Shown piece by piece: positions 1-64,000 of a stretch of DNA of 64,000 bases. The stretch spans positions 1-64,000 of the forward strand of contig NZ_NQVN01000007.1 in NCBI RefSeq assembly GCF_002770725.1, given 5' to 3'. This DNA is from Pleomorphomonas carboxyditropha (lineage in GTDB: Bacteria; Pseudomonadota; Alphaproteobacteria; Rhizobiales; Pleomorphomonadaceae). How positions within the stretch are numbered: position 1 is the stretch's first letter; each line of letters begins with the position of its first letter. The translations under genes were made by a program, and so were the position numbers. Under the pieces are notes generated by a model. That model ran no database searches and was not told the DNA's origin. It saw nothing but the letters and a program-made list of their open reading frames with translations.

Positions 1-1
1 C

Positions 2-406
2 CGGGGCGAGCCGATCGACGTCTACGGCGAAGGCCACATGCGGCGCGACTTCACCTATGTCGACGACCTCATCGAGGCGATCGTCCGGCTGGTGCCCGTC
101 GCCCCGGGCGAGGACAACCGCGTCACCGTCGGGGGCGTCACCGACACGCTGTCGCGCCAGGCGCCGTTCCGTGTCGTCAACATCGGCGGCGGCCAGCCGG
201 TCGGCCTCCTGGACTTCATCGCGGCGATCGAGGCGGCGCTCGGCAAGCCGGCGGTCCGCAACCTGTTGCCGATGCAGAAGGGCGACGTGCCGCAGACCTA
301 CGCCGCCCCCGACCTTCTCGAGGCGCTCACCGGCTATGTGCCCCAAACCGACGTGCCGACAGGCGTCAGAAACTTCGTCGAATGGTACAGGACCTGGAAG
401 GGCTGA
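2..406 (+). CDS. NAD-dependent epimerase, UDP-glucuronate 4-epimerase type (3' part)
   Basis: Only the C-terminal part lies in the window; the reading frame is open from the first bases, so the gene starts upstream. The visible piece starts with [10 protein letters not shown] and [10 protein letters not shown], which is the substrate-binding half of extended short-chain dehydrogenase/reductase sugar-nucleotide epimerases. It ends with a [10 protein letters not shown] segment and a [10 protein letters not shown] tail, as in the LspL/CapI UDP-glucuronate 4-epimerases that supply galacturonate for surface polysaccharide. The Rossmann domain and the Tyr-x3-Lys catalytic pair are outside the window, so the exact substrate is inferred. 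The mannose genes that follow on the other strand fit a cell-surface polysaccharide role. Confidence 0.85.
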
Positions 407-412
407 AAGGCA

Positions 413-447
413 ACGGGCAAGCGACCCGAAACGTGTAGCTTGCCCGT
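413..447. terminator. Hairpin between convergent epimerase and manC genes
   Basis: A perfect 10-bp inverted repeat (ACGGGCAAGC at 413-422, GCTTGCCCGT at 438-447) lies just after the epimerase stop codon and before the manC stop codon on the other strand. It could end transcription from both sides. No T-run follows on either strand, so an intrinsic terminator is plausible but not certain. Confidence 0.5.
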
Positions 448-494
448 GAGTCGAGCCGCCAATTCAGCCGGTCTCCAGCCTACTCGGCCACGTC

Positions 495-1925
495 TCAGGC
501 GCGCTGGTAGATATCCTCGATACGCTCGATATCGTCGTTGCCGAGATAGGCGCCGGACTGCACCTCGATCAGCTCCAGCGGGATCTTGCCCCGGTTGGAC
601 AGGCGATGGCGAGCACCGAGCGGCACGTAAGCCGACTGGTTGATGGTCAGGAGGCGCGGCGCCTCACCCTCGATCTCGATGGTCGCCGTGCCGTTGACCA
701 CCACCCAGTGCTCGGCCCGGTGCTGGTGGCGCTGCAGCGACAGCACGCCGCCCGGATCGACCACGATATGCTTGACGGCAAAGCGGGGCCCGGCGACCAG
801 CGCCTCGATATAGCCCCAGGGGCGATAATCGCGGCGATGCAGCGTCGCCTCGTCGCGCCCGCCCGCCTTCAGCGCGTCGACCAGCCCCTTGACGGCCTGC
901 GCCTGTTCGCGTGGCGCCACCATCACCGCATCCGGCGTCGCCACCACCAGCAACCCTTCGGCGCCGACCACGGTCGTCAGGATGCCCTGGCTGTGGACCA
1001 GGCAGTCGTGCGAGGCGAGCACCACGCCGTCGCCGTGAACGGCATTACCCTCGCCGTCGCGCTCGCTCACCTGCCAGATGGCGTCCCAGGCGCCGACGTC
1101 CGACCAGCGGAAGCGGCCCTTGACCACGGCGATCTCATCCGTCTTCTCGATCACCGCATAGTCGATCGACGTCTTGCGCGCCGTCGAGAAGGCGTCCGGA
1201 TCGAGCCGGACAAAGCCGATGTCCTCCGAAGCCTTGTCGACGGCCTCCGAGGCGGCCGCCGCGATATCCGGCGCGTACTTGCCGAACTCGGCCAGCATAT
1301 GGCTCGCCTTGAACAGGAAGTTGCCGGAATTCCACAGATAGCCCTGCCGGAGATAATCGAGGGCCGTCGTGGCGTCGGGCTTTTCGACGAAGGCGTCGAC
1401 GAGGCAGAGATCGTCGTCGCCATCGAGCGCCGCGCCGGGACGAATATAGCCGTAGGCGGTCTTCGGCTCGGTCGGCACGAGGCCGAACACCACGATCTTG
1501 CCGGCTTCCGCCGCCGTCAGGCCGAGCCGGACGGCATCGCGGAATACCTCGTCGTCGAGCACCACATGGTCGGCGGCGAGCGCCAACACCGCGCTGCCCG
1601 GGCGCGTCTTTTCGACGAAGGCGGCGGCGGCGGCAACGGCGGCGGCGCTATCGCGGCGGGCCGGCTCCAGCACCACCGTTGCCTTGACGCCGACATCCGC
1701 CGCCTGGCGGCGGGCGAAGAAGCGGAAGGCGTCCGAGGTGATCACCACCGGGTCGTCGAACAGGGCGGGATCGGCGACGCGCCGCAACGTCTCCTGATAG
1801 GTCGACAGGTCGCCGGTCAGCGGCTGGAACTGCTTGGGAAAGGCGTCGCGCGACGCCGGCCACAGGCGGGTGCCGGAGCCGCCGGCCAGGATGACGGGAA
1901 CGATCTTGGAGGATCCTTGGGACAT
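495..1925 (-). CDS. manC: Mannose-1-phosphate guanylyltransferase / mannose-6-phosphate isomerase
   Basis: 476 residues, the usual length of the bifunctional ManC/CpsB/AlgA family. The N-terminal nucleotidyltransferase domain has the signature LAGGSGTRLWP near residue 14, FVEKP and NSGNFLF. The C-terminal cupin (about residues 355-470) starts at YRPWGYIEAL and has the metal-binding histidines of QRHQHRAEHW. The enzyme turns mannose-1-phosphate and GTP into GDP-mannose and interconverts fructose-6-phosphate and mannose-6-phosphate, in the cytoplasm. It lies 8 bp after the phosphomannomutase gene on the same strand, so the two are probably co-transcribed and provide all steps from fructose-6-phosphate to GDP-mannose. 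Confidence 0.95.
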   Translation of the reverse strand: MSQGSSKIVPVILAGGSGTRLWPASRDAFPKQFQPLTGDLSTYQETLRRVADPALFDDPVVITSDAFRFFARRQAADVGVKATVVLEPARRDSAAAVAAAAAFVEKTRPGSAVLALAADHVVLDDEVFRDAVRLGLTAAEAGKIVVFGLVPTEPKTAYGYIRPGAALDGDDDLCLVDAFVEKPDATTALDYLRQGYLWNSGNFLFKASHMLAEFGKYAPDIAAAASEAVDKASEDIGFVRLDPDAFSTARKTSIDYAVIEKTDEIAVVKGRFRWSDVGAWDAIWQVSERDGEGNAVHGDGVVLASHDCLVHSQGILTTVVGAEGLLVVATPDAVMVAPREQAQAVKGLVDALKAGGRDEATLHRRDYRPWGYIEALVAGPRFAVKHIVVDPGGVLSLQRHQHRAEHWVVVNGTATIEIEGEAPRLLTINQSAYVPLGARHRLSNRGKIPLELIEVQSGAYLGNDDIERIEDIYQRA

Positions 1926-1933
1926 CGGTTCTC

Positions 1934-3340
1934 TCAGGCGGCGAAATGGCGGTTGAGGGCGGCCAGCATATCGGCGAGCAGCGCATCGGTCTTCGCGGCG
2001 CTGTCGGTCTCGACATAGCAGCGCAGCTCCGGCGCGTTACCCGACTGCCGGAAGTGGACGATGTCGCCGCCCGGCAGCACCAGGCGAAGCCCGTCGGTGC
2101 GGTCGACGGCGACCGGCGCGGCAAGGCGCGGGTCGAGCGCGACGCGCGCCTCGCGCGAGCCGTCGACGGCGGCGATCAGCCTTGCCCCGTCGGCCGGCGC
2201 GATCTTTTTGAGCCGGTCGGCCTTCATGACGCGCGGCGGCAGATCCGCCACCAGCGCCGACAGCGGTCTCTTCGCCTCGGCCGAGGCCACGAGCACGGCA
2301 ACCATCGGCAAGATGGCGTCGCGGGTCGGCAGGCGCGTCAGCGAGCCACCGGCAAGCGCGATGTCGCTTTCGGTCAGGAAGCCGCCGTTGGCTTCGAAGC
2401 CGACCACCGGCGCCGCCGTCGCCGCGGCCATGCCGGCCACCACGAAAGGCGAGCCGATGCGGGTGCGGACCACGGTCTCGAACCAGCCGGTCATCTCGAT
2501 GGCCGAGGTCGAGGAGATCGGCGTCACCACCGTCCTGGCGCCGAGCCGGCGGGCGGTGAGGATGCCGAGCACGTCGCCGTTGATCTGGCGGCCGCCCTCG
2601 TCGATCACCAGGGGCCGGTCGCCGTCGCCGTCGGTGGAGACCACGGCGTCGAGCCGATGGGCGGCGATCTTGTCCTTGGCGCGCGACAGGTCGGCAGGAT
2701 CGAGCGCCTCGGTATCGACGGCGATGAAGCGGTCGGACCGGCGGAACGGGAACACCTCGGCGCCAAGGCCTTCGAGAATGCGGGCCGTGAGATCGCGGCC
2801 GACGGCGGAATGCAGGTCGAGCCCGACCCGAAGCCCCTCGAGCGGCCGCCCGGCAAAGGCATCGGTGTAGCGGGCGACATAGGCTTCGGCGATGGCTGGA
2901 TCGACCGGCGGCAGGCTGTCGTCGCCGGCGGAAAGAGTTCCGGCGAGCAGGGCTTCGGCACGTTCGCGCACCGGCGCCTCGTCTTCCTTCAGGAATTCGC
3001 CGTCGGGGCGATAGAACTTGATGCCGTTGTAGTCCTCGGGAATGTGGCTGCCGGTGACCATGACGGCCGGCGACCGACGGGCCAGGGCATAGGCTGCCAA
3101 GGCTGGCGTCGGCACGTTGCCGGCATAGACCGGCGTCCAGCCGGCGGCGGCAATGGCCGCGGCGGCGTAGCCGGCGATCTCCGGGCTGGATGCCCTGAGA
3201 TCGGCGCCGAGGTAGACGGTCCGCGACGAAGCGCCGGAGCAAATGACCTCCAGAAAGGCGCGCACATAGGCGGCCGAGGTGGAGCTGGTGAAATCGATGG
3301 CCGGGCCACGAAGACCCGACGTTCCAAAACTGACGGACAT
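1934..3340 (-). CDS. manB: Phosphomannomutase
   Basis: 468 residues from the ATG at 3340, read as MSVSFGTSGLRG. A TTG four codons upstream is also open, but the GTSGLRG start matches the family. It is an alpha-D-phosphohexomutase: the phosphoserine loop reads VTGSHIPEDYNG (TGSHIP rather than the common TASHNP), the metal loop reads DGDGDRP, and the sugar-binding loop reads GFEANGGF. It converts mannose-6-phosphate to mannose-1-phosphate and so feeds the downstream manC. The altered active loop is known in some ManB/CpsG relatives, so I do not read it as a defect. Phosphoglucomutase activity cannot be excluded. Confidence 0.92.
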   Translation of the reverse strand: MSVSFGTSGLRGPAIDFTSSTSAAYVRAFLEVICSGASSRTVYLGADLRASSPEIAGYAAAAIAAAGWTPVYAGNVPTPALAAYALARRSPAVMVTGSHIPEDYNGIKFYRPDGEFLKEDEAPVRERAEALLAGTLSAGDDSLPPVDPAIAEAYVARYTDAFAGRPLEGLRVGLDLHSAVGRDLTARILEGLGAEVFPFRRSDRFIAVDTEALDPADLSRAKDKIAAHRLDAVVSTDGDGDRPLVIDEGGRQINGDVLGILTARRLGARTVVTPISSTSAIEMTGWFETVVRTRIGSPFVVAGMAAATAAPVVGFEANGGFLTESDIALAGGSLTRLPTRDAILPMVAVLVASAEAKRPLSALVADLPPRVMKADRLKKIAPADGARLIAAVDGSREARVALDPRLAAPVAVDRTDGLRLVLPGGDIVHFRQSGNAPELRCYVETDSAAKTDALLADMLAALNRHFAA

Positions 3341-3426
3341 GGCATCTCGCAATCAAGAGGGACGATGATCGGAGGAAATCGTTGGAATCTATCGAAGGAA
3401 CGAAAAAACCTTGTACAGATCGTATG

Positions 3427-3452
3427 TAGTCTAGCGGACTAGTGGGTGCAAT
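3427..3452 (-). promoter_or_regulatory. Candidate manB-manC promoter with inverted repeat
   Basis: On the minus strand TTGCAC (3452-3447) is followed by 17 bases and TACATA, a weak sigma-70 type pair. The spacer contains the perfect inverted repeat TAGTC-tagcg-GACTA (3427-3441 on the plus strand), a possible operator. It lies about 90 bases upstream of the manB start. Assigned by eye only. Confidence 0.3.
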
Positions 3453-3476
3453 GCTGCTCAGCGCCTGCCGCCCCGC

Positions 3477-4217
3477 TCAGCCGATTGGGGAACGTAGGAG
3501 GAGATAGGCCGGTTCCGCGGTATCGACGCCGGCGATGACAAAGCCGGCGGAAAAAGCCGCCTCGATCTCCCCCCGCACCCTGAAGCGTTCGGCGCCCGCC
3601 GCGCCGGGGTCGGTCTTGAGCAGGCTTCCAAAATCGGCCGGCAGGGCGACCCGGCGGGCAATGGCGGCCTCCGCCGCCGTCAGCATGGCCTCTCCGGCCC
3701 GGCAGCGGACGTAACGATCGCCGTCCAGCCGCCAGTCGGCGAGAAGCCGGTCGGACGCGGTGCCGGCATTGATGCCGCCCATCTCGCCGTAATAGTCGCG
3801 GTGATAGGTGGCGGCCGTCGCGCCGAGACGACCGATGTTGAGGGCGGCGTTGGGCAGGCGCAGCGGATCGTAGGTCCATCGCACGTGCCGGATGCCGCGC
3901 TGCAGGCACCAGTCGGCCTGGTAGAGCTTCAGTTTCAGGCCGAGCCCTAGGCCGCGCGCTTCGGTGCGCACGGCGAGGCGATGCGAATGCTGCACGCCGG
4001 GCGTCGCCGTCGGGAAGGCGAACACGTAGCCGATCAGGCGGCCGTCGAGAAAGGCGCCGGCGGCCAGCCCGCCCTCGGCCTGGATCACCATCATCAGGTC
4101 GCCGGGATCGATCTTGTCGTCCGGGCCCCAGACATCGCGCTGCAGTTCCTCGGCGGCGTGGAACTCGGCCATGCCCGCAAGATCGCGGATGACCGGCTGC
4201 CCGGCGGCGGCGCTCAT
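3477..4217 (-). CDS. GNAT-family N-acyltransferase linked to an enolase-superfamily racemase
   Basis: 246 residues from the ATG at 4217, which overlaps the stop of the preceding racemase gene by 4 bases (ATGA), so the two are translationally coupled. The protein resembles the COG3375-type predicted acyltransferases, with a GNAT core around LAVRTEARGLGLG (acetyl-CoA loop) and QADWCLQRGI. It also has a conserved RWTYDPLRLPNAALN stretch. In bacteria such proteins are often encoded next to N-succinylamino-acid racemases, where the transferase acylates a D-amino acid for racemisation. Role here by inference from that pairing; substrate and acyl donor are unknown. Confidence 0.8.
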   Translation of the reverse strand: MSAAAGQPVIRDLAGMAEFHAAEELQRDVWGPDDKIDPGDLMMVIQAEGGLAAGAFLDGRLIGYVFAFPTATPGVQHSHRLAVRTEARGLGLGLKLKLYQADWCLQRGIRHVRWTYDPLRLPNAALNIGRLGATAATYHRDYYGEMGGINAGTASDRLLADWRLDGDRYVRCRAGEAMLTAAEAAIARRVALPADFGSLLKTDPGAAGAERFRVRGEIEAAFSAGFVIAGVDTAEPAYLLLRSPIG

Positions 4218-5332
4218 GCCGAAAAGCTCCGGACCGACCGGGTGACGTCGTCGAGCGCATCGCGATCGAGATGGACGCCGATGCCCGACCCGTCCGGCAC
4301 CGGCATGCGGCCGTCCGTGGTTTCGAGTTTCTCGACGATGATGTCGCGGTGGAAGTAGCGGCTCGCCGACGAGGTGTCGCCCGGCTTCCGGAAGTTGGGC
4401 AGCGTCGACAGGTGAATGTTGTGGGCACGGCCGACGCCCGATTCCAGCATGCCGCCGCACCAGACGGGAACGTCGAAGGCGGCGGCGATATCGTGGACGC
4501 GGATCGCTTCGGCGATGCCGCCGACGCGGCCGACCTTGATATTGATGACGCGCGTCGCGTCGGCCTGCAGTGCCCGCCGGGCGTGGCCGGCGCTGCGGAT
4601 GCTTTCGTCAAGGCAGACAGGGGTCCTGAGACGGCGTTGCAGCAAGGCATGATCGGCGATGTCGTCGTGGGCGAGCGGCTGCTCGACATATTCGAGATGG
4701 AAGTCGTCGAGCCGGCCGAGCACCGCCCAGTCGGACAGACGGTAGGCGCTGTTGGCGTCGACGGACAGCTTGATATCCGGGAAAGCCCGGCGCACCGCCT
4801 CCAGCAGCTCGATGTCGTGGCCCGGCATGATCTTCAGCTTGATGCGCTTGTAGCCTTGCGCCACGTGGCTCTCCACCCGGGCAAGCGTGCCGTCGATCGG
4901 GCCGATGCCGAGCGACACGCCGACATCCACCGCCTCGCCCGCCCCGCCGATCAGCCGGCCGAGCGGCAGGTCGAGCCACTTGGCCCAGAGATCCCAGAAG
5001 GCCATCTCGACGGTGGCGAGCGCCATGCGGTTGCCGCGCCAGGGGAACAGCAGCCTTTCGACCGCCGCCGGGTTGTCGAACGACCGGCCCATCATCGACG
5101 GCAGGATGGTCTCGCCGATCAGGTCCATGGCGCCGGCGATCGTCTCCTCGAGAAAATCGGGCAGCGGATCCATCACGCCCTCGGCGTAGCCCTCCAGCCC
5201 GCCCGCCGACAGCGTCACCAGCGGGAAGACGCGCTCGGTCATGGTACCGGTCGAGATGGTGAAGGGATTGATCAGCGGCAGCCGGACGAGCCTCAATTCG
5301 GCACGCTCGATCGGCGGAAGGGAACGGGTCAT
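4214..5332 (-). CDS. Enolase-superfamily racemase (N-acylamino-acid racemase / o-succinylbenzoate synthase type)
   Basis: 372 residues from the ATG at 5332, which has GGAGA 8 bases upstream. The capping domain is followed by a TIM barrel with the expected catalytic set: the KxK lysine in IKLKIMPG, metal ligands in SVDANS, YVEQPL and CLDES, and the second lysine in NIKVGRVGG. This is the pattern of the OSBS/NSAR branch of the muconate-lactonising group. No other menaquinone gene is nearby, and an acyltransferase gene overlaps its end, so racemisation of an N-acyl (probably N-succinyl) amino acid is more likely than menaquinone synthesis. The matching desuccinylase is not in the window. Confidence 0.85.
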   Translation of the reverse strand: MTRSLPPIERAELRLVRLPLINPFTISTGTMTERVFPLVTLSAGGLEGYAEGVMDPLPDFLEETIAGAMDLIGETILPSMMGRSFDNPAAVERLLFPWRGNRMALATVEMAFWDLWAKWLDLPLGRLIGGAGEAVDVGVSLGIGPIDGTLARVESHVAQGYKRIKLKIMPGHDIELLEAVRRAFPDIKLSVDANSAYRLSDWAVLGRLDDFHLEYVEQPLAHDDIADHALLQRRLRTPVCLDESIRSAGHARRALQADATRVINIKVGRVGGIAEAIRVHDIAAAFDVPVWCGGMLESGVGRAHNIHLSTLPNFRKPGDTSSASRYFHRDIIVEKLETTDGRMPVPDGSGIGVHLDRDALDDVTRSVRSFSA

Positions 5333-5361
5333 CGGCGGGATCTCCGGGAAATGCCGACGGA

Positions 5362-5397
5362 CGGTAGGCTGCTGCAAGTTTCTTTGCAAGATTGACA
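5362..5397. promoter_or_regulatory. Intergenic control region of racemase operon and RpiR regulator
   Basis: The 115 bases between the divergent starts hold a TGCAAG direct repeat at 12-base spacing (about 5374-5391). On the minus strand TTGCAA, 17 bases and TACCGT form a plausible promoter for the racemase gene, overlapping the repeat. A TTGACA hexamer (5392-5397) faces the regulator gene but lacks a good -10 partner. The repeat is a candidate binding site for the RpiR regulator. Confidence 0.35.
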
Positions 5398-5447
5398 CTC
5401 GGCAATTTCCCTGTCAGCGTTCCGGCAGACTTCGAAGGGAGCTTGGC

Positions 5448-6404
5448 GTGCAGGAACGGCGCGGCGCAAAGCAAACGGCGGGACCGGGCGCCGACCTCCG
5501 ACGCCGCATCGAGAACAGCCTTGCCGCCGCCACGCGGACGGAGGCGGCCATCGCCGGCTTCTTCCTGAGCGATCTATCCAGCCTGCCCTTCGAGACCGCC
5601 GGCTCGGTTGCCCGGCGCATCGGCGTGTCCGAAGCCTCGGTTGGCCGCTATTGCCGGGCCATCGGCTTTCGCCATTTCAAGGACCTCAAGGCATCGCTCC
5701 TCGGCGACAGCGCCTTCCTGATCGGCGACCGGCTGCGCGATTTCGCCGCACGCAGCCGGGCGGGAGAAAGCCAGGCCCTCGAAAAGGAAATCGCGGCCAT
5801 CGTGGCCAATCACGAACTGGCGGCGACACCGGCTTTCCGTGCCGTGGCGGCGCGGCTCGCCAAGGCCGGCAAGGTGTTCGTCGCCGGCTTCCAGACGGAA
5901 CGCGGCCATGCCCAGTATCTGGCCCACGGCCTTTCCTATCTGCGGCCGGGCGTCCATCTGATGGATGCCGCCGACGGCACGTTCGCCGATCTCCTGCTCG
6001 ACGCGCCCGAGGAAACGGCGCTGGTGATCGTCGATGCCCGCCGCTATTCCCGCCTTGCCCGCCATCTCGGCATCGCCGCCCGCGCCGCCGGCGTGAAGGT
6101 GACGCTGATCACCGATCCCTATTGCGCCTGGGGCCGCGAAGCGGCGGACGAGGTGTTCGCCGTCCGCACCGATTTCGATCAGTTCTGGGATGCCACGTCG
6201 GCCATGGCGAGCCTGATCGGCCTCATCGTCAACGCGGTATTCGCCGAGCTGGGGCCGGAGGTGGAGGCGCGCCTCAGCGCGATGTCCGCTCTTTATAACG
6301 ACTTCATCGGCCACACGGCGGCCGGCGGGCACGGCACCGATCGACCGGCGCGACGGCCGGCCACCGGCCGGCCCCGCCGCAAGGCCGACATCGGCCGAAA
6401 ATAG
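5448..6404 (+). CDS. MurR/RpiR-family transcriptional regulator
   Basis: 318 residues from a GTG start with AGGGAG six bases upstream; longer in-frame starts would run into the divergent gene. The N-terminal helix-turn-helix domain (about residues 20-95) reads SVARRIGVSEASVGRYCRAIGF, split here as SVARRIGVSEAS then VGRYCRAIGF. A SIS sugar-isomerase fold follows (about 125-270), with VFVAGFQTERGHAQYL. Such regulators usually bind a phosphosugar or related metabolite. Its divergent position suggests that it controls the racemase/acyltransferase pair. The last 25 residues are a basic, arginine-rich tail, unusual for the family. Confidence 0.9.
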   Translation: MQERRGAKQTAGPGADLRRRIENSLAAATRTEAAIAGFFLSDLSSLPFETAGSVARRIGVSEASVGRYCRAIGFRHFKDLKASLLGDSAFLIGDRLRDFAARSRAGESQALEKEIAAIVANHELAATPAFRAVAARLAKAGKVFVAGFQTERGHAQYLAHGLSYLRPGVHLMDAADGTFADLLLDAPEETALVIVDARRYSRLARHLGIAARAAGVKVTLITDPYCAWGREAADEVFAVRTDFDQFWDATSAMASLIGLIVNAVFAELGPEVEARLSAMSALYNDFIGHTAAGGHGTDRPARRPATGRPRRKADIGRK

Positions 6405-6413
6405 ACTGCCTCA

Positions 6414-7046
6414 TCAGCCGGCCTTGAGCAGCAGTTCCGCGTCGCGGCATCCCTCGGCCCGGAACGGCTGCCGGCGCGTCGGCCCGAGGCCCAGCGCGGC
6501 GAGATCGGCGTCGAGACGGACGAGATCGGCATCGGCGAGCAGCCATGGATGCACGGTGGTGCGAACCTCGAAGGCGACGCCGCTGCCGGCCAGCGCGACA
6601 AGGCTTTCGCGTGCCCTGACGCCGCTTCCGGGAACGCCGGTGATGCGTTCATAGTCGGCAAACGGCGCCTTGACGTCGAAGCCGACCCAGTCGAGCTGCG
6701 ACAAAAGACGCGCAAGACGATCGGGATAGGGACCGGCGGTGTGCAGGCCGACGCGGAAGCCGCGCGCCCTGACGGCGGCGATCGCGTCCGGCAGGGCCTT
6801 TTGCAGGGTCGGCTCGCCACCCGAGAACAATACGCCGTCCAGAAGTCCTCGCCGCCTGTCCAGCACGCTGAGAATCGTCGCGAACTCCGGCCCGCCGCCT
6901 CGGCCGGGCGGGATCAGGTCGGCGTTGTGGCAATAGCGGCAGGCGAGCGGGCAACCCTGGCAGAATACCGTTGCCGTGAGTTCGCCCGGCCAGTCGCAGG
7001 AGGACAGCGGCGTGAAGCCGCCGACCGCGATGTCAGCGCCGTTCAT
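6414..7046 (-). CDS. nrdG: Anaerobic ribonucleoside-triphosphate reductase activating protein
   Basis: 210 residues. A radical SAM protein with the cluster motif CPLACRYC near residue 33 (Cx3Cx2C) and the following glycine-rich SGGEPTLQ motif. It uses S-adenosylmethionine to form the glycyl radical of class III ribonucleotide reductase in the cytoplasm. It is the last gene of the nrdD operon, and its start overlaps the end of the small glycyl-radical-domain gene by 14 bases, which implies coupled translation. It would act on that small protein rather than on the large NrdD chain. Confidence 0.93.
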   Translation of the reverse strand: MNGADIAVGGFTPLSSCDWPGELTATVFCQGCPLACRYCHNADLIPPGRGGGPEFATILSVLDRRRGLLDGVLFSGGEPTLQKALPDAIAAVRARGFRVGLHTAGPYPDRLARLLSQLDWVGFDVKAPFADYERITGVPGSGVRARESLVALAGSGVAFEVRTTVHPWLLADADLVRLDADLAALGLGPTRRQPFRAEGCRDAELLLKAG

Positions 7047-7233
7047 CGAGGTCGCGCCGCGCCGCCTCCAGGAAATAGGTGCGTTCGGCGAATTCGCTCT
7101 TCTTGCCCTTGTTGAAGGACGAGACGGGGCGGTGATAGCCCATCACCCGCGTCCAGATCTCGCAGCGCTGGCGCTCGTCATCGGCGAGCTGGAGGGCGGC
7201 GTCGGCTTCGAGGGTGGTCAGAGGCTTGTTCAT
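7033..7233 (-). CDS. Separate glycyl-radical domain of class III ribonucleotide reductase
   Basis: 66 residues from an ATG with a strong AGGAG seven bases upstream, 23 bases after the nrdD stop and in another frame. Residues 29-45 read RVMGYHRPVSSFNKGKK, which matches the C-terminal glycyl-radical loop of NrdD (RVCGY...FNAGK in E. coli), with Gly32 as the radical site. The preceding large gene stops after the zinc site and lacks this loop. So the radical-bearing tail appears to be a separate polypeptide that must dock into NrdD. Its own ribosome binding site and its overlap with nrdG argue against a sequencing frameshift. I recall similar short genes beside nrdD in other proteobacteria, but cannot check this here. 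Confidence 0.88.
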   Translation of the reverse strand: MNKPLTTLEADAALQLADDERQRCEIWTRVMGYHRPVSSFNKGKKSEFAERTYFLEAARRDLDERR

Positions 7234-7256
7234 GGCGGATCTCCTTGGATGAAAGG

Positions 7257-9275
7257 TCATTCGGCGGCGGCGCGTTTTTCGGCCAGCCGTTCGGCGTCGC
7301 AGATCGGGCAGAATTCGTGCTCGCCGGCGATGTAGCCGTGCTTGGGACAGATCGAGAAGGTCGGCGTCACGGTGATGTAGGGCAGCCGGAAATTCTCGAG
7401 CGCCCGCCGGACCAGCTTCTTGCAGGCCTCGGCCGACGACACCCGCTCGCCGAGATAAAGGTGCAGCACCGTGCCGCCGGTATAGCGGGTCTGAAGCGGC
7501 TCCTGGCGACGAAGCGCCTCGAAGGTGTCGTCGGTGAAGCCGACCGGGAGCTGGCTGGAATTGGTGTAGTAGGGCGCCTCCGGCGTGCCGGCCTGCAGGA
7601 TGCCGGGAAAGCGCTTCCCGTCCTCCCGGGCGAAGCGATAGGTCGTTCCCTCCGCCGGCGTCGCTTCGAGATTGTAGAGATGCCCCGTCTCCTCCTGGAA
7701 GGCGACGATCCTCGCCCGCACGTGGTCGAGCAGACGGACGGCGAACGCCTCGCCCCACGCCGTCGTGATGTCCTCGGCGTCGCCGCTGAAGTTGCGGACC
7801 ATCTCGTTGACGCCGTTGAGGCCAAGCGTCGAGAAGTGGTTGCGGAGCGTGCCGAGGTAGCGTTTCGTATAGGGGAACAGGCCCTGATCCATCAGCGACT
7901 GGATAACCTTGCGCTTGATCTCCAGGCTGGTGCGGCCGATCGCCAGGAGATCGTCGAGCCGCCTGAACAGTCCGGCCTCGTCGCCTTTGTGAAGGTAGCC
8001 GAGCCGCGCGCAGTTCACCGTGACGACGCCCACCGACCCCGTCTGCTCGGCCGAGCCGAACAGGCCGTTGCCGCGCTTCAAGAGTTCCCTGAGATCGAGT
8101 TGCAGCCGGCAGCACATGGAGCGCACCATGTTCGGCGTCAGCTCGGAATTGAGGAAATTCTGGAAATAGGGCAGCCCGTATTTGGCCGTCATCTCGAACA
8201 GCCGGCTGGCGTTGTCGCTGTCCCAGGGAAAATCGCCGGTGATGTTGTAGGTCGGGATCGGGAAGGTGAAGACGCGGCCCTTGGCATCGCCCGCCGTCAT
8301 CACTTCCATGTAGGCTCGGTTGATGACGTCCATCTCGGCCTGCAGGTCGCCATAGCGGAAGTCCATCTCGATGCCGCCGATGACCGGCACCTGGTCCTTG
8401 AGGTCGTCCGGACACACCCAGTCGAAGGTGAGGTTGGTGAACGGCGTCTGGGTACCCCAGCGCGAGGGGACGTTGAGGTTATAGATCAGCTCCTGGATCG
8501 ACTGCCGCACCTCCTCGTAGGTCAGCCGGTCCTTGCGGACGAAGGGCGCCATATAGGTGTCGAAGGACGAAAAGGCCTGGGCGCCGGCCCATTCGTTCTG
8601 CAAGGTGCCGAGGAAATTGACGATCTGGCCGACGGCGCTCGAAAGATGCTTCGGCGGCCCGGCTTCCACCTTGCCCGGCACGCCGTTGAGGCCTTCGGTG
8701 AGCAAGGTCCGGAGCGACCAGCCGGCGCAATAGCCCGAGAGCATGTCGAGGTCGTGAATGTGGATGTCACCGTCGCGGTGCGCACGGCCGACCTCCGGCG
8801 GATAGACGTGGCTGAGCCAGTAATTGGCGGTTACCTTGCCGGAGACGTTGAGGATCAGGCCGCCCAGCGAATAGCCCTGGTTGGCGTTGGCGTTGACCCG
8901 CCAGTCGGCGCGTTCGAGATATTCGTCGACCGACGCGACGACGTCGACGACGGTATTGGCGTCGCGGCGCAGCCGGGCCCGCTGCTCGCGATAGACGATA
9001 TAGGCGCGCGCCGTGGCGAAATGGTTCGCGGAGATCAGTGCCTGCTCGACGACGTCCTGGATCTCCTCGATCGACGGCGTGCGGCCGGCAAAGCGATGGG
9101 CGAGCACCTTGACCGCCTGCATGGCGAGAAGCTGCGCCTCGCCGCCGGAAAATTCGCCGGTGGCGGCGCCGGCCCGTTCCACGGCCGATCGGATCTTGTC
9201 CGCATCGAACGGGACGAGCGCGCCCGAACGCTTGAGGACGCTGAGAGGGGGACTGGCTGGACTGACTTCCGACAT
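7257..9275 (-). CDS. nrdD: Anaerobic (class III) ribonucleoside-triphosphate reductase, large chain without radical tail
   Basis: 672 residues. An ATP-cone lies at about residues 12-100 (VLKRSGALVPFDADKIRSAV region). The ten-stranded barrel that reduces ribonucleotides follows, with cysteines in SGYCAGWSL and SMCCRLQL in the expected regions. The protein ends with a zinc-site segment containing CPKHGY and CPIC, then 13 residues. The family normally continues for about 50 more residues carrying the glycyl radical; here these are in the next gene. It makes deoxyribonucleotides without oxygen. The gene is preceded by a cobalamin riboswitch and followed by the radical domain gene and nrdG. Confidence 0.95.
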   Translation of the reverse strand: MSEVSPASPPLSVLKRSGALVPFDADKIRSAVERAGAATGEFSGGEAQLLAMQAVKVLAHRFAGRTPSIEEIQDVVEQALISANHFATARAYIVYREQRARLRRDANTVVDVVASVDEYLERADWRVNANANQGYSLGGLILNVSGKVTANYWLSHVYPPEVGRAHRDGDIHIHDLDMLSGYCAGWSLRTLLTEGLNGVPGKVEAGPPKHLSSAVGQIVNFLGTLQNEWAGAQAFSSFDTYMAPFVRKDRLTYEEVRQSIQELIYNLNVPSRWGTQTPFTNLTFDWVCPDDLKDQVPVIGGIEMDFRYGDLQAEMDVINRAYMEVMTAGDAKGRVFTFPIPTYNITGDFPWDSDNASRLFEMTAKYGLPYFQNFLNSELTPNMVRSMCCRLQLDLRELLKRGNGLFGSAEQTGSVGVVTVNCARLGYLHKGDEAGLFRRLDDLLAIGRTSLEIKRKVIQSLMDQGLFPYTKRYLGTLRNHFSTLGLNGVNEMVRNFSGDAEDITTAWGEAFAVRLLDHVRARIVAFQEETGHLYNLEATPAEGTTYRFAREDGKRFPGILQAGTPEAPYYTNSSQLPVGFTDDTFEALRRQEPLQTRYTGGTVLHLYLGERVSSAEACKKLVRRALENFRLPYITVTPTFSICPKHGYIAGEHEFCPICDAERLAEKRAAAE

Positions 9276-9399
9276 CGTTCTTCTGCACCCGGATCAGGGC
9301 GGGGAACGACGGGAACGCGGCCGGCGATGGCGGAGACGCACTCCGGCCATGCGACGACGACGATCCACCGGTGCACCCCGCCCGAGGACATTTCTCATA

Positions 9400-9575
9400 G
9401 GCCGGGGCAGGTCTCCTGGCTCGCGGGTCTCGGCGGCCGATCCGTCTTCCCAGTGCGTCGCACCAGTGACATTCGTGGATCGGTCACTTCCCGCCTACAG
9501 TTGCGGGGGCAGCGCCGGTATTGGACCGGCTTCCCTCTTCGCTCCAGATGTTGTGGCATCCGGAGAACCTCGGCT
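9400..9575 (-). ncRNA. Cobalamin riboswitch upstream of nrdD
   Basis: Read on the minus strand, the region has all the usual conserved blocks in order: GGTTCTCCGGATGCC, GAGGGAAGCCGGT, the B12-box part CTGCCCCCGCAACTGT, GTCACTGG, CACTGGGAAGACGG, and the closing GAGCCAGGAGACCTGCC. The nrdD start codon is about 125 bases downstream. Binding of adenosylcobalamin to this class normally lowers expression, so B12 would switch off the B12-independent anaerobic reductase. This implies a B12-dependent class II enzyme elsewhere in the genome (inference). Confidence 0.96.
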
Positions 9576-9583
9576 CAACACAT

Positions 9584-9612
9584 GGTATTCACCGCCAAGC
9601 GAGTCGGGTCAA
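9584..9612 (-). promoter_or_regulatory. Candidate nrdD operon promoter
   Basis: On the minus strand TTGACC (9612-9607), a 17-base spacer and AATACC (9589-9584) lie just before the riboswitch. A transcript starting about seven bases later would begin with the aptamer. The -10 match is poor. The remaining 9613-9894 stretch has no gene that I can see and should hold the dps promoter; no FNR or NrdR box could be recognised in it. Confidence 0.4.
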
Positions 9613-9894
9613 TCCAGCAGAGCGACCTTCAGTAGTTCCCCAGATACGGTTTGTGAACGGGCTGTGGATCACGTAGCATCCCGCGCAAGGAAAACCGCCC
9701 CGCCCGCCTGCCGCCGGAGCGGCCTGCGAGGTATGCTTTTCCCGCCATACGGGTTTTCGCAGCTTGCCATCGCATCCGGAAAACCTACGTCATGTCTTTG
9801 CAGGATGAATCATGCCGGCTGCGCGACGCCAACCTCCCGGACGGAAACTGCCGGCGATCTCCAACCCGAAGCACCAACGAAGAGGAACGATCTG

Positions 9895-10368
9895 ATGACG
9901 ACCCGCAACACGCTGAAGTCCAATGCCAAGAAGGTTTCGACCGAGGTTCTCGGCGCGCTTCTCGCCGACGGCATCGACCTGGCGCTGCTGACCAAGCAGG
10001 CGCACTGGAACCTGAAGGGCCCGCGCTTCATCGCCATCCACGAAATGCTCGACGGATTCCGCACGGAAATCGACGGGCATGTCGACACCATGGCCGAGCG
10101 CATCGTCCAGCTGGGCGGGATTGCCAACGGCACACTGCAGGGCGTCGCGGCGGCGAGCCGCCTGCCGGCTTATCCGGCCGACATCACCGCCGAGGACGAT
10201 CACCTCAAGGCGCTGACCGAACGCTATACCAAGGCCGCCACGACGGTGCGTGACGGCATCGACCAGACGAGCGAAGCCGGCGATGCCGACACGGCCGACA
10301 TCCTGACCGGCTATTCGCGCGCCCTCGACAAGGCGCTGTGGTTCCTCGAGGCCCACCTGCCGAACTGA
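9895..10368 (+). CDS. dps: DNA starvation/stationary-phase protection protein Dps
   Basis: 157 residues, with AGGA upstream of the ATG. A ferritin-like four-helix protein with the Dps ferroxidase signature: HWNLKGPRF, followed by HEMLDGFRTEID with the acidic and histidine ligands shared between dimer partners. The lysine-containing N-terminus (TLKSNAKKVS) could contact DNA. It stores iron as a dodecamer, uses hydrogen peroxide as oxidant, and protects DNA. It is transcribed away from the nrd operon; the two share a roughly 620-bp control region. A GC-rich hairpin follows the gene. Confidence 0.94.
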   Translation: MTTRNTLKSNAKKVSTEVLGALLADGIDLALLTKQAHWNLKGPRFIAIHEMLDGFRTEIDGHVDTMAERIVQLGGIANGTLQGVAAASRLPAYPADITAEDDHLKALTERYTKAATTVRDGIDQTSEAGDADTADILTGYSRALDKALWFLEAHLPN

Positions 10369-10390
10369 TCAGTCCGGCCGGAAAGCATCT

Positions 10391-10411
10391 CCCGCGCCCC
10401 CCGGGCGCGGG
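10391..10411 (+). terminator. GC-rich hairpin after dps
   Basis: A 9-bp perfect stem (CCCGCGCCC, loop CCC, GGGCGCGGG) starts 22 bases after the dps stop. There is no T-run directly after it, so it may act as a transcript-end stabiliser or a weak terminator. Confidence 0.5.
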
Positions 10412-10433
10412 CAGCGCCGCTTTGACGTCGTCC

Positions 10434-10476
10434 CAAAAAGCAAAGCGCCCGACATCCTTGCGGATCGGGCGCTTGA
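10434..10476 (-). terminator. Intrinsic terminator of the small gene at 10.5 kb
   Basis: On the minus strand a long stem (AAGCGCCCGA pairing with TCGGGCGCTT, with further pairing of GGAT and ATCC inside) is followed by TGC and a run of five T. It lies 30-75 bases downstream of the 48-codon gene and supports that gene as a real transcription unit. Confidence 0.75.
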
Positions 10477-10508
10477 GACCTGGGTGGATCGGCTGGCGGC
10501 CGTCCTTG

Positions 10509-10655
10509 TCAGAGGCCGGCAATCCGGCTGCCGCCGGTGGCGCGAACATACTGACGCTCGCGGAATTCCGAACCGAAGCCGCGCACATAGGTGGTATCCC
10601 GCTCGACGGCGCGGGAGTCGCGGTACGTCCTGTTGAGGGGAGCCTGGGCGAACAT
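10509..10655 (-). CDS. Small protein of unknown function
   Basis: 48 residues from an ATG preceded by AGGAAAGGAAA at good spacing and followed by an intrinsic terminator. The sequence starts MFAQAPLNRTYRDSRAV and is rich in Arg, Tyr and Thr, with no membrane segment or cysteine. I do not recognise a family. An in-frame upstream start would add about 21 residues, but it has no better ribosome binding site. Its position between dps and a repeat gives no functional clue; a stress-related small protein is possible but unsupported. Confidence 0.55.
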   Translation of the reverse strand: MFAQAPLNRTYRDSRAVERDTTYVRGFGSEFRERQYVRATGGSRIAGL

Positions 10656-10798
10656 CTCGGTTTCCTTTCCTTGCGCCGAACAATCGCGTTCGACGCCCTC
10701 CATATAGGCTCTTGCCCGCATATACGAAAGTAGCATTCGCTGAAGGCCGGCCAAAGAAAATCTAAAGGCGGCGTTAGGTTCTCCTTTACCTTTCCCTA

Positions 10799-10889
10799 GA
10801 GCGGCGGACGCTCGGATATATCCGGGCTGCCGCTCCAGTCTTTTGTTTGCGCATCGGACCGAAAAGTGGTCCATTTTTCGGTCCGATGC
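10799..10889. repeat. Two adjacent palindromes, one of Rhizobiales intergenic-repeat type
   Basis: The first hairpin has 7-bp arms (GAGCGGC at 10799-10805, GCCGCTC at 10829-10835) around an inner GGATATATCC. The second has perfect 15-bp arms (GCATCGGACCGAAAA at 10851-10865 and its complement at 10875-10889) with a 9-base loop. The GGACCGAAAAGTGG core resembles dispersed palindromic elements seen in rhizobial intergenic regions. A degenerate half copy is at 19133-19147. It may also stop transcription from the hydratase gene. Confidence 0.7.
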
Positions 10890-10907
10890 TCTGGCCGGCC
10901 CAGCTCG

Positions 10908-11678
10908 TTACGCCTTGAGCGTGAAACGGATCGGCTCGAACCCCTCGATGGTCGCCACCGCCGTCTCGCCCGGCGCGATGTCATGGCCGCCGCCAAAGGC
11001 GCCGGTGGTCACCACCTCGCCCGCCCGCAGCGGACGGCCGGCAGCGGCGAGCGCGTTGGCGAGCCAGGTCAGCGGATGCGCCGGGGCGCCCGACGGGTGC
11101 CCGCCTTTCTGGTCGACCGCGACGCGGCCGCCGACTTCCAGCCGCACCGCCACGTCGGCATGGACGCGGGCGCGCCAGTCGGCGACCACCGGGCCGCGCA
11201 CAAGACCCCAGTTGCCCATGAAGTCGGCGCGGCCCAGAAGCGGCGATGGCCGAGGCTCGGCGGCAAGGCAGCTCTCCAGAATCTCGAAAGCGGCGAAGGC
11301 GCCATCGATCGCCGCCGCCACGTCGTCGGCCGAATAAGCCGCGCCATCCGGTTTGCCGGGAAGATCGCGACCGAACACGAAAGCGATCTCAGCCTCGACC
11401 TTGAGCGGCGAGACCGAATAGGCAACCGCGGCGGGCGCCTCGAAAATGCGCTTGGCCAGGACGGCGCCCCAGGCGCCGGGGTTATCGCCGACCTGCAGCA
11501 CCTTGTAGCCGCCGATCGAACCGAGCCGGGCGGCAACGGCGAGCTGGACCGCATCGGCCGCCGCGGCGTCGGGCGGAACGAGATCGCCGATCGCTTCCGA
11601 AGTGAGCTTTTTCCCCTTTTCACGGGCCTCGATCAGCAGATCGGCAAGACGGCTTGCGGCTCCGATTTCATGTGACAC
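10908..11678 (-). CDS. 2-oxopent-4-enoate hydratase / fumarylacetoacetate-hydrolase-family protein
   Basis: 256 residues from the GTG at 11678, which has GGAG nine bases upstream. A run of codons further upstream is open, but it reads as low-complexity arginine-rich sequence. The fold is that of MhpD-type hydratases and related 2-oxo acid decarboxylases: VEAEIAFVFGRDLP supplies metal-binding glutamates, and GRADFMGNWGLV and TTGAFGGG lie in the expected positions. Such enzymes act on 2-oxo-4-enoic or 2-oxo-3-deoxy acids. As last gene of the transporter-kinase operon, it may process a dehydrated sugar acid. The exact reaction cannot be told. Confidence 0.82.
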   Translation of the reverse strand: MSHEIGAASRLADLLIEAREKGKKLTSEAIGDLVPPDAAAADAVQLAVAARLGSIGGYKVLQVGDNPGAWGAVLAKRIFEAPAAVAYSVSPLKVEAEIAFVFGRDLPGKPDGAAYSADDVAAAIDGAFAAFEILESCLAAEPRPSPLLGRADFMGNWGLVRGPVVADWRARVHADVAVRLEVGGRVAVDQKGGHPSGAPAHPLTWLANALAAAGRPLRAGEVVTTGAFGGGHDIAPGETAVATIEGFEPIRFTLKA

Positions 11679-11811
11679 CTCAAAAATCTCCTTGTTTCGG
11701 CGAACGGCCACCCTTCCCGGGCGGGAGAGAGGCGGAACGTTGTGTTGCGTGGGCGCAAGACTTGTCAACTCGCTCGGGACGGCCTTGCGAAACCCGTCGC
11801 CCTCGTGCCGA

Positions 11812-12543
11812 TCAGGCCGGTGGCTGGCGCGACATGCGAAGATCGAGCAGACCGCCGCCGAACAGGCGGTCGCGCGAATGCTCGAGATGCCCGCGCATCA
11901 GCTCGGACGCCTGCGCCCGGTCGCCGGCCGATATGGCGTCGAACAAACCGTTGTGCTCGGCCAGCGTTTCCTCGAGCCCGCCGCCGGCCATCAGCGACAT
12001 GCCGTGCAGGCGCATGCCGACGTTGATGTGCTCGCGCAACGCCCGGAAAGTCGCCTCGAAATACTGGTTGTTGGAGGCCTGGGCGATCGCCAGGTGGAAG
12101 GCGAAATCGGCGTCCTCGCGGTGCTGGTGCGAGCCCGTCGCCGCCCGCATCAGCTCAAGCGCCTGCGCGATTCCCCGGAGCGCCGTTTCGTCGCGCCGGT
12201 CGGCGGCGAGCGCCGCCGCCTGGGTTTCGATCGTCAGGCGGAATTCGTAACAGCGCTGGATGTCGGCCAGCGTTTCGACGGGCGAAAAGCCGACCGGCGT
12301 CGAGGCGGTCGCCGTGCGCACATAGCTGCCGGCCCCTTGTCGCGAATGGATCAGCCCTTCCTCGCGCAGCCGCTCGAGCGCCATCCGCAGCACGGGGCGG
12401 GAAACGCCGAACTCCTGCGACAGCACCGTCTCCGGCGGCAGCTTCTCGTTCACCCGATACTCGCCGTTGGAGATCCGGCCGAACAGGGAATGATAGACGC
12501 TGTCCGACAGCGTCGTCCGGCGCCTGGCGTTCGGGTTCGTCAC
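11812..12543 (-). CDS. GntR-family regulator, FCD (FadR-type) subfamily
   Basis: 243 residues from a GTG at 12543 with GAGG eight bases upstream; there is no better ATG. The N-terminal winged helix-turn-helix (about residues 10-75) contains GRISNGEYRVNEKLPPE and FGVSRPVLRMALERL. The C-terminal all-helical FCD domain (about 95-225) has an aspartate and three histidines placed for metal and ligand binding, for example DFAFHLAIAQ and GHLEHSRDR. It sits inside the catabolic operon and probably senses a pathway acid. A palindrome lies upstream of its start. Confidence 0.92.
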   Translation of the reverse strand: MTNPNARRRTTLSDSVYHSLFGRISNGEYRVNEKLPPETVLSQEFGVSRPVLRMALERLREEGLIHSRQGAGSYVRTATASTPVGFSPVETLADIQRCYEFRLTIETQAAALAADRRDETALRGIAQALELMRAATGSHQHREDADFAFHLAIAQASNNQYFEATFRALREHINVGMRLHGMSLMAGGGLEETLAEHNGLFDAISAGDRAQASELMRGHLEHSRDRLFGGGLLDLRMSRQPPA

Positions 12544-12591
12544 GGTTCTGGCCTCGGATGAAGAATGCGAAGAGCCAGAACAACTAATCCC

Positions 12592-12603
12592 AATTTGTAA
12601 ATT
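12592..12603. promoter_or_regulatory. Candidate GntR operator
   Basis: The palindrome AATTT-gt-AAATT lies 48 bases upstream of the GntR start codon, in an AT-rich patch of otherwise GC-rich DNA. Its core TTTACAAATT recurs at 31767-31776, near the other catabolic operon. Binding by the GntR protein is inference. Confidence 0.35.
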
Positions 12604-12629
12604 TGTGCAAGCGGCCGCCGGCGCCCCCG

Positions 12630-13886
12630 TCACACGCCGACGCAACGGGCGTCGATCTCGGTCAGAACGCTGTCGTCTCCGAAGCCGCCGGCCTTGGAAA
12701 TGAACCACTCGATGCCGCCGTTCGGCCGATTGCAGGCGCCGACGACGATGCCGGGCAGGATTTCATCGACGAGGTCCACCGATTCGATGCCCAGCGCCTC
12801 GGCCACGGCCATCGACGTGCTGCCGCCCGTCGACACCACCGTCCGGCATGGCACCAGGGAGCAGATGCTGGCGGTGGCATAGCCGAGCTTTTCGGCCACC
12901 CGCTCGCCGTCCTCACGCGAGATCTTGTCCGGTCGCTCCCCATTCACCACCCGCAGGAGAATGTTCGGCTGGTTCCGGCCGGGCTCGCTGAGGCGCGCCT
13001 CGCAAGCGTTCCGGATATCGGCCGGCGGCGCGTCCGAGCGGATGTCGATGGTCCGGAACAGGCCGCTTTTGTCGGCATGCGCCGCCTGGCGGCGCGACAC
13101 CTCCGTCAGGCTGCCCACCACCGAAACGATCGGCCGACGAAGCCTCACCTTGCGCCCCTCGCAGTCCGTCCATCCCTCCGGCGCGCTGAGGCGGGCCAGC
13201 GCCTCGGCAAAGCCGCCGGCGCCGACCGGCAGCAGATCGCCCGGCGCAAGCTGCCGCGCCAGCGCGGCGAGATGATGATCCTCGACGGCATCGGCAACCA
13301 TCAGGCGGACGCCGCGCTCCAGCAGGGAGGCGATGGTCTGTCGAAGCGCCGCCTCGCCGGCCTCGATGTCCTGGAGGCCGATGTGACCGATCGGCAGGTC
13401 GGTCTGCAGGCAGAGAAGATCGGACACATTGGAGCTTGACAGCGGATGAAAGGGATCGCGCCCGATATCGCTCCGGTGCAGCGGCACGCCATCGAGATAG
13501 ATCACGCCATCGAGACAGGTCCGGCCGGTCTTCGGCATGGCGGGGCAGATCAGCGCGGCGGCGAGGCCCATTCCCGCCAGCACGGCCTCGATCTCGCTGC
13601 CCGGGTTGCCCCGCATGGTGGAATCGATCTTCTTGAAGATGCGGTCATAGCCGGCGGCGCGGCACTGCCGGACCATGTCGAGCACCACGGCTCCCGCCTC
13701 GCCGGGATCGAGGAACCGCGTCTCGCTGGTGAGGGCGATATCGCTGTTGTCCCGATGCTTCCGGGCAAGGGCGTCGATATGCAGCAACAGCTCGATCTTC
13801 CGGCCGAAGCGGGCGAAATGAATGCCCGCGTCCCCGGCCCCGGTGTAGTCGTCGGCAATGATCGCGATCTTTTCAATTGGCATCAT
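12630..13886 (-). CDS. Four-carbon acid-sugar kinase (DUF1537, OtnK/DtnK/LtnK family)
   Basis: 418 residues, preceded by GGAG. The N-terminal domain has the family start IIADDYTGAGDAG and KKIDSTMRGNPG. The C-terminal nucleotide-binding domain has STGGSTSM and KAGGFGDDSV. The family phosphorylates threonate, erythronate, 3-oxo-tetronates and related acids in the cytoplasm. Partners are often PdxA2 or OtnI/OtnC enzymes; a PdxA2-type gene is in the second operon of this region (30246-31292). So the kinase plus PdxA2 could turn a four-carbon acid into dihydroxyacetone phosphate. Substrate stereochemistry cannot be read. Confidence 0.92.
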   Translation of the reverse strand: MMPIEKIAIIADDYTGAGDAGIHFARFGRKIELLLHIDALARKHRDNSDIALTSETRFLDPGEAGAVVLDMVRQCRAAGYDRIFKKIDSTMRGNPGSEIEAVLAGMGLAAALICPAMPKTGRTCLDGVIYLDGVPLHRSDIGRDPFHPLSSSNVSDLLCLQTDLPIGHIGLQDIEAGEAALRQTIASLLERGVRLMVADAVEDHHLAALARQLAPGDLLPVGAGGFAEALARLSAPEGWTDCEGRKVRLRRPIVSVVGSLTEVSRRQAAHADKSGLFRTIDIRSDAPPADIRNACEARLSEPGRNQPNILLRVVNGERPDKISREDGERVAEKLGYATASICSLVPCRTVVSTGGSTSMAVAEALGIESVDLVDEILPGIVVGACNRPNGGIEWFISKAGGFGDDSVLTEIDARCVGV

Positions 13887-13929
13887 GACGAGCTCCTGCT
13901 CGGATCGGCTTGAGTTCGAGCTGAAACGT

Positions 13930-15003
13930 CTAGGTGGCGAGCGTCACATGCTTGATGTAATCGCGAAGATACGAGTAGCTGACCTGCACCCGCCCATCGC
14001 TCGTCTGGATGATGGACGGATAGGAATAGTCGCCGACGAAGGCGCCGCGATCGTCGTGGGCCGAACGGAGAGCGGGATCGGCCTCCAGCACCAGCTCCTT
14101 GCGCCAGCTCAGCCCGAGATCGGCCGAGGTGGAGAGGACGAGGGGATTGCGCGGCACCCCCCAGATGGCGCCATTCTCGATCGCCCCGCAGGCGGCGAGG
14201 AACGCCTGCCGATCCTTGATCCACGGCGGAACGGCGCTCTCGCCGGCGCGGCCGGCCGCCGCGATGGCATTGTAGACGATGGCGAGACGGCCATCCCCGA
14301 GCACGCGGGCCTGGATCGACGAGTTGTTGTTGGGCAGCGTCGTCGGCTCCGGCGGCGACCAGTTGAGGCCGCCGTCCTGCGACACGCTGCGGAAGACGCA
14401 GTCGGCCTGGCGCCGCCGGAAGAAAGCCACCTGGCAGTTCTCGAGGATGTCCATGTGGACGCATCCCCGGCTGTCCGGCACCGCCAGGAGGTCCCAACTG
14501 CCGCCCCCGTCGGCCGACACCTGCACGAGGCTCGAATCGTCGCCGAAGGCATTGTGCATGTCGCTGTGCCAGACCGGCAGGAGCAGCAGCCCCGACGGGT
14601 TGATCACCGGCGCATGGCGGATGAAGGTGCCCGGCCGCGCGATGAGATCGCGCGTCTCGCTCCACGTCCGGCCGTCGTCGGCCGACCGGCGGAGATGGAC
14701 GACGGCCGTTCCCTGGTCGGCCTTGTCCTGGGCGGTGTAGAGAAGCCACACCTCGCCCGAGGGATGCCGGAACAGGGCCGGATTCTGTTCCGAGCGCATG
14801 GGGTCGTCCGACATCCTGACGGCGTCAAGCCAGGCGTCGCGGCCGCGGTCGTGCCGGGCGATGTAGATGCTGATATCCGAAGACCCCTCCATGGAGCCGC
14901 CGAACCAGGCGCAGAGGAGATCGCCGTTTCCGAGCTCCACGAGGTTGGAGGCGTGATTGCTCACGCAGGGCGTCGGTATTTTTTTCTCTTGAAGCACTTT
15001 CAT
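13930..15003 (-). CDS. Sialidase-family (BNR/Asp-box) beta-propeller protein
   Basis: 357 residues from the ATG at 15003 (MKVLQEKK). Upstream codons are open but low in family similarity. Four Asp-boxes are visible: SADDGRTW (near residue 107), SADGGGSW, SQDGGLNW and SADLGLSW, spaced as in a six-bladed propeller of the BNR_2 group. There is no signal peptide, so the protein should be cytoplasmic and act on an imported substrate. True neuraminidase activity is doubtful, because no N-acetylneuraminate catabolic set is nearby. Many relatives are glycoside hydrolases or have unknown function. It lies 43 bases upstream of the acid-sugar kinase. Confidence 0.88.
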   Translation of the reverse strand: MKVLQEKKIPTPCVSNHASNLVELGNGDLLCAWFGGSMEGSSDISIYIARHDRGRDAWLDAVRMSDDPMRSEQNPALFRHPSGEVWLLYTAQDKADQGTAVVHLRRSADDGRTWSETRDLIARPGTFIRHAPVINPSGLLLLPVWHSDMHNAFGDDSSLVQVSADGGGSWDLLAVPDSRGCVHMDILENCQVAFFRRRQADCVFRSVSQDGGLNWSPPEPTTLPNNNSSIQARVLGDGRLAIVYNAIAAAGRAGESAVPPWIKDRQAFLAACGAIENGAIWGVPRNPLVLSTSADLGLSWRKELVLEADPALRSAHDDRGAFVGDYSYPSIIQTSDGRVQVSYSYLRDYIKHVTLAT

Positions 15004-15082
15004 GGGTGCGTTCCCGCTTTCGTGTCTTGCTTGCCGGCAGCGACGCGGGGGATGCCCTTGTTCAGGGACAGATCCTCCCTTT

Positions 15083-15110
15083 CCCGGCCGCCTCTGGTCA
15101 GGCGGCCGGG
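15083..15110 (-). terminator. Intercistronic hairpin between transporter and catabolic genes
   Basis: A perfect 10-bp stem (CCCGGCCGCC, 8-base loop, GGCGGCCGGG) lies in the 143-base gap after the oligopeptide ATPase gene. No T-run follows. It may be a processing or attenuation point that sets different levels for transporter and enzymes, not a full terminator. Confidence 0.5.
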
Positions 15111-15146
15111 CCGATACGCATTCGGCTCGCTCGGTCAATCGGTGGA

Positions 15147-16157
15147 CTAGGCGGTCTCTTTCTCAATCTCGGCCAGGCGGAGACAGGCGACCCGGTGCCC
15201 CTCTCCCTGGTCATGAAGCTCGGGGATCGACTGGGTGCAAATGTCCGCCGCGTAGGCGCAGCGCGGATGGAACCGGCAGCCGGCGGGCGGATCGATGGCG
15301 TTCGATACGTCGCCCTGCAGGATGATGCGCTTGCGTGTCCGCTCCAGATCCGGATCGGCCTCGGGCACGGCCGACAGCAGCGCCTTGGTGTAGGGATGCA
15401 TCGGACGCCCGAACAGGTCGTCCTTGCTGGCGATTTCCATGATCTTGCCGAGATACATCACGGCGACCCGGTCGGAGATGTGCCGGACCACGGCCAAGTC
15501 ATGGGCGATGAACAGGTAAGTCAGGTTGTACTTTTCCTGTATGTCCATCAGCAGATTGATGATTTGCGCCTGGATCGACACGTCGAGCGCCGAGATCGGT
15601 TCGTCGCAGACGATGAACTCCGGATTGCTGGCCAGCGCCCGGGCGATGCAGATGCGCTGCCTCTGGCCGCCGGAAAATTCGTGTGGATAGCGGTTGGCCA
15701 CATTGGGATTGAGCCCGACGTCACGGATGAGCTGGGCGACGCGATGCTGGATATCCTTCTCCGGGCAGGTCTTGTGCACCCGCATCGGCTCGGCCAGCGC
15801 CTCGCCGATGGTCATGCGCGGGTTGAGCGTCGAATAAGGATCCTGAAAGACGATCTGCACCCGCTTGCGCATCGCTCGGAGCTCGTTGGCCGGCAGCCGG
15901 GCAAGGTCGACGCCGTCGAATTTCACGCTGCCGGACGTCGCCTTGTGCAATTGCAGCAGGGCAAAGCCGGTGGTCGACTTGCCGCAGCCCGATTCGCCGA
16001 CGAGGCCGAGGGTCTCGCCCTGGTAGATCTCGAAGCTGACGCCATCGATGGCGTGGACCACGGCCGATTGGTTGCCGAAGGCTCCGAGCTTGACCGGAAA
16101 ATGCTTGACCAGGTTCTCCACCACGACGAGCGGCTTCTGCTTTGCGTGCATATTCAT
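15147..16157 (-). CDS. Oligopeptide/dipeptide-type ABC transporter ATP-binding protein (OppF/DppF)
   Basis: 336 residues. Walker A GESGCGKST, signature FSGGQRQRICIARAL and Walker B FIVCDEPISALD are intact. The C-terminal oligo_HPY-type extension contains GCRFHPRCAYAADIC, as in Opp/Dpp ATPases. The protein powers uptake by the adjacent permeases from the cytoplasmic face. It overlaps the preceding OppD-type gene by 4 bases. It pairs with that second ATPase as a heterodimer. Confidence 0.94.
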   Translation of the reverse strand: MNMHAKQKPLVVVENLVKHFPVKLGAFGNQSAVVHAIDGVSFEIYQGETLGLVGESGCGKSTTGFALLQLHKATSGSVKFDGVDLARLPANELRAMRKRVQIVFQDPYSTLNPRMTIGEALAEPMRVHKTCPEKDIQHRVAQLIRDVGLNPNVANRYPHEFSGGQRQRICIARALASNPEFIVCDEPISALDVSIQAQIINLLMDIQEKYNLTYLFIAHDLAVVRHISDRVAVMYLGKIMEIASKDDLFGRPMHPYTKALLSAVPEADPDLERTRKRIILQGDVSNAIDPPAGCRFHPRCAYAADICTQSIPELHDQGEGHRVACLRLAEIEKETA

Positions 16158-17155
16158 TGCTCCACCCCCCGCTCGCGCACGTCGACCCAGCAGGCAACCC
16201 GGTGCGGCCTTTCGCCCCCGGCTCCCGAAACCGCCGCCAGCATGGGCACTTCGTCCTGGCAGCGACCGATTTTGTAGGCGCAGCGCGGCGCGAAGGGACA
16301 GCCGGTGGGTGGGCTGAAAAGGTTGGGCGGCGCCCCCGGAATCGACGGCAGGCGGCTGCCGGCCTCGGTCTTCAGGCTCGGGATCGATTTCAGGAGACCG
16401 ATCGTGTAGGGGTGCAGCGGCGCCTTGTAGATGTCGTCGAGCACCGCTTCCTCGACGACGTAGCCGCCGTACATGACCATGATCCGGTCGACCATGCCGG
16501 CCAACAGGCTGAGGTCATGGGTGATCCAGATGATCGACATGTTCAGCTTTTCGCGCAGCCCCTTCACCAGCTCGACGATCTGCGCCTGGATGGTCACGTC
16601 GAGCGCCGTGGTCGGCTCGTCGGCGATCACCAGCGACGGCTCGTTGAGCAGCGCCATGGCGATCATCACCCGCTGGCGCATGCCGCCCGACAACTGGTGC
16701 GGATACTCGTTCAGCCGGTGCTCGGCGTTGGAGATGCCGACCATCTTCAGGTATCTGGCGGCCTGCTTCAGCGCCTCGGCCTTCGCTATCTTCCTGTGAT
16801 AGACGATGCCCTCGACGAGCTGGTCGCCGATCTTCATGAACGGATTGAGCGAGGTCATCGGGTCCTGGAAGATCATGCCGACCTTGGATCCGCGGATGGA
16901 ATTGACCCGGCTGACGCTGGCGTGGGTGATGTCCTCGCCATCGAGCAGCACCTCGCCCTCGGTGATCTGCGCCGCCGGCGGCAACAGCCGGATCAGGCTC
17001 ATCATCGACACGCTCTTGCCGCAGCCCGATTCGCCGACCACGCCCAGCATCTCGCCCTTGTCGAGGCTGAACGACACGCCGTTGACGGCATGGAGATAGC
17101 CGTTTCGCACCTTGAAGCGCGTGTGCAGATTGTTGACTTCCAGGAGCTTGGTCAC
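16154..17155 (-). CDS. Oligopeptide/dipeptide-type ABC transporter ATP-binding protein (OppD/DppD)
   Basis: 333 residues from the GTG at 17155, preceded by GGGGAGG. An ATG at 17191, overlapping the permease stop, would add 12 residues and is a real alternative. Walker A GESGCGKSVSM, signature LSGGMRQRVMIAMAL, Walker B LVIADEPTTALD and the C-terminal CPFAPRCAYKIGRC cluster are present. Cysteines in that tail bind a 4Fe-4S cluster in some Dpp/Opp ATPases. It works with the OppF-type partner downstream. Confidence 0.93.
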   Translation of the reverse strand: MTKLLEVNNLHTRFKVRNGYLHAVNGVSFSLDKGEMLGVVGESGCGKSVSMMSLIRLLPPAAQITEGEVLLDGEDITHASVSRVNSIRGSKVGMIFQDPMTSLNPFMKIGDQLVEGIVYHRKIAKAEALKQAARYLKMVGISNAEHRLNEYPHQLSGGMRQRVMIAMALLNEPSLVIADEPTTALDVTIQAQIVELVKGLREKLNMSIIWITHDLSLLAGMVDRIMVMYGGYVVEEAVLDDIYKAPLHPYTIGLLKSIPSLKTEAGSRLPSIPGAPPNLFSPPTGCPFAPRCAYKIGRCQDEVPMLAAVSGAGGERPHRVACWVDVRERGVEQ

Positions 17156-17187
17156 GACGCCCTCCCCTTCTTGTCGTTGTTGCGCGC

Positions 17188-18144
17188 TCATTTCCATTGC
17201 CGCGGATTGAGGGCGTCGTTCAGGCCGTCGCCGAGGAAGCTGAACGCGATGGTGACGATCGCCAGCACCGCCGCCGGCGCGGCAAGCACGTGCGGGTAGA
17301 GCTGCCAGATGCGCAGGCCGTCGCTGATCATGTTGCCCCAGCTCGGAATGGGCGGACGCACGCCGACGCCGAGGAAGCTGAAGGAAGATTCCAGCACCAT
17401 GGCCTCGCCCAGCGAGGCGCTGATGTAGACGATGATCGGGCCGAGCGCGTTGGGGATGACGTAGCGGCGGACGATCTTGGCCGTCGGCACGCCGAGCGCC
17501 TCGGCCGCCAGCACGTAGTTCTTGTTGCGGATCGACAGGATCTGGCCGCGGACGATACGGGCGGCCTTCGGCCACTTGATCAGCGCCAGCGAGCCGAACA
17601 CCAGCACGAAGTCGACCCAGATGGTGTTGCGATAGAACTCGTTGCCGGTGGCGAGGAAGCGGGCGTCCATCCAGTTCACCAGCGGCGGCTTCAGCGACAC
17701 GTTGATCACGATGACGAGGAGCAGCGAGGGAATCGACATGGTGATATCGATCAGCCACACCACGAAGGCGTCGATCTTGCCGCCGAAGTAGCCGCCGAGC
17801 GCGCCCATGAACAGGCCGATCACCAGGCTGAACGACACCGTCGAGAAGCCGACGATGACGGCGGTCCGCGAGCCGTAGATGACGCGGCTCATGATGTCGC
17901 GTCCGAGGTCGTCGGTGCCGAACCAGTGCTGCCACGACGGCGGCTGGTTACGCGCCATCAGGTCCTGGCTCAGGAAGTCGTAGGGCGTGATGTACGGGCC
18001 GAATATGGCGACAAAGAACAGGAAGAGGACCAGCACCATGCCGACGATCGCCAGCCGGTTAGCGATCAGACGGATGAAGGCATCCTTGGCCAGGCTGAAC
18101 TGCTTTTCTTCCTGCTGCAAAGGGAGAGCTTGGTCCGTCATCAT
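17188..18144 (-). CDS. ABC transporter permease (OppC/DppC type)
   Basis: 318 residues. A cytoplasmic N-terminus is followed by a first membrane helix (LAIVGMVLVLFLFFVAIFG) and the periplasmic loop GTDDLGRDIMSRVIYG, typical of DppC/OppC. The binding-protein-dependent permease domain then has five more helices, with the EAA loop EALGVPTAKIVRRYVIPN contacting the ATPase. It overlaps the upstream permease gene by 4 bases. Confidence 0.94.
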   Translation of the reverse strand: MMTDQALPLQQEEKQFSLAKDAFIRLIANRLAIVGMVLVLFLFFVAIFGPYITPYDFLSQDLMARNQPPSWQHWFGTDDLGRDIMSRVIYGSRTAVIVGFSTVSFSLVIGLFMGALGGYFGGKIDAFVVWLIDITMSIPSLLLVIVINVSLKPPLVNWMDARFLATGNEFYRNTIWVDFVLVFGSLALIKWPKAARIVRGQILSIRNKNYVLAAEALGVPTAKIVRRYVIPNALGPIIVYISASLGEAMVLESSFSFLGVGVRPPIPSWGNMISDGLRIWQLYPHVLAAPAAVLAIVTIAFSFLGDGLNDALNPRQWK

Positions 18145-19097
18145 TCATCCTCCGTCTTTTTTGCGGCGGCGCGGGGGTCGAGCAGCGGATAGGAGATGTC
18201 CACGAGGAGGTTGGAGGCCATGACGACGATCGAGAAGATCAGCACGATCGCCAGGATGACCGGATAATCCGACGACTTGATCGCCGTCTCGGTCATCCGG
18301 CCGAGGCCCGGCAGGCCGAACACCTTCTCGATGAGGATCGAGTTGTTCAGCGTGGCGATCACCAGGAGGCCGATCTGGCTGACCACCGGGGTCAGCACCG
18401 GCCGCATGATGTGGCGCATCACCACCTGATAGTTGGGAATGCCCTTGGCGCGGGCGGTGCGCACGTAGTCCTCGCTCAGCACCTCCAGCACGCCGGCGCG
18501 CGCCTGGCGGATGATCAGCGCCATCGGGTTGAGGCCGAGCACCAGGAGCGGCACGATCACCTTGGTGTCGAACAGGCCGGCCCAGCCGTAGGGAACGTTG
18601 AGGTTCAGCACCAGGACCATGAAGACGATGATCAGCGGGCCGGCGACGAACACCGGAATGCCCCAGATGACCAGCGCGAAGCCGACGATGAGGTTGTCGA
18701 GCCACTTGTTCTGGTTGAGGGCGGCGATCACGCCGAGGACGATGCCGACCAGCGACACGATGACGATGGCCGACAGGCCGATCTTCAGCGTCACCGGCAC
18801 CGCGGCGGCGATCATCGAGTTGACCGACCGGCCCGACACCAGCGAGTTGCCGAAATTGCCCTGGGCGACGTTCACGACGTAGTCCCAGAACTGGACCAGG
18901 AACGGACGGTTCAGGCCGGCCGCTTCGCGGATCGCCTCGACGCGCGCCGGATCATAGGCAACGTCGCCGGGGGCCTGCAGGAAGATGAGCTTGATCGGGT
19001 CGCCGGCACCGAAATACACCAGTGCATAGACGAGCAGGAGAAGGATGAAGACAGATGGTATCCACCTGACAAGTCTACTGACTATATAGCGCCCCAT
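18141..19097 (-). CDS. ABC transporter permease (OppB/DppB type)
   Basis: 318 residues. The N-terminal helix (SVFILLLLVYALVYF) and the long periplasmic segment with FLVQFWDYV are as in OppB/DppB. Five further helices follow; the EAA loop reads RTARAKGIPNYQVVMRH. It forms the transmembrane channel with the second permease. The start lies about 210 bases after the binding-protein gene, a gap that contains a hairpin. Confidence 0.94.
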   Translation of the reverse strand: MGRYIVSRLVRWIPSVFILLLLVYALVYFGAGDPIKLIFLQAPGDVAYDPARVEAIREAAGLNRPFLVQFWDYVVNVAQGNFGNSLVSGRSVNSMIAAAVPVTLKIGLSAIVIVSLVGIVLGVIAALNQNKWLDNLIVGFALVIWGIPVFVAGPLIIVFMVLVLNLNVPYGWAGLFDTKVIVPLLVLGLNPMALIIRQARAGVLEVLSEDYVRTARAKGIPNYQVVMRHIMRPVLTPVVSQIGLLVIATLNNSILIEKVFGLPGLGRMTETAIKSSDYPVILAIVLIFSIVVMASNLLVDISYPLLDPRAAAKKTEDE

Positions 19098-19254
19098 GGG
19101 GTATCCTCCGGCAAATTCCGGAGCATTCGTGGATCGGACCGAAAAGTCCTGTCGTCAGGCGAACGCTCCAGCTTCTTTTTCTTCAGCTTTTTCTTCAGCG
19201 GCCGTTTTTCGCTCGGGTCGCATCAACCCGACCGACGAATGCCTTAGGCATAGG

Positions 19255-19289
19255 GGAGCGGGCGAAGACATCGCCTCTCTGCCCGCTCC
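19255..19289 (-). terminator. Hairpin after the solute-binding-protein gene
   Basis: A perfect 9-bp stem (GGAGCGGGC at 19255-19263, GCCCGCTCC at 19281-19289) lies between the binding-protein and permease genes. Hairpins in this place in peptide-transporter operons commonly protect the upstream message or partly stop transcription, so that more binding protein than permease is made. The gap also holds a half copy of the palindromic repeat (19133-19147). Confidence 0.55.
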
Positions 19290-19306
19290 TCTTTTGGCAT
19301 GGGTCC

Positions 19307-20911
19307 TTACGGGCGCTTCTCTTCGTCGATGGTGACGTTCCAGGGCTCGATGACTTGCCAGTCATCGTTCTTGTCGAAGTTCTGCACCCAGGGCATCGCC
19401 CACTTCGACATCACGTCGTAGTAGTAGGGAATGTACATCCAGTCTTCGCGGAACAGGCGCTGCGCCTTCTGGGCGAAGCCGACGCGATCCGGATCGTCGA
19501 CGCCCTTGGCGGCAGCTTCCTCGAGGAGCTTGTCGACCTCTTCGTTCTTGTACCCGCCCATCTTGTTGAGAGCATTGCCGGATCCCGAGTGGATGGCGCC
19601 CATCAGGTAGGAAACCGCGTCCGGCACGCGCGTGCCGACGTCGTCGCGGAACACCTGGACGCTCTTCTGGTCCGGGCCGGCATAGGTCTCGATGGCCGGC
19701 TTCATCTCGGTGCCCTGGATGCCCAGGATCTTGCGCCATTGTTCGGCGACATACTGGGCGGCCGCCTCATGCGTCGGCGTGGAGATGCCGACGAACATGA
19801 TCTTGGGAAGATGACCACCATCCTTGTACTTGGAGGCCGCGAGCGCCGCCTTGGCCGCTTCCGGGTCGAACGGATAGTTCGGGAAGTCCGGATCGACGCC
19901 GGGCACCTTGTTGAGGATCTGGCCGGCCGCCGTGAATGGCCCTTCGGGGAAGGCCGCAAGGGCGAGCTCCTGCGAGTTGACCGACATGGTCAGCGCCTTG
20001 CGGACGTTGATGTCGTCCATCGGCGGCTTGGAGATGTCGAACCAGAACTGCTGGCCCTTGGCGAGCGGCGGGCCATCGAGGAAATCGGCGCCGAGGTCCT
20101 GGATGATGGTCGGCGTGATCAGCTCGGTAGCGGCATCCATTTCGCCGCGCTTCAGCATCAGCGTCGCCGTGATCGGATCGGACACGGTGGTGATCACCAC
20201 CTTCTCGAGCTTGGGCTTCGGACCGAAGAAGTTCGGATTGGGCACCATGGTGACGATGCCCTGATCGAGGTCCATGCTCTCCGGCATGAACGGACCGGAG
20301 ACGACGACGCCGTTTTCCGGCCGCCACCAGTCGGTCTTCTCGGCGCCGCTGTCGTCGACGGCCTGCGAGATCTTCACCGGCGGAATCAGGGCGGTGGCGA
20401 TCTTCTGGTCGAAGATGGGATCCGGCACCGCCAGCTTGACGGTGACCGTGCCGTCGCCGGCGACCGAAAGACCGGTCATGTCCTTGGCCTTGCCGAGCAC
20501 CACATCGCTGAAGCCCTCGACATCGCCCAGGAACAGGTTGACGCGGGCATGCTTGGTTGCCGGGCGGGCACAGAGGTTCCAGGTACCGACGAGATCCTCG
20601 GCGGTGATCTTCGAACCGTCGGAGAAGACGGCCTTCGGGTCGATGGCGAGCGTCCAGGTCTTGAAGCTTCCGTCATGGGTGGCGCTCGACAGCACGTAAG
20701 GCGTCAGCTTGCCGTCCTTGTCGAAATACATCGGCGCCGCCCACCACAGCGACTGCCAGCGGCCGACGTGCCCGCCGCCCTGCAACGGCGACCAGCTCTG
20801 CTCGAGGGCCGGATGGGCGATGTTCAGCACCTGATCGGCCCAGGCGGGAACGGCGGTCGACAGCGCCGCCGCCGCAAGCCCGATCATCAGGTATTTCCGG
20901 AAGTCCTTCAT
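19307..20911 (-). CDS. ABC transporter substrate-binding protein, family 5 (peptide/oligosaccharide type)
   Basis: 534 residues, with a Sec signal peptide (KYLMIGLAAAALSTAVPAWA, cut before DQ). The mature chain has the SBP_bac_5 fold, with FSDGSKITAEDLVGTWN and DINVRKALTMSVN. It is the first gene of the operon and is followed by the OppBCDF-type genes. Family members bind peptides, but several bind oligosaccharides, opines or sugar acids. The sialidase-like and acid-sugar genes in the same operon make a sugar-derived ligand more likely than a plain peptide (inference). A sigma-54 promoter lies 70 bases upstream. Confidence 0.93.
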   Translation of the reverse strand: MKDFRKYLMIGLAAAALSTAVPAWADQVLNIAHPALEQSWSPLQGGGHVGRWQSLWWAAPMYFDKDGKLTPYVLSSATHDGSFKTWTLAIDPKAVFSDGSKITAEDLVGTWNLCARPATKHARVNLFLGDVEGFSDVVLGKAKDMTGLSVAGDGTVTVKLAVPDPIFDQKIATALIPPVKISQAVDDSGAEKTDWWRPENGVVVSGPFMPESMDLDQGIVTMVPNPNFFGPKPKLEKVVITTVSDPITATLMLKRGEMDAATELITPTIIQDLGADFLDGPPLAKGQQFWFDISKPPMDDINVRKALTMSVNSQELALAAFPEGPFTAAGQILNKVPGVDPDFPNYPFDPEAAKAALAASKYKDGGHLPKIMFVGISTPTHEAAAQYVAEQWRKILGIQGTEMKPAIETYAGPDQKSVQVFRDDVGTRVPDAVSYLMGAIHSGSGNALNKMGGYKNEEVDKLLEEAAAKGVDDPDRVGFAQKAQRLFREDWMYIPYYYDVMSKWAMPWVQNFDKNDDWQVIEPWNVTIDEEKRP

Positions 20912-20980
20912 GGATGTCTCCTCTCCATAATTTTATCATCCGTACTCAGCGCTCCTCCAAGCGCCTTGGCAGCATCAAAC

Positions 20981-20995
20981 GCAAACGATGTGCCA
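20981..20995 (-). promoter_or_regulatory. Sigma-54 promoter of the transporter-catabolic operon
   Basis: On the minus strand the sequence is TGGCACA-tcgt-TTGC, against the consensus TGGCACG-N4-TTGC(A/T), with the -24 GG and -12 GC at exact spacing. The predicted start is about 12 bases downstream, near 20969, some 57 bases before the binding-protein ATG. The gene for a sigma-54 activator is divergent and adjacent. Confidence 0.85.
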
Positions 20996-21040
20996 ACCTA
21001 TCTATTATATTGAATTATCTGGATTTTCTATTGCCGCAAG

Positions 21041-21056
21041 GTTGGGAAGACCCAAC
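21041..21056. promoter_or_regulatory. Candidate enhancer site for the sigma-54 activator
   Basis: A perfect inverted repeat GTTGGG-aaga-CCCAAC lies about 45-60 bases upstream of the -24 element of the divergent operon, with a TTGC-c-GCAA palindrome (21031-21039) beside it. Sigma-54 activators bind such dyads upstream of the promoters they control. The stretch between it and the promoter is AT-rich, which would help DNA bending. Confidence 0.45.
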
Positions 21057-21152
21057 GATTGCTGAAAGATGCCGGAGCGGCTGGTGCAATACGCAACGGC
21101 GCTCTCTTGCCTTTCGCCCTGGCCGCTTCCATGCTCCCGGCGGGAGGAAACC

Positions 21153-23042
21153 ATGGTCATTGCATTCATCGCGCCGCACGAGCGCATCAGCATTGCCGCC
21201 CAGAGCATCGTCGAAGCGTCGGGTTATCCGGCAAAGGTCTATCTCGGCGACCTGCAGCAGGGTGTCCGGGCGGCGCGGCAGGCCATCGCCGAAGGCGCCA
21301 GGATCATCATCAGCCGCGGTGGCACCGCGCGCCTCATCCGCCAGGAGCTCGGCGTCGAGGTGATCGAGGTCGAGGCGTCGGTGCAGCGCACCCTCGCCTA
21401 CGTCTACAAGGAAACCACGGAAGAAACGAAGATCGCCGTCGCCGGCTTCGAGCCGCTAATCAACCTGGTGGCGCCGGTGTGCGACGTGCTCGGCCGCACC
21501 TACCGGTCCTTCGAGCTGAAGGAAAAGTCGTCCTTCCAGGTGCAGATGGACCGGATCGGCAAATGGGACCCGGACGTCGTCATCGGCGACGCCATCGCCT
21601 ATCACTGGGCGCAGGCGCGGGGCCTCGACGCCTACCTGATCGAATCCAGCCTGGAGACGCTGCTCGACGCCTTCGAGCGCGCCATGCTGGTCTACAACAA
21701 CCTCTGCCGCTACATCCTCGCCGAGGAGAAGCTCGCCACCGTGCTCGACTGTTCGCGGGAGGGCGCCATCCTGGTCAATCGGGAAGGCGTCATCGAGGAG
21801 ATCAACCGGCAGGGCTGCGACATCCTGTCGCAGTCGCGCGAGGAGCTGATCGGCGCCCTGCTCTCCGACTATTTCGACAGCACCGAGCTCAGCAGGGCTT
21901 TCCGCAAGAACCAGACCGCCCGCAACATGCTCGTCAACTACCGCGACGAGAAACTGGCGCTCGATCACATCACGGTGTCGGCCGACGGCCAGACCGGCAG
22001 CGCGTCGGTCATCCTGTTCCAGCCCGTCCAGAAGATCCAGGACGCCGGCAACGTCATTCGCAGGAAGCTCGCCGACAGCGGCTTCTACGCCAAATACACC
22101 TTCGACGACATCTTCTTTGCCAGCGAAAAGATGCGCCAGTTGGTGGCGGTGGCAAAACAGTACAGCCAAAGCGACAGCAACATCATGATCGTCGGCGAGA
22201 CCGGCACCGGCAAGGAGCTGTTCGCCCAGTCCATCCACAACGCCGGGCCGCTCGCCAAGGGCCCCTTCGTGGCGGTGAACTGCGCGGCGCTGCCCGGCGC
22301 GCTGCTCGAGAGCGAACTGTTCGGCTATGCGCCGGGCGCCTTCACCGGCGCCGCCCGCTCGGGCAAGATCGGCCTGTTCGAGCTCGCCCACGAGGGAACG
22401 CTGTTCCTCGACGAGCTGACGGAGATGGACTTTTTCCTGCAGTCCAAGCTGCTCAGGGCGCTGCAGACGCAGGAGATCATGCGGGTCGGCGGCAACAAGA
22501 TCATCCCGATCAAGGTCCGCATCATCGCCACCACCAATCGGAAGCCGCTCGAGGAGATCCAGCAGGGCCGCCTGCGCGCCGACCTGTTCTATCGCCTCAA
22601 CACGCTGGACCTGAAAATCCCGCCGCTGCGCGAGCGGGAGAACGACCCCGAGCAACTGTTCGAACTGTTCCTCGCCAGGAAGTGCGAGCGGCGCGGCATC
22701 GCCATGCCGGCGATCCCCGAAAAGATCCTGACGCTGCTGCGCCGCTATTCCTGGCCGGGCAACGTCCGGGAGCTCGAGAATCTTGCCGAGAAATACGCGA
22801 CGCTGCACACGCTGTCGCCGTTCGACATGCCATTGATGACCGAGTTCGCCAGCATAGGCATGACGGGCGCCGACGACGAAAATCAGCAGGAGGCGACGCT
22901 CGAGGATTTCATCGTCGCCAAGGTCAGCAAAGTATTCCGGGCCGAAAACGGTAACGTCACCCGCACCGCCCAGCGTCTCGGCATCGACCGCAATACCGTC
23001 AAGCGCTGGCTGGACAAAGCGCCGGATAAGGTTCCTGCCTAA
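21153..23042 (+). CDS. Sigma-54-dependent activator with PrpR N-terminal sensor domain
   Basis: 629 residues from the ATG at 21153 with GGGAGG five bases upstream; an earlier in-frame ATG has no such site. Residues 1-190 match the PrpR_N ligand-binding domain (AFIAPHERI, IIISRGGTARLIR). A PAS domain is at about 205-310. The AAA+ domain has Walker A GETGTGKE near 345 and the sigma-54 contact loop GAFTGA near 395. A Fis-type helix-turn-helix at the end reads TRTAQRLGIDRNTVKRWL. It should activate the divergent operon at the sigma-54 promoter once it binds a pathway compound. Confidence 0.95.
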   Translation: MVIAFIAPHERISIAAQSIVEASGYPAKVYLGDLQQGVRAARQAIAEGARIIISRGGTARLIRQELGVEVIEVEASVQRTLAYVYKETTEETKIAVAGFEPLINLVAPVCDVLGRTYRSFELKEKSSFQVQMDRIGKWDPDVVIGDAIAYHWAQARGLDAYLIESSLETLLDAFERAMLVYNNLCRYILAEEKLATVLDCSREGAILVNREGVIEEINRQGCDILSQSREELIGALLSDYFDSTELSRAFRKNQTARNMLVNYRDEKLALDHITVSADGQTGSASVILFQPVQKIQDAGNVIRRKLADSGFYAKYTFDDIFFASEKMRQLVAVAKQYSQSDSNIMIVGETGTGKELFAQSIHNAGPLAKGPFVAVNCAALPGALLESELFGYAPGAFTGAARSGKIGLFELAHEGTLFLDELTEMDFFLQSKLLRALQTQEIMRVGGNKIIPIKVRIIATTNRKPLEEIQQGRLRADLFYRLNTLDLKIPPLRERENDPEQLFELFLARKCERRGIAMPAIPEKILTLLRRYSWPGNVRELENLAEKYATLHTLSPFDMPLMTEFASIGMTGADDENQQEATLEDFIVAKVSKVFRAENGNVTRTAQRLGIDRNTVKRWLDKAPDKVPA

Positions 23043-23695
23043 GCGTGCCGGGGTGCCAGCCGCAGCATGCGGAGTGCGAGGCAGGCCGCCCCGAAGCCGT
23101 TGTCGATATTGACGGTGGCAAGGCCGGGCGCACAGGAGGCGAGCGCCGACGACAGCGCCGCCCGTCCGCCCTCGGCGACGCCATAGCCGACGGAGGTCGG
23201 CACCGCGATGACCGGAGCGTCGACGAGACCGGCCAGCACGGAGAATAGCGCGCCTTCCATGCCGGCCACCGCGACCACCACCGCGTGACGGCGGATCGCC
23301 TCGATCTCAGACATCAGCCGCCACAGGCCGGCAACGCCGACGTCGCCAATGAGGTGTGCGCCTTCGCCATGGAAGGCGAGCGTGCGTTCGGCCTCCCTGG
23401 CCACGGGCAGATCGGAGGTACCGGCGGCAACGATGCAGACCCGCGCCGGGGCCACGACCACGGCAGGCCCCAGAACGGCGGTATGGGAGAGAGGATCGAA
23501 GTCGAGCCGCGCCGCGAGGTCGGCCGGCAAGGCTTCAAGAGCCGTCGCCGAGAGCCGGGTGAGCAACAGCCGCTGTTCCCCGGCCGATCGCAGGATAGCC
23601 GTGAGCTGCAGGGTGCTCTTGCCGGCACAGAATATCGCTTCCGTCACTCCCGTTCGTCGCTCACGGTCCCAGTCGATCAGAAAGTCGTCGCTCAT
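23039..23695 (-). CDS. larB: Nickel-pincer cofactor biosynthesis protein LarB
   Basis: 218 residues. The C-terminal part has the AIR-carboxylase (PurE)-like fold typical of LarB, with VAAGTSDLPVAREAE, VAGMEGAL and PTSVGYGVAEGG. LarB carboxylates and hydrolyses nicotinic acid adenine dinucleotide, the first step to the nickel-pincer nucleotide of lactate-racemase-type enzymes. It overlaps larE by 4 bases (ATGA). Its stop overlaps the stop of the convergent sigma-54 activator gene, so no terminator separates the two. Confidence 0.95.
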   Translation of the reverse strand: MSDDFLIDWDRERRTGVTEAIFCAGKSTLQLTAILRSAGEQRLLLTRLSATALEALPADLAARLDFDPLSHTAVLGPAVVVAPARVCIVAAGTSDLPVAREAERTLAFHGEGAHLIGDVGVAGLWRLMSEIEAIRRHAVVVAVAGMEGALFSVLAGLVDAPVIAVPTSVGYGVAEGGRAALSSALASCAPGLATVNIDNGFGAACLALRMLRLAPRHA

Positions 23696-24519
23696 TGCAT
23701 CGATCGCCCATCGCGCGCGTCCGTGGACGCAGGCCGCAGGAAGGCCGAACCGCGCCGGTAGGGACGCAGACCAACGAAGATGCGGCCGGCCTCGTCGCAG
23801 AGACGGGCCGCCAGGGAAGCGACGGCTTCGCTCTCATCGTTAGCAGGCAAAGGATCGGCCTCGACAACCGTGCCGGCGGCGGTGACGCGACAGCGCAAAT
23901 GGGCCGCTTGCGGCAAAAGTGGCGCCAGCGCCGTTTCCACCCGTTCGACGAAGGCAAGCGTCGGAGCGTCGACGACATGCCCGGTTTCGATGCGGCTGGC
24001 AAGACAGGGCTGCGCCGGCAGCGCGGCGAGATCGTCGAGCCCAAGGGCAGCGGCCAGCGCGTAGACGTCACGCTTGGCAAGCCCCGCCTCGACAAAGGGA
24101 TGGACGACCTGGTGATCCTCGGCTGCCCTGAGACCCGGACGATAGTCGCCGAGATCGTCGAGGTTCGTGCCGGAAGCGGTCGGCAGGCCGGCAACGGATC
24201 GAATGCGACCGTAGAGCCGGCTCTTGCAAAAGAAGCAGCGATCGACCGGGTTGGCGCGATAGGTCGGATCGTCAAGCTCGCCGGCATCGACGACCCGAAG
24301 CTGCCACCCGAAACGGTGCGCATGGGCCCGGACACGCTCCGTCGCCGCGGCGGGCACCGCCGGCGAGGCAGCGTGGAAGGCCACGAGCCGCGTCCGCGTG
24401 CGGTCGTGGACGACGTGGGCGAGCACCATGCTGTCGACGCCGCCGCTGACGGCGACGGCCAGCGTCGAAAAACGTTCGATCGTCTCGACGAGCCGCGCGG
24501 GAACCGGGTCAGTCGTCAT
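23692..24519 (-). CDS. larE: Nickel-pincer cofactor sulfur transferase LarE
   Basis: 275 residues. The PP-loop AVSGGVDS at residues 23-30 adenylates the pyridinium dicarboxylate substrate. Cysteines are at CFFC (95 and 98) and in PCLASR (172). In the Lactiplantibacillus enzyme a single cysteine in that last motif is sacrificed as the sulfur source. LarE proteins with three cysteines can hold a 4Fe-4S cluster and work catalytically. This copy is of the three-cysteine kind. It is coupled to larB and overlaps larC by 11 bases. Confidence 0.94.
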   Translation of the reverse strand: MTTDPVPARLVETIERFSTLAVAVSGGVDSMVLAHVVHDRTRTRLVAFHAASPAVPAAATERVRAHAHRFGWQLRVVDAGELDDPTYRANPVDRCFFCKSRLYGRIRSVAGLPTASGTNLDDLGDYRPGLRAAEDHQVVHPFVEAGLAKRDVYALAAALGLDDLAALPAQPCLASRIETGHVVDAPTLAFVERVETALAPLLPQAAHLRCRVTAAGTVVEADPLPANDESEAVASLAARLCDEAGRIFVGLRPYRRGSAFLRPASTDARDGRSMQ

Positions 24520-25765
24520 GGTTCCTCTCCGTCAGGCGGGCCATCCTTCGACGGGCGGCGAGACCATCGAGACGGCCGATGTCGTCGGCCTCGATCTTCC
24601 GGGTAACGCTGCCGTCCGGCCGGGTCACGGCCTTCAGCCGCAGGGAGCCGCCGGAACCGGCAGCCGTTTCCGCGCGCCGGTCGAGCACGCGGCGCTCGAC
24701 CATGTGCCAGCGAACACCGATCGTCGACGTCTCGACAAGACAGAGGTCGACCACCTCGTCGCGGCGCGCCGGATCGACCAACAGGCGAAACGTGGTCAGC
24801 GGCCGGGATTTCTTGCCGAGATGCGCGGCGAGAGCGAGATCGAAAACGCCGGGCGTCGCCCTGAGGCGCTCGGCGGCGTGGCCAATCTCCTCGCCGGTCA
24901 TGTCATCGACGTCGAAGGCGACGACGAAAACGGCATCCCGCGTCGGCAATGGCCGCGCGGCGATGTCATGCACCATCGCCCGCAGAATGTTGGGTATGCC
25001 CGGCAGCTCGCGCGTGCCGGCTCCCAGGCCGCTGGCGAGCAGCCTCGCACTCGCCGGCGGACGAGCAGCGGCATCGACGAGATGGGCGAGAATAGCCGCG
25101 CCGGTCGGCGTCACCCGCTCCCCGGCGACCCCGTCGTCCACGAGGCGGAAGCCTTCGAGCAGCAGCGCCGTTGCCGGCGCCGGCACCGGCAGCAGGCCGT
25201 GACGGGTGCGGACGCGGCCGCCGCCGCGCGGCAGATCCGACACGCTCCAGGTCACCTCGCCGAGCGCGGCGATGATCGAGCCGGCGGCCGTGACGTCGGC
25301 AAGCGAATCCCAGTCGGCAATCTCGTGAAAATGCACGGCGGAAAGCGGCACGCCGTGCACCCGGCTCTCTGCTTCGCCAAGCCGGCGCAGGATTCCCAAG
25401 GCCTCCTCGGCGCTGCCCGGCGCCAGCGGAGCAGCCCGGATCAAGGCGACGATGTCGTCGTAGCGGACGGGCGCCGACGGCCTTGCTCCATCCACCGGTC
25501 CTCGGGGATGTCCATGATCATGGTGATGATCATGAGGAGGGTCGTCGCGATCAACCGGCGACACCAGGGCGAAGCGCCGGACGGCGAGGCCGCCGCTCGT
25601 ACCGCGCGTGATGTCGATCCGTCCCGCCGCCACGGGCAGCACCGCCGCAAGGTCGGCCCGTACCCGCGCCTCGAGATCCGGCAGAGCATCGAGCATGGCG
25701 GCCACGAACATGTCGCCGGCAATACCGCCGACGGCATCCAGGTGAACGTGCCGCCGAATGTCCAT
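24509..25765 (-). CDS. larC: Nickel insertion protein LarC
   Basis: 418 residues from the ATG at 25765 (MDIRRHVHLDAVGG), which fits the usual family start. ATGs at 25798 and 25822 are also open, and 25798 has a good GGA at spacing. The chain runs through without the internal frameshift used in Lactiplantibacillus larC. VHLDAVGGIAGDMF opens the protein, a His/Asp-rich insert (HDHHHDHGH, near residue 77) may bind nickel, and FDVDDMTGEEIG lies in the C-terminal nickel-cyclising part. It inserts nickel into the pincer nucleotide using CTP. Confidence 0.93.
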   Translation of the reverse strand: MDIRRHVHLDAVGGIAGDMFVAAMLDALPDLEARVRADLAAVLPVAAGRIDITRGTSGGLAVRRFALVSPVDRDDPPHDHHHDHGHPRGPVDGARPSAPVRYDDIVALIRAAPLAPGSAEEALGILRRLGEAESRVHGVPLSAVHFHEIADWDSLADVTAAGSIIAALGEVTWSVSDLPRGGGRVRTRHGLLPVPAPATALLLEGFRLVDDGVAGERVTPTGAAILAHLVDAAARPPASARLLASGLGAGTRELPGIPNILRAMVHDIAARPLPTRDAVFVVAFDVDDMTGEEIGHAAERLRATPGVFDLALAAHLGKKSRPLTTFRLLVDPARRDEVVDLCLVETSTIGVRWHMVERRVLDRRAETAAGSGGSLRLKAVTRPDGSVTRKIEADDIGRLDGLAARRRMARLTERNHDD

Positions 25766-25809
25766 GCCGCCTTGCCCGTTGTCCCGGGAAGTCCTCATGT
25801 CGGTGGTCC

Positions 25810-27126
25810 TCAATGCGGCCACGGGTCGAGGAGCCGGCCGTCGCCGTCGAAGCGCATGGCCCTTGCCTCCCCGATGACGTCGACACCCGGCCTCGACAGG
25901 AGCTCGGGCAGCAGCGCCTCGGAAGCGTAGAGATACTCGAGATGCAACGTGTTCGGAATCCGGATCATGCTAATGGCGTCCGGCCGATGCGATTCGCAGG
26001 TCTTCACCGCCGCCTGGATCGCGGTCCTGTCGTCCGGCATGGCCATCGGCAAAGCGGCGGCGATCAACACGCCCGAGGTCAGCGAGTTGGTGTAGACCGC
26101 CTCCCTGTCGAACCGGTTGAACAGGCGCTCGGTGATGACGTCGGCACGCGCGACGCCGTTGGCATTGCCCTCGCTCTTGTCGGTCACGTCCAGCACGACA
26201 ATGCGCGACACCGACGGACCGCCGCTGATCGCCCGGGTGGACGGCCGGCCATTGATGTTGGGATCCATGCCGCTGCCGGAGAATTCCTTGCCGACATAGT
26301 CGACGACGAGCACGTCGAGCGGCCCCGAGGCGAGCGGCTGGTCGAGCGGGCCGAGCGGCAGGCGCGGCATGTTGGCCATGGCGATGGCGAGATAGTCGCG
26401 CTCGCGTTCGATCATGCCGTCCGTCGGCAGCACCACGACCTGCGACAAGCGGTCGTAGGCATTCTCGATGGTGGCGATGCCGAACAGCACGCGGCAGGTG
26501 GCGAGCTTCACCCGCGCCATCTCGACGATGAACCGGCCGACGTAATCGAAACCCCAGGCATGGCAATTGTCGGCACCCGACTGCTTGCCGAGCCCGATCG
26601 ACAGCATCTTGACGAGGCCGCTCTCGTTGGGCGCGCGGAAGGCGCTGTGCGGCTTGATGCGGTTGAACAGCACGATGCCGTCGGCTTCAAAGGCCAACTT
26701 GTCGATGCGGACCGACATGCCGTTGGCGAGCCGGCCGACCTCGACGGTCTCCATGCTGGAGCGGATCGGACAGCCGGCGCTCGCCTCGGTCACGCCGAGA
26801 TGCGCCAGCACCTTCGTCTGGCCTTCGGCGGTGGCGCCGCCGTGGCTGCCCATCGCCGGCACGATGAACGGCACGGCGCCGCGTGTCCTGAGCTCGCCGA
26901 CGATCGCCCGTACGAGCTCGGGCAGCGCGGCAAGCCCCCGGCTGCCGACCGTGAGCGCCACCGACATTCCCGGCCGGATGGTCTCGGCCACGCAAGCGGC
27001 GCCTGCCATGGCCTCGTGAACGGCTCTTTCCGGCGAGGGTGCGTCGACCGCAGGGAAGGTCTGGCGCACCAGCGCCATCTTGGGAAGGGCGACGTTCTCG
27101 ACCAGCCTGACGTAGCTCGGCTGCAT
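25810..27126 (-). CDS. LarA-type nickel-pincer-dependent racemase/epimerase
   Basis: 438 residues, preceded by GGAGA. It matches the lactate racemase N-terminal domain family (DUF2088). PAMGSHGGAT (near residue 93), FNRIKPHSAF (near 155) and the KMLSIGLGKQSGADNCH segment (near 172) carry the His and Lys residues that hold and use the nickel-pincer cofactor. The family includes racemases of lactate, malate, phenyllactate and 2-hydroxyglutarate and a gluconate 2-epimerase. With PdxA2, dehydrogenase and lyase genes alongside, a sugar-acid epimerase is more likely than lactate racemase. I give no gene symbol because the substrate is unknown. Confidence 0.9.
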   Translation of the reverse strand: MQPSYVRLVENVALPKMALVRQTFPAVDAPSPERAVHEAMAGAACVAETIRPGMSVALTVGSRGLAALPELVRAIVGELRTRGAVPFIVPAMGSHGGATAEGQTKVLAHLGVTEASAGCPIRSSMETVEVGRLANGMSVRIDKLAFEADGIVLFNRIKPHSAFRAPNESGLVKMLSIGLGKQSGADNCHAWGFDYVGRFIVEMARVKLATCRVLFGIATIENAYDRLSQVVVLPTDGMIERERDYLAIAMANMPRLPLGPLDQPLASGPLDVLVVDYVGKEFSGSGMDPNINGRPSTRAISGGPSVSRIVVLDVTDKSEGNANGVARADVITERLFNRFDREAVYTNSLTSGVLIAAALPMAMPDDRTAIQAAVKTCESHRPDAISMIRIPNTLHLEYLYASEALLPELLSRPGVDVIGEARAMRFDGDGRLLDPWPH

Positions 27127-27159
27127 GCTTGTTCTCCGCGGTCGGGATAGTCCGGCCCG

Positions 27160-28128
27160 TTACGCCGGACGAACCAGGAAGCGTGCGTCGACCTTGCGCC
27201 CTTCGAGGAGCGCCACGAGATTGCGGCAGGTCATGACGGAGAGCTCGCGCCGCGCCTCCTCGGTGACGCCGCCGACGTGCGGGCTGACGATCACGTTGGG
27301 GAACGACCAGAGCGGGTTGGCGGCGGCCGGCGGCTCCGGCGCGAAGACATCGAGGCCGGCAGCGGCGATGCCGCCGCTCCTGAGCGCCTCGACGAGCGAA
27401 GGCTCGTCCACCACTTCGCCGCGGGCCGTGTTGATCAGGACGGCATCCCGCTTCATCGCCGCCAGCGCACGCGCACCGATCATGCCACGCGTCTCCTCCG
27501 TCAGCGGGCAGTGCAGGCTGACGATATCGGCCCTGGAGAGCAGCGTGTCGAGCTCTGTCACCTTTTCGGCATGGGGACCGAAGGCCGCATCGGAGATGTA
27601 AGGATCGTAGGCGATCGTCTTCAAGCCGAACGGAACGGCCAGCCGGGCGACGACGCTGCCGATGGCACCGATGCCGACGATGCCCAGGGTACGGCCGCGT
27701 AGCTCGTGACCGCGATAGGCCTTCTTTTCCCAGCCGCCGCCGCGCACGAAAGCGTCCTGGGCCCGTAGATCCTTGGCCAGCGCCAGCATGAGCGTCAGCG
27801 CATGCTCGGCCACGGAGTGGGCATTGGCACCGACGGCAGCCAGCACGGGAATGCCAAGCGCGGCGGCGGCGGCGATATCGATGTCGTTGGTGCCGGCGCC
27901 GTGCTTGGCGACCGCCTTCAGCTTCGGCGACGCCATCATGACCTCGGCGTCGACACGCTCGATCAGCCTCACCACCAGCGCGTCGGGCTGGATCTCGGCA
28001 AGAAGGGTAAGGAGTTCCGTCTTGCCGGGATAGGGACCGGTCGACAGTGAGACGATGCCGGCGGCGCGGAGGATCTCCTCGCCCTCGGGCGCCACCGGTC
28101 CGCCGAGACTGAGGACGGTGAAGGGCAT
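27160..28128 (-). CDS. D-isomer-specific 2-hydroxyacid dehydrogenase
   Basis: 322 residues from the ATG at 28128 with GGAG eight bases upstream. The NAD-binding domain has GIVGIGAIG (near 145). The catalytic triad sits in NTARGEVVDE (Arg), GLDVFAPEP (Glu) and SPHVGGVT (His). Relatives include phosphoglycerate, hydroxypyruvate and glyoxylate reductases. Lying 33 bases upstream of the LarA-type gene, it probably oxidises one stereoisomer of the acid that the racemase interconverts (inference). Confidence 0.93.
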   Translation of the reverse strand: MPFTVLSLGGPVAPEGEEILRAAGIVSLSTGPYPGKTELLTLLAEIQPDALVVRLIERVDAEVMMASPKLKAVAKHGAGTNDIDIAAAAALGIPVLAAVGANAHSVAEHALTLMLALAKDLRAQDAFVRGGGWEKKAYRGHELRGRTLGIVGIGAIGSVVARLAVPFGLKTIAYDPYISDAAFGPHAEKVTELDTLLSRADIVSLHCPLTEETRGMIGARALAAMKRDAVLINTARGEVVDEPSLVEALRSGGIAAAGLDVFAPEPPAAANPLWSFPNVIVSPHVGGVTEEARRELSVMTCRNLVALLEGRKVDARFLVRPA

Positions 28129-28189
28129 GGGTTCACACTCCGGAGAAGGGCGGTGCGCCAGGCAGCGGGCGAAAGAGCCGGCGGCCGCC

Positions 28190-29080
28190 TCAGGCGACGG
28201 CCTCGGCAAAGGTCTTCGAGACCAGCGCCACCTTGTCGTTGACCTCGTCGGTGACGATCGCCGGACCGCGGCTCCTGCCGACCTCCGGCATGGCGAGAGA
28301 GAGGGCGCGCTTGACCATGGTGGGCGGGAAGCCGTGGGCATAGAGCGCCTTGCGCAACGCGCCATAGTGGGCCTGGGCGGCGTCGGCGCCGGCATTGTCG
28401 CCGGCGACATGCGCCTTCCAGATGGCGTTCAGCGTCAGCGGCGCGATATTGCCGAGGCCGGAGATGCAGCCGGCGGCGCCGTTTCTGAGGCCATGCAGGA
28501 TCAGATGATCCGGCCCGACCAGCACGTCGAAATCCTTGCGCGGCCGGGCGACGGCAAGGAAGCCGTCGAGGCTTTCCTCGGAGCCGGCGCTGTCCTTGAT
28601 GCCGACGATGTTCGGGTGCTCGGCGAGCCGCGCGGCCGTCTCCAGCTCGATCCTGTTCCCGGTGCGGGCCGGTATGTTGTAGAGATAGACCGGCACCGAA
28701 AGCGCATCGGCGACGCGCGTATAGTGAGTGACCAGCTCATCCTGCGAGCAGGCGATGAACGATGGCGCCACCACCGAAACGGCGGCGACCCCCAGCTTAT
28801 CCACCGCCTTGCCGAGGGCGATGGTCTGGTGCGTCGAGATCTCGCCGATATGGGCGAGCACCGGCACGCGGCCGGCCGCAGCCTCGACGCAGGTTTTCGC
28901 CACCCGCACCTTCTCCTCGAAGGACAGCGTGTAGAACTCGCCGTTGGTGCCGGCGCAGAACACGCCGTTGCCGGCCGCCGCCTGGCGCTCGACCTGCCGG
29001 GCGAGCGCCGCGACGTTGACTTCCTCCCGGTCGTCGAACGGGGTGACGATGGCGACGAAGGGGCCTTGGGTGTTGCTCAT
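28190..29080 (-). CDS. DapA/NanA-family lyase or aldolase
   Basis: 296 residues from the ATG at 29080. A class I TIM-barrel aldolase: the Schiff-base lysine is in VGIKDSAGS and the catalytic tyrosine in YLYNIPARTG; the pyruvate carboxylate loop reads GTNGEFYTL instead of the GTTGE of DapA. It would cleave or condense a 2-oxo acid with pyruvate. Lysine biosynthesis is unlikely given the context. A 2-keto-3-deoxy sugar-acid aldolase or dehydratase fits the operon better. Confidence 0.9.
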   Translation of the reverse strand: MSNTQGPFVAIVTPFDDREEVNVAALARQVERQAAAGNGVFCAGTNGEFYTLSFEEKVRVAKTCVEAAAGRVPVLAHIGEISTHQTIALGKAVDKLGVAAVSVVAPSFIACSQDELVTHYTRVADALSVPVYLYNIPARTGNRIELETAARLAEHPNIVGIKDSAGSEESLDGFLAVARPRKDFDVLVGPDHLILHGLRNGAAGCISGLGNIAPLTLNAIWKAHVAGDNAGADAAQAHYGALRKALYAHGFPPTMVKRALSLAMPEVGRSRGPAIVTDEVNDKVALVSKTFAEAVA

Positions 29081-29106
29081 CAGGCTTTCCACTTCCCTTG
29101 AATGCG

Positions 29107-30249
29107 TCAGAAGGCGGCGCGGTAGATCGACAGGATGTCCGGTTCGCTGAGGTCGCGCGGGTTGTTGTCGAGGAGCCGCCGGATGGCGTGCGCTTCCCTG
29201 GCCATGGCCGGCAACTCGGCGGCCGGCACGCCAAAGGCCGACATCCGCATCTCGCAGCCGAGCCGCACGCACCAGCCATGGGCGGCGGCGAACACCTTTT
29301 CCGGCTCGGTGGAGACGGGCAGCCCCAACGCTTCGAGGATAGCCGCCGTCCGTTCCGGCGCCGCCGGCGCGTTGAAGGCCAGCACGTGCGGGAAGATCAG
29401 CGCGTTGGCGGCGCCGTGCGCCACGTGATAGCGGGCGCCGAGCGGATAGGAGACGGCATGGCCGCCGGCAGTATTGACCGGCCCGAGGCAATAGCCGCCG
29501 TAGAGCGAGGCAAGCGCCATGCCGGCGCGCGCTTCCGGGTCATGATCGTCGTCGGCCGCCTTGGCCAGCCAGCGGCCGACGAGCCGGATGCCCTCGAGGG
29601 CGTAAAGGTCGATGAACGGATGCGCCTTCCTGTTGGTGAAGGCCTCGACGCAATGGGCGAGCGCGTCGACGCCCGTCGCCACGGTGATCGCCCGGGGCAT
29701 GCCGAGCGCCAGATCGGCATCGACGACGGCGAGATCGGCCAGCATGTGAAGGCTCTGCACCGCGGACTTGGCCGCCGCCGCCACGTCGGTGACCAGCGCC
29801 CGCGTTCCGACCTCGCTGCCGGTGCCGGCCGTCGTCGGCACCTGGACGATCGGCAGCCTCTTGCCGGCGACCTTCTCGGCGCCCACCACGTCGGAAAAGC
29901 TCTGCCCGCTGCCCGTGAGGACGGCGACCAGCTTGGCGAGATCCATGGAGCTGCCGCCGCCGAAGCCGACGACGGCGTCGACCCCGGCCGCCTCGGCCGC
30001 ACCGACGACGCGGGCCAGGTCGTCGGTGGTCGGCTCGCCGGCGAGTTCTCCCCAGACGACGGGCTCGCCCGGCAGTTCCAGGCAGCCGACGCGGGCGGCG
30101 TTGAAGGTGTCGGTGACGACCATCGGACGGCGGACGCCGCGCCGTCCCAGCCAGCGGCCGGCCTCGCCGGCCGTGCCCCGCCCGAACACCAGACGGGCCG
30201 GCTGCACGAGATCGATGGGCGTTCCCAGGGCGTTCAGGGGGGCGATCAT
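29107..30249 (-). CDS. Iron-containing alcohol dehydrogenase
   Basis: 380 residues. The nucleotide loop GFGGGSSMDLAK (near 92) and TTAGTGSEV are typical. The metal ligands are in TGVDALAHCVEAF (Asp and His), GGHAVSYPLG and YHVAHGAANA (His). It would oxidise or reduce a hydroxy/aldehyde or hydroxy acid with NAD(P). It starts inside the stop codon of the PdxA2 gene (ATGA), so it is coupled to it. The metal could be iron or zinc. Confidence 0.93.
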   Translation of the reverse strand: MIAPLNALGTPIDLVQPARLVFGRGTAGEAGRWLGRRGVRRPMVVTDTFNAARVGCLELPGEPVVWGELAGEPTTDDLARVVGAAEAAGVDAVVGFGGGSSMDLAKLVAVLTGSGQSFSDVVGAEKVAGKRLPIVQVPTTAGTGSEVGTRALVTDVAAAAKSAVQSLHMLADLAVVDADLALGMPRAITVATGVDALAHCVEAFTNRKAHPFIDLYALEGIRLVGRWLAKAADDDHDPEARAGMALASLYGGYCLGPVNTAGGHAVSYPLGARYHVAHGAANALIFPHVLAFNAPAAPERTAAILEALGLPVSTEPEKVFAAAHGWCVRLGCEMRMSAFGVPAAELPAMAREAHAIRRLLDNNPRDLSEPDILSIYRAAF

Positions 30250-31292
30250 GGCTTGGCGGCTCCCTCGAGCCCGGTGACGCGCGTCGCCGCCAGGCGCACG
30301 GCATAATCGACCGCCTCCAAGAGGCTCAGCTCGTTGGCGATGCCCTTGCCGGCAATGTCGAAGGCCGTGCCGTGATCGACCGAGGTGCGGATGATCGGCA
30401 GGCCGAGCGTGATGTTGACGCCTGACAGCGAGTTCCAGGTGCCCGTCTTCGGGTCGACGTTGAAGCCGAGCAGCTTGACCGGGATGTGGCCTTGGTCGTG
30501 ATACATGGCGACCACCGCGTCATACTGGCCGGCGTGCAGCTTGACGAACACCGTGTCGCCCGGCACCGGCCCGACGACGTCGAGCCCGTCGGCAACGCAC
30601 TGGGCGATCACCGGCTCGCTGACCTCGATATCCTGGCGGCCGAACAGGCCGCCCTCGCCGGCATGCGGGTTGAGGGCGGCAACGGCGATGCGGCGGCGCG
30701 GCAGGCCGAGACCGTCGAGCGTCTCGGCCGTGAGGTCGATGACGTAGCGCAGCCGTTCCGGCGTCAGCTTCTTCGGCACGTCCTCGAGGGCGATATGCGT
30801 GGTGACGTGGCTGACCCGCATGTTGCCGTGGGCGAGCATCATCACCGAGCCCTTGGCGCCGGTCAGGTGGGCGAGCAGGTCGGTATGGCCGGCGAAATGG
30901 AAGCCGGCCTTGTTCAGCGCTTCCTTGTTGAGCGGCGCGGTGACGATGCCGTGGATGCGGCCCGCCTTGGCGAGCTCCACGGCCTGCTCCACCGCGTGAT
31001 AGGCGAAACGGCCGCCATCGGTCGAAAGCACGCCGGGCTGGATCGGCGCCCCCTCCGGGCAGGCCTGCAACTTGGCGAGGCCCGGCCAGTCCCCCGTTGC
31101 GTCCACTGCGGGAATGTCGAGTTCGGGCGCAAAGGCCCGGCAGGCCCGGTCGAGCGCGTCGTTCGAACCGATGACCAGGAGGCGCAGCTCGTCCGCATCG
31201 AGGCGCGGCTTCAGCACTTTGCAAGCCTTGGCGATGATCTCGGGACCGACGCCGGCCGGATCGCCCATGGTGATTGCCAGATGTGGGATCAA
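30246..31292 (-). CDS. PdxA-family 4-phosphate dehydrogenase, probably PdxA2 (acid-sugar catabolism)
   Basis: 348 residues from a TTG at 31292 with GAGGA seven bases upstream; the next ATG would delete the first strand before MGDPAGVGPE. Metal-binding histidines are in GHTDLLAHL, NPHAGEGG and MYHDQGH. PdxA acts in vitamin B6 synthesis. PdxA2 oxidises erythronate- or threonate-4-phosphate, giving dihydroxyacetone phosphate. This copy heads a catabolic operon, and a DUF1537 kinase is encoded nearby, so the PdxA2 role is preferred. A canonical pdxA should exist elsewhere; if not, this would be it. Confidence 0.88.
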   Translation of the reverse strand: MIPHLAITMGDPAGVGPEIIAKACKVLKPRLDADELRLLVIGSNDALDRACRAFAPELDIPAVDATGDWPGLAKLQACPEGAPIQPGVLSTDGGRFAYHAVEQAVELAKAGRIHGIVTAPLNKEALNKAGFHFAGHTDLLAHLTGAKGSVMMLAHGNMRVSHVTTHIALEDVPKKLTPERLRYVIDLTAETLDGLGLPRRRIAVAALNPHAGEGGLFGRQDIEVSEPVIAQCVADGLDVVGPVPGDTVFVKLHAGQYDAVVAMYHDQGHIPVKLLGFNVDPKTGTWNSLSGVNITLGLPIIRTSVDHGTAFDIAGKGIANELSLLEAVDYAVRLAATRVTGLEGAAKP

Positions 31293-31984
31293 CGGTGGTT
31301 CCTCTCGTAGCCGGAGAGCGGGCGCTGCCGGTGTTGATGGAGCAGAAGTTTCCGCCTCGGATCGGGCGCTGCAAAGGACCGCAGCCGCCGCCCCGAAGCC
31401 GTTTGGCGGCGCCGTTCGATATCGGCTTGACCCGTTGGTTCCTCTCTCCCTCTACCGTCAGAAAGCGCGCCATTTGGTCACATGTCAATATGTTGTAAGG
31501 TTATTCGTGTTTGTCCGTGACGCGGACTGGCGCCCGGGCCTTCCGAAAACCGGATATTTCCCTTGTTTTCTGCCGATCCTATCGCTGCACAGCCTTGCCA
31601 CCGGCTTGGCATTCGCCCCAAAGGACGATTCGGCGCCGAAACAAGGCAAAAGCTCATATTCTTCGAAATCTGGCCGCACTAATGGATTCTATTTTTCATA
31701 TCAAAGTGATAACCAGAGTCTGATTGGATTGCCCGTTTGTCGAAGAGACAGCTTGTTCTTCCAGATTTTACAAATTTGACAACCCGCTCAACCGGCCTCG
31801 AAGCGGCAACGTCATGCCATGGCATCGGGTTCGGGAAGGCGACACGGAACCCGTCGCCCGGCCGACGGTTGTTCGACCGACTATCGGAACGCCCGTGAAC
31901 ATGGCGAAATCCGGCGGCAAGGTCCGGAGCGCGCCCACAATTTCCCGCCGTCTTCGGACGAGGCGTCCGTGGGGAGGAGCCATC
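31293..31984. other. 692-bp AT-richer intergenic control region
   Basis: No convincing gene is seen on either strand. On the minus strand TTGACA (31488-31483) about 190 bases before the pdxA2 start could be a -35 element, but its -10 is unclear. At 31766-31782 TTTTACAAATTTGACAA repeats the core of the palindrome found before the GntR gene. The part around 31680-31780 is notably AT-rich for this genome. The last 60 bases belong to the leader of the channel gene. Confidence 0.6.
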
Positions 31985-32875
31985 GTGACGACCGAACCAC
32001 CCGTTCCCCCGCCTGGTGCTTCGCGGGCGTCGACGACAGATGGCCCCAGCGTGGAGGCGCTTCTCGAATTCCGGCGCCGATACGCGGAAGAGCCGGAAGA
32101 CCTGCCGCCCCGCGCGCCCTGGCGGCGGCGCTTGCGGCGGCTCTATACCGGAACGGACCCGCAGGCGGTGCGCTTCCAATGGGCCTTCGCCAGCGTGGAC
32201 CTCGTCATCATCGGCTTCTTCATCCTGAGCCCGGTGCTGCAGGAATGGCGGGCCTTCCTTTGGTTCGACTATGCCGTGGCCTGCCTGCTCGCCGCCGATC
32301 TGGCGGCGCGAGCGGCGGCGGCCGTCAGCCTCCGGCAGTGGTTGCGGCGGCCGTCCGTCTGGGTGGACTTCATCGTGCTCGGAACGCTGCTGGCGCCGCT
32401 ATGGGTCGCCAACCTCGGCTTCCTGCGCATCCTCCGCCTCTGGTCACTGTCGCAGAAAGGGCTGTTCTGGCGCTCCCTGCGCCGGCACGGTTATCGCGAG
32501 TGGGAAGACGTCGGCCGGGCGGCCGTCAATCTCGTTACCTGCCTCTTCGTCATCACCGGCTTCGTCTATACCGCCTTCGCCCGGCCCGGCTCGGGCATGG
32601 AAGGATGGATCGACGCGCTCTATTTCACCGTCGCCACCGTCACCACCACCGGCTTCGGCGACATCACCCTGCCCGGAACGGTCGGCAAGCTGACCTCCAT
32701 CGTCACCATGATCGTCGGCATCTCGTTGTTCGTCCGCCTGGCGCAGGCGCTGTTTCGGCCTCGCAAGGTTACCTTCCGCTGCCCGAAATGCGCCCTCATG
32801 CGGCACGAGCCGGACGCCGTTCATTGCAAGGCCTGCGGCCATCTCCTGGCGATTCCCGACCAGGGCGACGAGTGA
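31985..32875 (+). CDS. Six-helix potassium channel with C-terminal zinc ribbon
   Basis: 296 residues from a GTG with GGGGAGGAG just upstream; an ATG 57 codons earlier is possible but lacks a ribosome binding site. Membrane helices: about 65-82, 90-110, 125-143, a short S4-like FLRILRLWSL, S5 near 180-200, the pore with filter TTTGFGD near 222, and S6. The tail carries CPKC and CKAC twelve residues apart, a zinc ribbon. The first 55 residues are proline-rich and should be cytoplasmic. It should conduct potassium across the inner membrane; the ribbon may be a regulatory or assembly module. It has few S4 charges, so strong voltage gating is doubtful. Confidence 0.9.
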   Translation: MTTEPPVPPPGASRASTTDGPSVEALLEFRRRYAEEPEDLPPRAPWRRRLRRLYTGTDPQAVRFQWAFASVDLVIIGFFILSPVLQEWRAFLWFDYAVACLLAADLAARAAAAVSLRQWLRRPSVWVDFIVLGTLLAPLWVANLGFLRILRLWSLSQKGLFWRSLRRHGYREWEDVGRAAVNLVTCLFVITGFVYTAFARPGSGMEGWIDALYFTVATVTTTGFGDITLPGTVGKLTSIVTMIVGISLFVRLAQALFRPRKVTFRCPKCALMRHEPDAVHCKACGHLLAIPDQGDE

Positions 32876-33024
32876 GCCGTCCAACGGCACGGCCGGGCCG
32901 AGGATCGGTAACCCTCCGGCTGGACAAGGCGCCGTTTATCTCGCTTGATGGCCGGCGCACCATGGTCGCGCCGCCAACGGCGGCGTATCATGGACAAAAG
33001 ACGCGCCGACGACGAGGAACCGCC

Positions 33025-34563
33025 ATGACCGAAACGCTGAGCCAGTTGCGCAGGATCGCCACCAATCCGACCCTGAGCTTCAAGCAGAAGGAACATGCGC
33101 TGGCGGTCGCGGCCGAGAACATGTTGCCCTACGTGCTGCTCGATGCCGAGACGCGTGCCGCGCTCGATGCGCGCATCATCTGCGACATGTACGAGGGAAA
33201 CGCCCCCTACAAGCCGCGCTACGTTCTGCCCGACTACGGGATGGTGCTGAAAAACGGCTCCGCCCATCTGGAATTGCCGAAGCCGGCAACGCTCGACGAG
33301 GCGATCAACACGTTGCAGATCGCCTACCATCACGTACCCTCGGTGACCGGCATGCCGGTGTTCATCGGTCATCTCGACGCGCTGCTCCTGCCGTTCTGCG
33401 ACGGCGTGTCCGACGACGAGCTTTATCGCAAGATCAAGCTGTTCTGGCGCTACATCGACCGCGTGCTGCCGGACGCCTTCCTGCATGCCGACATCGGCCC
33501 CACCGATAACCGCGTCGCCCGCGCCATTCTCCGGGTCGACGCCGAGTTGCAGCAGGTGGCGCCCAACCTGACCTTCCTCTACGACCCCGAGGTCAGCGGC
33601 GAAGCCATGCTGCGGCTTTGCACCGACAACATCATCGCCTGCTCCAAGCCGCATATCGCCAACCATCCGATCCACCGCGAGGTGTTCGACGAGCCGGGCT
33701 ACGCCATCGTCAGTTGCTACAACGCCCTGCCGCTCCGGGGCGGCGCCGCGTCGCTTTCCCGCATCAACCTCAAGAAGGTGGCCGAGGCGAGCGCCGGCGA
33801 GGCCGATTTCCTCGATGTCCAGTTGCCGCGCTACGTCGATCTCAACGCCCGCCTGATGCGCGCTCGCATCGATTACCTGTTCCGCCAGTCGGGCTTCTTC
33901 GACGGCAACTTCCTCGTCGAGGAGGGCTGGATCGACAAGGACCGCTTCACGGCGATGTTCGGCATCTTCGCCATGGCCGAGGCCGTCGACCACTTGCAGG
34001 ATCTCGCCGGCCGGACCGGCCGCTACGGCCACGACGCCACCGCCAACGCGCTCGGCCACCGCATTTCGGCGCGGCTCGCCGAACTCGTCGATCGCGAGCC
34101 GATGGAGCACGTCTGGCGCGGCGGCGCCATGCTGCACGCCCAGGCCGGCCTTTCCAGCGACGCCGGCACCACGCCCGGCGTGCGCATTCCCTACGGCAGC
34201 GAGCCCGACCCGGTCAGCCATGTGCAGGCGCTGCTGCCGCACCACCGCCACTACCTGTCGGGCGTTTCGGAAATTCTCACCCTCGACGAGACGGTGCGGG
34301 CCAACCCGGAAGCGGTGTTCCAGCTTGCCAAGGGCGCGCTGCAGCTCGGCTTCCGCGAGTTCACCGCCAATGTCGCCGGCAACGATCTGGTGCGCGTCAC
34401 CGGCTTCATGATCCGCCTCTCCGACATCAAGCTCTACAACGCGGCGAAAGGATCGCGCGTCAACACCACCGCGCTCGGCGCCGAGGCGGCCGACACGGTG
34501 CATATTCTCGAACGCAAGCCGCGCGTCGTCGGGCTGGAGCTGATGGCGGGTTCGGGTGTCTGA
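33025..34563 (+). CDS. yjjI: YjjI-family glycyl radical enzyme of unknown substrate
   Basis: 512 residues, close to E. coli YjjI (about 516). The active-site cysteine is probably Cys231 in SCYNALP. The glycyl radical loop near the end reads RVTGFMIRLSD, with Gly460. MTETLSQLRRI opens the protein, after a weak GAGGAA. The fold is the ten-stranded barrel of pyruvate formate-lyase and class III reductase relatives. The reaction of YjjI is unknown to me. Its activase gene overlaps its end by 8 bases. The enzyme must be made under low oxygen, because the radical is destroyed by air. Confidence 0.9.
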   Translation: MTETLSQLRRIATNPTLSFKQKEHALAVAAENMLPYVLLDAETRAALDARIICDMYEGNAPYKPRYVLPDYGMVLKNGSAHLELPKPATLDEAINTLQIAYHHVPSVTGMPVFIGHLDALLLPFCDGVSDDELYRKIKLFWRYIDRVLPDAFLHADIGPTDNRVARAILRVDAELQQVAPNLTFLYDPEVSGEAMLRLCTDNIIACSKPHIANHPIHREVFDEPGYAIVSCYNALPLRGGAASLSRINLKKVAEASAGEADFLDVQLPRYVDLNARLMRARIDYLFRQSGFFDGNFLVEEGWIDKDRFTAMFGIFAMAEAVDHLQDLAGRTGRYGHDATANALGHRISARLAELVDREPMEHVWRGGAMLHAQAGLSSDAGTTPGVRIPYGSEPDPVSHVQALLPHHRHYLSGVSEILTLDETVRANPEAVFQLAKGALQLGFREFTANVAGNDLVRVTGFMIRLSDIKLYNAAKGSRVNTTALGAEAADTVHILERKPRVVGLELMAGSGV

Positions 34564-35425
34564 CGGAATCGCCGCCGTCAGCAAGTTCCTGACCTGGTCG
34601 GTGGTCGACGGGCCGGGAAACCGCTTCGTGCTGTTCCTGCAGGGCTGCAACTATCGCTGCGTTACCTGCCACAACCCGCATACCATCGGCGTCTGCAGCG
34701 ACTGCGGCGCCTGCGTCGCCGTCTGTCCGTCGGGTGCCCTGACCAAGACCGGCCGCAAGGTCGTCCACGACCCCGGTCCCTGCATCGCCTGCGACAGCTG
34801 CCTTGCCGCCTGCCCGACGCGCGCCAACCCGATGGTGCGGCGCATGACGGTGGCGGATGTCCTGGCTCTCCTCCGCCGCAACGCGCCCTTCCTCAATGGT
34901 CTCACCGTCTCGGGCGGCGAGGCGACGCTGCACCTCGACTTCCTGATCGATCTGTTCACGGCCGTCAGGGCGGCGCCGGAGCTTGCTCATCTGACGCTGT
35001 TCATCGACAGCAACGGCCATCTGCCGGCCGAGGGCTGGCAAAGAATCCTGGCGCTCACCGACGGCGTGATGCTCGACGTCAAGGCCTTCGAGCCCGAGCG
35101 CCACCGCCGCCTCACCGGCGTCGGCAACGACCTGTCGCTCGCCTCGGCCAAGCTGCTCGCCGAGGCCGGCAAGCTCTACGAACTGCGCTTCCTGCTGATT
35201 CCCGGCGAGACCGACCGCCCCGAGGAGATCGCCGCGCTCGCCGACCTGGCGCACGAGCTCGGCCCGGAAACGCGCCTGCGGCTCAACGCTTTCCAGCATC
35301 ACGGCGTGCGCGGGCCGGCCGCCGGCTGGCCGGCCATGCCGCGCGACGGCGTCGAGGCCGCCGCCGCCGTCCTCAGGGCCGCCGGTGTCGCCGACGTGGC
35401 GGTGCCGTCGGTCTGGTTGCCCTGA
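34556..35425 (+). CDS. yjjW: YjjW-family glycyl radical enzyme activase
   Basis: 289 residues from a GTG that overlaps the yjjI stop. The radical SAM motif is CNYRCVTC near residue 31. A ferredoxin-like insert with two cluster motifs follows, CSDCGACVAVC and CIACDSCLAAC, as in the pyruvate formate-lyase-type activases with extra clusters. SGGEATLH is the SAM-binding GGE motif. It would abstract a hydrogen from Gly460 of the adjacent YjjI. Confidence 0.93.
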   Translation: MSDGIAAVSKFLTWSVVDGPGNRFVLFLQGCNYRCVTCHNPHTIGVCSDCGACVAVCPSGALTKTGRKVVHDPGPCIACDSCLAACPTRANPMVRRMTVADVLALLRRNAPFLNGLTVSGGEATLHLDFLIDLFTAVRAAPELAHLTLFIDSNGHLPAEGWQRILALTDGVMLDVKAFEPERHRRLTGVGNDLSLASAKLLAEAGKLYELRFLLIPGETDRPEEIAALADLAHELGPETRLRLNAFQHHGVRGPAAGWPAMPRDGVEAAAAVLRAAGVADVAVPSVWLP

Positions 35426-35572
35426 AGCCGGCGAGAAGCGGCGACGCCGCGCTCGTCGGGCGTCAATTGGCGGCTCCCAATGAACTCTATGTCGGGCATC
35501 GAATTTCCTTCGCCCGCCGGCTTGCCCATGTTCGGCGCACATGACGCCGTTCGCTAAGGGAGCCGCCAGACC

Positions 35573-37090
35573 ATGCTGATGCACCACCTGCTCTACCGCG
35601 CCGCGGAACGCGCGCCGGACGCTCCCGCCCTCAACTGGGTCGACCGCGACGTCGCGCTCACCGCCGCCGAGGCCGTGGACGGCATGGAGAAGATGGCCGG
35701 CGCCCTGGCCCATCTCGGCATCGCGCCCGGCGACCGCGTGCTGATCTTCGCCCATAACGGCATGGACTACCTCCTCGCCATGCTCGGCGCCTGGCGCATC
35801 GGCGCCATCTCGGCGCTGGTCAACGTCAAATACGCCGACGATCTCGCCTATTACGTCGACGACCACCGCCCCAAGGCGATCGTCTACACCCACGACATGG
35901 AAGGGCCGGTGAAAACCGCCGCTGCCGCGGTGGGATGCGTCTCCCACCTCGTCTGCATGGACGGGCCTCAGGAGGGCGCCCATGCCCTGCCCGAACTCCT
36001 GGCGGCCCGCTTCGCACCGCCGGACGACCCCGAGGACGCCACGGCGATCGCCCATCTGTCCTACACCTCCGGCACCACGGGCAAACCCAAGGGCGCCTGC
36101 CTCGCCCACGAGCCGACCGTCACCGCCGCCCGCTGCATCGGCGAGCGGCTGCGCATCCGCGCCACCGACCGTTCCTTCGGGCCGACGGCACTGTCGAGCT
36201 CCTATCAGCTCGTCGCCAACCTGTTGCCGCCGATGGCGGCCGGCGCCACCGTCAACGTCATGGGCAAGTGGACGCAGGCGACCGGCTGGGAGGCGCTCGA
36301 ACGCACCGGAGCCACCGTCTTCGTCGGCAATCCGGTGGTGCTGACCGAGCTTCTCGAGGAATCTCAGGCGCGCGGCCGGCTGCCGTCGCCGCTGCGCTTC
36401 GGCCTTTCCGGCGGCGGACCGGTGCCGCCGACCCTGCGAAAGGCCTTCCGCGACGTGCTGAAGCTGCCGCTGGTCGAGAGCTTCGGCCAGAGCGAGATCG
36501 GCGGCTTCTTCGCCCTCGGCTTTCCCGAACTCGAACCCGACGACGGCAAGCTGGTGCGCGTCGGCCCGGGCACGCCGGACAAGGAGGTGGCGATTCTCAC
36601 TACCACCGGCGCCCGCGCGCCGATCGGCGCCGTGGGCGAGATCTGCCTGAGGGGCGGCTTCATGGCCGGCTACTGGGGCCGGCCGGAAAAGACCGCCGAA
36701 GCGACCCGTGGCGGCTGGCTGCATTCCGGCGATCTCGGCAGCATCGATGCCGACGGCTACGTCACCATGCGCGGCCGCCTCGCCGAACTCGTCACCGTGG
36801 ATGGCGTCGACTGGTTCCCGCGCGACGTCGAGGAGGCGCTCGCCGCGCAACCCGGCGTGCTGCTGGCCGCGCTGGTCGGCGTTGCCAACCCTTCGGGCGG
36901 AAGCACGCCCATCGCCTTCGTTACCGAGCGACCGGGCGAAACGGTCGACCTCACCGCCCTCAAGGCGGCCATCGCACCGCTCGTCCCCTATGACGTCGCG
37001 CCGCTGGTCATCCGCAAGGCGGCGAGCCTGCCGATGACGCCGACCGGCAAAATCGCCAAGGCGACGCTCGCCGCCGAAGCCGCCGCATGA
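35573..37090 (+). CDS. AMP-forming acyl-CoA synthetase/ligase
   Basis: 505 residues. The adenylate-forming motifs are intact: SYTSGTTGKPKGA (near 163), ESFGQSEIGG, HSGDLG and the C-terminal PTGKIAKA, whose lysine catalyses adenylation. It should activate a small carboxylic acid to its CoA thioester. It lies 147 bases after yjjW on the same strand and ends in a 4-base overlap with the creatininase-family gene, so all four genes may form one operon. The product of YjjI might be its substrate, but nothing in the sequence shows this. Confidence 0.92.
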   Translation: MLMHHLLYRAAERAPDAPALNWVDRDVALTAAEAVDGMEKMAGALAHLGIAPGDRVLIFAHNGMDYLLAMLGAWRIGAISALVNVKYADDLAYYVDDHRPKAIVYTHDMEGPVKTAAAAVGCVSHLVCMDGPQEGAHALPELLAARFAPPDDPEDATAIAHLSYTSGTTGKPKGACLAHEPTVTAARCIGERLRIRATDRSFGPTALSSSYQLVANLLPPMAAGATVNVMGKWTQATGWEALERTGATVFVGNPVVLTELLEESQARGRLPSPLRFGLSGGGPVPPTLRKAFRDVLKLPLVESFGQSEIGGFFALGFPELEPDDGKLVRVGPGTPDKEVAILTTTGARAPIGAVGEICLRGGFMAGYWGRPEKTAEATRGGWLHSGDLGSIDADGYVTMRGRLAELVTVDGVDWFPRDVEEALAAQPGVLLAALVGVANPSGGSTPIAFVTERPGETVDLTALKAAIAPLVPYDVAPLVIRKAASLPMTPTGKIAKATLAAEAAA

Positions 37091-37908
37091 GCCACGCCAT
37101 GACCTCCTTTTCCTGGTGGAACCTCTCGACCGCCGACTTCGCCGGCCGCGATCTTTCGAACACCGTCGCCGTGCTGCCCGTCGGCGCCGTCGAGCAGCAC
37201 GGGCCGCATCTGCCGGTCAGCGTCGACGCGGCGATCAATGCCGGCGTATTGGCCGACGCGCTCGCCAAGCTCGACGCAAATGCCGATGTGCTGGTGCTGC
37301 CGCCGTTGCCCTATGGCAAGTCCGACGAGCACCTGGCCTTTCCCGGAACGATCGCCATCTCCGGCGAAACGCTCTCCCGCATCTGGTTCGAGATCGCCGC
37401 CAGCGTCCACCGCGCCGGCGTCCGCAAGCTGGTGTTCTTCAACGCCCATGGCGGCCAGGTCGCCCTGATCGACATCGTCTGCCGCGACATCCGGGTGAAG
37501 CTCGGCATGCTGGCGGTCGCCTGCTCGTGGTTCCGCATCACCGCGGTCGACGACATCATTGCCGCCGCCGAATCGGCGCATGGCATCCACGGCGGCGATC
37601 TCGAGACCAGCGCCATGCTGCATCTGCACGGCGATCTCGTCGCCATGGACAAGGCCGAGGATTTCGTGCCGCTGACCGTCGAGATCGAAGCGTCCGGCAG
37701 CCTGCTCACCGCCGAAGGCGCCGTCGGCTTCGGCTGGCAGGCGCAGGACCTTCACCCCAAGGGCGTCGCCGGCAACGCCAGGGCCGCCACCGCCGAAAAG
37801 GGACGGATCATCGTCGACCGCGCCGGCTCGGCCTTCGTATCCCTGCTCGCCGACGTCGCCGCCTTCGATCTCGACCGGTTGACCGGCCGGACGGCCTTTT
37901 CGCGCTGA
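37087..37908 (+). CDS. Creatininase-family amidohydrolase
   Basis: 273 residues, starting in the stop of the ligase gene (ATGA). Metal-binding motifs of the creatininase fold are seen: GAVEQHGPHLP (near 34), FNAHGGQ (near 118) and HGGDLETSAML (near 164). The family hydrolyses cyclic or linear amides; members include creatininase, MftE and the FAPy deformylase ArfB. The substrate is unknown. Coupling to an acyl-CoA ligase suggests that the amidase releases an acid or amine for the same pathway. Confidence 0.9.
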   Translation: MSHAMTSFSWWNLSTADFAGRDLSNTVAVLPVGAVEQHGPHLPVSVDAAINAGVLADALAKLDANADVLVLPPLPYGKSDEHLAFPGTIAISGETLSRIWFEIAASVHRAGVRKLVFFNAHGGQVALIDIVCRDIRVKLGMLAVACSWFRITAVDDIIAAAESAHGIHGGDLETSAMLHLHGDLVAMDKAEDFVPLTVEIEASGSLLTAEGAVGFGWQAQDLHPKGVAGNARAATAEKGRIIVDRAGSAFVSLLADVAAFDLDRLTGRTAFSR

Positions 37909-37912
37909 ATGG

Positions 37913-38698
37913 TCAAGCTTCCGCCGCCAGCTTTTTCAGCCGGCGGCGGCGATAGGCTTCACTCAGGCCGACCAGCACCGCCGTCAGCACGAGCACCACC
38001 ACCTGCATGGCATTGAGGTCCGGCCGCAGCTCGCGCCGGAACTCCGAGGCGACCATCAGCGACAACGGTTGCGTCCGGCCGGCGAGGAACATGGCGATGG
38101 TCAGGTCGGCCAGCGACAGGATGACGCCGACCGAATAGGCGCCCGACAGCGCCGGCCGGATCTGCGGCAGCAGCACGCGCAGAAACGCCTGCCAGGGCGA
38201 GGCGCCGAGATCGCGCGCCGCCTCGATCAGCCGTGGATCGAGGCGCACCATCACCGCCGCGATCAAGGCGGTGGCGAACGGCAGCGCCACCAGCGACTGG
38301 GCGAGGATCAGCGCCGTGGCGCCGCGCTCGAAACCGATGCGGCTCATGATCATCGCCTGGGCGATCGACAGCACGCTCTTCGGCACCAGGAACGGCACCA
38401 GCAGCAGGACGGCGAACAGGCCACGCCAGCGGAAGCCGGGCGCCGTCAGGGCGAGCGAGGCCATCAGGCCGAACAGCATGGCCAGGATGCCGACCGGCTG
38501 GGCGATCAGGAAGGAGGTGACGAAGCCCCGGAGGAAATTCTCGTTCCCTGCCAGCTCGCGGTACCATTCGAGCGTGAAGCCGGACAGCGGAAAGGCCATC
38601 AGCGCCGAATCGTTGAAAGAGAACACTGCGAGCACGACGAGCGGCAGGTAGAGAAACCCGGCCGCGACGATCAGTACGGAGAGGCCGATCCGTCCCAT
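37913..38698 (-). CDS. ABC transporter permease, spermidine/putrescine (PotC) type
   Basis: 261 residues, six predicted helices. The N-terminal helix is SVLIVAAGFLYLPLVVLAVFS (interrupted as SVLIVAAGFLY then LPLVVLAVFS). A PotC-type segment NDSALMAFPLSGFTLEWY follows. The EAA loop reads EAARDLGASPWQAFLRV. It starts in the stop of the PotB-type gene. It is the last gene of the transporter operon and is convergent with the creatininase gene, 4 bases away. Confidence 0.93.
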   Translation of the reverse strand: MGRIGLSVLIVAAGFLYLPLVVLAVFSFNDSALMAFPLSGFTLEWYRELAGNENFLRGFVTSFLIAQPVGILAMLFGLMASLALTAPGFRWRGLFAVLLLVPFLVPKSVLSIAQAMIMSRIGFERGATALILAQSLVALPFATALIAAVMVRLDPRLIEAARDLGASPWQAFLRVLLPQIRPALSGAYSVGVILSLADLTIAMFLAGRTQPLSLMVASEFRRELRPDLNAMQVVVLVLTAVLVGLSEAYRRRRLKKLAAEA

Positions 38699-39558
38699 CA
38701 CACCCTCCCGACCACGGCACGCGCGCCCTTGAGGCGCAGCAGCAGTCCGGCCATCGCCGAGGCGACGAGGAACAGCGTCGCGAGCAGCGCCAGGGCCAGC
38801 GCCGAGGCAAGCGGCCAGTCGAACGCCGTGCCGAACAGGTTGTCGACCAGCGCCATGGCCGTTGATCCCGACGTGCCGCCCAGCAGGCTCGGCGTCAGCA
38901 TTTCGCCGGCCGACAGCGCGAAGACGGTGAGGCTGCCGGCGGCGAGGCCCGGCGTGGTCAGCGGAAAGATGACGCGGAAGAAGGCGTCGATGGGTCGGGC
39001 GCCGAGATCGCGCGCCGCCTCGATCAGCCGCCGGTCGACCATCTCGGCCGACACCCAGATGGCGAGCACCATGAACGGCAGATTGTTGTAGGTGAGGACG
39101 AGCGCGATGGTGAAGGGCGAAAACAGCAGGAATTTCAGCGGCTCGTCGATCAATCCCACTCCCTGGAGCAGCGTGTTGACCAGCCCCTCGCCGCCGAGAA
39201 CGATCCGCCAGGCATAGATGCGGACGATCTCGCCGGTGTAGAGCGGCGTCAGCAGCACGATGACGGCAAGTCCCTTCCCCGACGCGGCAAGCCGCGTCAG
39301 CGCAAGGGCGACCGGATAACCGAGGATGGCGGTGAACACCGTCGTCGCGACGCCCGACAGCACCGCCTTGCCGATCAGGAACCAATCGGTCGAGGAAAAG
39401 GCGAGTTCGCCCCACGCCCGGAACGAGAAGGCCGGGACTAGCTCGAAGTCTTCCACCTCGTAGAAGCTGAAGGCGACGAGCACGGCGAGCGGCGCGAGAC
39501 AGCCGGCGACGATCGCCGCCGCGACCGGCAGCGCAAGATGGCGCTGGCGGAAGGTCAT
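38698..39558 (-). CDS. ABC transporter permease, spermidine/putrescine (PotB) type
   Basis: 286 residues with six helices; the EAA loop reads EAARDLGARPIDAFFRV, close to that of the partner permease. The segment LTPLYTGEIVRIYAW is typical of PotB. It overlaps both neighbours by a few bases (39555-39558 and 38698), which shows tight coupling. It forms the inner-membrane channel with the PotC-type protein. Confidence 0.93.
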   Translation of the reverse strand: MTFRQRHLALPVAAAIVAGCLAPLAVLVAFSFYEVEDFELVPAFSFRAWGELAFSSTDWFLIGKAVLSGVATTVFTAILGYPVALALTRLAASGKGLAVIVLLTPLYTGEIVRIYAWRIVLGGEGLVNTLLQGVGLIDEPLKFLLFSPFTIALVLTYNNLPFMVLAIWVSAEMVDRRLIEAARDLGARPIDAFFRVIFPLTTPGLAAGSLTVFALSAGEMLTPSLLGGTSGSTAMALVDNLFGTAFDWPLASALALALLATLFLVASAMAGLLLRLKGARAVVGRV

Positions 39559-40631
39559 GCGGCAATCCTCGTGATGAAGCTGCGATCGGCATCGAGCCAG
39601 AGGGCGACCGGCGTGCCGGCGGCGAGCGGCGCCTCGGCGGCAAAGCGCAACGATACCCCGGCGACCTCGGCCTCGATCATGCTCCGCTCGCCCTGGAAAA
39701 CAGAGTTGCCGACGCTACCGGTGAAGGTCGCCACCCCTTCCCCGCGCGTCGACAACAGCTCGGGCCGGATGACCAGCATGGCGGCATCACCGGCGGCGAG
39801 GCCGTCGGCGGCCGGCGCGGTGACGTCGCCGAGCGCGGTTGCGATCGTCGCCCGGTCGCCATGGCGCTCCCGGATCCGCCCTTCGACCAGCGTCGAATTG
39901 CCGATGAAATCGGCGACGAAACTGTCGGCCGGGCGGCTGTAGATGGTCTGAGGGTCGGCCTTCTGGGCGATGCGCCCTTTGTTCATCACCACCACGATGT
40001 CGGACAGCGCAAAGGCTTCTTCCTGGTCATGCGTCACGTAGACGAAGGCGATGCCGAGACGACGCTGCAGCGCCTTGAGCTCGATCTGCAGATGCCCCCG
40101 CATCTTGCGGTCGAGGGCCGACAACGGCTCGTCCAGCAGCAGCAGGCGCGGCTCGGCAATGATCGAACGGGCCACGGCGACGCGCTGCTGCTGGCCGCCG
40201 GATAGCTGGTGCGGATAGCGGTCGCCGAAGTCGGCCATATGGACGGCGTCGAGCGCCCGCCGCACGCGGGCGGCGATATCGACGACGCCACCCCGCAGCT
40301 TCAGCGAGAAGGCGACGTTGTCGTTGACGGTGAGGTGGGGGAAGAGCGCGTAGGACTGGAAGACCGTATTGACGGGCCGCCGCTCGGGCGGCACGTCGGC
40401 CAGCGGCGTGTTGTCGAGACGCATGTCGCCGGCATCCGGCGTCTCGAATCCGGCGATCATCCTGAGAACCGTCGTCTTGCCGCACCCCGACGGGCCGAGC
40501 AGCGTCAGGAATGCCCGTTCGGGTACGTCAAGGTCGATGCCGTCCACCGCCGTCGACCGGCCGAATGTCTTGACGATCCCCCGCATCGCGAGAAGCAGCG
40601 GCGACAAGGCCGGCTCCGTCCGCTTTTCCAT
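39555..40631 (-). CDS. ABC transporter ATP-binding protein, spermidine/putrescine (PotA) type
   Basis: 358 residues from the ATG at 40631 (MEKRTEPAL); a TTG five codons upstream is also open. Walker [10 protein letters not shown], signature [15 protein letters not shown] and Walker [13 protein letters not shown] are present, with the C-terminal TOBE domain (about 275-350). It energises the two permeases downstream. Ligand assignment for the system rests on the binding protein. Confidence 0.94.
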
Positions 40632-40748
40632 CCTGCTTCCCACCAATATCGATGCCCTGGTATCCGGGATCGGATGGCCTCACCCGACCTCGCACGACAA
40701 GCAAATCCCGCACCGCCCGACCTTCGGCCGAGAGGTGCGGGCGGCGGA

Positions 40749-41831
40749 TCAGGCGGCCTTGACTTCGTTCCAGACCTTCAGCCACTCGGAATAGTTTTCC
40801 GGCGCCACCGGCCACATGAAGTTCTGCATGACCGAGAGATCGTCGACGAAGATCGCTTCCTGCTTCTCGGGCGTCAGCTTGTCGCGGATGATCGACGAGG
40901 TGGTGGCGTAGTTGCCGATCTCGGCGATGGTGGAAGCGTAATCGGCGCCGAGCAGGTAGTCGGCGAACTTGTAGGCGATGTCCATTTTTTCGTCGGGCAG
41001 GTTGGCGGGAATGCCGAAGCAGTCGCACCAGCCCATGATGCCGGCCTTGGGCTTGGCCATCGCCACCTTCATCTTGTCCTTCAGCGCATCGTAGGGCACG
41101 CGCCAGGAGAAGGCGGCCGTCACCTCGCCGGTGGCGAACAGGTTGGTGAGGTCGCCGATGGTCTGCCAGTAGGTGCGGAGCAGCGGCTTCTGGGCGATCA
41201 GCGCCTTCTTGACCTCGGCGAGTTCGTCCGACGTCAGCAGGAAGGCGCGCTCGCGCGGAATGCCGAGGTGCAGGGCGGCGACGGCGATCGATTCGAGGGC
41301 ATAGTCGCGCATGGCGAGCTGGCCCTTGAACTTGGGATCGAACAGCGTCGAGTAGGTCGGCTCTTCGGTGTGGATGTCCGACCGGTAGACGATCGGGTTG
41401 AGGCCCCAGAGATAGGGGATGGCATAGGTGGCGCCGTCCTCGCCCTTCACCTTGTCGGTCGTCTTGAACACGTCGTACATGTGCGCAAGGTTGGGAACCT
41501 TGGAAAGGTCGAGCGGCTTCAGCACCTTGGCCTTGATGTAGCGCCAGGCGCCGTTCAGCGAGGGATTGACGATATCCCAGTCGGAAGCCGAGCCGGTCTT
41601 GAGGGCGGCGAACTGCGCGTCCTCGCTCGACAGGAACGACAGCTTGACCTTGGTGCCCGTCGCCTTCTCGAAGGGCGCCACATATTCGGGGTGGCCGTTG
41701 GAATCCCAGGTCGCCCAGACGATTTCCGACACGGCGGCGGAAGCCCGGCCCATCGGGCCGAGGAGCGAAAGCCCGGCGCCGGCGGCCAGTCCTCCGAGCA
41801 TCTGTCGGCGGTTGAGTGTGAAGCGCTGCAT
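40749..41831 (-). CDS. Polyamine-type ABC transporter substrate-binding protein
   Basis: 360 residues from the ATG at 41831, with GAGGGG upstream. The N-terminus NRRQMLGGLAAGAG is a twin-arginine signal, so the protein may be exported folded by Tat. The mature chain has the PotD-like fold, with VWATWDSNGHPEYVAPFEKATG and YLWGLNPIVY (first motif split here: VWATWDSNGH then PEYVAPFEKATG). It is the first gene of the operon. The ligand may be putrescine, spermidine or another small amine or acid; conserved acidic residues were not checked. Confidence 0.92.
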   Translation of the reverse strand: MQRFTLNRRQMLGGLAAGAGLSLLGPMGRASAAVSEIVWATWDSNGHPEYVAPFEKATGTKVKLSFLSSEDAQFAALKTGSASDWDIVNPSLNGAWRYIKAKVLKPLDLSKVPNLAHMYDVFKTTDKVKGEDGATYAIPYLWGLNPIVYRSDIHTEEPTYSTLFDPKFKGQLAMRDYALESIAVAALHLGIPRERAFLLTSDELAEVKKALIAQKPLLRTYWQTIGDLTNLFATGEVTAAFSWRVPYDALKDKMKVAMAKPKAGIMGWCDCFGIPANLPDEKMDIAYKFADYLLGADYASTIAEIGNYATTSSIIRDKLTPEKQEAIFVDDLSVMQNFMWPVAPENYSEWLKVWNEVKAA

Positions 41832-42019
41832 GTGAAACCCCTCTCGCTGGCGGAAAGACAGTCCTGTTCCCTTTGTTTTGAGGAAGTTTGCCTTGGCCTC
41901 GCCGGCAGCGTCCATAGGATGGTCGCAATAGACACTATAGGTTCCTGCCGAGGCCGGACGCCTTTGCCGGCGGCAAATCTCGGCTAAGATGGGCGCGACA
42001 TCACCTGCTCCGGATCGCC

Positions 42020-42508
42020 ATGCCGCTTCCCGACCTCGACCACCCCGCCTATCTCCGCCTGACCTTCGCCATCGCCGCAAAGGCGGCCGACGACGGCAGC
42101 CACCCGTTCGGGGCCATCCTGGTCGGCGGCGACGGAAGCGTGCTGATGGAACAGGGCAACGCCTATCTGCCGGATCACGACATGACCGGCCACGCCGAAC
42201 GCGTGCTGGCAACGCGCGCCTCGCAGCGCTTCCGGCCGGCCGAACTCGCCGACGCCACGCTCTATTCATCGGCCGAACCGTGCGCCATGTGCGCCGGCGC
42301 TGCCTATTGGGCAGGCATCGGCCGCATCGTTTACGGGCTTTCCGAAAGCGCCCTGCGGCGGATCACCGGCAACCATCCGGAAAATCCGACGCTCGACCTG
42401 CCCTGCCGGGTGGTGCTGGACAGCGGCCAGCGCTCCGTCGAGGTGGTCGGCCCGCTGCTCGAAGACGAAGCGGCCGAGCTTCACCGCTCCTTCTGGGCGA
42501 GGCGCTGA
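42020..42508 (+). CDS. Nucleoside/guanine deaminase-family protein
   Basis: 162 residues, CDA fold. The zinc and catalytic motifs are HAER (GHAERVLA near 55) and PCAMC (near 87). It resembles the guanine deaminase and plant-type cytosine deaminase branch more than tRNA deaminase TadA, as it lacks the basic RNA-binding tail. It is divergent from the polyamine-type transporter and convergent with the LysR gene. Substrate uncertain. Confidence 0.88.
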   Translation: MPLPDLDHPAYLRLTFAIAAKAADDGSHPFGAILVGGDGSVLMEQGNAYLPDHDMTGHAERVLATRASQRFRPAELADATLYSSAEPCAMCAGAAYWAGIGRIVYGLSESALRRITGNHPENPTLDLPCRVVLDSGQRSVEVVGPLLEDEAAELHRSFWARR

Positions 42509-42515
42509 GCCGGCG

Positions 42516-43487
42516 TCACTCGGCAGCGACGCGCAGCATTAGCGGCATCGCATCGGCCGAGCCGCGCAGGTCGGCGACCGCGGCCTTCACCAGATGCCGG
42601 AACCAGGTGTGGGCCGGCGAGTGATGCTTGCAATCGTGCCAGAGCAGATAGAAATCCATGCATCCGAATTCGGCCGGCGCGTCGATCACCACGAAATTTC
42701 CCCGCTCGGCCAATTGCTCGGCGAAGGGAGCGCCGGTGGTGAACACCAGGTCGGAGCCGGCCAGCATGTGCGGCACGATGGCATATTCCGGCACCGAGGC
42801 GGCGATATGCCTGGCAAGGCCGAGCTCCATCAGGCGGCCGTCGATCGGACTATACTGCTTCATCACGTCGGCCGACGGCGATAGGTGCCGCTCGGCGAGA
42901 TAGCGATCCATGGCGAGCGAGCCGATGGTGCCGGCGAGCCGGTGATCGGCGGCGACGACGCATTTGATCGGCGTCAAAAGCAGCGGCGCCAGGCGCAGTT
43001 GTTCCGGCGGCCGCGGCCAGTTGCCGACCACCAGGTCGAGCGAGCCGTCGGCGAGATGCGCCATCAGTTCGTCATGGCCCGGCAGCGTCGCGACGTCGAT
43101 CGAGGCCCCCGGTGCCTCCTCGGCAAGCCGGGCGAAGATGCGCGGCAGAAAGGCTGCATCCAGGCAATTGGCGGCGGCGATGCGGAACCGCCGCTCGGTG
43201 CGCTCGGGATCGAAACTGGGCGGTGGCGCCAGCAGCGCATCGATATCGGCGAGCAGCCGCTGCAACGTCGTCCTGAGTTCGAGGCCGCGTTCGGTGGGAA
43301 CCAGTGCGCCGCCGGAACGCACCAGGATGGGATCGCCGATCAGCTCGCGCAGCCGCTTCAGCGCCAGGCTGACGGTCGGTTGCGTCTGGCCGAGAATCTC
43401 GGCGGTGCGCGACACGCTGCATTCGGTGACCAGCAGCAGCAGGGTCCGCATCAGGCGGACATCGAAGGCGCCGTGGGCGGGCTCCAT
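42516..43487 (-). CDS. LysR-family transcriptional regulator
   Basis: 323 residues from the ATG at 43487; a TTG two codons upstream is the alternative. The N-terminal helix-turn-helix reads SVSRTAEILGQTQPTVSLAL (residues about 25-44). The C-terminal periplasmic-binding-protein-like effector domain spans about 95-310. LysR proteins usually control a neighbouring divergent gene; here the upstream neighbour is tRNA-Ser, so the target is unclear. The transporter operon or the deaminase are candidates. Confidence 0.93.
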   Translation of the reverse strand: MEPAHGAFDVRLMRTLLLLVTECSVSRTAEILGQTQPTVSLALKRLRELIGDPILVRSGGALVPTERGLELRTTLQRLLADIDALLAPPPSFDPERTERRFRIAAANCLDAAFLPRIFARLAEEAPGASIDVATLPGHDELMAHLADGSLDLVVGNWPRPPEQLRLAPLLLTPIKCVVAADHRLAGTIGSLAMDRYLAERHLSPSADVMKQYSPIDGRLMELGLARHIAASVPEYAIVPHMLAGSDLVFTTGAPFAEQLAERGNFVVIDAPAEFGCMDFYLLWHDCKHHSPAHTWFRHLVKAAVADLRGSADAMPLMLRVAAE

Positions 43488-43603
43488 GGACAATCGATCC
43501 TCGAAAGAGGGAAACGGCTATGTCCACGGAAAGCAGCAAGCGTGCCAAGCAGCGCGATGGTCGCCGGTCCGGGCGACGAACTAAGGGGTAGGAAATTGGA
43601 AAA

Positions 43604-43693
43604 TGGCGGAGAGGGAGGGATTTGAACCCCCGATACCCTTGCGAGTATGCCGCATTTCGAGTGCGGTGCAATCGACCACTCTGCCACCTCTCC
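43604..43693 (-). tRNA. tRNA-Ser (anticodon CGA)
   Basis: On the minus strand a 7-bp acceptor stem (GGAGAGG with CCTCTCC) encloses a D-arm, an anticodon stem CCGCA/TGCGG with loop CTCGAAA (anticodon CGA, reading UCG), a long class II variable arm (CATACTCGCAAGGGTAT) and the GGTTCGAATCC T-arm. G is the discriminator base, and CCA is encoded (43606-43604). Confidence 0.97.
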
Positions 43694-44006
43694 GCGGTGC
43701 TCTGGGGATTGGATCCCGGTCGAAAGCGGCGCGGACCATAACCGCGGGCAAAGCCTCTGGCAAGAGGGGCAAAAGCCGTTGGGAACGGTTTTTTGAAGCG
43801 CCCGGAAGGCTGACCGGACGCCCCGGCGCCGCTAACGACCGGAAACGCCCGCTTCGGCGTTGACCGGCGGGGGCTTTCCGTGTAGGGAAAACGCGGCTGA
43901 ACGGGAGCCCGGTCCACTGTCCGGGGATTTCCCCTTTTGTCGATCAGCCGCGCGCCCGTGAGGTGCGGCGCGGCCAAGAACCATCTGAAGAAGGACTGGC
44001 ACGACC
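43694..44006. other. Intergenic region before rplU
   Basis: No gene is seen. TTGACC (43860-43865), 17 bases and TAGGGA form a weak promoter candidate for rplU-rpmA, leaving a leader of roughly 115 bases. A GC-rich imperfect hairpin lies between about 43840 and 43880. The leader may hold an autoregulatory structure, but I cannot identify one. Confidence 0.4.
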
Positions 44007-44321
44007 ATGTTCGCAGTGATCAAGACCGGCGGCAAGCAGTACAAGGTTGCCGTTGACGACGTGCTCGACATCGAAAAGATCGAGCTCGAGGACGGCGCGG
44101 CCGTCACCTTCGACGAAGTGCTGGCCGTCGGTTCCGACGCCGGCGTCACCGTCGGCGCCCCCACCGTTGCCGGCGCCACCGTCGTCGCCGAGGTGGTCGA
44201 GCAGACCCGCGGCCCCAAGGTGATTTCCTTCAAGAAGCGCCGCCGCCAGAACTCCAAGCGCAAGCGCGGCCATCGGCAGCTTCTGACCACGGTGAAGGTC
44301 ACCGCGATCAACGCCGCCTGA
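44007..44321 (+). CDS. rplU: 50S ribosomal protein L21
   Basis: 104 residues. The start [14 protein letters not shown] and the RNA-binding block [21 protein letters not shown] (seen as [11 protein letters not shown] and [10 protein letters not shown]) are typical of bL21. It binds 23S rRNA. It is followed by rpmA and lies upstream of obgE, the usual order. Confidence 0.98.
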
Positions 44322-44430
44322 CGAAATTCCGTTCCGGCACGCTGCTGCCGGAACCTGACCCGACAACCGTCCAAGGTGTTGAGCGCCGAACCGCTCCGCC
44401 AGCGGACGATACGACAGACAGGAGACTGAA

Positions 44431-44700
44431 ATGGCTCACAAGAAGGCAGGCGGTTCGTCCCGCAACGGTCGCGACACGGCTGGTCGACGCCTCGGCGTGA
44501 AGAAGTTCGGCGGCGAAGCCGTCATTCCCGGCAATATCATCATTCGCCAGCGCGGCACCCAGTGGCACCCGGGCGCCAATGTCGGCATCGGCGTCGATCA
44601 TACGATCTTCGCCCTCACCGAAGGCAACGTGTCCTTCGCCACCAAAAGCAACGGCCGAGTCTATGTTTCGGTCGTTCCGACGACGGCGGCAGCAGAGTAA
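44431..44700 (+). CDS. rpmA: 50S ribosomal protein L27
   Basis: 89 residues, beginning [16 protein letters not shown] and continuing [12 protein letters not shown], typical of bL27 at the peptidyl transferase centre. The N-terminus is unprocessed type (no Firmicutes-like leader). It is followed by a strong hairpin. Confidence 0.98.
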
Positions 44701-44771
44701 GCCGGATGGAGCTGAAGCGGCCCGCCGGCGTCCCACGGACCCGGACGGACCGCGCTTCAAGCGCGCGATGT

Positions 44772-44799
44772 GACAGGGGAAGTGGGGCGCCACTTCCCC
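44772..44799 (+). terminator. Terminator-like hairpin after rpmA
   Basis: A perfect 12-bp stem (CAGGGGAAGTGG, loop GGCG, CCACTTCCCCTG) starts 72 bases after the rpmA stop. Only AATTCATTT follows, so termination may be partial. Confidence 0.65.
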
Positions 44800-44829
44800 T
44801 GAATTCATTTGGAGCGCTAGGAGAGCCCC

Positions 44830-45528
44830 ATGTCCGAACCGAGCGACATCGAGGACCCTGACAGTCCCTGCGGCTGGCCGTTGATGGCGGCTGTCAGACC
44901 GGCTATCGAGACGCGGCGGCTGATCCTGAGGCCGCCGGTCGACGACGACGCCGAAGCCATCGTCCGGCTGGCCAATTCGGCCGCCGTCGCCCGCAACCTC
45001 GTGGGCATGCCCCATCCCTATCGCATCGAGCATGCGCGCGTCTGGCTGGCCGAGCCGGTCGATCCGCGCGGCCAGCGTCACCTCGTCTGCCGGAAAGGCT
45101 TCGACGCGGCGCCGACGCCGATCGGCATTCTGACGCTCGACATGCACGGCCGGGTCGGGCCCGGCTGGATCGGCTGCTGGCTCGGCGAGCGCCACTGGGG
45201 ACAGGGCTTCGCCACCGAGGCCTGCCACGCCGCGATCGATTATGCCTTTGTTCACCAGAGGCATGAGAAGTTGTTGTTCGCCTGCCGGGTCACCAACCCG
45301 GCCGGGCGACGGGTGATCGAGAAGTGCGGTTTCCAGATGGTGGCGCAGGAACTGGCCTCGGCGGTCGGGAACGGCGCCGCGGTGGCCATCGACCGTTTCC
45401 GCATCGATCGCAGCACCTGGGAGAGTATCAGGGCCTGGGAGCCCTTGCGCGTCCATAGCCATGAGGCCGAAAGGGCCGAGTGGGGAGAGCGGCGCGCCGA
45501 GCTTCGGGCTCCGGTGGAGCGCATTTGA
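44830..45528 (+). CDS. GNAT-family N-acetyltransferase (RimJ/RimL type)
   Basis: 232 residues. The Acetyltransf_3 pattern starts at IETRRLILRPP (near 25), and the acetyl-CoA loop is ERHWGQGFATEA, followed by TNPAGRRVIEKCGFQ. Substrates of this group include ribosomal protein N-termini and small molecules. It lies between rpmA and obgE, where one or two GNAT genes are common in rhizobial genomes (from memory). A C-terminal extension of about 50 residues (charged) is present. Confidence 0.88.
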   Translation: MSEPSDIEDPDSPCGWPLMAAVRPAIETRRLILRPPVDDDAEAIVRLANSAAVARNLVGMPHPYRIEHARVWLAEPVDPRGQRHLVCRKGFDAAPTPIGILTLDMHGRVGPGWIGCWLGERHWGQGFATEACHAAIDYAFVHQRHEKLLFACRVTNPAGRRVIEKCGFQMVAQELASAVGNGAAVAIDRFRIDRSTWESIRAWEPLRVHSHEAERAEWGERRAELRAPVERI

Positions 45529-45682
45529 ACTTTGACGCCGGCGAACTTCGGCTTGCCGATCAAATGTCGGATACTCCACCGGAAACAGTGAGTACTAGCG
45601 GGCTTTCGCTTCTATATCTGCTCGGAGGTCCATCCCACCGACGCAGATGCCGGAGCCGGACCGCTAGAGAAGTGAGTACGGA

Positions 45683-46285
45683 ATGAAGTTGCTTTCCGGT
45701 GCCTTCGGTTCCTGGAGGCCGCGTGCGGCCCTTTTCCCGCGCATCGAGACGGGCCGTCTCGTTCTTCGGCCGCTCGAGCCGGTCGATGCCGACGCCGTCG
45801 CGGTCTACCTCGGTGATATCGAGGTAGCGCGCTGGCTGGTGCGCGTGCCGCATCCCTTCACCGTCGAGGACGCCGCCGACTTCATCGGCCAATGCTGCAC
45901 CACCGCCGGCCTCGGCACGGCAACGACGCTGGGCATCGTGGTGCGCGGCGACGATCGCGCGGTCGTGCGCGGCATCGTGGCGCTGCACAGCCTCGACACG
46001 CGGCCGGAAATAGGCTTCTGGCTCGGCCGGCCTTTCTGGGGGCACGGATTGATGAGCGAGGCCGTCGACGCCACGCTCACCTGGGCCTATGCCAGCCTCG
46101 ATATCGACGCCATCGCCGCCGGCGCCTTCCAGGGCAACGTCGCCTCGCTGACCATCCAGGCCCGCCAGGGCTTCGAGGTCGTCGGCATGAGCCGCCGGCC
46201 GTCGCTGATCGAGGAGCGGCTGCTCGACCACGTCGATACCCGCCTGACGCGGGAGCGTCACGCCGGCCGACCGTGGCGACCGTGA
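45683..46285 (+). CDS. GNAT-family N-acetyltransferase
   Basis: 200 residues. It shares the layout of the preceding gene: IETGRLVLRPLEP, the loop GRPFWGHGLMSEA, and a final QARQGFEVVG. The two are about 150 bases apart and only loosely similar, so they may be old duplicates or independent family members. The substrate is unknown. Confidence 0.88.
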   Translation: MKLLSGAFGSWRPRAALFPRIETGRLVLRPLEPVDADAVAVYLGDIEVARWLVRVPHPFTVEDAADFIGQCCTTAGLGTATTLGIVVRGDDRAVVRGIVALHSLDTRPEIGFWLGRPFWGHGLMSEAVDATLTWAYASLDIDAIAAGAFQGNVASLTIQARQGFEVVGMSRRPSLIEERLLDHVDTRLTRERHAGRPWRP

Positions 46286-48674
<2,389 letters not shown>

Positions 48675-48676
48675 CC

Positions 48677-49954
48677 ATGACCGCACTGACCGACGTTTCC
48701 GTTCATGACCTGATGGCCGACATCGGCCGGCGCGCCCGCGCCGCCGCCCGCCGTCTCGCCCGTGCCTCCACCGGGGAGAAGGTGGCGGCGCTCGTCGCCA
48801 TGGCCGCCGAAGTGCGCGCCCGCGAGGCCGACATTCTCGAGGCCAATGCCGCCGACGTCGCAGCGATGAAGGAGAACGGCGTCGTCGCCTCCTTCCTCGA
48901 TCGCGGCACGCTCGACCCCGCCCGCGTCGAGGCCATCGCCAGAGCGCTGGAGGAAATCGCCGCCCTGCCCGATCCGGTCGGCCGCGTGCTCGCCGCCTGG
49001 ACGCGGCCGAATGGCCTCGCCATAGAGCGCGTGGCAACGCCGCTCGGCGTCATCGGCATCATTTTCGAAAGCCGGCCCAACGTGACCGCCGACGCCGGCG
49101 CCCTCTCGCTGATGGCCGGCAACGCCGCCATCCTGCGCTGCGGCTCCGATTCGCTTCGCTCGTCCCAGGCGATCCTCGCCGCGCTCGCCGCCGGCCTCCG
49201 GACGGCCAGCCTGCCCGAGGACGCCATCCAGTTGGTGCCGGTCAGGGATCGCGCCGCCGTCGGCGAGATGCTGACCGGCCTCGACGGCTCGATCGACGTC
49301 ATCGTGCCGCGCGGCGGCAAGAGCCTGGTCGCCCGCGTGCAGGCCGAGGCGCGCGTGCCGGTGTTCGCCCATCTCGAGGGCATCTGCCATATCTACGTCG
49401 ATCGCGCCGCCGATCTCGACATGGCCGTCACCGTCACCGTCAACGCCAAGCTGAGGCGCGTCGGCGTCTGCGGTTCGGCCGAGACGCTGCTCGTCGACCG
49501 CGCGGTGGCCGACACCCACCTGGTGCCGATCCTGAAGGCCCTCCACGAACGCGGCTGCGAAATCCGGGCAACCGAAGAGATTCGCGCCCGCTTCCCGGAG
49601 GCCGTGCCGGTGACCGAGGCCGACTGGTCGACCGAATATCTGGCGCCGATCATTTCGGTGGCGCTGGTCGACGGCGTCGATGCCGCCATCGAGCACATCG
49701 AAACCTACGGCTCGCATCACACCGACAGCATCATCACCGCCGACGAGGCCACCGCCGCCCGCTTCCTCGCCGGCGTCGATTCGGCCATCGTGCTGCACAA
49801 CGCCTCGACGCAATTCGCCGACGGCGGTGAATTCGGCATGGGCGCCGAGATCGGCATCGCCACCGGCAAGATGCACGCGCGCGGCCCGGTCGGCGTCGAG
49901 CAACTGACATCCTTCAAATACCGCGTGCGCGGCAGCGGCCAGACGCGGCCGTGA
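48677..49954 (+). CDS. proA: Gamma-glutamyl phosphate reductase
   Basis: 425 residues, aldehyde dehydrogenase superfamily. [25 protein letters not shown] and the catalytic-cysteine region [14 protein letters not shown] are present. It reduces glutamyl phosphate to the semialdehyde with NADPH. It starts 2 bases after proB. Confidence 0.97.
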
Positions 49955-50556
49955 CGACACCGCGCCTCCCCGCCACCTTCCCCGGCATGCGCGTCGGCCT
50001 CTACGGCGGCTCGTTCAACCCGCCGCACCGCGGCCACGCCCACGTGGGCCGTCTGGCGCTCCAGCGGCTCGGGCTCGACCGCATCTGGTGGCTGGTCAGC
50101 CCCGGCAATCCCCTGAAGTCGACGGACGGCCTGCCGGATGTCGGCCAGCGGCTGGCGGCCGTCCGGCGGGTCGCCAACCATCCGCGGGCGGTCGTCACCG
50201 ACCTCGAGGCGCGGCTCGGCACCCGCTACACCATCGACCTCGTCCGCCGGCTGAAAGCGCTGAGACCGCACGTCCGCTTCGTGCTGGTCATCGGCGCCGA
50301 CAACTGGGCCACCTTCCACCGCTGGGGCGGTTGGCGGGAGATCGCCCGCATGGTGCCGATCGCCGTCGTCGACCGGCCCGGCGCCACCTTCGCGGCACTG
50401 GCCTCGCCGGCCGCCCGCACGTTTGCCGGCGCGCGCGTCGCCGAACGCGACGGTCTTCTGCTGCCGGATCTCGTTCCGCCCGCCTGGATATTCATCGCCG
50501 GCGTCAAGGTGCCGCTGTCGTCGACCGACCTGCGCCGGGCCGCCGAACGGGCTTAG
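49951..50556 (+). CDS. nadD: Nicotinate-nucleotide adenylyltransferase
   Basis: 201 residues from a GTG inside the proA stop. [14 protein letters not shown] is the nucleotidyltransferase HxGH motif, and [14 protein letters not shown] and SSTDLRRA complete the active site. It makes nicotinic acid adenine dinucleotide for NAD, which is also the starting compound of the LarB reaction encoded in this window. Confidence 0.96.
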
Positions 50557-50673
50557 CCATTGGTCCCGGTCGATCTTGAAAACGTCACCATCAAGGTTCA
50601 TCCTTTCAGTCATCCGCGATTGCCGGCATGGGGCCGGACGCCGCGGACCACGTCACGAGGTGCACCCCTGAGC

Positions 50674-51093
50674 ATGCCCTTCACCGAGGGCGCCTTCAGC
50701 GCCAACCCCTTTGCCGACGTCGCCGCGTTCTCGAGCGACGTCACCCCTCTCCCGCGATCCCTGCTCGACACGATTCTCGCCAGCCTTGACGATGCCAAGG
50801 CCGAGGACGTCGTCGATATCGACGTTGCCGCCAAGACGCCGATCGCCGATCACATGGTGATCTGCACGGGGCGTTCCAGCCGCCACGTCGGTGCCATCGC
50901 CGATCATCTGGTCAAGGACCTGAAGGATGCCGGCTTCGGCACCGTCGCCGTCGAGGGCCAGCCAGCCTGCGACTGGGTGCTGATCGACGCGGGTTCGATC
51001 ATCGTCCACGTCTTCCGGCCGGAAGTGCGCGAGTTCTATCACCTTGAGAAGATCTGGGCGCCCGACCCGGCGCCGGCCGCCGGCCGCCGTTGA
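50674..51093 (+). CDS. rsfS: Ribosomal silencing factor
   Basis: 139 residues from the ATG at 50674. The DUF143 core reads AKAEDVVDIDV, DHMVICTGRSSRHV and DWVLIDAGSIIVHVF, ending REFYHLEKIW. RsfS binds L14 and blocks subunit joining in starvation. A 25-residue N-terminal extension is present. The region before the gene (50557-50673) has no feature I can name. Confidence 0.95.
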   Translation: MPFTEGAFSANPFADVAAFSSDVTPLPRSLLDTILASLDDAKAEDVVDIDVAAKTPIADHMVICTGRSSRHVGAIADHLVKDLKDAGFGTVAVEGQPACDWVLIDAGSIIVHVFRPEVREFYHLEKIWAPDPAPAAGRR

Positions 51094-51282
51094 GGTGTCC
51101 GCCCAAAAGGCGCAGATTTTCCGGGTAGAGCGGAACTCGAGCTGGAACGATCCGTTCGGAATGCTTTAGACTTTTCGAAAGTGCGGACGATCCGGCAAGG
51201 GTTCGGAAGCTTTTCTTGACCCCGTCGCGCGGGGCCGCTGGCCCCGCCGGTATGGCGTGTGCGCCCGACTAAGAAGACACCG

Positions 51283-51765
51283 ATGCGCATCGCCATTCAT
51301 GCCGTTGGAAAACTGAAGGCCGGTCCCGAACGCGAGCTCGCCGACCGCTATCTCGACCGCGCCGACAAGGCCGGCCGCGCCATCGGCTTTTCCTCGGTCA
51401 CCGCCCGCGAAATCGCCGAAAGCCGGGCGCGCGACGCCTTGCAGCGCAAGCAGGAGGAGGCGCGCGACCTGCTCGCCGACCTGCCGCCCGGCGCCTTGCT
51501 GATCGCTCTGGACGAGCGGGGCGATTCGCCGACCTCCGAGCGATTCGCCGAGATGCTGGGCGAGGCACGCGACCGCGGCACGCCGAACACCGTCCTGCTG
51601 ATCGGCGGACCGGACGGCCACGGCCAGGAGCTCCTGTCGCGCGCCGGCCATCGCATTTCTTTCGGCCGATTGACCTGGCCGCACCAGATCGTCCGCATTC
51701 TCGCCGCAGAGCAGATCTATCGTGCGGTCACCATATTGAGCGGCCATCCCTATCACCGGCCCTGA
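51283..51765 (+). CDS. rlmH: 23S rRNA pseudouridine-1915 N3-methyltransferase
   Basis: 160 residues from the ATG at 51283. The SPOUT methyltransferase knot reads LLIGGPDGHGQE and ISFGRLTWPHQIVR, ending in the family's HPYHRP. It methylates helix 69 of 23S rRNA on the 70S ribosome. The 189-base gap upstream carries the small palindrome GAACG-atc-CGTTC and no gene. Confidence 0.97.
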   Translation: MRIAIHAVGKLKAGPERELADRYLDRADKAGRAIGFSSVTAREIAESRARDALQRKQEEARDLLADLPPGALLIALDERGDSPTSERFAEMLGEARDRGTPNTVLLIGGPDGHGQELLSRAGHRISFGRLTWPHQIVRILAAEQIYRAVTILSGHPYHRP

Positions 51766-51872
51766 CCCGCCCCGACGTCTCGTAACCGGCGATCCTTGGT
51801 TGACGAAGCGTTAACGGAAAGGCCGATAGGTTCGGCCGCTCGACCGCAACGCCACCGGACAGCCCATCGTCC

Positions 51873-53228
51873 ATGCCGCCCGAAACGCGACGCCCCGGAG
51901 CCTGCCGCCTCATCATCGCCGTCCTCGCCGCGGCGCTGCCCGGCCATGTCGCCGCTCAGGAGGGCCTGCCGCCCGAGGCGACCGCCTTTGCGCCGGCGAC
52001 CGTGGCCGTCCGGCCGGCCTCCGTCCCTCTCGGCACCGCCGATTCCGATCAGATGGAAGCCGAGCGCGCCCTGAAGGACCAGGAGCTCGCCAAGCTTCGC
52101 AGCTCCATGGAACTGTCGGCGGAAAAGCAGGCGGAGATCGCAGCCGAAATCGCCGGCCTTTCCCGTGACCAGCAGGCGCTCAACGATCAGCTCGTCACCT
52201 CGGCGGCCCGCGTCCAGGCGCTCGAGCAATCGATCACCGACAGCGAGGAGCGCCTTGCCCGCGGCGCCGACAACGAGGCGCGTATCCGCACCTCGCTGGC
52301 CGCCCGGCGCGACGTGCTGATCGCCGTGCTCTCCACCGCGCAGCGCATCGGCCGGCAGCCGCCGCCGGCGCTGGTGGTCAGCCCCGAGGACGCCCTGAAG
52401 GCGGTACGCTCGGCGGTGGTGGTCGGCGCCGTACTGCCGGAAATCCGCATCGAGGCCGAGGCGCTGCAATCCGATCTCGATGCGCTCGTCGCCGAACGGA
52501 CGCGCGCCGCCGCCGAACGCGACCGCCTCAGGGTCGACGCCGCCGCCATTGCCGAGGAACGGCAGCGCCTGACGCTGCTCATCGACAAGAAGAGGGCGGA
52601 GAGCGAAGCCCGGACCGCCGATCTGGCGGCCGAGAAGGCGCGGGCCGAGGAGCTGGCGAAGAACGCCCGCAGCCTCGAGGACCTGATCGCCGGCATGAAG
52701 AAGGCGCTGCCGGCAGCCCGCAACGAACCGTCGGCTCCCGCGGCATCGGCGCCCGGCGCCGGCAGTCGCCTCGGGCCGGCCATCGCCTTCGCGGACGCCA
52801 AGGGCCGGCTGATCCCGCCGGTGCGCGGCGTCAACCTGCAGACCTTCGGCGACGACAACGGCCTTGGCGGCGTCTCGCAGGGTCAGTCGATCGCCACCCG
52901 CGCCGGCGCCCGCGTGGTGTCGCCGGCCGACGGCCGCGTCGTCTATGCCGGACCGTTCCGCTCTTACGGACAGCTCTTGATCCTCGACGCCGGCGGTGAC
53001 TATCATATCGTGCTTGCCGGCATGGAACGGATCGACGTCCAGCTGGACCAATTTGTTTTGACGGGCGAGCCCGTCGGTGTCATGGGAAACCAGCGGCTGG
53101 CCAGCGCCGCCGCGCTGGATGCCAGCGTTACGCAGCCCGTGCTCTACGTCGAATTTCGCAAAGGTGGAACTTCGATCGATCCCTCCCCCTGGTGGGTCGC
53201 ATCGCAGGATCGGAAGGTCAGCGGATGA
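51873..53228 (+). CDS. envC: Murein hydrolase activator, EnvC-like (coiled coil plus degenerate LytM)
   Basis: 451 residues. An N-terminal signal (LIIAVLAAALPGHVAA) is followed by coiled coils (about 60-280, alternating Glu, Ala, Arg and Leu heptads). A C-terminal LytM/M23 domain contains DGRVVYAGPFRSYGQLL and VLYVEFRKG. The HxH of active peptidases is replaced by YVE, so the protein should activate an amidase rather than cut murein. It works in the periplasm during cell separation. It overlaps ctpA by 4 bases. Confidence 0.93.
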   Translation: MPPETRRPGACRLIIAVLAAALPGHVAAQEGLPPEATAFAPATVAVRPASVPLGTADSDQMEAERALKDQELAKLRSSMELSAEKQAEIAAEIAGLSRDQQALNDQLVTSAARVQALEQSITDSEERLARGADNEARIRTSLAARRDVLIAVLSTAQRIGRQPPPALVVSPEDALKAVRSAVVVGAVLPEIRIEAEALQSDLDALVAERTRAAAERDRLRVDAAAIAEERQRLTLLIDKKRAESEARTADLAAEKARAEELAKNARSLEDLIAGMKKALPAARNEPSAPAASAPGAGSRLGPAIAFADAKGRLIPPVRGVNLQTFGDDNGLGGVSQGQSIATRAGARVVSPADGRVVYAGPFRSYGQLLILDAGGDYHIVLAGMERIDVQLDQFVLTGEPVGVMGNQRLASAAALDASVTQPVLYVEFRKGGTSIDPSPWWVASQDRKVSG

Positions 53229-54556
53229 TCAGAAAACTGTCGCTACTCGCAGCAGGCGCCGTTCTTGGCGCCGGCGTTACCACCCTGACCCTCGAGCACC
53301 GCCTGCCCGGCTTCGGGTCGGCCGTGGCCGCCGGCGTCGATACCTATCGCCAGCTCAACCTGTTCGGCGACGTGTTCGAGCGCATCCGCTCCGACTATGT
53401 CGAGGAACCCGACGAGCCGGCGCTGATCGAGGCGGCGATCAACGGCATGCTGACGTCGCTAGATCCGCATTCGAGCTACATGAATGCCAAGAGCTACCAG
53501 GACATGCAGGTCCAGACCAAGGGCGAGTTCGGCGGGCTCGGCATCGAGGTCACCATGGAGGACGGCATCGTCAAGGTGGTGACGCCGATCGACGATACGC
53601 CCGCCACCAAGGCGGGCATCCGGGCCGGCGACCTGATCACCGGCATCGACGGCACCGACGTGAAGGGCCTTACCCTCAACGAGGCGGTCGACAAGATGCG
53701 CGGGCCGGTCAACTCGTCGATCACCCTCACCGTGGTGCGCGGTACCGACAAGCCGTTCGACGTCAAGATCGTGCGCGACGTCATCAAGATGCAGTCGGTG
53801 CGCTACGAGGTGAAGGACGATGTCGGTTATATCCGCATCTCCCAGTTCACCGCCCAGACCTTCGACGGCCTCAAGACCTCGATCGACAAGATCAACGAGG
53901 CCATCCCCGAAGACAAGCTCAAGGGCTACGTGCTCGACCTGCGCAACGATCCGGGCGGGCTGCTCGACCAGGCGATCGCCGTCTCCGACGCCTTCCTCGA
54001 CAAGGGCGAAATCGTCTCGACCCGCGGCCGCCACGACGCCGATACCCGCCGCTATGCCGCCAAGACCGGCGAGCTGGTCGGCGACAAGCCGGTGATCGTG
54101 CTGATCAACGGCGGTTCGGCCTCGGCGTCGGAGATCGTCGCCGGCGCGCTGCAGGACCACCGCCGGGCGACGATCCTCGGCACGCGGTCCTTCGGCAAGG
54201 GGTCGGTGCAGACCATCATCCCGCTGGGCGCCAACGGCGCCATCCGCCTGACCACCGCCCGCTACTACACGCCGTCGGGCAACTCGATCCAGGCCAAGGG
54301 CATCCACCCCGACATCGAGGTGCTGCAGGACCTGCCCGAGGACCTCAAGGACCAGGTGACCGAGACCAAGGGCGAGGCTTCGCTGAAGGGCCATCTCAAG
54401 AGCGAGACCGAGGGCACCGAGGCCTCCGGCAGCCAGGCCTACGTGCCGCCCGATCCCAAGAACGACAAGCAGCTCAACCTGGCGCTCGACCTGCTGCGCG
54501 GGCTTCAGGCCAACGCCGCCTTCCCGCCGAAGGGCGACGATCCCGTTCCCAACTGA
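53225..54556 (+). CDS. ctpA: S41-family C-terminal processing protease
   Basis: 443 residues from the ATG at 53225, in the envC stop. A signal or anchor helix (LSLLAAGAVLGAGVTTL) is followed by a PDZ domain (about 90-170). The tail-specific protease domain has the catalytic serine in GGSASASEIVAG and the lysine in TRSFGKGSVQT. It cleaves periplasmic proteins from their C-terminus. Pairing with envC is usual in this group and suggests a cell-wall role. Confidence 0.96.
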   Translation: MIRKLSLLAAGAVLGAGVTTLTLEHRLPGFGSAVAAGVDTYRQLNLFGDVFERIRSDYVEEPDEPALIEAAINGMLTSLDPHSSYMNAKSYQDMQVQTKGEFGGLGIEVTMEDGIVKVVTPIDDTPATKAGIRAGDLITGIDGTDVKGLTLNEAVDKMRGPVNSSITLTVVRGTDKPFDVKIVRDVIKMQSVRYEVKDDVGYIRISQFTAQTFDGLKTSIDKINEAIPEDKLKGYVLDLRNDPGGLLDQAIAVSDAFLDKGEIVSTRGRHDADTRRYAAKTGELVGDKPVIVLINGGSASASEIVAGALQDHRRATILGTRSFGKGSVQTIIPLGANGAIRLTTARYYTPSGNSIQAKGIHPDIEVLQDLPEDLKDQVTETKGEASLKGHLKSETEGTEASGSQAYVPPDPKNDKQLNLALDLLRGLQANAAFPPKGDDPVPN

Positions 54557-54581
54557 GCGGGCCATGAGCCGAAAGGATGCC

Positions 54582-54604
54582 GGGCCGGAGTTCATCTCCG
54601 GCCC
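54582..54604 (+). terminator. Terminator-like hairpin after ctpA
   Basis: A perfect 9-bp stem (GGGCCGGAG, loop TTCAT, CTCCGGCCC) lies 26 bases after the ctpA stop and is followed by GTCGCGTTT. Confidence 0.65.
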
Positions 54605-54698
54605 GTCGCGTTTCAGCGGCATACCGCGCCGCCGCGGATTGAACTAAGCTCGGGAAGACCGAATCAGGGCGGCCGCCAGTAGCCGGATTTCACGCGCC

Positions 54699-55820
54699 AT
54701 GAACGACCTGACCAATCCCCTCGGCTTCGGCGGCTCCGGTGGCCGGAAGTTTCGCGTGCCGGTCGGCGCCATCGCCGCCGTCATCACGGCGAGCCTTTTC
54801 GCCGGTCTCGCCGTCTGGCTGATGGTGGTGAGCGACCCGCTCGGCGGCGAGCCTTATGCGCGCGCCAGGATCGAGACCTCCGACACCGGATACGCCCGCG
54901 TCGACATCGCCACGGTGGGCGTGAAATCGGGCACCGGCGAACTGTTGCCGCCGCCGTCCGACAGCAAGCCCGAGGCCGGCGTGCCGGTGGAAGGCCCCAC
55001 CGGCGCCGAGGTGGCGGTGGCGTTGCCGGTCGAGGCCGACACCGCGCTCATCGAGACGTCGCCTTTCGGTCCGCTGCCGCGCGTCGCCGCCGACGGCCGC
55101 AGGCCTCTGGACGTCTACGCTCGCCCGGTCCCCGGCTTCGTCGGCGCTTCGCCGAAAATCGCCATCGTGGTCGGCGATCTCGGCCTCAGCCAGACCGGGA
55201 CGCAGGAGGCGCTCGCCAAGCTGCCGCCCGAGGTCACGCTCGGCTTCGCGCCCTATGGCGCCAGCCTCGACCGCTGGACCGCCAAGGCACGGCAGGACGG
55301 CCACGAGCTCCTGCTGCAGGTGCCGCTCGAGCCCTTCGACTATCCCGACAACGACCCCGGCGAAAACACGCTACTGGTCGGCAAGGACGCGCGCCAGAAC
55401 GTCGAGAATCTGCACCGGGTGATGGGGCGCCTCACCACCTATGTCGGCATCGTCAACTACATGGGCGCCCGCTTCACCTCCGAGGCGGCCGCCCTCGACC
55501 CGGTGATGCAGGAGATCGCCCTGCGCGGGCTTCTCTATCTCGACGACGGCAGCTCGCCGCGCAGCGTTGCCGAGCAGTCGGCCGGCAAGTTCAAGACGGC
55601 CTTCGCCCGGGCCGACCTCGTCATCGACGCCATACCGACGCCGAACGAGATTACCGGCCGCCTCGCCCAGCTCGAGCAGATCGCCCGCACGCGCGGCCTC
55701 GCCGTCGGCGTCGCCAGCGCCCGGCCGGCGACGCTGAAGGCGCTTGCCGGCTGGACGAGCGGCCTCGACGGCCGCGGCATCACGCTGGTGCCGATCACCG
55801 CCGTTCCCCAGCAGAATTGA
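54699..55820 (+). CDS. Divergent polysaccharide deacetylase family protein (YibQ/DUF610)
   Basis: 373 residues. A single N-terminal membrane helix (IAAVITASLFAGLAVWLMVV) is followed by a linker rich in Gly, Pro and Val (to about 145). The deacetylase-like domain has IAIVVGDLGLSQTGTQ, LQVPLEPFDYPDNDPG and LLYLDDGSSPRSVAEQ. Function is unproved; the position after envC and ctpA suggests peptidoglycan or envelope work in the periplasm. Confidence 0.92.
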   Translation: MNDLTNPLGFGGSGGRKFRVPVGAIAAVITASLFAGLAVWLMVVSDPLGGEPYARARIETSDTGYARVDIATVGVKSGTGELLPPPSDSKPEAGVPVEGPTGAEVAVALPVEADTALIETSPFGPLPRVAADGRRPLDVYARPVPGFVGASPKIAIVVGDLGLSQTGTQEALAKLPPEVTLGFAPYGASLDRWTAKARQDGHELLLQVPLEPFDYPDNDPGENTLLVGKDARQNVENLHRVMGRLTTYVGIVNYMGARFTSEAAALDPVMQEIALRGLLYLDDGSSPRSVAEQSAGKFKTAFARADLVIDAIPTPNEITGRLAQLEQIARTRGLAVGVASARPATLKALAGWTSGLDGRGITLVPITAVPQQN

Positions 55821-55827
55821 GACTGCC

Positions 55828-56334
55828 ATGACCTCCCGAGCCGATCTTCCCTACCGCCCCTGCGCCGGGGCCGTGCTGATCAACCGCGCCGGCCTCGTCT
55901 TCGTCGGCCACCGCGCCGACCTCGAAGGCGCGCCGGAGGCCACCCCCTGGCAAATGCCCCAGGGGGGCATCGACGGCGACGAAGCGCCGCTCGACGCCGC
56001 CCGCCGCGAGCTCTGGGAGGAAACTTCGGTGCGCTCGGTCGAACTTTTGGGTGAGGCGCCGGAGTGGTATCGCTACGACGTTCCCGACGAGCTCGCCACC
56101 GGCCGCTTCCAGCGAAAGTGGCGCGGCCAGACGCAGAAGTGGTTCGCCTTCCGCTTTCTCGGCGACGACGGCGAGATCGACATCGCGCGACCGGGCGGCG
56201 GCGCCCATCCGGCCGAATTCTCCCGCTGGGCCTGGAAGCCGCTGTCCGAGGTGCCAAGCCTCGTCGTCGCCTTCAAGCGGCCGATCTACGAGAAGGTCGC
56301 CGCCGCCTTCGCCGATCTGGCGGTGCCCGCGTGA
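55828..56334 (+). CDS. rppH: RNA pyrophosphohydrolase (Nudix), first copy
   Basis: 168 residues from the ATG at 55828. The Nudix box spans PQGGIDGDEAPLDAARREL and WEETSV. The family's RKWRGQTQKWFAFRF segment is present. RppH removes pyrophosphate from the 5' end of mRNA and so starts decay. It is directly followed by a second Nudix gene of the same family. Confidence 0.95.
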   Translation: MTSRADLPYRPCAGAVLINRAGLVFVGHRADLEGAPEATPWQMPQGGIDGDEAPLDAARRELWEETSVRSVELLGEAPEWYRYDVPDELATGRFQRKWRGQTQKWFAFRFLGDDGEIDIARPGGGAHPAEFSRWAWKPLSEVPSLVVAFKRPIYEKVAAAFADLAVPA

Positions 56335-56903
56335 CCGGCCGCATTCCCGCCGCCCTCGTGCCGCCGAACCCGGCCGAGCGCGAACCGCTCTTGCCCGACC
56401 TTCCCTACAGGCCGAACGTCGGCATCTGCCTGTTCAACGCGCAAGGACTGGTGTTCGCCGGCAGAGCCTACGCCAATCCCTTCGGCTGGCCGGATCCGGA
56501 AATTTTCTCCGCCGGCGCCGACTGGGCGCTGCCGCAAGGCGGTATCGACCCCGGCGAGGACATCGTCGCGGCGGCCCGCCGCGAGCTCTGGGAGGAGACC
56601 GGCGTTAGGAGCGCCGAGCTGGTCGCCGTGACCGACGACTGGTGGAGCTACGACTTTCCCGTCCGCGGCGCCAAAATTCACAAGCTCCATCCCTTCCGCG
56701 GCCAGCGCCAGCGCTGGGTCGCCTTCCGCTTCACCGGCAGCGAGGACGAGATCACGCTGGCCGCCGCCCATACCGACGAGCCGCCGGAATTCCTCGAATG
56801 GCGCTGGCGGCCGCTGGCCGAACTGCCCAGCGTGGCTCCGCTGCATCGACGGCAGCAGTACAGACGCGTGGTGACTGCCTTCGGGGATATCGGCCCGGCT
56901 TGA
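56331..56903 (+). CDS. RNA pyrophosphohydrolase-like Nudix protein, second copy
   Basis: 190 residues from a GTG in the stop of the first copy. The Nudix box reads PQGGIDPGEDIVAAARREL and WEETGV, and FRGQRQRWVAFRF matches the RppH segment. It starts with about 20 extra residues ending in LPDLPYRPNVGICLFN. Both copies keep the box glutamates, so both should be active. The pair may split RNA decay and dinucleoside polyphosphate hydrolysis. Confidence 0.92.
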   Translation: MTGRIPAALVPPNPAEREPLLPDLPYRPNVGICLFNAQGLVFAGRAYANPFGWPDPEIFSAGADWALPQGGIDPGEDIVAAARRELWEETGVRSAELVAVTDDWWSYDFPVRGAKIHKLHPFRGQRQRWVAFRFTGSEDEITLAAAHTDEPPEFLEWRWRPLAELPSVAPLHRRQQYRRVVTAFGDIGPA

Positions 56904-56907
56904 GCCG

Positions 56908-57954
56908 TCACCGCCGGCGCCGGCCGGCCGCCTGATCGGCGGCGCGGGCGAGCGTCAACAGCGTCTCGCCGACGATGTCGGCGGAAAGCGCCGGATTGAG
57001 GCGGGCATCGCGCGCCGCCTCGCCGAGCACGACGATCGCCCTGGCGAGCCGCGCCGGCGGCCACAGGCCAAGCGCCGCCTCCACCCTGCCCTTGCGCTTG
57101 AAGAACACCGGCGGCCGGGCGCCATTGACCGCATCGGCCGGGGAAACGCCGGCATCGACGGCGGCGCGCAACTCGTCGAGCAGCATGAAATGCCGCAGCG
57201 CCGCACCGGCGATCTGGCCGGCGTCGACCCCCTCGGCCCGCGCCTTGGCCAGTCCTTCGACCAGCCCGGTCAGGGCGCCGCCGGCGGCGGCGTCGATCAC
57301 CTCATCGACGGCGAAGGTGGAACTGTCGCCGATCAGCGCCTCGACATCGGCGAGGGTAATGGCTCCGGTTCCATGGGCGTGCAGACAGAGCTTCTGGATT
57401 TCGCCGCGCGTCATCAGCCGGTCGCCGCCCAGAAGCGACACCAAGAGGGCCCGCGCCTCCGGCGCGATGGAAAGCCCGGCCGCCCTCGCCTCCTCGTCGA
57501 TCAGCGCGCCGATCGACCGCTCGTCGTCGGCAAAGCAGGGAATGGCATAGGCCCGGCTCTCCTGCTCGAACAGCACCCTCAGCGGATTGGATTTCTTGAG
57601 ATCGCCCGCCTCGACGACGATCGCCGTGTCGGGCGGCGGCTGCTTGAACAGCGCCCGGAAGCGACCGGCGAGATCGGCGCGGCCGCCACCGTCACGCAGG
57701 AGGATCGCCCGCCGGCTCGAGAACATCGACACCGCATAGGCTTCGTCGGCGAGCCGGGTCGGGTTGGCCGTCAGCTCGGACGCCTCGATGCGGACCAAGG
57801 CAAAGGGATCGCCGGGGTCGGAGAAGGCCGCGGCGATCGTTTTCGCCCGTTCGGACACCAGGCCGGTATCCGGCCCGTAGACCAGATAGAAGGCGACATC
57901 CTGCGGCGGCCGCGCGACGAGGCGATCGGCCTCCTGGGCGCGCGCCGCCACCAT
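56908..57954 (-). CDS. holA: DNA polymerase III subunit delta
   Basis: 348 residues. The N-terminal region VAFYLVYGPDTGLVSERAK (sheet and nucleotide-like fold) and middle helices (IEKLCLHAHG-type segment IQKLCLHAHGTG) match HolA. The delta subunit opens the sliding clamp. It follows lptE by 4 bases, in the common leuS-lptE-holA order. Confidence 0.93.
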   Translation of the reverse strand: MVAARAQEADRLVARPPQDVAFYLVYGPDTGLVSERAKTIAAAFSDPGDPFALVRIEASELTANPTRLADEAYAVSMFSSRRAILLRDGGGRADLAGRFRALFKQPPPDTAIVVEAGDLKKSNPLRVLFEQESRAYAIPCFADDERSIGALIDEEARAAGLSIAPEARALLVSLLGGDRLMTRGEIQKLCLHAHGTGAITLADVEALIGDSSTFAVDEVIDAAAGGALTGLVEGLAKARAEGVDAGQIAGAALRHFMLLDELRAAVDAGVSPADAVNGARPPVFFKRKGRVEAALGLWPPARLARAIVVLGEAARDARLNPALSADIVGETLLTLARAADQAAGRRRR

Positions 57955-57958
57955 CGCC

Positions 57959-58492
57959 TCAGCCCTTGCCGATCAGCGCCGAAGACAGGCGCAAGCGAAT
58001 GTCGGCCGCCGCCGCCCGGGCCGCCCGATCCTCGGCATCCTGTTGCGAGCGGACGTTGGCATAGCGCTGCGAGGTCACGTCGAAGGAAGTGGTGGTGTAG
58101 ACGTTGTCCGAGGTGACCACCCGGCCGGTGGCGATCTCGGTCAGCGTGTAGGTCGTGGTGAGCGACACCAGCTTGGCCACCGCGATGTCTTCGCTGGCCC
58201 GGATGGCGAGATCCGAGACGCGCGTCGTCAGGATGAGGTGCAGCCGATATTTCGGCGTCACCAGCGCACTGCCGCCGCGCAACTGGAAGATCAGCTCGTT
58301 CATCAACGTCTGCGCCACGCGGTCGGTCTGCGCCTCGACGGCGATCGAGGCGAGCTCCGTGACCATCGCCGGCTTGCCGCCCGCCGCCGGCGAACCGACC
58401 GGCGCATAGACGGGCCGCACCTGGCAGGCAGCGAGAAGACCGGCGACCGCCAGCAGCAGAACGCCGCGGCGAAGGAGATCAGACGACCACAT
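57959..58492 (-). CDS. lptE: LPS assembly lipoprotein LptE
   Basis: 177 residues. The lipobox LLAAC lies at residues 19-23 (Cys23 lipidated) after a hydrophobic signal. The body matches the LptE family, with [12 protein letters not shown] and [15 protein letters not shown]. LptE plugs the LptD barrel in the outer membrane. The gene overlaps leuS by 14 bases and precedes holA, the usual context. Confidence 0.93.
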
Positions 58493-61097
58493 TGACGATC
58501 CTCTGGGCGACGACGATGACCTTCTTCGGGCTCTTGCCGTCGAGCGCCTTGATCACGGCTTCGAGCTTCAGCACCTCGGCCTCCACTTCGGAGGCGGAGG
58601 CCGTCCGCGCCACGGTAACGTCGGCGCGTTTCTTGCCGTTGACCTGCACCGGCAGCGTCACCTCGTCCTCGACGAGCAGGGCCCGGTCGACCACCGGCCA
58701 ATCGGCGAGCGCCACCAGACCGTCATGGCCGAGCGCCGCCCAGCTTTCCTCGGCGAGATGCGGCGTCATCGGCGCCATCATGCGGACGAGCAGGCCCGTC
58801 GCCTCGGTCAGCGCCGCCGCGGCGACGCCGTCGGCGGCCAGCAGCGCCTTGTCGCCGGCGAGCGCCCCGGCCAGTACGTTGACCAGCTCGTAGATCTTGG
58901 CCAGCGCCACGTTGAAGCGCAGGCCCTCGATATTCTCCTCGACGGCGAGGAGCGCCTTGTGCGCCGCCTTGCGCAGGGAGAGCGCCAGCTTGTCGCCGCC
59001 TTCGGCCCGGTCGGCGGTCGGCACCAGCTCGGAGGCCTCCGACACGATGCGCCAGACGCGCTGCAGGAAGCGGGAAGTCCCCTGGGCGCCGGCCTCGGTC
59101 CACTCGACGTCGCGCTCCGGCGGGCTGTCGGACAGCATGAACCAGCGGGCGGTATCGGCGCCGAAGCTGTCGATGATGTCGGTGGGGTCGACGGTGTTCT
59201 TCTTCGACTTCGACATCTTCTCGATCGGGCCGATCTTGACCGGTGCACCCGAGGAGAGCAGCCGCGCCTTGCGGGCGCCGGTCTCCTCGACGATCTCGAC
59301 ATCGGCCGGCGACAGCCATTCGCCGCTGTCCGACTGGTAGGTCTCGTGCACCACCATGCCCTGCGTGAACAGGCCGCGGAACGGTTCGTCGAAGCCGACG
59401 TGGCCGCATTTCTTCATGGCGCGGGTGAAGAAGCGCGAATAGAGCAGGTGCAGGATGGCGTGCTCGATGCCGCCGATATACTGGTCGACCGGCAGCCAGG
59501 CATTGACCACCTCAGGCACGGTCGGCGTCTGGGCGCGCGGCTCGGTGAAGCGGCTGTAGTACCAGGACGAATCGACGAAGGTGTCCATGGTGTCGGTTTC
59601 GCGCCGCGCCGGCTTGCCGCACTCGGGACAGACGCACCTGGTGAAGGTTGGATGCCGGTCGAGCGGATTGCCGGGGCGGTCGAACTCGACGTCCTCGGGC
59701 AGGCGGACCGGCAGGTCCTTGGCCGGCACCGGCACCACACCGCAGGTCTCGCAATGGATGACCGGGATCGGGCAGCCCCAGTAGCGCTGGCGCGAGATGC
59801 CCCAGTCGCGCAGGCGGTAGTTCACCTGCCGCCTGGCCGCCGGCGCGCCGTGAAGCGTCGTCGCCTCGAGCTTGCTCGCCACGAGGTCCTTGGCCGCCTC
59901 GACGTCCATGCCGTCGAGGAAATCGGAGTTGAACAGCTTGCCGTCCTCGGTATAGGCGATATCGCCCACCACGAAGGCGGCGGGATCGGCGCCTTCGGGC
60001 AGCACCACCGGCGTGACGGTGAGATGGTATTTGCGGGCGAAATCCAGGTCGCGCTGATCGTGCGCCGGGCAGCCGAAGATGGCGCCGGTGCCGTAGTCCA
60101 AGAGCACGAAATTGGCGATGTAGACCGGATAGCTCCTGCCGTTGAACGGGTGCTTCACCGAAAGGCCGGTCGCAAGGCCCTTCTTCTCGGCCGTCTCCAG
60201 CGCCGCCGCCGAGGTGCCGATGCGCCGGCACTCGTCGCAGAAGGCGGCGACCGCCGGATCCCCTTCGGAGAGCGCCTTCGCCACCGGATGATCGGCGGAC
60301 AATGCCAAGAAGCTCATGCCGAACAGCGTGTCCGGACGGGTGGTGAACACCTCGATGGTCGGCTCGCCGGCCACCGCCGGTCCGTCGATCTCGAACCGAA
60401 CCCTCAGGCCCTCCGACCGGCCGATCCAGTTCTTCTGCATGGTCCGGACCTTTTCCGGCCAGCGGTCGAGCGTATCGAGGGCGGAGAGCAGCTCGTCGGA
60501 ATAGTCGGAGATCTTCAGGAACCACTGCGTCAGCTCGCGCTGCTCGACCAGCGCGCCTGAGCGCCAGCCCCTCCCGTCGATCACCTGCTCGTTGGCGAGC
60601 ACGGTCATGTCGACCGGGTCCCAGTTGACCTTGGACTTCTTGCGGTCGACGAGGCCGGCCTTCATGAAATCGAGGAACAGCTTCTGCTGCTGCGTGTAGT
60701 AGTCCTCGTCGCAGGTGGCGAACTCGCGGCTCCAGTCGAGCGACAGACCCATGCTCTTCAGCTGGCCGCGCATGGTGGCGATGTTCTCGTAGGTCCACGT
60801 CTTGGGATGGACGTGGCCCTTCATCGCTGCATTCTCGGCCGGCATGCCGAACGCGTCCCAGCCCATGGGATGCAGCACGTTGAAGCCCTTGACGCGCTTA
60901 TAGCGGGCCACCACGTCGCCCATGGTGTAATTGCGCACGTGCCCCATGTGGATGCGGCCGGACGGATAGGGGAACATCTCGAGCACGTAATACTTGGGAC
61001 GCGGATCGTCGTTCTTCGTCTCGAACACCCTGGCCTCGGTCCAGGCCCTCTGCCAGCGCGTTTCCGCTTCGCGCGCATTATATCGCTCGGTCGCCAT
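58479..61097 (-). CDS. leuS: Leucyl-tRNA synthetase
   Basis: 872 residues, a normal length. The HIGH-type motif is [11 protein letters not shown] (near 43), the KMSKS motif is [10 protein letters not shown] (near 635), and the connective editing domain contains TTRPDTLFG. Zinc cysteines are in [10 protein letters not shown] and CPECGKP. It charges tRNA-Leu. Confidence 0.98.
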
Positions 61098-61223
61098 CGT
61101 CTCGTCTTCTGTCCTGATCCACGCCTGTCGCGGGCCGGCAGCGCCAAAGGCATGCGGCCACGCGAAAAACTCACGGCATGACCATCATCAGAAACGGTCC
61201 CTAGGGTCAATGCTCTGGAGCAC

Positions 61224-61251
61224 CGCGGCCGGCGTTTTCCGTCCGGCCGCG
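61224..61251 (-). terminator. Hairpin after the NmrA-type gene
   Basis: A perfect 9-bp stem (CGCGGCCGG, 10-base loop, CCGGCCGCG) lies about 30 bases downstream of the NmrA-type stop. There is no T-run. It sits in the 182-base gap before leuS, which shows nothing else. Confidence 0.4.
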
Positions 61252-61279
61252 GCAGGATCGATGGAATCGAACAACGAAA

Positions 61280-62122
61280 TCAGGCGCCGACGAAGTCGGT
61301 GGCGTGATCCTTGACGAAGGTCTCGAAGAAACGGGGCGGCCGGCCGGTCATCTTCTCGACGGCCGGGCTGACGATCGACGCCTTGCCGTCGCGGATGGTG
61401 TCGAACTCGGCGACGCGCTCGGCGATCAACTGTTCCGGCACGCCTTCGGCGGCGAGGCGCGCCTCGTAATCGGCGGCGGCGATCGGCCGGAAGGCGATCG
61501 GCCGGCCGGTGACGTGGCTCATCACCTCGGCGGCGCGCGACAAGGGAATGGCGGCGGGGCCGGTGAGCACCAGCGTCTGGCCGTCGAAGTCGGAGCCGGT
61601 CAGCGCCGCCGCCGCCGCGGCCGCCACGTCGCGGCCGTCGACGAAGCTGATCAGTCCCTCGTCGGTCGGCAGCGCCAGCTCGCCCTTCCGGACGTCGTCC
61701 TTCCAGACGGTGCGGAAATTGTCGGCGAACCAGTTGGCCCTGAGGATAACGAAGGGCAGGCCGGAATTCTCGAGGACCAGTTCGAGACGGCGATAGGGAT
61801 TGTCGTCGGAAACGTCGGCGGCGATGGTGGACAGCAGCACCGCCTTGATCTTGCGGTCGACCACATGCCGCATCACCGGCATCAAGGCGGCGATGACGTC
61901 GAGCGGCGCCGACGGCATCAGGACAAAGACACGGTCGACTCCCTCGAACAGCGGCGCGATGCTGGTCGGATCGCGGAAATCGAAGCGCAGGACCTCGGCA
62001 TCCGGATGCGTCTGCCCGTCCAGGGCGGCTGCCTTCACGGTTTCGCCTTTCGCCACCAGTTCGGAAACGACCAGCTGACCGATAGTGCCGGTGGCGCCGA
62101 GAACGAGGATGCTGTCTGCCAT
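61280..62122 (-). CDS. NmrA-family NAD(P)-binding oxidoreductase
   Basis: 280 residues. The N-terminal Rossmann motif is VLGATGTIGQLVV, and the C-terminal part has LTGPAAIPLSRAAEVM, as in quinone oxidoreductase QorB and NmrA-like proteins. It lacks an obvious Tyr-x3-Lys pair, so it may be a redox sensor or reductase. It stands alone; function is unknown. Confidence 0.88.
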   Translation of the reverse strand: MADSILVLGATGTIGQLVVSELVAKGETVKAAALDGQTHPDAEVLRFDFRDPTSIAPLFEGVDRVFVLMPSAPLDVIAALMPVMRHVVDRKIKAVLLSTIAADVSDDNPYRRLELVLENSGLPFVILRANWFADNFRTVWKDDVRKGELALPTDEGLISFVDGRDVAAAAAAALTGSDFDGQTLVLTGPAAIPLSRAAEVMSHVTGRPIAFRPIAAADYEARLAAEGVPEQLIAERVAEFDTIRDGKASIVSPAVEKMTGRPPRFFETFVKDHATDFVGA

Positions 62123-62179
62123 GAGGGGCTCCGTCAGAAAGTCAGATCCGGCCGGACGGCCGGCGGAAGAAACAACGCC

Positions 62180-62689
62180 TCACCCCGCATCGGGTTCCCG
62201 CCGCCGACCGATCTCGACCGCCTCCGCCAGACGGTCGATCTCGCGATCGGCGAAAACGGAAAGACCATGCGCGGCAAGAAGCACCGCGGTAACGCCGGCA
62301 CCGCCGATCCGCCGCCCGGAGAAGCTGCCGTCGTAGATATCGAGACTGCCGCAGGACGGGCTGCGATCGATGAGCAGCGCGTAAGCGCAACCGCCCCTCC
62401 GGGCAAGATCGAGCGCCGCTTCGGCGCCGGCGACGAAGGCGGCGGTCACGTCTTCGCCGGTGGCGGTCATCACGCGCGCCCGTCCCGCCAGCACGTCGGC
62501 GCCGGAACCGCCGACGATCTCCGCCGGCGGCCGCGGTACCGGCAGGCCGCCCAGGAGCTCGGGACAGAGCGGCACCAGCCGGCCTTCGGTCTGCCAGCGG
62601 TCGACGCGCGGGTCGGCCAGCAGCTTGCCGGCGCCGTCGTAGCGAACCGGCCGGCCGATCAGGCAGGCGGAGATCAGGATGCGGTCCAT
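62180..62689 (-). CDS. DUF523-family protein
   Basis: 169 residues from the ATG at 62689 (MDRILISACLIG), the usual family start; an ATG six codons earlier is possible. The conserved cysteines are in ISACLIG, PLCPELLGG and DRSPSCGS. The family is of unknown biochemical function, with a thiol-rich pocket. It is read on the same strand as ftsK after a terminator. Confidence 0.9.
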   Translation of the reverse strand: MDRILISACLIGRPVRYDGAGKLLADPRVDRWQTEGRLVPLCPELLGGLPVPRPPAEIVGGSGADVLAGRARVMTATGEDVTAAFVAGAEAALDLARRGGCAYALLIDRSPSCGSLDIYDGSFSGRRIGGAGVTAVLLAAHGLSVFADREIDRLAEAVEIGRRREPDAG

Positions 62690-62710
62690 CGGCACCACCG
62701 GCGGCATGCG

Positions 62711-62748
62711 AAAAGGGCGTCTTCCTGAGTACGGAAGACGCCCCTTTT
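62711..62748 (-). terminator. Strong terminator after ftsK (can act both ways)
   Basis: The 11-bp perfect stem GGGCGTCTTCC / GGAAGACGCCC has a 7-base loop and is flanked by AAAA and TTTT. It stops ftsK transcription on the minus strand, and on the plus strand would also end in TTTT. Confidence 0.85.
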
Positions 62749-62770
62749 GTCTCGTTCCGAGAGGCCGCCG

Positions 62771-64000
62771 TCAATCTTCGTCGGTGCGCATCAGGATTTC
62801 GCGCTTGCCGGCGTGGTTGGGCGGGCCGACCAGCCCTTCCTTTTCCATCCGCTCGATGAGCGAGGCGGCGCGATTGTAGCCGATGCCGAGCCGACGCTGG
62901 ATGTAGCTGGTGGTGGCGCGCTTGTCGCGCAGCACCAGCGCCACCGCCTGATCGTAGAGGTCGGCGTTTTCGTCGAGCGGCGCCCCCTCGCCACCGCCGC
63001 TTTCTTCCTCGTCGTCGGCGGTGATGTCGTCGAGGTAGTCGGGCGCGCCCTGCGTCTTGAGGTGGGCGACGATCGCCTCCACCTCGCCGTCGGAGACGAA
63101 CGGACCGTGGACGCGCTGGATGCGGCCGCCGCCCTGCATGTAGAGCATGTCGCCCTGGCCGAGCAGTTGTTCGGCGCCCTGCTCGCCAAGGATGGTGCGG
63201 CTGTCGATCTTCGACGTCACCTGGAAGGAGATGCGCGTCGGGAAGTTGGCCTTGATGGTGCCGGTGATGACGTCCACCGACGGCCGCTGCGTCGCCATGA
63301 TCACGTGGATGCCGGCGGCGCGGGCCATCTGGGCGAGCCGCTGCACCGCGCCCTCGATCTCCTTGCCGGCCACCATCATCAGATCGGCCATCTCATCGAT
63401 GATGACGACGATGAACGGCAGCGGCTTGAGCTCCATCTCCTCGGTCTCGAAGATCGGCTCGCCGGTCTCCTTGTCGAAGCCGGTCTGGACGGTGCGGTTG
63501 ATGCTCTCGCCGCGCTCGATCGCCTGCGCCACGCGGGCGTTGAAGCCCTCGATGTTGCGCACGCCGACCTTGGACATCTTCTTGTAGCGGTCCTCCATCT
63601 CGCGGACCGTCCACTTGAGCGCCACCACCGCCTTGCGCGGATCGGTGACCACCGGCGTCAAGAGATGCGGAATGCCGTCGTAGACCGACAGCTCCAGCAT
63701 CTTCGGGTCGATCATGATCAGCCGGCATTCCTCGGGCGTCATCCGATAGAGAAGGCTGAGGATCATGGTGTTGATCGATACCGACTTGCCCGAACCGGTG
63801 GTGCCGGCCACCAGCATGTGCGGCGTGCGGGCAAGGTCGATGATCACCGGCTCGCCGCCGATGGTCTTGCCGAGCGAAAGCGCCAGCCGGCCCTTGAACT
63901 TCTCGAAATCCTGGCTGGCGATCAGCTCGCGCAGATAGACCATCTCGCGCCGCTGGTTGGGCAGCTCGATGCCGATGGCGTTCTTGCCGGGGATGACGGC
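62771..64000 (-). CDS. ftsK: DNA translocase FtsK (3' part)
   Basis: The gene runs off the window; its start is beyond 64000. The motor domain has Walker [16 protein letters not shown], Walker [15 protein letters not shown] and [14 protein letters not shown]. The C-terminal gamma winged helix ([22 protein letters not shown], quoted as [14 protein letters not shown]) reads the KOPS/FRS polarity sites. It pumps DNA at the division septum and aids chromosome dimer resolution. An acidic linker ([11 protein letters not shown]) precedes gamma. Confidence 0.97.

Follow-up and report, generated by a model that had tools for sequence, protein, structure and literature searches.

The window, i.e. the complete stretch of 64,000 nucleotides of Pleomorphomonas carboxyditropha DNA that was analysed, contains three adjoining genes of a putative class III ribonucleotide reductase (RNR), preceded by a riboswitch. 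All of these lie on the minus strand, a location that was left unstated in the initial annotation. The features are the following:

7257..9275, minus strand: nrdD, class III RNR large chain, 672 aa plus stop, with ATP-cone, catalytic barrel and zinc site and without the radical glycine loop
8106..8117, minus strand: finger-loop motif M387-C388-C389-R390 of NrdD, of the double-cysteine MCCR type
7299..7349, minus strand: predicted NrdD zinc site C643-x2-H646 ... C656-x2-C659, 13 residues upstream of the stop
7241..7246, minus strand: ribosome-binding site AAGGAG of the small gene
7033..7233, minus strand: small gene for the predicted glycyl-radical subunit, 66 aa, in a frame differing from that of nrdD, starting 23 bases past the nrdD stop
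7138..7140, minus strand: codon of Gly32, predicted radical glycine (R29-V-M-G32-Y) of the small protein
6414..7046, minus strand: nrdG, radical-SAM activase, 210 aa, overlapping the small gene by 14 bases
9389..9587, minus strand: cobalamin riboswitch 5' of the nrdD operon (RF00174, 127.3 bits, gathering score 31.5)

The nrdD frame runs for 13 residues beyond C659, the last cysteine of the zinc site, to a TGA stop, and 23 bases later follows the ATG of the small gene at 7233; the small ORF counts 66 codons and contains RVMGYHRPVSSFNKGKK and Gly32. The initial annotation had described precisely this layout (a large chain whose stop comes 13 residues past the zinc site, followed 23 bases on by a second gene in another frame with its own AGGAG site and Gly32, and an nrdG overlapping the end of that gene) and it was borne out throughout, with AAGGAG at 7246-7241. 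In the RefSeq annotation the large and small pieces carry near-identical names. Two promoter-box patterns were sought 5' of nrdD and were not found. The B12 riboswitch suggests that the operon would be on when a B12-dependent class II enzyme cannot work.

The large chain was found to match PF13597 over positions 2-530 of 562 (581 bits), PF03477 (residues 12-100) and NF006126 (1129 bits). The small protein matched PF13597 over positions 531-562 at E 2.2e-8, which exceeds the Pfam gathering score and places the match above chance, and it had no other match in Pfam at E up to 1. The two proteins together tile PF13597 end to end and NF006126 is likewise divided between them, while NrdG matched TIGR02495 (NrdG2, 189 bits, above cut-off) and PF04055. 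Gly32 aligns, in a weak match (E 0.6), with Gly621 of Thermotoga maritima NrdD (4coi), the residue named as the radical glycine in the paper on that structure (PMC4493059). Within the large chain, the residues of the finger-loop MCCR motif (motif classes follow PMC9669993) as well as C643, H646, C656 and C659 are invariant across the 25 large chains of alignment A3, and by likeness to relatives the latter four would bind zinc. The locus thereby holds the NrdD body with its barrel, the glycyl-radical motif (on the small protein) and the radical-SAM activase that characterize class III RNRs, and lacks a radical domain in the chain of the barrel, where the match is confined to PF13597 positions 2-530; it therefore represents a class III variant and not a standard member.

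Two adjacent pieces that together equal one NrdD could also be left behind if an erroneous frameshift, introduced during sequencing or assembly, had broken up a normal full-length nrdD; the initial annotation had advised a check for such an error. No such error emerged, and we give this explanation practically no weight: all loci found within the genus are split, the 188 distinct split loci that were collected display all three frame relations between nrdD and the small gene (74/62/52), the small gene has its own Shine-Dalgarno sequence, and in four genomes it is not linked to nrdD at all. It was accordingly rejected as contradicted by the split relatives. A second full-length nrdD, the other circumstance that might have undone the claim, was not found in a whole-genome search of P. 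carboxyditropha: the genome of 5.88 Mb (completeness estimate 100) contains one NrdD and one radical loop, and a hidden full-length NrdD was rejected on that account.

The split arrangement is confirmed as real and split NrdD is common in Proteobacteria. Within the order, 17 of 397 genomes matched and yielded 18 loci, all 18 of which are split with an adjoining small gene; the same holds for 23 of the 29 loci in the class sample (counts that exclude the 12 genomes with lower scores in the class search), for 9 of the 14 loci (13 genomes) in the phylum sample and for 79 of the best 80 named loci. In all of these samples loci were retained best-scoring first, so that near relatives are over-represented and the split share is biased toward them. 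In the genus group to which the window belongs, pooled dN/dS over 11 loci was 0.27. The four nrdD loci without a nearby small gene (three in the class, one in the phylum) occur in genomes that have the small gene elsewhere (G667, G692, G498 and G1025), and in G667 and G1025 it adjoins nrdG, away from nrdD.

A related explanation holds that a single chain is made from both frames, through programmed read-through of the stop or through ribosomal frameshifting. It is favoured by the short gap between nrdD and the small gene (median 29 bases over the 188 split loci) and by the 52 of these loci in which both share a frame with a stop in between, but no frame relation is strongly preferred, a start codon with a ribosome-binding site of at least 4 bases was found at 181/188 loci (a figure inflated by the choice of the best candidate start), and neither the unlinked small genes in four genomes nor the phage copies without nrdD would be expected from it. 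On these four grounds it was rejected, and we consider it extremely improbable.

Fused enzymes were also recovered. In each of seven genomes with a fused NrdD the fused loop is the only match, and in a tree that derives from a short search and has long branches, 9 of 61 rows are fused and lie within the same clade as the split enzymes, which implies that the split is dispensable for function. The split and fused states require at least 6 changes on this tree, of which at least 4 are forced by starred branches; their direction is not given. Two M. fulvum loci (L053 and L184) that had been labelled as fused by the script were rejected as normal fusions: they show a riboswitch, about 34 NrdD-start-like codons and an intact small ORF in a single open frame.

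Taken together, the locus very probably encodes a class III RNR of three chains: an NrdD without radical domain, a glycyl-radical subunit of 66 residues and NrdG. The proposal of the initial annotation that the radical glycine resides on a separate small protein, which must then act in trans, is supported. Since the large chain lacks the radical loop and the genome has no other NrdD, the small protein looks like an obligatory subunit rather than a rescue part. It could instead be an optional spare in the manner of GrcA, with the large chain's own radical glycine located elsewhere, e.g. at Gly647 of the zinc loop. Here Cupriavidus necator H16 is relevant, the NrdD of which is split: its radical was reportedly assigned by Siedow et al. 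in 1999 (J Bacteriol 181:4919) to the equivalent zinc-loop glycine of the large chain, Gly650, which lies in CPTHG650YL. Direct proof of a radical at H16 Gly650, if contained in that study, would contradict the assignment of the radical to the split-off subunit. A role as optional spare is moreover the one that GrcA and T4 Y06I play for pyruvate formate-lyase (PMC8683613). We nevertheless regard it as very unlikely, in view of a large chain that stops short of the radical-loop part of PF13597 and of the presence of a radical loop, be it fused to the chain, encoded next door or located at another site, in 42/42 of the classified genomes found via their large chain (29 in the class, 13 in the phylum).

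For the obligatory subunit the following sequence of events can be envisaged. The small protein would dock on NrdD in the place that the C-terminal domain usually takes, with the zinc hook on one side and the barrel on the other, so that Gly32 would sit beside the finger-loop cysteines. NrdG would use S-adenosylmethionine chemistry to abstract a hydrogen from Gly32, whether the small protein is still free or already in the complex, and the glycyl radical would then generate the thiyl radical that initiates nucleotide reduction. That NrdG acts on the small protein is suggested by the overlap of their genes and by the two genomes in which the small gene is paired with nrdG and not with nrdD.

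Stand-alone copies of the small gene were found in phages and also on plasmids without nrdD. The viral stretches were examined for an NrdD body with loop-free queries and by searches of whole records. Of 50 such whole records, a selection made for length (≥ 20 kb), 49 matched NrdD in the radical stretch and nowhere else; two loci outside these records have an NrdD body nearby (L421 and L422), and with them the figure becomes 49/52. The window's NrdG had no match in any of 155 viral stretches, 120 of which include 1 kb on either side of the gene. Alone, such copies can thus make no nucleotides, and several are located in lysis or head gene regions. Both observations would suit inhibitors that block the slot or the activase and so poison host nucleotide reduction, or a role outside RNR. 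Against this, Asn41, Gly43, Lys44, Glu47 and Arg51, which are outside the search patterns, are kept in all 98 distinct viral cores with a pooled dN/dS of 0.18 (Arg29, Gly32 and Tyr33 were fixed by the selection pattern and carry no weight here), and just one of 103 distinct viral ORFs is broken inside the loop (L356, in which the loop resumes about 470 bases on). The core statistics omit four of the 103 ORFs, namely L356 and three with a called start inside the loop. The viral copies consequently resemble a working loop more than a plug, and we judge the inhibitor explanation unlikely. The phage family phrog_4132, currently listed as of unknown function, was matched by 28/28 of the small proteins scanned, and the finding offers a function for it.

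That phages and plasmids carry copies unaccompanied by nrdD renders an exchange in trans more plausible than could be judged in the initial annotation. Tentatively, and with slightly more doubt than belief, we consider that the NrdG-charged small protein may be swapped among NrdD bodies and that phages and plasmids supply it to hosts with a split NrdD. An oxygen-killed radical would then be replaced, as the initial annotation had supposed, without the enzyme being remade, and the mobile elements would bring the radical part alone, so that nucleotide reduction in the host could begin or resume during infection. If true, viruses would here be supplying a spare for one subunit of a host enzyme, akin to T4 Y06I for pyruvate formate-lyase but for DNA precursors.

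In the literature searched, mostly outside subscription journals, we recognised no paper on a class III RNR that is split, nor any on a phage NrdD-type radical protein. Class III enzymes have been described with the radical glycine within the catalytic chain, in a domain that must flip out to reach NrdG; with a naturally detached domain, activation, docking and radical transfer could be studied apart, and its exchangeability after oxygen damage is directly raised. Genetic work on NrdD in split species may have missed a third gene, e.g. in C. necator H16, where NrdDG was reported to be essential for denitrification, with compensation by B12 (PMC2864759).

With the fused class III NrdDs of E. 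coli, T4, T. maritima and P. copri the system shares the family body, the zinc site, the loop motif and NrdG, and with some of them the ATP-cone, whereas here a gene of its own encodes the radical domain and the large chain ends past the zinc site. The likeness to GrcA (YfiD) of E. coli that the initial annotation had drawn holds in part: GrcA and T4 Y06I are likewise small stand-alone glycyl-radical proteins, Y06I also being phage-borne, and act in trans with an activase (PMC8683613, PMC12338860). The GrcA family, however, has a radical domain of the pyruvate formate-lyase type instead of the PF13597 loop and rescues an enzyme with its own radical glycine, whereas the large chain here is without a radical loop. 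The split class II NrdJa/NrdJb of Pseudomonas aeruginosa, presented in a 2015 paper as the sole split RNR outside viruses (PMC4520616), likewise consists of two chains encoded in one operon in a proteobacterium, both of which are required according to the same paper, but it belongs to class II and its small chain serves dithiol exchange and not radical storage.

The class III ribonucleotide reductase (RNR) operon of the window lies on the minus strand and contains:

9587-9389, minus strand: cobalamin riboswitch (RF00174, 127.3 bits), ahead of nrdD
9275-7257, minus strand: nrdD, encoding the large chain with ATP-cone and catalytic body; covers PF13597 positions 2-530 only
7233-7033, minus strand: small gene, encoding a 66-aa glycyl-radical protein (predicted radical residue Gly32); covers PF13597 positions 531-562
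7046-6414, minus strand: nrdG, encoding the activase

The NCBIfam model NF006126 (684 positions) is divided likewise, with positions 4-650 in the large chain and 649-681 in the small protein. The MCCR finger loop, one of two main class III motifs according to PMC9669993, is present in the large chain. The solved structures matched by this chain were the NrdD of P. copri (8p23), T. maritima and T4, entry 9d3x and, via the ATP-cone, two further RNR chains. The profile of the small protein matched only T. maritima NrdD, weakly (E 0.6), with Gly32 aligned to Gly621, the radical glycine according to the structure paper (PMC4493059). Past the riboswitch, a plus-strand ORF (9895-10368) looks from its sequence like a Dps-type protein.

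The initial annotation had proposed that the radical loop is encoded apart from NrdD, and this split is real and no artefact, since the genome holds one NrdD and one radical loop and relatives are split too. In the P. carboxyditropha genome (5.88 Mb, 80 contigs) both were found once, and the next two small-protein matches had E 0.1 and 0.7. Relative to nrdD, all three frames are used by the small gene among 188 distinct split loci (74, 62 and 52 loci), the gap between the genes has a median of 29 bases, with overlap in 27 loci, and a ribosome-binding site of at least 4 bases precedes 181 of the small genes, a count that is inflated because the best candidate start was picked. The small genes of 11 loci from the window's genus group gave a pooled dN/dS of 0.27, the pairs not being independent. 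Judged from the sequences, the large chain and the small protein are probably made as separate chains, and in this genome the small protein is apparently obligatory and not a spare.

The detached radical piece of class III RNR is widespread. Within the order the small gene was found in 17 of 397 genomes, and all 18 loci examined were split. The large-chain query had matches in 42 of 385 genomes of the class sample, where 29 retrieved loci besides the window's own comprised 23 split loci with an adjoining small gene, 3 fused ones (loop inside the NrdD chain) and 3 without a nearby small gene. From the phylum sample (matches in 16 of 398 genomes) came 14 further loci, spread over 13 genomes; 9 were split, 4 (3 genomes) were fused and 1 had no small gene close by. 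All four genomes that lack the small gene near nrdD have it elsewhere, on a different contig (G667, G692, G498) or ~9 kb off (G1025), and in G667 and G1025 nrdG adjoins the distant small gene. Seven genomes with a fused NrdD were searched, and the fused loop was the only match in each. A scan of named genomes confirmed at least 583 of 585 stretches; 79 of the best 80 of these were split, and they derive from Alpha-, Beta- and Gammaproteobacteria, from Acidithiobacillus and from individual MAGs with the labels Omnitrophota and Actinobacteria. The best named small-protein match among the matches listed was Pleomorphomonas koreensis (L052, 94%). Of 96 genomes in the family to which a Thiocapsa genome belongs, 53 had a match, at 58 places, all of which were examined: 52 were split, 1 was fused and 5 were orphans (small gene with no nrdD in the flanks examined). 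In a quick tree built from 61 large chains, with the loop left out, at least six changes between the split and fused states are needed, at least four of them forced by well-supported branches. The radical domain was probably re-joined to NrdD at least once, because three fused alphaproteobacterial rows cluster together within split ones.

For Cupriavidus necator H16, a genome paper (PMC2864759) describes NrdDG as essential for denitrification, its loss being compensated by B12, and lists Rmet_5137 and Rmet_5139 for CH34; the number skipped between them would be the small gene. The H16 locus (L132, on pHG1) is split into chains of 676 and 66 aa and an NrdG of 239 aa, and the computed mass of the large chain is 76,191 Da. 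A 1999 paper reportedly gave H16 NrdD as 76.2 kDa with Gly650 as the radical residue. Gly650 sits in the zinc loop CPTHGYL, and the radical motif is not there but on the separate 66-aa protein. The published assignment may need another look, and the 1999 paper may hold contrary data.

The five orphans of the Thiocapsa family (a pair each in G1141 and G1170, one of the latter pair close to a contig end, and one in G1186) have neither nrdD nor nrdG in the flanks examined, and each of the three genomes also has a normal operon (L242, L245, L249). The genes around the G1141 and G1170 orphans read as phage genes, and both G1141 orphans are also present as IMG/VR records (L335, L411). The G1186 orphan is on a 176-kb contig, read as the A. 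tepidum plasmid of search match H27, and the A. vinosum plasmid pALVIN01 carries a sixth. Where NrdD-type glycyl-radical genes stand alone in a prophage, on a plasmid or on a viral contig (L243, L244, L246, L247, L248, L160 and viral loci among L275-L429), nrdD is mostly missing, and nrdG is absent from the flanks examined.

Viral contigs were scanned twice, with 184 of 196 and then 213 of 220 stretches confirmed, and 80 from each confirmed set yielded 155 different loci, some sharing contigs, with stretches of up to 4 kb on each side that often ended at contig ends. A NrdD body was present in the examined stretch for 2 of 103 distinct viral small ORFs, and the window's NrdG had no match at E 1e-3 in any of the 155 stretches. 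Among 50 hand-picked whole viral records (at least 20 kb; L421 and L422, with a known body, were outside the set) the radical stretch was the only PF13597 match in 49, the body being present as well in 1. Genes next to the viral copies include those for Mu portal, Mu F, Gp36, endolysin and clamp loader. After exclusion of 4 of the 103 ORFs, including L356 with its interrupted loop, Asn41, Gly43, Lys44, Glu47 and Arg51, all outside the search patterns, were found in 98 of 98 distinct cores; the pooled dN/dS was 0.18 over 133 pairs. For 99 viral proteins, identity to the best host match had a median of 73%, and several of these proteins are similar to class-sample small proteins (L025-L036) beyond the loop too. 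The viral evidence is mostly metagenomic, because in the named phage collection (50,697 records) the window's small protein had no match and three phage-type queries matched 2 records, one being the archaeal virus ANMV-1, whose gene of 144 codons carries the annotation anaerobic RNR. The PHROGs entry of the family, phrog_4132, is annotated as function unknown. As to single records, the small gene of L356 (4001-4720) is broken within the loop, which resumes ~470 bases on (insertion); L345 carries its own nrdD, an 808-codon ORF with ~120 extra codons, possibly an intein, between two NrdD parts, and a separate small radical gene; and several phage radical proteins (L339, L308, L246, L402, L415) have a cysteine-rich extra N-terminal part before the loop.

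The P. carboxyditropha genome contains two more RNR large-subunit genes, in ORFs 940 and 1235 codons long, which from their length would be class I and class II. The B12-independent operon is preceded by the cobalamin riboswitch (9389-9587), which points to production of class III under a shortage of B12, and hence of class II. This arrangement is not general, since only 5 of 18 scanned loci have a riboswitch at the equivalent place (L061 Afifella, L079 Rhodospira, L105, L127 Rhodopseudomonas and L053 Magnetospirillum fulvum), that of L053 standing before a NrdD remnant. There (3480-4200) the riboswitch is followed by ~34 codons similar to the beginning of NrdD and then by an intact small radical gene; nrdD and the small gene occur together at another locus of the same genome.

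The databases contain both pieces without stating the split, as RefSeq names the small gene nrdD, anaerobic ribonucleoside-triphosphate reductase, and the adjoining large gene ribonucleoside triphosphate reductase; in the literature searched we found no description of a split class III RNR. According to PMC8683613, YfiD and Y06I are the only validated spare parts, and other glycyl-radical enzymes may have such proteins as well. The idea, also put forward initially by analogy with the GrcA spare part of pyruvate formate-lyase, that an oxygen-damaged radical protein might be swapped for a fresh copy has independent support from the phage and plasmid copies.
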